Source: a virus. From it: a stretch of 22,059 bases of DNA. Location: positions 1 through 22,059 of IMG/VR virus record IMGVR_UViG_3300045286_000009; one strand, given 5' to 3'. Shown in pieces: positions 1 through 22,059 of this stretch. Position 1 is the first letter of the stretch. The number at the start of each line of letters is the position of its first letter. The notes under the pieces were generated by a model. The model ran no database searches, had not been told where the DNA came from, and worked only from the letters and a program-made list of their open reading frames with translations. Both the position numbers and the translations under genes were made by a program.

Positions 1-32
1 ACCTGATTCGAGTAGGTAGCGGTCCGCCACAT
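1..32 (-). CDS. Start of a further tail-region gene, cut by the left window edge
   Basis: An ATG at 32-30 opens a frame reading M-W-R-T-A-T-Y-S-N-Q and running off the window. It starts 7 bases after the TAA of the upstream tail-fibre gene, and the preceding bases contain AAGG about 5 bases before the ATG, a possible weak ribosome binding site. A GTG one codon earlier could also serve as start. Tight spacing on the same strand matches every other junction here, so a real gene is likely. Too little is visible to say what it encodes; by position it should be another tail-fibre, chaperone or lysis gene. Confidence 0.4.
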   Translation of the reverse strand, partial: MWRTATYSNQ

Positions 33-39
33 CACGGCC

Positions 40-804
40 TTAAGACCAGTTGCCCACCGACACCAGCGATGTCGAGCCCACGCGCTGGCACATGAAGTAC
101 GAACCGACCTTGACCACCGCAGCATTGGCCGTGGTCTGAGCAAACGACGGGATGATCGTTCCCGACACCGTGACCTGGAAAGTGCCCTTGACGAAGAACG
201 TCAGCACCGTAGCCGTGGCCGCGGTGGCGATGTTCGTCGCTGCCTGCGTGGCCGTCGTCTCCGAAACACCAGACAACGCCGTCAGTGTGTCCAGCGCCGC
301 ATCCATGCCGCTGGTCATGTAGAGGATGGAGCCAAGGGTCGCCGTGCCGCCGGAGTTCAGCGAGAACTTGCCGTTGCCCGACGTGGCCGACATGGTGTCC
401 ATCGACACCAGGCACTCGAACAGGTACGTTCCGACCCCCAGCGTCAGCGACCCGTTGGCCGGGCTGTTGAAGATGGGTTGCTGGCTGGTGTTCGACGTGA
501 ACGTCCGCGTGGCGTTCGCGCGGATGATCTGCACCGCAGGCCACAACCCGCGGTTGCTGGCCTCGGTCGTGGCGTAGAAGGCGTTCCCGTCGTACTCAAG
601 CGCTCCGGCCTCGGGCGTCGTCAGCACAGTGCCGCTGGTGAGCTTCGGCCAGGAATTCGCCGACGCAGACCCGGCCGGGAACGGCAACGTCTTGACCTGC
701 GCCAACGTGACCTTGTTGGAAGTCCCGGCGTTGTTGACCGGGATCTCCATGGTCGAAGTTGCCGAGCCAGCGGCGGAAAGGGCTGAAATCTTGGTGTCTG
801 CCAT
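40..804 (-). CDS. Probable tail fibre / receptor-binding-region protein (254 aa)
   Basis: The protein begins MADTKISALSAAG, an opening typical of phage tail-fibre and tail-spike proteins that start with a short conserved head segment (known family pattern). The rest is rich in Thr, Ser, Ala and Gly with alternating hydrophobic residues and no charged helices, as in beta-structured trimeric fibre domains; the middle and end (TLGVGTYLFECLVSMDT, VGSYFMCQRVG) look like a jelly-roll tip. I chose the ATG at 804 rather than an upstream start at 834 because the latter lies inside the preceding gene and would add an Arg-rich, unrelated leader. The start is 1 base after the preceding TGA. Its role, attachment to the host surface, is inferred from composition and position. 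No catalytic motif is seen. Confidence 0.72.
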   Translation of the reverse strand: MADTKISALSAAGSATSTMEIPVNNAGTSNKVTLAQVKTLPFPAGSASANSWPKLTSGTVLTTPEAGALEYDGNAFYATTEASNRGLWPAVQIIRANATRTFTSNTSQQPIFNSPANGSLTLGVGTYLFECLVSMDTMSATSGNGKFSLNSGGTATLGSILYMTSGMDAALDTLTALSGVSETTATQAATNIATAATATVLTFFVKGTFQVTVSGTIIPSFAQTTANAAVVKVGSYFMCQRVGSTSLVSVGNWS

Positions 805-805
805 G

Positions 806-1510
806 TCAGCCCCAGACCCCGACCAGCGGCGCAACAGCCGGTGCCGTGGTGTTCAGAAAGAAGTCTTCGTCGACTATTGACGACACATTTGCCACCGCGA
901 CCGCAAGCGTGACGAATCCGTCTGTCCCGACGGGAGCCGTGAAAGTCCCGCCGTGGTTCGAGGAGAACGCGCCGGTCTCGGTTCGCCAGGCGCCGATGGT
1001 TGCGCTGGTGCCGCTTTCCCTTGAAGTAAAGCCGGTGCCTGCGTTCGGAATGCTGCCGGCCGACGTGGTGTTCGACGCCGTGGAAATGGCGACAACAGTA
1101 GCAGCCGAGCCGATGGTCAGCGTGCCGGACGTGATGCCGTCGGTGCCAGTACCGGGGCTGTTCGAGAAGAACGCCTTGGTGTCAAGAATCGCACCCGACG
1201 TTGGTGCTTGAATCTCGAAGACGAACAGCTCGACGCCAGCCCCGGCGTCCAGCGTGCCGACGATGGTGTGGTCGCCGCCGGCCGCGTTCTGGAGCGTGAA
1301 GATGCCGCCCCATACTGCGTTGCCTGCATCGGCTGCCGTCAGGCCGGCCGTGTACGCGGTGCCGTCGTTGACGGTCTTTGTGGTTGGCGAAGAGCTGGCA
1401 CCGTCGAACAAAAACGCCACAATGGCGTTGCCCGCGGTGACGCCCGTCAGCGTGACCGTCGCCGATGTGGTGCCAGAACCGCGGTTTTTCTGTACGTACT
1501 GGTCGGGCAT
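806..1510 (-). CDS. Beta-rich tail structural protein (234 aa)
   Basis: The sequence starts MPDQYVQKNRGSGTTSATVT and is made almost entirely of Gly, Ala, Thr, Ser and Val, with repeated short beta-strand-like segments (for example VTLTGVTAGNAIVAFLFDG and FVTLAVAVANV). This resembles immunoglobulin-like or lectin-like beta-sandwich domains in phage tail proteins. There is no signal peptide, transmembrane segment or enzyme motif. The ATG at 1510 overlaps the TAA of the preceding gene by one base (TAATG), indicating translational coupling. Neighbours on both sides are beta-rich tail proteins, so it is probably part of the tail tip or fibre assembly. I do not recognise the exact family. Confidence 0.65.
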   Translation of the reverse strand: MPDQYVQKNRGSGTTSATVTLTGVTAGNAIVAFLFDGASSSPTTKTVNDGTAYTAGLTAADAGNAVWGGIFTLQNAAGGDHTIVGTLDAGAGVELFVFEIQAPTSGAILDTKAFFSNSPGTGTDGITSGTLTIGSAATVVAISTASNTTSAGSIPNAGTGFTSRESGTSATIGAWRTETGAFSSNHGGTFTAPVGTDGFVTLAVAVANVSSIVDEDFFLNTTAPAVAPLVGVWG

Positions 1511-2268
1511 TACAGGCTTCCCGCAGAGAACGCAGACCAGCCAAAGCTGGCCGCCACGGTGTCACCCGCGCCCACGGCGTCGCGCGAAGCCCAGAACCCC
1601 ATCCCGGGTTGTCCCGTCGTCCACTTGACCGTGCCGGTGTTGACACCGCTGGAGATTGCCGAGGCAGTGCTGATGTCGACGGCGCTAAACCCGGTCACGG
1701 CCACGCCGTTCTTCTTCACCGTGATAATGTCGCCGACGATCTGGGCGTAGATTACATCGCCCGTCGTCGGAAAACCGATGCTTCCGTCGCCCGGGTCATA
1801 AATCGGCGTGTAGTTGCCCGCTTCCCCGTTCCAACGCACGACGGCCATGTAGGAAGAGCCGCCGTTGTGGATGCCCCACAGGATCTCGTACCCGTGGGTG
1901 TTGTTGTCTCCGTAGGAGAAGCGAAGGTGCAGCTCGATCTCGTGCGCGCGTGTCGGGCTGTACCCGCCGGCCAGGAACACGGTTCCCTGCGCCCATTGAT
2001 CGGCAGAGAACGAAGGTGTCTTTAGAGCGCAGATTGCATCGTTGTAGCCGTTGCTGGTGCCGGAAGCGTAGGCTTGCCCGATGCTGGTTTGGACGTTCAG
2101 CCAGCCGCCCGATCCGCCGTCTGTGCCGCCATTGAACCAAATTCCCCCCTGGCTGATGGGATTCTCGGCGGCAGGGAAGTTTGTGGAAAACAGCAGCGAG
2201 GCAGCAGAACCACCGCTAGAGGTAGAGGCGTTCCTGGTGCCAGGCAAAGACCACGAGTAGAGGAGCAC
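1510..2268 (-). CDS. Tail protein with concanavalin-A/LamG-like beta-sandwich domain (252 aa)
   Basis: The N-terminal part (to about residue 60) is Gly/Ser-rich. From about residue 65 to the end the pattern fits a concanavalin A-like carbohydrate-binding fold: a strand with charged residues (HEIELHLRFSYGDNN), a Gly-rich turn and Tyr-rich strand (THGYEILWGIHNGGSSYMAV), then VIYAQIVGDIITVKKNG, VAVTGF and a closing GMGFWAS strand. In phages such domains bind surface polysaccharide (family knowledge); that role here is inferred. The start is a GTG at 2268, 2 bases after the TAA at 2272-2270, with GGAG just before it. It sits between other tail-tip genes. Confidence 0.68.
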   Translation of the reverse strand: MLLYSWSLPGTRNASTSSGGSAASLLFSTNFPAAENPISQGGIWFNGGTDGGSGGWLNVQTSIGQAYASGTSNGYNDAICALKTPSFSADQWAQGTVFLAGGYSPTRAHEIELHLRFSYGDNNTHGYEILWGIHNGGSSYMAVVRWNGEAGNYTPIYDPGDGSIGFPTTGDVIYAQIVGDIITVKKNGVAVTGFSAVDISTASAISSGVNTGTVKWTTGQPGMGFWASRDAVGAGDTVAASFGWSAFSAGSL

Positions 2269-2269
2269 C

Positions 2270-2551
2270 TTACTCCGCGAATTCCAGCGTGTACTCGAAG
2301 TTCAGCGACGCGGTGCCCGACTGGCTTATGGCATCGAGGTTGCCGTTGGCGCCGCCGCCGGCTTCCAGCGCGATGGCCGAGTCCGCATCGCGGGCCACCC
2401 AGCCACCGGGACCGGCCGCGCCGCAACCGACAGACTGCTGCACGGTCTGCGTGGTGCCGACAGTCGGTCCGGTGAACGCCGTCAGCTGCGCCGCAGGGTT
2501 GCTCGGAGCCTTGCCGCGGGGCGTGATCGAAGAGCCCGCCGTCGAAGCGGT
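2270..2551 (-). other. In-frame 93-codon continuation after the amber stop, without a usable start
   Basis: Reading on from the TAG at 2554-2552 in the same phase gives T-A-S-T-A-G-S-S-I-T-P-R-G and later GCGAAGPGGWVARDADSAI, LEAGGGANGNLDAISQ and ASLNFEYTLEFAE before a TAA. The composition is that of a structural phage beta-domain, with no stops and normal codon use for this phage. It contains no methionine codon; the first GTG is about 36 codons in and has no obvious Shine-Dalgarno sequence, so the segment could reach the ribosome only by reading through the amber codon. The next gene starts 2 bases after its TAA, which is how real gene ends look in this operon. I therefore treat it as coding sequence of the same gene as the 63-codon part upstream. 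Confidence 0.62.
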
Positions 2552-2743
2552 CTAATAGCGCGCCAGGCGCACGACGATGCCGCTGATGGCGGTGAGGCCG
2601 GCGCCCTTGCCGATGAGGAACAGGCCCGTCACCGCGGCGCCGCGGGTCGAGCCGCTCAGGGTGCGCAGGTGGTCGGTGTCGGTGTTCGGCGTGGCATTGG
2701 TCGACACGTTGGCCGCGGGGCTGATGGCGTACACGAAAGGCAT
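2552..2743 (-). CDS. N-terminal part of a tail structural protein ending at an amber codon (63 aa)
   Basis: The reading frame starts MPFVYAISPAANVSTNATP and runs through DTDHLRTLSGSTRG and GKGAGLTAISGIVVRLARY to a TAG at 2554-2552. AGGA about 7 bases upstream of the ATG at 2743 is a good ribosome binding site. The TAG lies in the middle of an uninterrupted frame: codons continue in phase for 93 more residues to a TAA at 2272-2270 (see the next entry). The 63-residue product ends abruptly after a beta-like strand, so it looks like half a protein. Position between a zinc-ribbon protein and the concanavalin-like tail protein suggests a tail-tip component. Either this is a genuine short product with readthrough, or an amber mutation or sequencing error has split a 157-codon gene. 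Confidence 0.68.
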   Translation of the reverse strand: MPFVYAISPAANVSTNATPNTDTDHLRTLSGSTRGAAVTGLFLIGKGAGLTAISGIVVRLARY

Positions 2744-2752
2744 GTTTGGTTC

Positions 2753-3091
2753 CTAGCGCCCCAGGGTTAGGAGCTTGGCAAGAGGCGAGGCGCCCTCTTC
2801 CAAGATGATGTTGATCTGCTGCTCGGTGACTTGCGGACCGCACTCTTCGAGCAGCGCTTCTCGGCAACGCTGCCATTGCACCTCGTCGGGAACCAGCATC
2901 GTTCCGGCGATCTGTCCGTAGGTGCCAACGCAGTTGTTGCACAGGTAGAACATGTGCGTGCTGTTCTCGTGCGTCCAGCCGCCATCCTTGCCGCAGTTGG
3001 CGCAGAAAACGGGGACCCAGGCGCCGTTGGACGTGAACACCTGTCCACGCGCTACCTTGGCTCGGCTGTCTGGGAGGATGTCGGCGGTCAA
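2753..3091 (-). CDS. Small zinc-ribbon protein in the tail region (112 aa)
   Basis: Two CxxC pairs, CANC and CNNC, are separated by 17 residues at about positions 31 to 53 (VFCANCGKDGGW ... FYLCNNCVG), the arrangement of a structural zinc ribbon. The C-terminal half is helical and acidic (VPDEVQWQRCREALLEECG, QQINIILEEGASPLAKLL). The only start near the previous gene's end is a TTG at 3091 that shares bases with the upstream TGA (TTGA), the same junction as at 20774; a later GTG at VFTSNG is possible. A zinc ribbon among beta-rich tail structural genes is unusual. It could be a tail chaperone, a host-takeover protein or a minor virion protein; the sequence does not decide. The TAG stop is at 2755-2753. 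Confidence 0.6.
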   Translation of the reverse strand: MTADILPDSRAKVARGQVFTSNGAWVPVFCANCGKDGGWTHENSTHMFYLCNNCVGTYGQIAGTMLVPDEVQWQRCREALLEECGPQVTEQQINIILEEGASPLAKLLTLGR

Positions 3092-3510
3092 GCGTTGCCC
3101 CGTGTGATGCTGAACGTGTTCACCTGCACCTGCTGGCCGTTGGCGATGGAGTTGTTGTCCGCCGTCATCAGCGCGCCGCTTCCAGTGGCCCCGAACGAGC
3201 CCTGCATGTCGCAGTTGGTGTGCGTCGAGTCGTAGATGCGAAAGAACTTCCCCGCCGTGCCGCCGCCGGCCGCTGGTGTGCCAGTGATAAGCCACGTGCC
3301 GGCCTTGGTCTTAACCCCGCCGCTGCTGGCCGCCATCCAATCCGACGGCAGCGATCCGGTTGCGAGCAGCGTGTTGCCCGACAGCGCCGCGGCACAGTCG
3401 GCGGGCTTGGTGCCGTCGTAGATCTCCAGCAGGCACGCCGCACCGATGGTGGTCTCCAGCGCATCGTTCTGCGCGTCGCGCACCCGCACCGAGTATTGAA
3501 GGTCTGCCAT
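3088..3510 (-). CDS. Small beta-rich phage structural protein (140 aa)
   Basis: The protein opens MADLQYSVRVRDAQNDALETTIG followed by LLEIYDGTKPADCAAALSG and LLATGSLPSDW, a pattern I associate with widespread small phage virion proteins of unassigned function. It continues with Gly/Ala-rich strands (TWLITGTPAAGGGTAGKFFRIYD) and ends with QVQVNTFSITRGNA. GGAG about 8 bases before the ATG at 3510 supports the start, 3 bases after the ejection-protein stop. The stop overlaps the TTG start of the zinc-ribbon gene. It probably belongs to the tail tip or capsid surface. No enzymatic motif is present. Confidence 0.7.
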   Translation of the reverse strand: MADLQYSVRVRDAQNDALETTIGAACLLEIYDGTKPADCAAALSGNTLLATGSLPSDWMAASSGGVKTKAGTWLITGTPAAGGGTAGKFFRIYDSTHTNCDMQGSFGATGSGALMTADNNSIANGQQVQVNTFSITRGNA

Positions 3511-3513
3511 GTG

Positions 3514-5640
3514 TCAGGCTCCGAAGGAAAGGGCGCACGCAGCCGCAGCGCGCACGAGTTCAGCGTCCGATAGGTCGGCCTGCATCTCGCGCTTGATGCG
3601 TTCGATGGCGTCGGCCAGTGTGATGGGCTTGTCCATGCCAGGAAGCAGCACCGGCATGTCGGGCTTGGTGGCGGCGATCTGCTGCAGCCGCGCCTGGTCC
3701 GGTGACAGCTTTTCGGCCTCCGGCGCCGGCAGCCCCTGGCGCACGCGGTCGATGGCGTCTGCCAGCGCGTCGCCCGGCTTCATCGACGGCACGTTGCGCG
3801 CGATGTCCTCGGCGTGGGCCGCGATGTCGCCCAGCTTCTTGGCGCTGCCGCCCATCTCTTCGACGGCTGCCAGCGCGTTGTGCATCAGCTGGGTCATGGT
3901 GCCGCCCGCGTTCATCTCGGCGGCCACTTGCCCGGGTTCCTTGCCCTTGATGAGTTCGGCCGCTTGGTCGAGCGCGGCGCGGTACTCGCTGGGTTTGGGT
4001 TCTGGGGCCAACACCGCAGTTGGCTTGGCATCGCGCGCGGCGGCGGTGTCGACCTCCCTGGGAAGAGCGTTGCTGCTTTCACGCGTTACAGAAGAACGCT
4101 GATCGGCAGACCCTCGTTGCACCGCCGAAAGGCGCTCTTGGCGCAAGACTTGGAGTTGCTTCTCCAGTTCTCCAGCCCTTTGCGTCTGTTTTTGTGCTTC
4201 TGCGTTTGCTTCTATGAATTGGTTTAGACGGTCGCTTTGCGCTTGCCAGTCTGCATCGCGGTCAGCGTTTCTCTTACGCGCCTCAGCCAATGCTTCTTTG
4301 TAGCTGAGGCGAGAGCGTCCTTGAATGTCTTTTGCTTCTGCTCGAATAGCCGTGTCCGACGTGTCAACGCGCGTCTGCTCCATCAGGCGAAGCTGTTCGC
4401 GCGCTTGTCGAATTGCGCCTCGTTCTGCCAAGCCATCGGCAGCTGGGATGGTGGCCGATAGCTCGTCTTCAAGCGATTTGATCTGTGCATCAATCAAAGA
4501 GGTGTCAGCAACAGCGCGCCCTTCTGCTACGGCATCCGATGCCTCCTTCAGCACCGCCAGCGCCGCCGGGTCATCCGGCAGGCTCTTGGCAACGGTCCGG
4601 TCCAGCAGCGCCACGCGCGCGGCGTCGGCGACCTCGGGGCTCTGGGCTGCGGCCGACACCGGAGCCTTGCGCGCCGCCGCCTCTTGCTTGTCAAGCTCGG
4701 CCTGCAGCGCCGCCTTGTCCTCGGGCCGCTTGGCCTTGTCGATCTCGGCGCGCAGTTCGGCCAGGTTGCCGGCGCTGCGCTCGAACGAATCGCTGCTGGC
4801 CTGCTCTGCCGGCGTCAGCGCCGCCGCGGCCTTGATGTCGGCCTCGGTCTTGAACCTGCGTGCCGCTGCCGCCTCCTTGGCTGCCCGGCGCAGGCCCATG
4901 GCGCCGAAGCCAGCCGGCACCAGCGTCGAGACCGCCAGCCCCACCGGGTCCAGCGGATCGTGCAGCGCAGCCTCGGCGCCGTAGTCGGCGTTCTGCAGGA
5001 TCTCCTTCGAGAGCTGCTCCTGCGCCATGAACGACAGCGGGCCGCCGACAGCGATCAGGCCGGCGGTGTGCGCCAGGGTCGAGCCGGCAAGTGGCATCAC
5101 GGCGCCGAGGCCTGCGAACAGGCCCTGCGACTCGCCGACCAGCGTGGCCGTTGCGGGGTCGACGCCCTTCTGGATCAGCCGCTGCGCCGCCGAGTTCGAT
5201 TCGTCAGCCGCCAGCAAGGCAGCGCCCACCGGGCCGCCGAACAGTCCGACCTCGGTCACGGCCTTTGTGGCGAAGCGGGTCAGCCCCGACAGCATCAGCT
5301 CGGACATGTGCGCCGTGTGCGGGTCCGGCATCATGTCGTCGGCCTTCTTGCGCAGCACGTTGCCGGCCGCGGTGTCGAAGGTGTCGCCCTTGCGCATGCG
5401 CGCCGCCGCGGCGTCCGAATCGGCGCCGGTGCCGAAGCTGGCAGCGCTCACGGTGCCGTAGCTGGACAGAAAGTCCGCCAAGCTGCCGGCCATGTCCACG
5501 GCACCGGAGCCGATGCCCTGGAAACCGGACTTGCCGAACGACCAGGCCGAGAACGACGACTCCGGCGCCGGGGCCGGCTTCATCATCGACTGCAGCTGGC
5601 TGCGCTCGATGCTGTCGGCGTAGGTGTCAAGGATGCCCAC
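3514..5640 (-). CDS. Large internal virion / DNA-ejection protein (708 aa)
   Basis: By position (third and largest of three ejection-type genes after the tail tube genes) and composition, this is the analogue of T7 gp16 or other podovirus ejection proteins that form the channel for DNA entry. The N-terminal 130 residues are mixed. Three Gly/Ala-rich hydrophobic stretches follow at about 128-145, 172-204 and 232-250, suited to membrane association. From about residue 255 onward it is highly charged, Ala-rich and helical (coiled-coil-like). The start is a GTG at 5640 sharing its G with the previous TAG, preceded by AAGGTG; the longer frame from 5757 would lie in the upstream gene. The part coding residues about 374-525 has much lower GC than the rest (see findings). 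No lysozyme catalytic motif is evident. Confidence 0.75.
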   Translation of the reverse strand: MGILDTYADSIERSQLQSMMKPAPAPESSFSAWSFGKSGFQGIGSGAVDMAGSLADFLSSYGTVSAASFGTGADSDAAAARMRKGDTFDTAAGNVLRKKADDMMPDPHTAHMSELMLSGLTRFATKAVTEVGLFGGPVGAALLAADESNSAAQRLIQKGVDPATATLVGESQGLFAGLGAVMPLAGSTLAHTAGLIAVGGPLSFMAQEQLSKEILQNADYGAEAALHDPLDPVGLAVSTLVPAGFGAMGLRRAAKEAAAARRFKTEADIKAAAALTPAEQASSDSFERSAGNLAELRAEIDKAKRPEDKAALQAELDKQEAAARKAPVSAAAQSPEVADAARVALLDRTVAKSLPDDPAALAVLKEASDAVAEGRAVADTSLIDAQIKSLEDELSATIPAADGLAERGAIRQAREQLRLMEQTRVDTSDTAIRAEAKDIQGRSRLSYKEALAEARKRNADRDADWQAQSDRLNQFIEANAEAQKQTQRAGELEKQLQVLRQERLSAVQRGSADQRSSVTRESSNALPREVDTAAARDAKPTAVLAPEPKPSEYRAALDQAAELIKGKEPGQVAAEMNAGGTMTQLMHNALAAVEEMGGSAKKLGDIAAHAEDIARNVPSMKPGDALADAIDRVRQGLPAPEAEKLSPDQARLQQIAATKPDMPVLLPGMDKPITLADAIERIKREMQADLSDAELVRAAAACALSFGA

Positions 5641-7634
5641 TACTGCACCTTGACCCGCAGCGGCAGCGTGCCTGACGGGTCCAGTGTGAACTGCGCGCCG
5701 TTGCTGATGGGTACGTACTCTCCTGGCCGCACCAGCCGCAGGCCGTAGCTGTCCCACTTGCCGGCCAGCGCTTCCGCCGGCATCGGTTGACCGCGCAGGT
5801 AGACCTGCTTGCCGGCCAGTGGCGCCAGCGTGGCGCGCGCGCGGGTGTCGAAGTCGGATTCGGTCATGCCGCGGGGCAGGAAGGTCTTCATGCCGCCACG
5901 CTCGACCGGCGTGCCGATGACCAGCTTGAGCGCGTCCTCGGCGCCGGAGCCGAAGCCGCGCGTGAAGCCGGGCGCGCGCGCGGTGTCCAGTTCCTGGGCT
6001 GCCCGCACGTAGTAGGCCGCGTCGATCACGTCCTGCTCTACCTTGGGGTTGCCCAGCGTTCCGCGCACCAGCGTCGCGATCTCGGACCGCCAGCCGGCCA
6101 GCGCCGTGTCGTCCTTCTTCACCGTCTTGTCGGACAGCGCCTGGGCGCCCAACTGCACCAGCTCCGACGTCATGCGCCCGGCCGTGGTGACGTCGCTGCC
6201 CAGCTTGAGCGTCAGCGCCAGCACCTTGTCGCGGCCGTCCAGTTGGTCGGCCAGGGCTGCCATCCGCTCGGGAGGCAGCATCTTGCCGACCTGCCCCAGC
6301 AGGTTGGTGCGGTCAGGAATCGACATCCGGCCCAGCATGTCGGCCGCCTGCTTGGCTTCGTCAGGGCGCAGCGGAGACACCGGGAAGCCCGTGGCCGCCT
6401 CCAAGGGCGCTGCAGCCTGGTTGCGCGCTGCCACCGTGCCCAGCAGCGACACCGGGTCGGTGATGTTCTGCAGCGGTTGCTCGGGCAGGCGCCAGTACGC
6501 GGAACCTGCCGCCCACGGGTCTTCCTTGGCCGCCGCGGTCTGCGTGGTGTTGACGCGCTGCGCCAGCTCCATCACCTTGACCTGCTCCGGGTTCGTGGGC
6601 TGGCCACGCATGCGCGACAGGGCTTCCTGCTGCATCGGCAACGACTGCGAGCCGAACGCAGCGCCGTCGGCAGAATCCTTGATGTAGCGCTCGGCCAGTG
6701 CCGACAGGTCCGGGAACTGCGCCGTGACCTCTCGGACGCGGGCCACGTAGTCCGGGTCCATCATCCGGCCCGACATCGTGAACTCGCGCAACGTCTGGAC
6801 TTCCTTGATCGCGACCTGCGCGTCCTGGTCCTTGCCGCGGCGGGCGTCGGCCTCCAGCTGGCGGATGCGCACGTTGGCCTGGCTGTTCCACAGCTTGACC
6901 TGCTCGGGCGTCGCGTCGTCGATCCAGGGAATGCCGGTGGCGCCGGTGTGGCCGCCTTCGCCCATGGCCTTGCCGGTGTACTCGACCACCTTGTACGGGT
7001 CGCGGTCGATCAGGTTCGAGGCGGCGGCGTTCGTCAGTTCCTTGCGCGCCTGCTCCTGCAGCTTCTCGGACTCGATGGCGCCCGGGTAGGGCATCGTTTC
7101 GTTGATGGCGTTCTTGGCGAACGAGTACGCGCTCGGGTCCTGCTGGACCGACTTGGCCCAGTTGTTGATGCCGTCGGTGGCCTGCTGCACGTTGTAGGCG
7201 ACCTGCTGGCCTGCCTGGAAGTGAACGGCCTGGGTGCCGATGCTGGAGCGGATCGCGTCCAGGTGCTGCTGCACGAACCGGCGCGACATCTCGTCGGGCG
7301 CGTTCTCCAGGGTCTGCTTCGAGTAGTCGTCGAAGTCCTGCAGCAGCTTCGGCGTGAAACCGGGCGCACCGGGCTCCGCCTGCTGCTTGCGTTCTTCGAG
7401 CGTCTGCGTCCATTGAAGCTGCGCCTGCGAAGCCGCGCTGCCAGCCCATGCGCGAGCAGAGTTCAGTTCCTGATACCGCAGCGCCTGGTTCTCGGCCGCG
7501 CCGACGTTCTCCAGCGCACTGGCCACGCGCTGACCAGCATCGGCCGTGCCCGCGCCGAACGACTGCGGCGAAGCGCTGGCAGGCAGGCTGCCGCTGACCT
7601 GGGTGCGTTGCTGGTACAGGGGAATGGCCGGCAT
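5640..7634 (-). CDS. Internal virion / ejection protein, T7 gp15-like position (664 aa)
   Basis: A long, mostly alpha-helical, Gln/Ala-rich protein with no transmembrane segment. It begins MPAIPLYQQRTQVSG, followed by a helical stretch from about residue 35 (RVASALENVGAAENQALRYQ) and repeated amphipathic helices. It ends in a small beta-rich tail (KVYLRG-like and GEYVPISNGAQFTLD segments). The ATG at 7634 is 3 bases after the TAA of the gp14-like gene, and GGGG lies about 6 bases upstream. Genes of this size and composition after the gp14-like gene encode internal core proteins ejected with the DNA in podoviruses (family knowledge). A long spurious frame on the opposite strand reflects codon bias, not a second gene. 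Confidence 0.75.
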   Translation of the reverse strand: MPAIPLYQQRTQVSGSLPASASPQSFGAGTADAGQRVASALENVGAAENQALRYQELNSARAWAGSAASQAQLQWTQTLEERKQQAEPGAPGFTPKLLQDFDDYSKQTLENAPDEMSRRFVQQHLDAIRSSIGTQAVHFQAGQQVAYNVQQATDGINNWAKSVQQDPSAYSFAKNAINETMPYPGAIESEKLQEQARKELTNAAASNLIDRDPYKVVEYTGKAMGEGGHTGATGIPWIDDATPEQVKLWNSQANVRIRQLEADARRGKDQDAQVAIKEVQTLREFTMSGRMMDPDYVARVREVTAQFPDLSALAERYIKDSADGAAFGSQSLPMQQEALSRMRGQPTNPEQVKVMELAQRVNTTQTAAAKEDPWAAGSAYWRLPEQPLQNITDPVSLLGTVAARNQAAAPLEAATGFPVSPLRPDEAKQAADMLGRMSIPDRTNLLGQVGKMLPPERMAALADQLDGRDKVLALTLKLGSDVTTAGRMTSELVQLGAQALSDKTVKKDDTALAGWRSEIATLVRGTLGNPKVEQDVIDAAYYVRAAQELDTARAPGFTRGFGSGAEDALKLVIGTPVERGGMKTFLPRGMTESDFDTRARATLAPLAGKQVYLRGQPMPAEALAGKWDSYGLRLVRPGEYVPISNGAQFTLDPSGTLPLRVKVQ

Positions 7635-7637
7635 GCG

Positions 7638-8084
7638 TTACCCCAGCTTCGCGGTGCTGCGCTTGTAGCCACCGTAAGCCGACAGGGCAGAGGCGCCTGC
7701 GTTGTAGATCCCGGCTTGCGTGGCATCGGTGGCGGCCATGTTCGACAGGTTGGCCTGCTGGATGTCGCCAACGGCCTGCAGCTGGCCCTCGTAGCGGATG
7801 TTCAGCGCGTCCAGTTCGGCATTCGTGGCCGACTGCTTCACCAGGTCGAGGTTCGTGCCGTCCGCCGTGAAGCCAGATTGCGTGACCGCGGCGCGCTGCT
7901 GGCCGATGATCTGGTCCGCGGTGCGGCGCTGTGCTTCCTCGTTCGCAAATGCCTGGTTCTGCGCCACCTTGGCGCGCTCTCGCAGGATGTCACCCTGCGC
8001 ATGCGCTGCGCGTCTCTGTGCGTCGCTTTGGGCGATTGAGGACACGCCGGCAACGACTGCGGCGCCGACAAAAAACCAGCTCAT
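7638..8084 (-). CDS. Internal virion protein, T7 gp14-like (148 aa)
   Basis: The protein starts MSWFFVGAAVVAGVSSIAQSD, a short hydrophobic N-terminus followed by a long Gln/Ala/Arg-rich helix (RAAHAQGDILRERAKVAQNQ) and ADQIIGQQRAAVTQSGFTADGTN, the standard pattern of gp14-type virion core proteins in podoviruses. The end is Gly/Ser/Ala-rich (YNAGASALSAYGGY). The ATG at 8084 overlaps the TGA of the cupin-like gene (ATGA) and has a strong AGGAGG about 7 bases upstream. In T7 this protein inserts into the outer membrane during ejection; the same role is inferred here. It is the first of three consecutive ejection genes. Confidence 0.78.
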   Translation of the reverse strand: MSWFFVGAAVVAGVSSIAQSDAQRRAAHAQGDILRERAKVAQNQAFANEEAQRRTADQIIGQQRAAVTQSGFTADGTNLDLVKQSATNAELDALNIRYEGQLQAVGDIQQANLSNMAATDATQAGIYNAGASALSAYGGYKRSTAKLG

Positions 8085-8557
8085 GCCAGCGCCTCCTGCA
8101 GTTTGCGCTGCATCAAAGCCGCGTCCAGCGCGTCGAAGTCCGGGGCGATGTAGCGCGTTTCGAGCGCGCCCAGGTCGCGGCAGTCGTCCGGGTTGGGGTG
8201 CACGGCACACCAGAACGTGTCCGCGTGCGTGAACACCGCGCGCTGCGTGCCGGCCTTGGCGGGCATCCACCAGTGCCCCGTCAGGCGCTGCACACCTTCG
8301 CCCGGGGTGTAGACGCTGATGTCGCCCCATCCGAACGACAGGTGATCGTGCAGATGTATCTTGCCGACGACGATGCGATGCGCGGGAATGCTCAGGCCGC
8401 GCGCGTAGACGCCAGGCATGAACAGGTCTTCGCGCAGAAGTTCCTCGGGCTTGATCTGGCGCATCACCAGGTCGCCGACCTGCTGCGGGTGATGCGGCAG
8501 CGCGCCGAGTTCGGCAGCCATGGCGGCGATGGCGGTGCGGCGTTGGGTGAGGTTCAA
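8081..8557 (-). CDS. Cupin-like conserved phage protein (158 aa)
   Basis: The N-terminus is helical (QRRTAIAAMAAELGALPHHP) and the middle has a cupin-type double-stranded beta-helix look: VVGKIHLHDHLSFGWGDISV with H-x-H near residues 68-70, a Gly-rich turn, then GHWWMPAKAGTQRAVFTHADTFW with a second His and Trp-rich strands. A metal-binding cupin fold is my best guess. The start is a TTG at 8557, 4 bases after the tail-nozzle TGA, with AAGGGA about 8 bases upstream. Genes in this position between the gp12-like and gp14-like proteins are conserved in some podoviruses, but their role is not known to me. It may be a virion assembly factor or an enzyme. Confidence 0.6.
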   Translation of the reverse strand: MNLTQRRTAIAAMAAELGALPHHPQQVGDLVMRQIKPEELLREDLFMPGVYARGLSIPAHRIVVGKIHLHDHLSFGWGDISVYTPGEGVQRLTGHWWMPAKAGTQRAVFTHADTFWCAVHPNPDDCRDLGALETRYIAPDFDALDAALMQRKLQEALA

Positions 8558-8561
8558 GGCG

Positions 8562-11234
8562 TCATCCCTTGTCGTAGGTCGTGACCTGCGGCATCACCGC
8601 GACGATGGTGCAAGGCAGCGGCTGCGGCTGCTCGAAGCACAGCCACGGCGTCAGGCTGAAGTCGCCCGGGAAGTCCAGCACCTTGTCGCCCGTGAACAGC
8701 GGCGGCGGGTTGTCCATGCTGTCCAGTGCGCTGCGGAAATTGACATCCAGCAGGTCGTCGAAGCTGGAGCCGTAGGACAGGCCCAGCGTCTGGTCCAGGC
8801 GCACGGTCACGGCGTTGATGTGCGCCTTCTTGCCCTGGCTCGTGCCATCGGAGCCGCCAGCGTTCATCCGCTGGGTCTGCAGCTGGCTTCGATACGGCAT
8901 TCCGACCTGGGCCTTGCTGACCGGGTATTGCAGCGTGATCGTGCCGCCTGAGACCACGCAGTCGGGGTGCGCGGCACCGTCGGCCAGCACCGAGACCGTC
9001 TGCCCCTCCAGGAAGGACAGGCTGCCGATGGTGGTGGCCGTGAGGCGCCAGCCATAGGCCGCAATCGTGGACAGACTCGGGAACGCGGACTCGATGGTGC
9101 AGACCACGTGCGAAGCGTCCAGGAAAGCCGTGATGGTGGCCTTTGCACTGGCGTAGGTGACGTTCCCATCTTCGTCTGTCGTGCTGTGGCGATAGACGAT
9201 CTGCCGACCAACGTGGCCAGATGAAAACGGCGTCGCTTCGCTGGTGAAGGACACGCCGGTCGTGCCGTCCACGTCGGCACCGGCGCCTGGCTTCAGGTTG
9301 GCCGAGTTGGAGCCGTCGTAGGTGGACCCGAAGTCGACATAGAAGTCATCCTGCGGGTCGTAGTTCTGCCGGTGCTCCCATTCCATGTACGCGATGTAGC
9401 GCTTCGTCGAGCCGTTGATCGTGAACTTGGCGATGGCCCAGAGTTCGTCGCGGCTGCCATCGGGTGCGGGCAGGTCGGCGATGCACTCGACCACGCCGCC
9501 GCCGCCGATGGGGTGCCGGTGCCAGCCGCCGTGCGGGCCGTCCGGGTAGTGCTCGCGGCTGTAGGTCATGGCCACCAGCACGCCGTCGGTGCGAACGCCC
9601 CAGATGATCGAATGCGGTTCGTGCTGGTAGGCCAGTTGCGTGATGCCGGCCTGCACCATGTGCGAAGCCAGAACCGACTGGTCGAACGATGCGTAGTCGT
9701 CGTTCTGGAAGTTGTAGGTGATGTCGCGCAGCTTGGCCGCAGCGCGCTGCACGAACAGCAGCACGCCGTTCACGCGAACGGGGATGGTGTTGCGCGAGCC
9801 CACGCGGCTGATCTCTACCGCGGTGTGGTTGTCGGTGCCGTAGGGCTGGTTCTCCGTCATCGACTTGATGGCGAACTCAGAGCCCGCGGTGCCGCACACC
9901 AGGGAGTCGACGCCGGTCGTGGTGACTTCCATCCACTGGATGGAGTTGACGCGGTTTGACAGCAGTTGGTCGCTGATGGCCATGTCGGTCGTCACCAGCG
10001 AACTCGAATCCTTGGCGGTGAAGGTCTCGTAGTCGCCTGCCACCGACTGCCAGACGCGGGTGCCGCGCGCGAAGCACAGCCGCTCGCGGAAGAAGGCCAC
10101 GTTCGTCGGCCAGCCCTCGACGTCGGACCACGCAGCCAGCGCCCAGCGCGTTGTGGCGTTGCCGGATCCCACGGCGTTGGCCGGCAGCTCGGCTGCGGTG
10201 TTGGAGGGGAACGGGCTTTCCACCGTGCCGCTGACGTGCGTGCTGTCGGTGTACGCGGTGATGCGCACGCCGCCGAAGCCGCTGTCGGTGTAGCGCCACT
10301 GCACGCCGGTGCCGGCGACGTTGCTGCCGTCGTAGACAGAACCCTTGGTGTGCGTCGGCGGGTTCGTGCCGCTGGTGGCCGCGTTCACGGCCTTGTAGTT
10401 CTTGCCGTCGCTGTGCACCACGTCGCCGATGCTGAACGCCTTGCCGGCTTCCCAGGCCGGCACCGACAGCACGTCCTTCTGCGAGAGTTGCAGCAGCGAG
10501 CCGACCATGCCGGAAGTGAACACCGCGGCCGAAGCCGTGACCGTGACAGCGCCCGTTGCCGCATCGGCGTAGAGCGTGGTCGTCGTGATGTTCTCGGCCT
10601 TGAACGGGCCACCGGAGAACGTGGGCGTCGACAGCACCCACTTCGTATTGCTGTAGCGCGACAGCTTGCGCGGGGCGTAGCTGCCGTGCGCGATGTAGAT
10701 GACGTCGTTCTCGATGGCGAACCGCAGCGCAAAGGTGCCGTCACTGGTCAGCAGGTCGGATGCGCTGTAGGGCGTCGGCAACTCAAGCACGGTGCCCGTG
10801 AGCGGATACCAGTACGTCGCATTCGGCGGCGCGTTGCCGGTGGTGTTGGCCACGCAGTAGTAGAAGGCCGACACGCCATCCCACACCAAGTCGCCGATGG
10901 TGTAAGCCGTGGCGCCGTTGTAGATGCTGGCCGATGTGGCCTGGATCTGCCCGTGGTTGGTCCAGAAGCGCAGGTACTTGTCGCCGAACTCCAGCATGTA
11001 GCCCGTCGTGGAGTCGCGCTCGTACCGGACCAGCCAAGTGCGCTTGCTGCTGTCCTTGACTTCGCCCAGGTAGCGGAACCCGGCGCGTCGCATGGCCGGG
11101 CCTTGCACCAGCGGCAGGAAGCCGACCATGCGCCGGCAGGCGGCCGGGTACTTCGCCAGATCGACGCGACCCTCCATCCGCGGCGACCATTCGCCAGCGT
11201 TGAAGGAGGTCTGGATCGGCGAGGCGCGCGCCAT
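8562..11234 (-). CDS. Tail tubular protein B / tail nozzle, T7 gp12-like (890 aa)
   Basis: The N-terminus SFNAGEWSPRMEGRVDL followed by LAKYPAACRRMVGFLPLVQGPAMRRAGFRYLGEV is the conserved opening of podovirus tail tubular protein B (T7 gp12, P22 gp10-like stabilisation proteins). The rest is a long beta-rich protein with Trp, Tyr and Gly, including a signature-like HPIGGGGVVECIADLPAPDG region near residue 550 and NAVTVRLDQTLGLSYGS near the end. It forms the distal nozzle of the short tail below the gp11-like adaptor. The ATG at 11234 follows the upstream TAG by 2 bases with GAGG about 8 bases before it. Length is within the family's range. Confidence 0.88.
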   Translation of the reverse strand: MARASPIQTSFNAGEWSPRMEGRVDLAKYPAACRRMVGFLPLVQGPAMRRAGFRYLGEVKDSSKRTWLVRYERDSTTGYMLEFGDKYLRFWTNHGQIQATSASIYNGATAYTIGDLVWDGVSAFYYCVANTTGNAPPNATYWYPLTGTVLELPTPYSASDLLTSDGTFALRFAIENDVIYIAHGSYAPRKLSRYSNTKWVLSTPTFSGGPFKAENITTTTLYADAATGAVTVTASAAVFTSGMVGSLLQLSQKDVLSVPAWEAGKAFSIGDVVHSDGKNYKAVNAATSGTNPPTHTKGSVYDGSNVAGTGVQWRYTDSGFGGVRITAYTDSTHVSGTVESPFPSNTAAELPANAVGSGNATTRWALAAWSDVEGWPTNVAFFRERLCFARGTRVWQSVAGDYETFTAKDSSSLVTTDMAISDQLLSNRVNSIQWMEVTTTGVDSLVCGTAGSEFAIKSMTENQPYGTDNHTAVEISRVGSRNTIPVRVNGVLLFVQRAAAKLRDITYNFQNDDYASFDQSVLASHMVQAGITQLAYQHEPHSIIWGVRTDGVLVAMTYSREHYPDGPHGGWHRHPIGGGGVVECIADLPAPDGSRDELWAIAKFTINGSTKRYIAYMEWEHRQNYDPQDDFYVDFGSTYDGSNSANLKPGAGADVDGTTGVSFTSEATPFSSGHVGRQIVYRHSTTDEDGNVTYASAKATITAFLDASHVVCTIESAFPSLSTIAAYGWRLTATTIGSLSFLEGQTVSVLADGAAHPDCVVSGGTITLQYPVSKAQVGMPYRSQLQTQRMNAGGSDGTSQGKKAHINAVTVRLDQTLGLSYGSSFDDLLDVNFRSALDSMDNPPPLFTGDKVLDFPGDFSLTPWLCFEQPQPLPCTIVAVMPQVTTYDKG

Positions 11235-11236
11235 GG

Positions 11237-11854
11237 CTACAGCCTCGCGATGACCCAGCTGTCGTCCGCGAAGGGTTGCGGCGGCTTCTCGATGGCGTTG
11301 GCGGCCAGGCCTTCACGCACGGACATCATGTAGTCCTGCTGGCAGGCCTGCTTCTTCGTGTTGCTGTTGGTGATCTGCTCGCATGCCTCGAACGCCAGCC
11401 GCGCGGCGAACGACATCACGAACAGCGGATCGAACTGCCCTTCGTCGGTTACGTCGTAGACGTAGCGCAGCTTCAGCGGAGCGGTGAAGTCGGTGACGAT
11501 GCAGCGCACGCCGTCGACCACTTCGAACGCGAACGCCGAGGCGTCCTGGCTGGTGTAGTCCGACAGCGAAGGGACCACGAAGTAGTCCGACACCTGCACC
11601 GCGCGCAGGAAGTCGGCCGGCAGCGGGAAAGCATTGCCGTAACCCCAGGCCGGCGCGGTGGCCGAAGCCGCCAGGCTGGTGCGCACGATGGAGAACGACC
11701 AGTGCCGGCGGCGCAGTTCGGCCTGCCGTACCGGGTCGTACAGGCGGTTCATCGCCCGCGCGGCCACCGAGTTGTCGGTGAGCGACGTCAATTTCTCGTT
11801 CGAGCCCAGCTTCGTTAGGGCCAGGTTCGCAATGTCGACCTTCGAGGTCGGCAC
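11237..11854 (-). CDS. Tail tubular protein A / adaptor, T7 gp11-like (205 aa)
   Basis: Typical gp11 features are visible: VDIANLALTKLGSNEKLTSLTDNS at the start, a helix with AMNRLYDPVRQAELRRRHWSFS, then APAWGYGNAFPLPADFLRAV and a C-terminal helix (MSFAARLAFEACEQIT). In podoviruses this protein forms the dodecameric adaptor between portal and nozzle. The start is a GTG at 11854, 4 bases after the preceding TGA, with GAAGG about 9 bases upstream; an ATG nearby is out of frame. The stop is TAG, with the nozzle gene following 2 bases later. Confidence 0.87.
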   Translation of the reverse strand: MPTSKVDIANLALTKLGSNEKLTSLTDNSVAARAMNRLYDPVRQAELRRRHWSFSIVRTSLAASATAPAWGYGNAFPLPADFLRAVQVSDYFVVPSLSDYTSQDASAFAFEVVDGVRCIVTDFTAPLKLRYVYDVTDEGQFDPLFVMSFAARLAFEACEQITNSNTKKQACQQDYMMSVREGLAANAIEKPPQPFADDSWVIARL

Positions 11855-11858
11855 GGCA

Positions 11859-12080
11859 TCACGCCTTCACGTTGTACTTGCCGATGGTCTCGATGTAGGC
11901 GCCGATCTTCTCCAGCGCCAGCAGCGCTTGCATGCGCGCCTGCTGTCCGCTCAGGCCATCGCTGGCGAGCGTGTCCCAGTCGATGGTGAGTTCGATGCGC
12001 GCCGTGGTTGCGGAGCCGCTCGTCTCGGTGACGGTGTGGTCGTTGTCCTGCGGGTTGCAGCGGTAGAGGCGGGTTGCCAT
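11859..12080 (-). CDS. Small protein between decoration and tail-adaptor genes (73 aa)
   Basis: A short soluble protein, MATRLYRCNPQDNDHTVTE at the start, then ARIELTIDWDTLASDG and a C-terminal helix (QARMQALLALEKIGAYIETIG). AAGGA about 8 bases upstream of the ATG at 12080 supports the start. It is the first gene after the terminator-like hairpin at 12099-12128 and is followed 4 bases later by the gp11-like adaptor. I do not recognise the family. Position suggests a head-completion or minor structural role, but nothing in the sequence proves it. Confidence 0.62.
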   Translation of the reverse strand: MATRLYRCNPQDNDHTVTETSGSATTARIELTIDWDTLASDGLSGQQARMQALLALEKIGAYIETIGKYNVKA

Positions 12081-12098
12081 GTGCGGGTCCTTCTACGG

Positions 12099-12128
12099 AA
12101 AAAGGGCGGCGGTGTGACCCGGCCGCCC
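12099..12128 (-). terminator. Rho-independent terminator after the capsid decoration gene
   Basis: On the minus strand GGGCGGC (12128-12122) pairs perfectly with GCCGCCC (12110-12104) across an 11-base loop and is followed directly by TTTTT (12103-12099). It lies 28 bases past the stop of the decoration gene and 18 bases before the start of the next gene. It would lower transcription of the tail genes relative to the capsid genes unless polymerase reads through or is antiterminated. Confidence 0.7.
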
Positions 12129-12156
12129 AAGAGGAGGAGACAACTGCAGGAAACGG

Positions 12157-12705
12157 TCAGGCCGACTGGTCCACGTACCAGACTTCCAGGCCGATGAGGC
12201 CGCCGGCCGTCAGCGACGTGGTGACCAGGATCACGATGTCCAGCGTGGTGTTCGGGTCCGACGTCAGGCCCGCGGCCTGCCACAGCGGCTGCTGGCGCTT
12301 GTCGATGGTGTAGTTGCCCGACTGGTTGGTGATGTCCGAGCGCTTGAGCGCCGACGCCACCGACTGGCTGGAGGCGAACAGCGCGGTCGCCGTGGCGCCG
12401 ATGGCCGTGGGGTAGGCGTTGCCCGAGCTGTCGCGCGTGTTGCGGGCCACGCCCACCGAGACCACGCCCGATGTCAGCGCGGCGCAGTCCAGGTACACCG
12501 CGCGCACCATGGCCGAGGACGGCAGGGAGGCGAGGACGTACGTAGAGCCGGTCGCGTAGGTCGAAGCACCGGTGTCGGTCGTGCCGGCCGTGACCGATCC
12601 GATGGCGACGTTGACGGTGCTGCGCTCCAGGCGCGAGTCGTTGAGGACGGGCGGGGTCGCGTCGCGGTTCGTGACCGTGGTCGACTTGAGGTTGAAGACT
12701 GCCAT
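12157..12705 (-). CDS. Probable capsid decoration / cement protein (182 aa)
   Basis: A beta-rich, Thr/Ser/Ala/Val-dominated protein (SSAMVRAVYLDCAALTSGVVSV, TTLDIVILVTTSLTAGGLIGLEV) with no catalytic motif, directly downstream of the major capsid gene. In BPP-1 the gene next to the capsid gene encodes a jelly-roll cementing protein that sits on the capsid surface; this protein fits that position and composition, though I cannot show homology here. AAGGAG about 9 bases before the ATG at 12705 is a strong ribosome binding site, matching a high-copy virion protein. A terminator follows it. Confidence 0.72.
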   Translation of the reverse strand: MAVFNLKSTTVTNRDATPPVLNDSRLERSTVNVAIGSVTAGTTDTGASTYATGSTYVLASLPSSAMVRAVYLDCAALTSGVVSVGVARNTRDSSGNAYPTAIGATATALFASSQSVASALKRSDITNQSGNYTIDKRQQPLWQAAGLTSDPNTTLDIVILVTTSLTAGGLIGLEVWYVDQSA

Positions 12706-12728
12706 GGTTCAGTTCTCCTTGATGGGGT

Positions 12729-13619
12729 TCAGGCGCAGGGCAGTTCGACGACCTTCTTCTCTTCGAGGCGGGTGCCACCGAAGGTGCCGTACAGGTAGAC
12801 CTGCCACGGCAGACCGGCCAGGTCCTTGCGCTGCGAGACGTCGGCGCTGATGTCCTGCCACATGCCGAGGTGCATGCCAGCCTTGACGTACATCGGGCAG
12901 CGGGTCTGGCTGGAGCCGTTGGTGGCCAGGCGCTCCGAGTGGATGAAGTCCACCTTGCCCCACTGCATGACGAAGCCGTCGTTCACGACCGCCTTCTCGC
13001 CGTTGTAGTCCGCATTGATGACCTGCACTTCGTCCATCAGGTTGCGGTTCTGCTTGGCGGTGATGGCGCAGCTGATGCGGTCGCCGCTCGACGGGTCCCA
13101 GGCTTCGTTGGCCAGCAGGATCTGGATGCCGGCCTTCAGCTTCTCGACGTTCAGGCCGGTCGCCGCGCTGGCGCCTTCCGAGGCCGAGACTTGCTGGCCC
13201 GACGGGAAGTTGGTGGTGGTGCTGCCGTCGGCGCCGGTCTTGGCTGCGCCGAAGAAGGCCGCGATGATCTCGTCGTCCATCGCGCGGTTCATGGCCGCGG
13301 TGCCGTTCTGCACGTAGCTCGACTGCGGGTCGATCAGCATGCGCAGCTTGTCGATGCCGTCGATCAGGTCGTTCCAGTCGTAGTCCGACGGGAAGACCCA
13401 GCGGCGGTCGGTCTGCGTGTCGATGGGGGTCAGCGCCGGGTAGCGCGTGGTGCGCTTCTGCGCCACGGTCGGGGCGAACTGGTCGACGGGCACGCCCTGC
13501 TTGCCGGTGTAGGTCTGGGTCGTGACCGACATCCGCAGGCGCGAGGCTTTCTGTTGCGACAGCAGCGCGACGTTGGTCGTGTACTGCTGCACGTAGTGGG
13601 TGGTGACAAACTGGCTCAC
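12729..13619 (-). CDS. Major capsid protein (296 aa)
   Basis: The protein starts MSQFVTTHYVQQYTTNVALL and contains QDRRWVFPSD-like and RAMDDEIIAAFFGAAKTG segments (RYPALTPIDTQTDRRWVFPSD near residues 60-80; the AAFFG helix near 117), then Gly/Asn-rich loops and VDFIHSERLATNG near the end. This pattern belongs to the capsid family of BPP-1-like podoviruses, whose capsid shell has an HK97-like fold with an altered topology (established for BPP-1). The start is a GTG at 13619 with AGGAG about 9 bases upstream; an ORF in another frame covering the same stretch is Arg/His-rich and spurious. The gene lies between scaffold and decoration genes and has its own structured leader. Confidence 0.87.
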   Translation of the reverse strand: MSQFVTTHYVQQYTTNVALLSQQKASRLRMSVTTQTYTGKQGVPVDQFAPTVAQKRTTRYPALTPIDTQTDRRWVFPSDYDWNDLIDGIDKLRMLIDPQSSYVQNGTAAMNRAMDDEIIAAFFGAAKTGADGSTTTNFPSGQQVSASEGASAATGLNVEKLKAGIQILLANEAWDPSSGDRISCAITAKQNRNLMDEVQVINADYNGEKAVVNDGFVMQWGKVDFIHSERLATNGSSQTRCPMYVKAGMHLGMWQDISADVSQRKDLAGLPWQVYLYGTFGGTRLEEKKVVELPCA

Positions 13620-13757
13620 GGTAGGTGGCTCCTGAAGGGTTCAAAGTGCAACGCTTCGAGGTGCTTGCCCTTTCCGGGGCACCGTCTTGCCTGTCACGCA
13701 GGCCACGCGGCGCGATCTACGCGCTTCCGGGTAGGGCCGCGCGGCTGGCTTGCCTAC
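13620..13757 (-). promoter_or_regulatory. Structured 138-base leader upstream of the major capsid gene
   Basis: This is the longest gap between genes in the window. It contains a chain of small inverted repeats: TGCCC/GGGCA (13666-13681), GCCTG/CAGGC with loop TCACG (13689-13703), GCGCG/CGCGC with loop ATCTA (13710-13724), and the perfect palindrome GCCGCGCGGC (13736-13745). GTAGGT at 13621-13626 can pair with ACCTAC at 13756-13761, closing the whole set. The capsid ribosome binding site (AGGAG) lies at the leader's end. No sigma-70 promoter is convincing. It may be a structured untranslated leader, a processing site, or simply GC-rich sequence folding by chance. Confidence 0.4.
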
Positions 13758-13973
13758 CTACTGAACTGCTTCCGGCAGTTCCCCGCTCGTGACATACCGC
13801 TCCAGGTCGGCAGCACGTTGGCACAGCCATCGCGCGTCCTTCTCGGTGCGGTACACCAGTTCGAGCAACTCTAGGCGCAGCCTGACGTCGGGTCTTAACC
13901 CGTCAGCGGGCTTGAGCCCAGGCTGCTCGAACGTGCGGCTGGTGGATGTGTCGGCCTTGGGCACGTCAGGCAA
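13758..13973 (-). CDS. Small helical protein between scaffold and capsid genes (71 aa)
   Basis: The first 25 residues are polar (DVPKADTSTSRTFEQPG), and the rest is a charged amphipathic helix pair (RPDVRLRLELLELVYRTEKD, LCQRAADLERYVTSG). The likely start is a TTG at 13973 that overlaps the scaffold stop by 8 bases; a GTG three codons later is an alternative. No strong ribosome binding site is seen, so translation is probably coupled to the scaffold gene. The stop is TAG. I do not recognise a named family; position suggests a head-assembly helper or minor capsid protein. Confidence 0.6.
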   Translation of the reverse strand: MPDVPKADTSTSRTFEQPGLKPADGLRPDVRLRLELLELVYRTEKDARWLCQRAADLERYVTSGELPEAVQ

Positions 13974-14916
13974 CCCCGGCGGCGATGGCTTGCAGCTTGG
14001 TCATCTCGTCCAGCTTGGCCTTGTCGCCGGCCAGGTACTCGCGGGTCCAGTTCGGGTCCGCGCGCAGTTGGGCGATCTTCTGCGCCGCACCCTGGGCCGA
14101 GGTACCCATGCCGGGCGCGTCGCCGCCGCTGCGCACGGTGTCTTCAGCCATGCCCATGCCGGCCTTGGCGAACATGCGCACCAGCGCGCCGGTCGCGCCC
14201 GTGCGGTTGAACAGGGTGCGCAGGAAGTCCTCGCGCTTCACCTTGTCGCCGCTGTCGAGCTGGATCTCGTCGGGCAGCACCTGGGCGGCAAAGCGCTTGC
14301 CCAATTCGATGTGCTTGTCTGCCTCCGCGCCCCACTCGGACATGACGCCAGCGAAGGCCTGGTCGCTGGCCGCCACGATCTGCTTCTCGGCCGCCTTGGT
14401 CTGCGCTTCGGAGAAGGCCACGAACTCCTTGGTCAGCGCCTCGGCCACGCGCGGGGTGGCGCCGGCCTTGTGCATCCACTGCTGCATGGTCTTCACCAGC
14501 TCGGGGTCGGAGTTCTCCGGCACCGGCAGCTTGTAGCCGTCGGGCGTGGCCGGAACCCCAAGCTTGGCGTGGAACTGCGCCAGTTCTTCCGGGCTGGCAT
14601 CGTCCTTGGGCAGCACCAGCGTACGGCCGGCGCGGTCGAAGCCGATCAGCTTTTCGAGGTTGTAGGCCGATTCGGTCGCGGCCAGCGGGTCCTTGAACCC
14701 CTTGGCCTGCGCCCAGGTCTTGACGTCCGGCGACTGGATCTGGTCGAACCACTGGCCTTCGTTGCTGGCCTGCGCTGCTGGCGCTGGGGCTGGCGCGGCG
14801 CCCAGCGCGGTGGCCGCTGCTGCGGCAACGGCAGGGGCACCCGAAGTGGCAGCAGGGGCTGCAGGGGCGGCGGTGGGTGCTGCGCCCGTGAAGGCGGCAG
14901 CGGCGGCGCTACTCAT
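13966..14916 (-). CDS. Capsid scaffolding protein (316 aa)
   Basis: The first 50 residues are an Ala/Pro-rich disordered segment. The remainder is charged and helical, with EGQWFDQIQSPDVKTWAQAKG and ATPDGYKLPVPENSDPELV, a motif string found in phage scaffold-type proteins, and a long C-terminal helical region (TREYLAGDKAKLDEMTKLQ). The protein would chaperone assembly of the capsid shell and leave before DNA packaging. I chose the ATG at 14916 because GAGAGG lies about 9 bases upstream; an ATG at 14925 would abut that ribosome binding site with no spacing. The gene overlaps the end of the Bbp19-like gene by 8 bases and lies two genes before the capsid gene, the usual position. Confidence 0.82.
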   Translation of the reverse strand: MSSAAAAAFTGAAPTAAPAAPAATSGAPAVAAAAATALGAAPAPAPAAQASNEGQWFDQIQSPDVKTWAQAKGFKDPLAATESAYNLEKLIGFDRAGRTLVLPKDDASPEELAQFHAKLGVPATPDGYKLPVPENSDPELVKTMQQWMHKAGATPRVAEALTKEFVAFSEAQTKAAEKQIVAASDQAFAGVMSEWGAEADKHIELGKRFAAQVLPDEIQLDSGDKVKREDFLRTLFNRTGATGALVRMFAKAGMGMAEDTVRSGGDAPGMGTSAQGAAQKIAQLRADPNWTREYLAGDKAKLDEMTKLQAIAAGVA

Positions 14917-15184
14917 CGTTGGCATCCTCTCTCAGTCGCAGCAGATTGGCGTCGTCGACTTCGATGTGGCCGATGATTCGCCGGAAGACCTCCTGCCGCC
15001 CTGCTGCGACTCCGGTGGCGAAGAGGTCGGTGTGTCTGTCGGAGCCAAGCACCATGGGGTTCTGGCCCCAGCGGCAGAACGTCTTCAGGTCGGCCATGAC
15101 ATGCCGGGCCGACGGGTGCTGGAAGACCGCACGGTAGTGGCTGCGCTTTTTGAGGACAGCCTGCAGCCGGTCGATGAAGGTCAC
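14909..15184 (-). CDS. Bbp19-like small phage protein (91 aa)
   Basis: The sequence VTFIDRLQAVLKKRSHYRAVF followed by VMADLKTFCRWGQNP and AAGRQEVFRRIIGHIEVDD matches the pattern of the Bbp19 family, named after a protein of Bordetella phage BPP-1 (YrxvF...vLaDLxxfCr...GrReVf). Its biochemical role is not known to me. The start is a GTG at 15184 sharing bases with the upstream TGA (GTGA); the longer frame to 15262 would overlap the preceding gene and adds an Arg/His-rich leader. Position between portal and scaffold is the same as I recall in BPP-1-like phages and is one reason for placing this phage near them. Confidence 0.78.
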   Translation of the reverse strand: MTFIDRLQAVLKKRSHYRAVFQHPSARHVMADLKTFCRWGQNPMVLGSDRHTDLFATGVAAGRQEVFRRIIGHIEVDDANLLRLREDANDE

Positions 15185-15348
15185 GCGGCCGTGCTGCGGT
15201 CGATCACGCCGTCTCGGGTCATGCGGCCTTCGGTGGTGACGACGGCCCACACGTCGGGGCATTCGGAGAAGATCGCGCGTGCCTCGTCGGGCGTCGGGGC
15301 AACGTCCTGGACCGGCAACTCGGCCGGCGCTTCGTTCTGGTCGTCCAT
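15181..15348 (-). CDS. Small acidic protein after the portal gene (55 aa)
   Basis: A short protein starting MDDQNEAPAELPVQDVAPTPD, then ARAIFSECPDVWAVVTTEGR and ending in DRSTAA. It is acidic at the N-terminus. AGGAG is present 7 bases before the ATG at 15348, the gene begins 11 bases after the portal stop, and its TGA overlaps the next GTG. These features support translation although the frame is short. No family is recognised. A longer frame ending at the same stop and extending into the portal gene is spurious before this ATG. Confidence 0.7.
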   Translation of the reverse strand: MDDQNEAPAELPVQDVAPTPDEARAIFSECPDVWAVVTTEGRMTRDGVIDRSTAA

Positions 15349-15359
15349 GGTATCTCCTG

Positions 15360-17024
15360 TCAAGCTGGCAGCCCCAGGTTCGCCGGGGCCTGCGTGGGTG
15401 AACTGCCGGCCAGCGATGCGGCCTGCGCGAAGTCCTTGGCCGCCGATGCAGCCACCGGTGCAGCGTTGAGCAGTTGCTGCTGCTGGACCTGCTGGGCGCG
15501 CTGCTCGGCCAGTGCGGTGGCTTCCTCGTCGGTGCGCAGAGAGCGCTGCGGGAAGCCGCCGACGTCGAGCAGCCGGCGCGCGGCGTCGTGCATATCCACC
15601 AGGCCCAGCACGGTCTGGTCGAACTGGGCGATGGCTCCCAAGGCCTGGATGCCCTGCATGATCGCGATGCCTTGCCCGGCCTGCTGCGCCTGGTTCAGCG
15701 GCGACTGGTACTCGATCTTGTACTGCGCGCCGGCCTTGGCCAGAACCGGCGGCAGCGGTGGCAGTGCGCCGTTCATGGACAGGATGTCGAGTTCGCGCTC
15801 GATCAGCGGGCCGCCGACCTCGGACTGCATCCGGCCCATCGTCGGCGCCAGGAGCTGGCCCTTCTCCTGCGCGCGCAGCATCGCCTCGGTTGCGGTGATC
15901 TGCGGCTCTTCGACCAGGATGCGAAACAGCGTCACGAAGAAGGCGTCGTTGATCGCCTCGCGCTCGCGGTCCATGATCTCCAGGCCGATGTCCACCCGGC
16001 CGCCACTCTCGAACGGGCGCGCGAGCGGGTTGCCGTTGCTGTCCAGGTAGCCGTGGTTCAGCGCTCCGCTGCGCAGGTCGAACGCCTGCAGCGAGTCGTC
16101 CAGCACGGTCATCAACGGCGGGTCGACGACCTTCTGCGCCGCGCGCAGGATCGTCTTTTTCATCTCGTTCAGGGTCTTGATGGTCGGCAGAACCTTCATC
16201 GCCGGGCCGCGGCCGTAGACCTCGCGCGGAGCCGTCTCGAAGCGCGGCACGCAGAACGGGAACGTGCGGTAGCCGCTCTCGCTGACCGTGCTCTTGGTCA
16301 TCACCTCGATGTAGCAGGACCGAAAGCGCTTGCCCTTGGTTGGGTGCGCAAAGGCCGCCGGTTTGTAGTCCTGGTTCTCCTCGCACACATGCAGGAACCA
16401 GAACTTGGCCATCGGCGTTTTCTCGGCCGCGGCGCGCACGCCTTCGGACAGACGTGCCGGGTCGAACATGCTCACGGCCTGGCGCGCGGTCAGTTCGAAC
16501 TTGCGGTGCAGCCGGTTGATGCGGCCGTGCGGGTCTTCGGTGAGGTACGTCTCGGCCAGCGGGAACGACTTGTAGCGGATGCCGATGCCAACCACGTCGT
16601 CCACGTACAGGATGCCGGTGCCGAACGCGCCGACGTCGGCCACGATTTCGCCCAGCTGCGCCTGGAAGTTAGCGTGCGGGCTGTAGCGCACGCGGAAGAG
16701 CAGCTCGTTGACCTCCTCGAACCAGCGCTTGGCCGCGGGGTCGTCGGCGATCTTTGGGTCCGGGTGCGTCAGGCGGTGGTACTGCTGCGTCGCCGGGAAC
16801 GCCATCGAGATGACGGCGGCCACGAACTTGGGCAGCGCCAGCTGTGCCGTGTCGTCGAAGATGCGCTGCGTGCGTTTGTCGCCTTCGGGGCGTACGCGCT
16901 GCTGGAAGTAGTTGGAGTTCGGCCGGACGAGTTCGGACACCTCGCGCCAGTGCGCTTCCCAGACGCCGCGCGTCGACTCCAGCTGCTGCTGCAGTTCGAG
17001 CAGCGCTTCGGCGTTGGCGTCCAT
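15360..17024 (-). CDS. Portal protein (head-tail connector, 554 aa)
   Basis: The protein shows the podovirus head-to-tail connector pattern: an N-terminal helix (WEAHWREVSELVRPNSNYFQ, residues 21-40), RTQRIFDDTAQLALPKFVAAV, and near residue 255 the sequence RTFPFCVPRFETAPREVYGR followed by GPAMKVLPTIKTLNEMKKTIL, diagnostic of this family. Residues past 450 are Gln/Ala-rich. The portal dodecamer is the DNA entry channel at the capsid vertex and docks the terminase and the gp11-like adaptor. The ATG at 17024 follows the upstream TGA by 7 bases; the ribosome binding site is weak, so coupling is likely. Length is typical. Confidence 0.92.
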   Translation of the reverse strand: MDANAEALLELQQQLESTRGVWEAHWREVSELVRPNSNYFQQRVRPEGDKRTQRIFDDTAQLALPKFVAAVISMAFPATQQYHRLTHPDPKIADDPAAKRWFEEVNELLFRVRYSPHANFQAQLGEIVADVGAFGTGILYVDDVVGIGIRYKSFPLAETYLTEDPHGRINRLHRKFELTARQAVSMFDPARLSEGVRAAAEKTPMAKFWFLHVCEENQDYKPAAFAHPTKGKRFRSCYIEVMTKSTVSESGYRTFPFCVPRFETAPREVYGRGPAMKVLPTIKTLNEMKKTILRAAQKVVDPPLMTVLDDSLQAFDLRSGALNHGYLDSNGNPLARPFESGGRVDIGLEIMDREREAINDAFFVTLFRILVEEPQITATEAMLRAQEKGQLLAPTMGRMQSEVGGPLIERELDILSMNGALPPLPPVLAKAGAQYKIEYQSPLNQAQQAGQGIAIMQGIQALGAIAQFDQTVLGLVDMHDAARRLLDVGGFPQRSLRTDEEATALAEQRAQQVQQQQLLNAAPVAASAAKDFAQAASLAGSSPTQAPANLGLPA

Positions 17025-17031
17025 GCGCGGA

Positions 17032-17355
17032 TCAGCCGGCGCTGGTGGCCGGGATGCCGACTGCGCTGCAGACGACGCCGGTCTCGGCGCCGGCCGTGGC
17101 GCGCATCGGGCCAGCCGGCGCGCGGAAGTTCGCCGTCTTGCCGGCGGCGGTGATGCCGATGTCCGTGGTCGATGCGTACTGCGTCAGGTTGCACCACACG
17201 CCGCCCGGCCCCAGGATCTGCAGGCCGATGGCGCCGCCGCCGCTCTTGGCCTCGACCAGCAGCATCCCGTCGCCGCCGGGCCAGTCGAACTGCGTACCGT
17301 TGCCGGTCTGCGTGCCGCCCGCAGCCATCAAGTCGAGTCGGATTCGTCGTGCCAT
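17032..17355 (-). CDS. Small protein upstream of the portal gene (107 aa)
   Basis: The protein starts MARRIRLDLMAAGGTQTGNG and has short strands separated by Gly-rich turns (GDGMLLVEAKSGGGAIGLQI, GGVWCNLTQYASTTDIGI, NFRAPAGPMRATAG), suggesting a small beta-sandwich. GGGAG about 9 bases before the ATG at 17355 is a good ribosome binding site. It sits between terminase and portal with the same strand and tight spacing, as small head proteins often do. I do not recognise a named family; a capsid-associated role is inferred from position only. Confidence 0.68.
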   Translation of the reverse strand: MARRIRLDLMAAGGTQTGNGTQFDWPGGDGMLLVEAKSGGGAIGLQILGPGGVWCNLTQYASTTDIGITAAGKTANFRAPAGPMRATAGAETGVVCSAVGIPATSAG

Positions 17356-17359
17356 GTTG

Positions 17360-17662
17360 TCAGCTCCCGAGCAGCCGCGCCGCGTTCACGACGGGCTGCG
17401 TGTCGCCGGGCTGGCCGGCAAGAATGGTCGCGGCCATGCCGCGGCGTCGCCTCAGTTCGTCGGCCGTGTCCTGGGCTTTCGCTTCGGCCTGGTTGATCGT
17501 CGGCGCCTGCGGTGCCGTGGGCTGCTGCACGCCTTTGGGCGTGTACAGCTTGAGCGGGTCATTGCGGAACGTCCAGGACGTGCCCGGGTCGACCCAGCGC
17601 AGCAACTTGTCGTCGCCGATCATGTTGCCGATCTTTGCGAGCGAGGAAAGACCGAATCCCAC
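17360..17662 (-). CDS. Small phage protein with C-terminal RRRRGMAATIL motif (100 aa)
   Basis: The N-terminal half is GFGLSSLAKIGNMIGDDKLL then SWTFRNDPLKLYTPKG; a Pro/Gln/Ala-rich linker follows; the C-terminal part reads ADELRRRRGMAATILAGQPGD. A short Arg-rich segment followed by a TIL(T/A)G motif is common in small podovirus proteins encoded near the portal (family recollection), whose role is thought to be structural. The start is a GTG at 17662 without a clear ribosome binding site; the frame has no ATG between the upstream stop and residue 14. A 60-base gap separates it from the terminase gene, with nothing else recognisable in it. Confidence 0.68.
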   Translation of the reverse strand: MGFGLSSLAKIGNMIGDDKLLRWVDPGTSWTFRNDPLKLYTPKGVQQPTAPQAPTINQAEAKAQDTADELRRRRGMAATILAGQPGDTQPVVNAARLLGS

Positions 17663-17722
17663 GGTGCACCGCGATCTTGAGGAAGCCCAAGATACCGCGC
17701 GCGCGTTGGCATGGTCTTAACC

Positions 17723-19102
17723 TCAGTCGTCCATGATGGCGCGGGATGGGCGCGCTGCTCGGTCGGGTGGACTCCAAAACGGACGCCTTCCACGTGCCAG
17801 GTAGCGCATCGCGTCGGCCGTGTTGCTGGTCCAGTCGTGCAGCGGGTTGTCGCTCATGCGCTGGTTCTTTTCGTCCCAGACGCGGCGGTACTGGCGAAGC
17901 GCGTCGAGCGCGCGCTCCATCCTGCGGTTAGCCTCGTCCTGCGTTTCGCCACGGAACGGCAGCGGCTGCGTGTTGAACTCCAGCAGCGGCATCAGCTGGC
18001 GCACGGCCTGGATGCCGGTCTGCACTTGCGGGTCACGGTCCAGCACCCGGATCGGCCGCACACCCAGCGCTTTGGCGTTGGCCTCCAGGCTGGTGCCGCC
18101 GATGTCGCGGATGTTGCCGTGGCCACCGTCGTGCGGCCAGATGTGCTCGGCGAAGGCGTACTCGCGTTCCCGCAGCTTGGCCGCGTACCAGTCGACGCCG
18201 ACACCGGACCCCTCCAGCACGTCGATCAGGCGCACCCGGCCGCCGGGAGGCTGCTGGTAGAACCAGATGACGGTGGTGTCGTTGTAGCCGATGTCCCAGG
18301 CGGTGGCCACGGGCAGATGCGGAAGCCACTGGTACTGCGGCCCGATTCGGTTCTCGGCTTGCGCTCGGGTCATGTGCGCGCCATAGTAGGCGCCAGGTAT
18401 CGCCGCGTTGAAGTCGCATCGGTACTCCTGCGCGATGATGGCCTCTGCCTCTTTCTCGCCCCGCTCGGCCGTCAGCTCGCGCAGTTCGCGCTGGATCACG
18501 TCGGGTCCAATGGCGCCGGTGTCTTCCACGGCCAGCACTTGGCCGAACCACTCCGGCGCGTTCTGCTGCGCGTAGCCCACCAACTTGGCGAAGTGGTTGT
18601 TGCCCCGCGGCGTGCTGATGAACACGGCCCAGCCGCCGTTCTCGGCCAGGATCGGGCGGATGAAAGCCCAGCTGCTCGGGTCGCTCAGTGCGTACTCGGA
18701 GAAGATCACACCCCGCGGCGGCGATCCCACCAGCGCGTTGTAGTTGTCCGAGCCCACGACCTGCCACGTGCTGCCGTTCTTGAACCGGATCAGCATGTCC
18801 TGCTCGCGCGTGGTGGCGCGGATCTCGACGGGGAAAGCGTCGTCGATGCGTCTACGGCCGGTGGCAGGGTTAACCGCGTCCCAGATGGCTTTGCGCGCCT
18901 GGTTCTGCTGCGGCAGCATGTGCCAGTAGTTGCCCGGCAGCAGCATGGCCTCGCGCGCGGCCCAGTGCAGGCAGACGTCATCCTTGCCCGCGCGCCGGTG
19001 CCAGGCCAGCGCAAGCCGCTTGCACCCACCTTCGAGCGCGGCCCATGCCGGCATCTGGTACGGCCGCGGTCGCCAGCCGTTGTGGGGAAGGATGATGTTC
19101 AC
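17723..19102 (-). CDS. terL: Terminase large subunit (459 aa)
   Basis: This is the DNA-packaging motor. The ATPase domain shows a Walker A-like motif HRRAGKDD (Lys40), Walker B GVIFSEYA (131-138, Glu136) and the coupling motif ISTPRG (about 162-167). The nuclease domain has AWDIGYND (Asp270) and, near the end, HDWTSNTADAMRY (Asp423, Asp430), the acidic residues expected for the RNase H-like active site. It cuts concatemeric DNA and pumps it through the portal. The start is a GTG at 19102 overlapping the small-subunit TGA (GTGA). Length is normal and all motifs are intact, so the protein should be active. Confidence 0.94.
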   Translation of the reverse strand: MNIILPHNGWRPRPYQMPAWAALEGGCKRLALAWHRRAGKDDVCLHWAAREAMLLPGNYWHMLPQQNQARKAIWDAVNPATGRRRIDDAFPVEIRATTREQDMLIRFKNGSTWQVVGSDNYNALVGSPPRGVIFSEYALSDPSSWAFIRPILAENGGWAVFISTPRGNNHFAKLVGYAQQNAPEWFGQVLAVEDTGAIGPDVIQRELRELTAERGEKEAEAIIAQEYRCDFNAAIPGAYYGAHMTRAQAENRIGPQYQWLPHLPVATAWDIGYNDTTVIWFYQQPPGGRVRLIDVLEGSGVGVDWYAAKLREREYAFAEHIWPHDGGHGNIRDIGGTSLEANAKALGVRPIRVLDRDPQVQTGIQAVRQLMPLLEFNTQPLPFRGETQDEANRRMERALDALRQYRRVWDEKNQRMSDNPLHDWTSNTADAMRYLARGRRPFWSPPDRAARPSRAIMDD

Positions 19103-19491
19103 TTGGTCAGGTTCTGCACCGTTACCGTCAGCGGGTTGTCGGCGTCGCCACCGATGGCCAGCTTGTCGCCATATCGGCGCGGGTTCCGAATCGCAGCCCG
19201 GCGCGCGCAGTGCTGCTCGATGGCCCTGGCGCGCGCAATCTCGGCGTTGTCCGACAGCGCCTGCAGCAAGGTTTCGAGTCCGCGGTCAAGCCATGACTCG
19301 GCGCTGCGTTCCATGGCCTCTTTCGCGCGCGCGGAGCGTTCAGGATTGGCGTGCAGCCAGTAGTTCAGCAGCGCCACCGAAACGCCGATGTTCTGCGCGA
19401 TTTCCGTCTGCGAACGCCCGGTCCCCATCTCGCCGAAGATCCAGTCTTCGCCCTTGGCCTCGATGGCGTCCTGTGCCGGGCGCTTGGCCAT
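19099..19491 (-). CDS. terS: Terminase small subunit (130 aa)
   Basis: A basic protein with a helix-turn-helix near residues 24-48 (TGRSQTEIAQNIGVSVALLNYW) and a C-terminal sequence RNPRRYGDKLAIGGDADNPL of the kind found in small terminase proteins. Its position directly upstream of the large subunit, with an overlapping GTGA junction, supports the call. It recognises the packaging site and hands DNA to the large subunit. I chose the ATG at 19491, which shares a base with the upstream TGA; a GTG one codon earlier is possible. Confidence 0.87.
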   Translation of the reverse strand: MAKRPAQDAIEAKGEDWIFGEMGTGRSQTEIAQNIGVSVALLNYWLHANPERSARAKEAMERSAESWLDRGLETLLQALSDNAEIARARAIEQHCARRAAIRNPRRYGDKLAIGGDADNPLTVTVQNLTK

Positions 19492-19745
19492 CACATCGCC
19501 CGATCACCCGGCAGCCGCTCGACATCAAACCCACCCGGTGCCGTAGGCCGCGTGAGTCCCGCATCCTTCACCCGCAACTTCCCCGCCCTGATGGCGTAGA
19601 ACTTCGCGCACTCGGTGACCATCGTGATGAAGCCGCCGAAATCGTCGAAGAAGCCGGTGAACCTGCACCCGTTGATCTCCATCACGAACTGCCAGGCCCC
19701 AACGTGCACCAGGCTGCGCGCGATGCTCACGTCGCTGATCCTCAT
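19491..19745 (-). CDS. Small unknown protein upstream of terminase (84 aa)
   Basis: The protein reads MRISDVSIARSLVHVGAWQF, then EINGCRFTGFFDDFGGFITMVTEC and KFYAIRAGKLRVKDAG. It is a compact mixed alpha/beta protein with no recognised motif. The ATG at 19745 overlaps the previous stop (ATGA) and its own stop overlaps the terminase small-subunit start. Coupling to both neighbours makes translation likely. Function is unknown. Confidence 0.65.
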   Translation of the reverse strand: MRISDVSIARSLVHVGAWQFVMEINGCRFTGFFDDFGGFITMVTECAKFYAIRAGKLRVKDAGLTRPTAPGGFDVERLPGDRAM

Positions 19746-19918
19746 ACGACCCCCATCTGTCGCGCCACCTGAACCAGGTCCTGCACCCGGCGCCGGATGT
19801 AGAACCCGTATCGGTTGGCCTCGTAGTAGCGCCGGTTCTTGGCCTTGCGCAGTTCCTCGCGCGTTGGCTTGCGCGTGATCTGCTCGATGGTCTGGGCGAC
19901 GTGTTCGATGGCGTTCAT
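19742..19918 (-). CDS. Small basic protein (58 aa)
   Basis: The product starts MNAIEHVAQTIEQITRKPTR and continues RKAKNRRYYEANRYGFYIRR, giving two positively charged helices, which would suit nucleic-acid binding. GGAGGTGA lies a few bases before the ATG at 19918, and that ATG overlaps the RusA stop (ATGA). The longer frame to 19981 lies inside the RusA gene and adds a spurious Gly/Arg-rich leader. The family is not recognised. Confidence 0.66.
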   Translation of the reverse strand: MNAIEHVAQTIEQITRKPTREELRKAKNRRYYEANRYGFYIRRRVQDLVQVARQMGVV

Positions 19919-20262
19919 GCCTTCACCTCCAGCCGGGCCGCGTAGAACTTCGGTGCGCCACGCTCCTGCGCGTACTCCCACTTCACGCGCGAATCCCTGT
20001 CGTCGACCTTCAGCCAGTCCGCGACCCCGTCACGCATGGCCTTGAACGCCGAACGCAGGTTGTCGTCGTCGAGTTCCCTCGGCGCGATGCGGGTCAACTT
20101 CACAACCACCGGGCCGAGTCCTGGCCCATCTGGCGCAGCATGCTTCAACTCAGCCCAGGCCAGCAAACGCTGCCGCTTCGTCTGGGTGGCCTTCGCTGCC
20201 CAGTGCAGCCGCTGGTTGGCCACGCTGACCACCTTGACGGGGATGGTGACGGCCAGGTGCAT
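19915..20262 (-). CDS. rusA: RusA-family Holliday junction resolvase (115 aa)
   Basis: The start MHLAVTIPVKVVSVANQRLHW and the motif ELDDDNLRSAFKAMRDG (Asp65, Asp66, Asp67, Asn68, Lys74) followed by ADWLKVDDRDS (Asp87, Asp88) are the RusA family signature; the Asp residues bind Mg2+ in the dimeric active site. It cuts four-way junctions and branched DNA made during phage replication and recombination, which helps prepare DNA for packaging. The ATG at 20262 shares a base with the upstream TGA and has GGAGG about 8 bases before it; a GTG at 20277 is disfavoured because that ribosome binding site would fall inside the coding region. Length is normal. Confidence 0.88.
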   Translation of the reverse strand: MHLAVTIPVKVVSVANQRLHWAAKATQTKRQRLLAWAELKHAAPDGPGLGPVVVKLTRIAPRELDDDNLRSAFKAMRDGVADWLKVDDRDSRVKWEYAQERGAPKFYAARLEVKA

Positions 20263-20774
20263 CACACCGGCCTCCACTCAAACACGCTAGCCGCCGGCAT
20301 CTGCTGCTTCCAGCTGCGCCCGATCCTGGCCTTGCGGATGGCGTTCGGGCTGCAGCCGAATTCGATGCCCAGCTCCGTGTTCGTCACGCTGGCCGGCCGC
20401 GACCTGATGTCCGCCGCCTTCTCGAAGTCCAGCACCGTGCGCCCCATGCGCTCGAAGTGCCGCACCCGTGCCATGTACTCGCCGGCCTGCATGCGCCGGC
20501 CGCGGTTGTAGGTCCGCTTCTGCACCGACCCGTACCGCGCAACGATCAGGTGCTCCGGGTTCAGGCACAGCCGGTTGACGCACCGGGTCGTGACCACGTG
20601 CTTGGCCGGGATCTCGCGCCCCTGCAGCACCTGGACGATGTACCGGGCCGTCAACCACTGCTTGCCGCCGATGTTGGCCTGCGGGTATCCGCCGCCGTTC
20701 AGCCCAAGCTTCCAGTGCCAGCAATCGCCGCACTCCTCGACGTACATCGGCAACGACTCCAGGGACAGTTTCAA
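20262..20774 (-). CDS. HNH-endonuclease-like protein with C-terminal helix-turn-helix (170 aa)
   Basis: The N-terminal part has Cys pairs and an aromatic core (VEECGDCWHWKLG), a GGGYPQANIGGKQW strand pair and REIPAKHVVTTRC then RLCLNPEHLI, the scaffold of HNH_3-type nucleases. Where the family usually has V-x-H-x-C, this protein reads VVTTRC, so the first catalytic His appears to be Thr. The C-terminal 50 residues (ADIRSRPASVTNTELGIEFG, SPNAIRKARIG) resemble a helix-turn-helix. The start is a TTG at 20774 overlapping the TGA upstream, with AAGGAG about 9 bases before it; an ATG nine codons later (MYVEECG) is an alternative. HNH proteins near terminases can assist packaging (family knowledge); loss of the His would favour a DNA-binding role. 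Confidence 0.75.
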   Translation of the reverse strand: MKLSLESLPMYVEECGDCWHWKLGLNGGGYPQANIGGKQWLTARYIVQVLQGREIPAKHVVTTRCVNRLCLNPEHLIVARYGSVQKRTYNRGRRMQAGEYMARVRHFERMGRTVLDFEKAADIRSRPASVTNTELGIEFGCSPNAIRKARIGRSWKQQMPAASVFEWRPV

Positions 20775-21061
20775 GCGCTCGCTCCTTCGTTCCTCGGTTG
20801 CGGGCAGTCCTTCGACAGGTGCCCTTCCATGCCGCAGTAGCAGCAGCGCAGCACGCCATCGGACAGCGGCCCCTGCAGCGGCTTGATGTTCCTCACCACC
20901 TGGCGCGCCCATGCCAGCGCGTAGGCGTCGACAGGGCTGCCGGTGCCGGCGATGTCCACGACCCGCTGGGCGGCGATGCGGAACAGCTCGCGCCGCTCCT
21001 GCCACTGGCGCCGGACCTCGGGCGGGCATTCGTCCAGGTCGGCAACGTCGGCGGCCATCAT
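20771..21061 (-). CDS. CCHC zinc-knuckle protein (96 aa)
   Basis: The N-terminal 60 residues are helical (CPPEVRRQWQERRELFRIAAQ, VDAYALAWARQVVRNIK). At residues 73-86 the sequence CCYCGMEGHLSKDC fits the zinc-knuckle spacing C-x2-C-x4-H-x4-C (Cys73, Cys76, His81, Cys86), a single-stranded nucleic-acid binding motif known mainly from retroviral Gag and eukaryotic RNA-binding proteins. GGAG about 9 bases upstream supports the ATG at 21061, which overlaps the previous TGA; a second ATG follows immediately. Lying between the replication helicase and the nuclease genes, it may bind single-stranded phage DNA or RNA. Confidence 0.72.
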   Translation of the reverse strand: MMAADVADLDECPPEVRRQWQERRELFRIAAQRVVDIAGTGSPVDAYALAWARQVVRNIKPLQGPLSDGVLRCCYCGMEGHLSKDCPQPRNEGASA

Positions 21062-21351
21062 TTCGGCTGCTCCGGTTGGCCGGCGATCCAGGCGGCGAAG
21101 CGGGGGTCTTTCATCAACTTCGACTTCAACCCCTGGTCGCTGACCGTGATGGTGACGGTCCGTAGCTCAAGCGAAGGACTGTCACTGTCACGGTCTACCG
21201 TGACGTCACGCACGCGAGTGTCACGGCGTGACAGCGTGACATCCCCTCCGTAGGAGGGGCGCGCGCGCGCGAGAGTGTCACGCCCAGTGTTTGTCACGTT
21301 TTGCGCTTCTTCTGTCACGGTATGCTGTTTGTCTGTCACGGCACGCCTCAT
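21058..21351 (-). CDS. Small protein whose gene carries the TGTCACG repeat array (97 aa)
   Basis: The ATG at 21351 overlaps the helicase stop (ATGA). The first 70 residues are low-complexity and rich in Val-Thr, Arg-Asp and Asp (AVTDKQHTVTEEAQNVTNTG), because the DNA consists largely of CGTGACA repeats read in several codon phases. The C-terminal 23 residues (LKSKLMKDPRFAAWIAGQPE) look like an ordinary helical protein end. No strong ribosome binding site is seen, so coupling to the helicase is likely. A start further upstream at 21465 would lie inside the helicase gene. The coding sequence seems constrained by a DNA-level function, as with lambda O, whose gene contains the origin iterons (known precedent). 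Confidence 0.6.
   Translation of the reverse strand: MRRAVTDKQHTVTEEAQNVTNTGRDTLARARPSYGGDVTLSRRDTRVRDVTVDRDSDSPSLELRTVTITVSDQGLKSKLMKDPRFAAWIAGQPEQPK
21180..21340. repeat. Array of TGTCACG / CGTGACA repeats (candidate origin or operator array)
   Basis: Eight exact copies of the heptamer occur in 161 bases: plus orientation at 21186, 21219, 21276, 21292, 21313 and 21334, and inverted at 21227 and 21235. Three more differ at one base (21180, 21199 inverted, 21204). Two are head-to-head palindromes: CGTGACGTCACG at 21199-21210, and TGTCACG-g-CGTGACA at 21219-21233. The last copies on the right are spaced 16, 21 and 21 bases, near multiples of a helical turn. The copies fall in several codon phases of the gene they lie in, so the protein sequence does not explain them. 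Confidence 0.8.
21243..21271. repeat. Perfect 7-bp inverted repeat next to an alternating GC tract
   Basis: CCCCTCC-GTA-GGAGGGG (21243-21259) is a perfect hairpin-forming inverted repeat. It runs straight into GCGCGCGCGCGCG (21259-21271), 13 bases of alternating purine-pyrimidine. Both sit between the left (mostly inverted) and right (directly repeated) halves of the TGTCACG array. Such elements can extrude a cruciform or adopt Z-form under negative supercoiling; that behaviour is inferred here. Confidence 0.7.
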
Positions 21352-22059
21352 GCTTTCAGGGTGATGACGACGCCCTGGGAGACCTCGAAGAACCCTGCCT
21401 TCAGTGCCCACGCCTTGCACCGGTGGTAGGCCTGGCGCTTCGCGTCGGTGTTGTCCAGGTCGCACTGCTTGTAGAACTCGGTCCGAAGTTCCGACTCTTT
21501 CTGGCCGTTCTGCAGCAGGCTCAGCAGCAGCTGGTTCTTGCCGCCGCGGCCGGCCTTGACCTCGGCCTGCATCGCTTCGCCTACGTCTTCCGGGTCGGAC
21601 AGGTGGCGCGCGACCAGCGAGGTCACCGGGTCGCCGTCCTGGTCGACGCCGATCTCGTGCGCGGCAAGTGCGAACGTCGCGTCAGCGAACAGCTCGCCGT
21701 CCTTCATGTGCTGGCATGCCACCGTCGCCAGCATTTCCTTCTCGTCGCGAAAGCAGCCGATCAGGCATGCCGTATTGGCGCGAATGGCGCTCGAGCCTCG
21801 AGGCCTCTCGGTCTGCGAATGCCCGCTGTGGTGGATGACGATCACGCCGCAGTTCCACAGCTCGCGGAACCGGCGCGCCAACTCGGTCAGGTACGCCGCC
21901 ATCTCGTTGGCCGCGTTCTCGTCGCCGCTGTAGGTCTGGCTGAGGGTGTCGACAACCACTAGCCTAGGGATCACGCCGCGGGCCTGGGCGGTCTCTACGA
22001 CGCGCCAGGCATGCTGGGTGAGGTCTACGGCGCAGGGCACCACGAAAAAAGGCGCCTGA
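21348..22059 (-). CDS. RepA/AAA_25-type replicative helicase, cut by the right window edge
   Basis: The frame is open through the right edge; about 236 C-terminal residues are visible. They include the Walker B strand RLVVVDTLSQTYSGDEN, the sensor strand NCGVIVIHHSGHSQTE with paired His, and RPRGSSAIRANTACLIG, the order expected for RecA-fold hexameric helicases of the RepA/AAA_25 family. The Walker A loop must lie beyond the window. The C-terminal 60 residues (LLLSLLQNGQKESELRTEFY, then CKAWALKAGFFEVSQ) look like a winged helix. It would unwind DNA at the phage origin and recruit the replisome. A GTG at 22043 is internal, not the start. The stop overlaps the next ATG (ATGA). Confidence 0.84.
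   Translation of the reverse strand, partial: QAPFFVVPCAVDLTQHAWRVVETAQARGVIPRLVVVDTLSQTYSGDENAANEMAAYLTELARRFRELWNCGVIVIHHSGHSQTERPRGSSAIRANTACLIGCFRDEKEMLATVACQHMKDGELFADATFALAAHEIGVDQDGDPVTSLVARHLSDPEDVGEAMQAEVKAGRGGKNQLLLSLLQNGQKESELRTEFYKQCDLDNTDAKRQAYHRCKAWALKAGFFEVSQGVVITLKA

Follow-up and report, generated by a model that had tools for sequence, protein, structure and literature searches.

An amber codon inside a conserved beta-sandwich gene of a metagenomic phage contig, very probably a recent nonsense change or a base-call error

When we analysed the window (the whole 22,059-nucleotide stretch, i.e., positions 1 to 22,059 of IMG/VR virus record IMGVR_UViG_3300045286_000009) we found that a single in-frame TAG interrupts a minus-strand phage gene which is uninterrupted in every relative recovered, and the explanation that we strongly favor is a recent change of one sense codon to TAG in a seemingly accessory gene, be it a real allele or an error of base calling or consensus. 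The features concerned are the following.

2753 to 3091, minus strand: upstream partner gene of 112 residues, zinc-ribbon-like (CxxC...CxxC), ending in TAG at the natural end of its family
2270 to 2743, minus strand: interrupted gene, a 157-codon frame with TAG at codon 64, with homologs on 53 contigs and an AlphaFold2 model
2555 to 2743, minus strand: the 63-codon part before the TAG, holding 4 of 11 predicted strands
2552 to 2554, minus strand: amber codon (TAG) in frame, where every aligned relative has a sense codon
2270 to 2551, minus strand: the 93-codon part after the TAG, plus TAA, carrying the best-conserved motif of the family, CGAAGPGGWVA

The sequence bears out the split layout of the original prediction: on the minus strand an ATG at 2743 opens 63 codons that end in TAG at 2554-2552, and the same phase then continues for 93 codons, none of them a Met codon, until a TAA at 2272-2270. 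A single base, rather than the two given in that prediction, separates this TAA from the next frame, which has a GTG start at 2268. The TAG of the partner gene lies 9 bases before the ATG at 2743 and shares its frame; the frame from 3091 to 2270 is thus broken by two TAGs only, with the upstream TAG, three codons and the ATG at 2743 all sharing one phase. At the composition of this strand we computed a chance of ~0.11 (~11%) that a 93-codon frame stays open, and longer open frames trail several other genes in the window, so openness alone proves nothing. The split frame is nonetheless real, because the 157-codon frame as a whole has matching proteins on 53 public contigs, the matches running through the TAG site, and read in this way 2743-2270 is one gene. 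Coding signal is present on both sides of the stop: frame-specific codon use favors the 2743-2270 phase on either side, GC3 is 0.95 before the TAG and 0.84 after it, and the mean identity shared with relatives goes from 0.41 before the TAG to 0.47 after it, a ratio that is ordinary for the family. This undecayed coding after the TAG fits a recent, a wrong or a suppressed stop alike and separates none of them.

A query translation in which the TAG was treated as a residue aligned over its full length to viral contigs, and alignment-based searches recovered 38 viral loci and one MAG contig, in none of which did the family gene, read in frame, have an internal stop; complete members of this first set have 156–166 residues. 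Searching with the upstream partner gene alone, which avoids a search bias toward intact frames, we found the family gene after the partner in every one of the 43 new loci whose downstream DNA is long enough, again with no internal stop (two further loci end too early to show it). Together these searches gave 53 distinct public contigs, counted by contig name (52 viral and one MAG), without an internal stop in the family gene, and as they include loci found through the partner, the set was not selected for an open frame. Complete relatives are ~156–170 residues long and align across the TAG site, those in L023 and L026 reaching up to 177 residues, probably since an upstream start was chosen. 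The homolog lengths agree with the roughly 157 residues anticipated for an unbroken protein, and the prediction of a split gene is upheld by a downstream frame that is conserved in these relatives.

Relatives that are intact and carry a sense codon in this place, as expected for a nonsense allele, were found throughout: in all 53 aligned relatives the TAG column holds a sense codon (T in 37, A in 7, G in 4, Q in 2, F in 2 and S in 1). In a maximum-likelihood tree the window falls in a supported clade (98/95) with L096, L008, L010 and L015, and in two of these, L010 and L015, the TAG site is occupied by the Gln codon CAG, from which TAG is one transition away. Judging from these sequences, a change of CAG to TAG would be the simplest path to the stop, although the nearest relatives are distant (~55% identity at best), and the TAG would then be recent. 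No near-identical DNA around the stop was found among viral contigs with two exact patterns, nor in a megablast of the whole window against annotated phages, and a protein search of annotated phages gave no match for the window's protein or for that of L012. With sense codons in all relatives and conserved coding on both sides of the stop, the best fit is a nonsense mutation of recent date or else a sequencing error, both among the options originally raised; the choice between mutation and base-call error hinges on the reads.

AlphaFold2, run on the family alignment, predicted a single beta-sandwich spanning residues 1–157 (pLDDT 91), with the TAG falling just past the fourth of its 11 predicted strands and inside the one domain, and by this model the 63-residue product should not fold. 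Structure comparison returned many jelly-roll-like folds, all with Z of 9 or less: C1q/TNF-like domains, coats of plant viruses, domains of tail fibres and a cement protein of a phage (7dou, Z 8.0) were among them. Uncharacterised phage proteins were matched as well, and none of the matches stood out. The only sequence match among solved structures, to ribosomal L16, was weak and was discarded. For the beta-sandwich family we found no match in NCBIfam, none in PHROG better than an E-value of 0.025, and in Pfam a weak match only (0.003) in 3 of 35 members; PHROG and Pfam gave no convincing family for either the beta-sandwich protein or its zinc-ribbon-like partner. A virion role for the beta-sandwich protein is plausible, even probable, but unproven, and so is the label of tail gene for 2743-2270, with which this analysis began.

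TAG otherwise serves as a terminator in this DNA. The gene ending in TAG at 11237 has a match to phrog_394 that reaches position 189 of 190, and its relatives stop at the same point; relatives of the gene ending at 14909 stop exactly there; and the alignment of the partner gene's family ends at its TAG at 2753. The original prediction had named five such terminators, and for these three the claim holds at the ends of their families, while those at 5640 and 13758 stand without confirmation by homology. With TAG ending three other genes in this way, the prediction that the code is not globally reassigned is supported. Past no other TAG in the window did we find a homologous in-frame extension. 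A tblastn match to L052 that extends beyond the TAG at 11237 was rejected as an extension, L052 having its own stop at the same point; the similarity beyond it is where the next gene starts in another frame, in both the window and L052. Relatives can be aligned over nearly the full lengths of the portal, of the major head protein and of several genes for tail and virion proteins, and the TAG at 2554-2552 is therefore the only lesion that we saw among comparable genes.

Other readings of the split frame were weighed. In programmed readthrough a leaky TAG would yield a main product of 63 residues and, in minor amount, an extended one of 157, much as the original prediction had proposed for a minor extended protein made by context-dependent readthrough, and in its favor both the open frame and its conservation continue beyond the stop, and the TAG is followed by A, which would make a moderately weak context for termination. 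Against this, no member of the family on the 53 contigs has the stop, hence there is no conserved two-product design, and the short product would not be a complete domain with an added extension, the stop lying where strand four of the 11 ends, within one domain and not between domains. Predicted RNA structure following the TAG does not exceed that of shuffled sequences (z 0.24), and the bases following the stop, ACCGCT, do not match CARYYA. As two defining features of programmed readthrough, a conserved stop and a complete short domain, were looked for and neither was seen, and no signal of the kinds examined was seen after the TAG, we consider readthrough very unlikely and find that proposal unsupported. 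A known likeness is to the A1 protein of phage Q-beta, where a stop is likewise followed by in-frame coding that would extend a phage protein; however, in Q-beta a complete coat protein precedes the stop, which is a UGA (PMC8067240), whereas that of the window is a TAG inside one domain and is absent from all relatives found. We found no amber readthrough in a comparable phage protein in the open-access literature. Less credible still is a division into two genes, with the start of the second lying within the extension: a 57-residue frame with a GTG start does exist at 2443, but the extension has no Met codon, no candidate start is preceded by a purine-rich ribosome site, and the relatives are single proteins across the TAG point. 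Alternative internal starts within 2270-2551 were rejected, with no plausible ribosome site seen for any of them, in keeping with the original statement that the extension has no likely internal start.

Amber suppression is the more serious competitor, though we hold it improbable. Here an amber-suppressing tRNA, of the host or encoded by a phage gene outside the fragment, would let enough full-length protein form, and suppression in the host would predict the undecayed coding beyond the TAG just as well. Gln, an amino acid commonly inserted by amber suppressors, occupies the site in relatives of the same clade, and with a fragment of 22 kb a suppressor tRNA could lie elsewhere in the genome. 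On the other side, TAG terminates at least three other genes in the window, no homologous in-frame extension was found past any other TAG there, and there are no tRNA genes in the 22 kb window, an incomplete genome fragment, or in the loci of 11 relatives. Phages using code 15 (TAG to Gln) resemble the window in having a TAG within a phage gene and Gln in some relatives; however, their genomes have TAG inside many genes, with a suppressor tRNA in about half (PMC9523058, PMC11210395), whereas in the window TAG is not avoided as a terminator, ends several genes and is internal in one only. There is a small probability that suppression in the natural host decodes the TAG, in which case the phage would put up with, or make use of, an amber within one virion gene and keep TAG as terminator of others.

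Under the favored reading of a nonsense change or base-call error, 2743-2270 is a single gene encoding a phage protein of roughly 157 residues with a beta-sandwich fold, in which one codon would have turned to TAG recently, whether as a real phage allele or as an error of base call or consensus. As written, translation would halt at residue 63 and leave a partial domain; the gene would be broken in the sequence as it stands, but intact in the actual phage population should the base be an error. The loss could be tolerable, as the two-gene cassette is seemingly accessory; that the change is recent, that the fragment does not fold and that the gene is dispensable we infer. Such an event is ordinary: the window resembles an ordinary amber allele of a phage gene, or a metagenome consensus error, in having one stop in an otherwise intact conserved frame, uninterrupted relatives, and clade members whose codon is one transition from TAG.

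The order of the cassette is the zinc-ribbon-like gene and then the beta-sandwich gene, and the two are paired in 43 of 43 testable loci found via the upstream gene. Phages that carry the beta-sandwich family have head modules unrelated to one another: the window's phage has a phrog_332 connector, while a phrog_10963 portal lies near the family gene in L012 and phrog_324 is found in L014. No copy of the family was found in the phages with the closest portals, L047 and L048 (60%) and L052 (48%), records that may be fragments; L052 is a 38.6 kb record, possibly incomplete, and its lack of a copy alongside a related portal would suit an exchangeable cassette whose loss is tolerated. On this basis the cassette looks accessory. 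Conservation along the virion module is uneven, the major head protein (window 12729-13619) being 80–81% identical to those of L047 and L048 and the portal 60%. In addition, a tail protein (window 8562-11234) matches L052 10049-12247 in two pieces that leave query residues 648–733 uncovered, with a similar pattern in L062.

The significance of this case for decoding is small, as comparison with relatives accounts for a striking split frame in a metagenome contig. A useful by-product is a conserved and undescribed two-gene phage cassette, absent from the family libraries searched, whose role is testable.

Follow-up and report, generated by a model that had tools for sequence, protein, structure and literature searches.

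A repeat array behind a tailed-phage helicase gene: a probable replication origin read by the helicase itself

Introduction

A viral DNA fragment of 22,059 bases from IMG/VR (analysed whole, and called the window below) ends in the 3' part of a replicative helicase gene; directly behind that gene, on the minus strand, lies a small ORF crowded with copies of one heptamer. Two questions arise: what do the repeats do, and which protein reads them? The initial annotation saw in them the iterons of a replication origin, on the model of lambda ori inside gene O, with an operator array for a phage regulator as the main alternative.

The record imposes a limit on what can be read at the locus. Genes upstream of the helicase part lie outside it, as does the 5' part of the helicase gene itself; only the C-terminal part of the ATPase is present. 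The ORFs of the window include long structural-type and large-terminase-like ones, together with a small terminase match. The view developed here is that the array is very probably the iteron set of the phage's replication origin, bound by the phage's own SF4 helicase by way of a winged helix at its C-terminus.

The repeat array

Exact TGTCACG (CGTGACA when read in the direction of the helicase gene) occurs 11 times on the two strands of the window, and 8 of these lie at 21186-21340; three further copies with one mismatch start at 21180, 21199 and 21204. The recount thus returns the eight exact and three near-exact copies in 161 bases (21180-21340) originally reported, and the whole-window expectation, computed as 4.57, agrees with the earlier figure of about five. 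The heptamer forms the densest 7-mer cluster per 161 bp in the window, with 8 copies, the best cluster in 60 dinucleotide-preserving shuffles ranging from 3 to 6.

The arrangement is ordered (Table 1). The first CGTGACA stands 8 bp from the helicase stop codon; four words in direct orientation come first, and beyond a (CG)6 run and a hairpin lie two inverted words and then the remaining copies. The direct repeats had been described as spaced at 16, 21 and 21 bases, and the starts at 21276, 21292, 21313 and 21334 agree. In the frame of the small ORF the eight exact copies fall in codon phases 0, 0, 1, 2, 0, 2, 2 and 2, that is, in all three, where the initial annotation had spoken of several.

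Table 1. Features of the helicase-array locus in the window
Feature	Coordinates	Strand	Basis or remark
Replicative helicase gene, 3' part (AAA_25, RepA/DnaB-type RecA fold)	21348..22059	-	Pfam AAA_25 E=2.8e-10
C-terminal winged-helix domain	21351..21548	-	AlphaFold model, structural matches
Recognition helix TDAKRQAYHRCKAWALKA	21396..21449	-	Helix 53-70 of model m5f46e30da14a
Codon CAG, Gln209 (fragment numbering), putative specificity residue	21432..21434	-	58/58 loci agree
Iteron 1, CGTGACA	21334..21340	-	Exact word match
Iteron 2	21313..21319	-	21 bp from iteron 1
Iteron 3	21292..21298	-	21 bp from iteron 2
Iteron 4	21276..21282	-	16 bp from iteron 3
(CG)6 alternating run, between array halves	21260..21271	.	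Sequence; TCGCGCGCG in most close relatives
Perfect 7-bp hairpin CCCCTCC-GTA-GGAGGGG	21243..21259	.	Sequence, DNA fold, paired stems in relatives
Iteron 5, inverted	21235..21241	+	Exact word match
Iteron 6, inverted	21227..21233	+	Exact word match
Iteron 7	21219..21225	-	Head-to-head palindrome with iteron 6
Iteron 8	21186..21192	-	Degenerate copies 21180-21186, 21199-21205, 21204-21210
Small ORF over the array	21058..21351	-	First half array-encoded; tail LMKDPRFAAWIAG in some relatives

The small ORF itself has no Pfam or PHROG match and no known initiator domain. The likeness to lambda ori therefore holds in part: iterons do lie inside an ORF beside a replication gene, but that ORF is not recognizable as an initiator. 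An origin of the lambda O type proper was rejected, as the array ORF lacks an initiator domain and the repeat word tracks the helicase instead (see below).

Small ORFs over or behind the array share a conserved DPRFAxWxAG-like tail in the window (21058-21200) and at six related loci (L275, L371, L384, L393, L295 and L400); their first halves are array-encoded and differ between loci. Further along the minus strand, at 20262-21061, a small zinc-knuckle (CCHC) protein and an HNH endonuclease are encoded between the array and a RusA-like/terminase block.

The helicase and its winged helix

The gene in front of the array encodes an SF4 ATPase of the DnaB/RepA type that ends in a winged helix. This last domain, of about 85 residues and encoded directly beside the array, was overlooked in the initial annotation. 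Its AlphaFold model has pLDDT >90 over most of its length and an H-H-H-beta-beta topology, with helices at 23-30, 37-47 and 53-70 and a two-stranded wing. Structural matches are to the winged helices of ORC, Hel308, cullin, Zur and MCM; comparison with the PDB makes the fold apparent and yields no specific homologue, and Pfam has no model for the domain.

What the window lacks at the N-terminus can be seen in full-length relatives. Two of these (L260, from a Rubrivivax MAG, and L282) carry a PF00772 DnaB N domain in front of PF13481 (AAA_25); the full-length model of L282 has pLDDT 84.5, and its best Foldseek matches are DnaB. Two others (L299 and L475) have Prim-Pol and PriCT_2 in place of the DnaB N domain. 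The priming part is thus exchanged, whereas winged helix and array stay together.

A nucleotide search of phage records with the array region gave no match; tblastn of the window helicase against cultured phages gave 20 weak matches, none spanning the whole winged helix and none a close relative; among Burkholderiales genomes, close relatives were found in 1 of 399 in the order and in 2 of 401 in the family.

Arrays behind related helicases

A scan of related phages for TGTCACG clusters beside the helicase had been suggested as a check on the origin reading. An array of the same kind does usually follow the helicase, and it is the word that varies. The first relative, L002, has a helicase 50% identical to that of the window, the word GGGACA and the same layout. 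Further relatives were found by scans with helicase alignments, which gave 70 non-redundant helicases, 68 of them with a recognisable word; these words are xGTGACA and xGGGACA (CGTGACA and CGGGACA among them), CCGGACA and ACGGCAC. At least seven copies of one 7-mer occur in the 300 bp behind the helicase in 48 of the 68 loci; elsewhere in these loci, 1 of 1351 windows of that length does as well.

The grammar of the array is largely conserved: two 21-bp steps, a centre of 31-35 bp and, in many loci, an inverted pair 2-3 bp apart. The element is intact even where inserted genes separate it from the helicase, at L298, L303 and L002. The gene downstream of the array differs among relatives. At 29 of the 68 loci no open frame crosses the array, and in Vibrio phage 1.076.O (helicase identity 30%) most of the repeat region falls where no gene is annotated. 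Because the word changes between phages and the frame is so often missing, the array is to be seen as a DNA element; that it is tied to the helicase, and is not a protein repeat, is strongly supported by these sequence comparisons. DNA-level constraint, proposed from the window by itself, is borne out in this way. Relatives that kept the protein and lost the heptamers would have spoken against the proposal; the reverse was found.

At L298 and L303 a coding-like stretch (MSV..EPWPFY..) stands between the helicase stop and the undisturbed array. No array was seen at L420 and L422, and none accompanies the helicase of Polaromonas plasmid pPNAP03 (motif KRNAL), which was set aside. More distant relatives (L308-L334, 30-35% identity) have other words directly downstream of the helicase: CGGACAA, GTACCGA (14 copies), AGGAACA, CGTAGTA, TGAGAAA, TGAGCAA and AACCGAA. 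The Klebsiella pneumoniae plasmid pKp_Goe_795-4 (L477), a 17-kb circular phage-like or satellite-like element, has a related helicase and then TGCGGCA repeats around CTGTATACA.

A residue that predicts the word

If the winged helix reads the repeats, helicase and word should change together. The third helix begins with a motif (R/K)-X-A-(Y/F/W)-x-R, in which X is Gln209 of the window fragment. X predicts position 3 of the word in 58 of 58 loci: it is Gln in all 21 with T there (CGTGACA) and Lys or Arg in all 37 with G (CGGGACA). L004 is a locus with Lys. The column was first chosen by eye; a scan of every column over the C-terminal ~345 helicase residues, and loci found later, support the choice. 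X is the only perfect predictor among the columns scanned (MI 0.94, z=36); the next columns reach z=15 (the neighbour of X), 8.9 and 8.4, and these three, like X, belong to the recognition helix or immediately precede it. The pairing of Gln with A:T and of Lys or Arg with G:C is familiar chemistry.

Two further correlations were seen. The residue before X (R/K as against S/Q/A) matches G as against C at position 2 of the word in 44 of 45 loci, the exception being L419, and Val or Met at X matches the GGCAC word in 68 of 68; independent switches are too few for significance in either correlation. Locus L475, found after the rule was set, has the motif R-L-K-S-F and an array of ten CCGGACA, as the rule predicts (C at position 2, G at position 3). 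Among the later loci, plasmid p1 of Azospirillum argentinense has Lys at X and the word CGGGACA.

A tree built from the ATPase domain only shows 12 changes of the word; supported branches give ten independent pairs, and all ten are concordant with X (p=0.002). On a tree of the winged helix only, with X and its neighbours removed, five supported independent pairs are left, all concordant; that only five remain indicates that co-transfer of winged helix and array contributes to the pattern. The specificity of the column, on the other hand, points to more than simple co-transfer of adjoining DNA. That the helicase winged helix reads the iteron word is thus strongly supported by covariation, and the neighbouring helicase, through this domain, is the probable iteron-binding initiator.

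Four loci (L419, L423, L424 and L429) have near-identical ATPase domains yet differ in winged helix and word, which points to a recent exchange of the two elements, winged helix and array.

The centre of the array

The hairpin and the (CG)6 run between the array halves also escaped the initial annotation. The single-stranded DNA fold of 21236-21282 beats all 200 shuffles on either strand (z=-3.4/-3.3). Nineteen centre hairpins, from the window and its relatives, present 13 different stems, every one perfectly paired, with loops that vary. A GNA triloop was tried as the defining trait of the hairpin and rejected: loops TAC, TTAC, TAAA, CAT, CTT and TCC occur while the stems stay paired. Folds of the centre in three relatives are not clearly better than shuffles overall (z -1.5 to -0.3); the structural case therefore rests on paired stems and not on energy.

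An AT-rich melting region between the iteron sets is absent: the window centre consists of CCCCTCCGTAGGAGGGG and (CG)6, and the centres of close relatives are mostly GC-rich. The CG run is not universal, some relatives having a G-rich tract or other hairpins. A second type of centre reads CTCGCGCGCGC-ATAAGGGAA. All 13 viral contigs matching CTCGCGCGCGCN{0,4}TAAGGRAA carry such an array; 11 of them were already in the helicase set, and in the other two the array was seen on reading. Loose patterns of CG run plus hairpin gave mostly chance matches, and only those with a repeat array were kept.

Origin, or something else?

The place of the array, its helicase, the grammar of iterons and inverted words, and the precedents discussed below are the reasons for taking the site to be a replication origin. 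This is the best-supported reading of the array, as the initial annotation had suggested, and we infer it. If the words are read by its own tail, the helicase can probably locate its start site unaided.

A match between residue and word indicates binding, not purpose, and one might suppose that the helicase winged helix, or another phage regulator, occupies the heptamers as a transcriptional control. Regulators often have winged helices, and the head-to-head palindromes are operator-like. Against this, the arrays are placed 3' of the helicase gene and are hardly ever seen at other points of the loci, the gene downstream varies among relatives, and known systems with a similar layout are origins. 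Terminator and RNA-family scans returned nothing, and no promoter-like site was found within 20700-22059. The operator, formerly the main alternative, is accordingly disfavoured and must be called improbable.

Binding by the helicase could also serve titration or handcuffing, at a locus for copy-number control, incompatibility or partition, with replication starting elsewhere; iteron arrays can act in this way in iteron plasmids. The conserved spacing and strict centre (hairpin plus CG run) argue against this, as do the constant place behind a replicative helicase and the experimental function of the equivalent PICI layout, and the idea is highly improbable. A cos or pac site for the small terminase, which is encoded another 1.6-2 kb along, would suit the HNH endonuclease and terminase genes that follow in the window; yet the word tracks a helicase residue, and at an E. 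coli locus (L478), where the annotation has no adjoining terminase gene, the helicase is again followed by the array, which leaves packaging extremely unlikely. Selection on a VT-rich peptide, with the DNA repeats as by-product, could account for the open frame in the window and the similar tail in some relatives, but is practically dismissed by the use of all three codon phases and by the Vibrio phage, and is refuted for the family by the 29 frameless loci.

How such an origin would work

On the origin reading, the recognition helix of the helicase would read the heptamer, with Gln209 facing T:A, the third pair of CGTGACA. Several subunits would each contribute a winged helix, bound to the phased 21-bp direct repeats on one side of the centre and to the inverted copies on the other; the helicase ring would thereby be placed over the GC centre with its (CG)n run and hairpin. 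The centre may open under supercoiling, by way of a cruciform or Z-DNA as candidate structures. The helicase would then load itself and recruit a primase, presumably host DnaG through the DnaB-type N domain; in some relatives the fused Prim-Pol would be the source of primase instead of host DnaG.

Comparison with known replicators

An initiator helicase with iterons 3' of its own gene is already known. The Rep protein of SaPI elements uses a C-terminal domain to read iterons directly downstream of its gene, as related in PMC7581432 (Ubeda 2007 as cited there); in gram-negative PICIs the origin is the region 3' of rep, and the rep-ori of EcCICFT073 drives replication in E. coli (PMC6092414). 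The rep-ori regions of SaPIbov1, SaPI5 and EcCICFT073 resemble the window in having iterons immediately 3' of the initiator-helicase gene, in two sets around a central element. In the SaPI/PICI group the C-terminal domain of Rep sets iteron specificity, a role that here is predicted from covariation (58/58 loci, 10/10 switches). The differences are equally clear. PICI origins have an AT-rich centre, the window a GC hairpin and CG run; Rep of SaPI and Cch2 belong to other helicase families (PMC7581432), whereas the motor here is SF4, and those close relatives that were checked join it to a DnaB N domain; and a PICI is a satellite without the full structural gene set, whereas the window comes from a tailed phage with structural genes. 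A PICI-like element of E. coli has an AAA_25 helicase followed by GTGAGG repeats around TGTATACA; the AAA_25 motor thus does occur with this layout.

P4 alpha, too, is initiator and helicase at once and ends in a winged helix; its motor is of the SF3 type. P4 alpha has a Toprim primase; here the N-terminal domains are DnaB-type or Prim-Pol, the motor is SF4 and the repeats stand right behind the gene. The winged helix of P4 alpha binds origin repeats, according to PMC4234260. In pRN1 a stem-loop immediately downstream of the Rep gene is needed for replication (PMC4234260), and ORF904 of pRN1 and the Rep proteins of BPP-1-type phages likewise end in a winged helix; these have an SF3 helicase and one large stem-loop without iterons, and sequence-specific binding was not demonstrable (PMC4234260). 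The window motor is of the AAA_25 RecA type, which sets it apart from the SF3 motors of the pRN1/P4 type.

PrimQH-type primase-helicases join a primase to a RepA/DnaB-type ATPase and a C-terminal winged helix, a composition comparable to L299 and L475; origin recognition has been proposed for them, without sites or specificity (PMC5862659). The present family adds the sites and a residue-base rule, and in other relatives DnaB-N takes the place of the primase. In lambda, as in the window, iterons lie inside an ORF beside replicative functions, but the ORF that hosts them in lambda is the initiator, whereas here the helicase would read them. The oriV of RSF1010/IncQ offers a RepA-type SF4 helicase, iterons and single-strand hairpins; there a separate RepC reads the iterons and RepB' primes, whereas here the reader is fused to the helicase.

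As judged from the open-access literature, four things are new: that tailed phages have such a system, and with a DnaB-type motor; the rule linking residue and base; the GC-rich centre; and how widely the layout is distributed. An earlier description is possible.

Implications

DnaB-type helicases normally require an initiator and a loader. If the origin reader is fused to it, such a helicase would amount to a minimal replicator that loads itself, and would be a simple model for ring loading. A broader proposal, to which we give about an even chance, is that there exists a class of phage replicators in which a DnaB-type helicase both reads the origin and loads itself, with no separate initiator or loader; in which a GC-rich (CG)n-hairpin centre is opened, not an AT-rich one; and in which new specificity arises by swaps of single recognition-helix residues in step with the whole iteron set.

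The rule (Gln with T, Lys or Arg with G, a small or polar neighbour with C) would make origin specificity predictable from sequence and offers a practical route to locating origins in many uncultured phages. With this phage family, a layout regarded by those who described it as unique to PICIs is extended to tailed phages, and the GC centre runs counter to the expected AT-rich opening site.

Exchange of modules and shared centres

In E. coli, a search with L478 found RepA-type copies in 547 of 5426 genomes. The DNA that lies just upstream of the L478-type RepA helicase adjoins DUF927 or primase-family genes in other strains; with such alternatives at one junction, whole rep modules seem to be exchanged.

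The same CTCGCGCGCG run and CTCC-T(A/T)C-GGAG hairpin recur inside other ORFs at L036, L094/L263, L265 and L022, with repeat words that are unrelated: GGAACTCAGG, AGTGGGA, GAATGCGC and GATGGCAA. The centre-bearing ORF of L094 has a weak HTH match, and those of L265 and L022 adjoin a DnaB-type helicase. One centre shared by unrelated iterons suggests a host factor that acts there, or a structural role.
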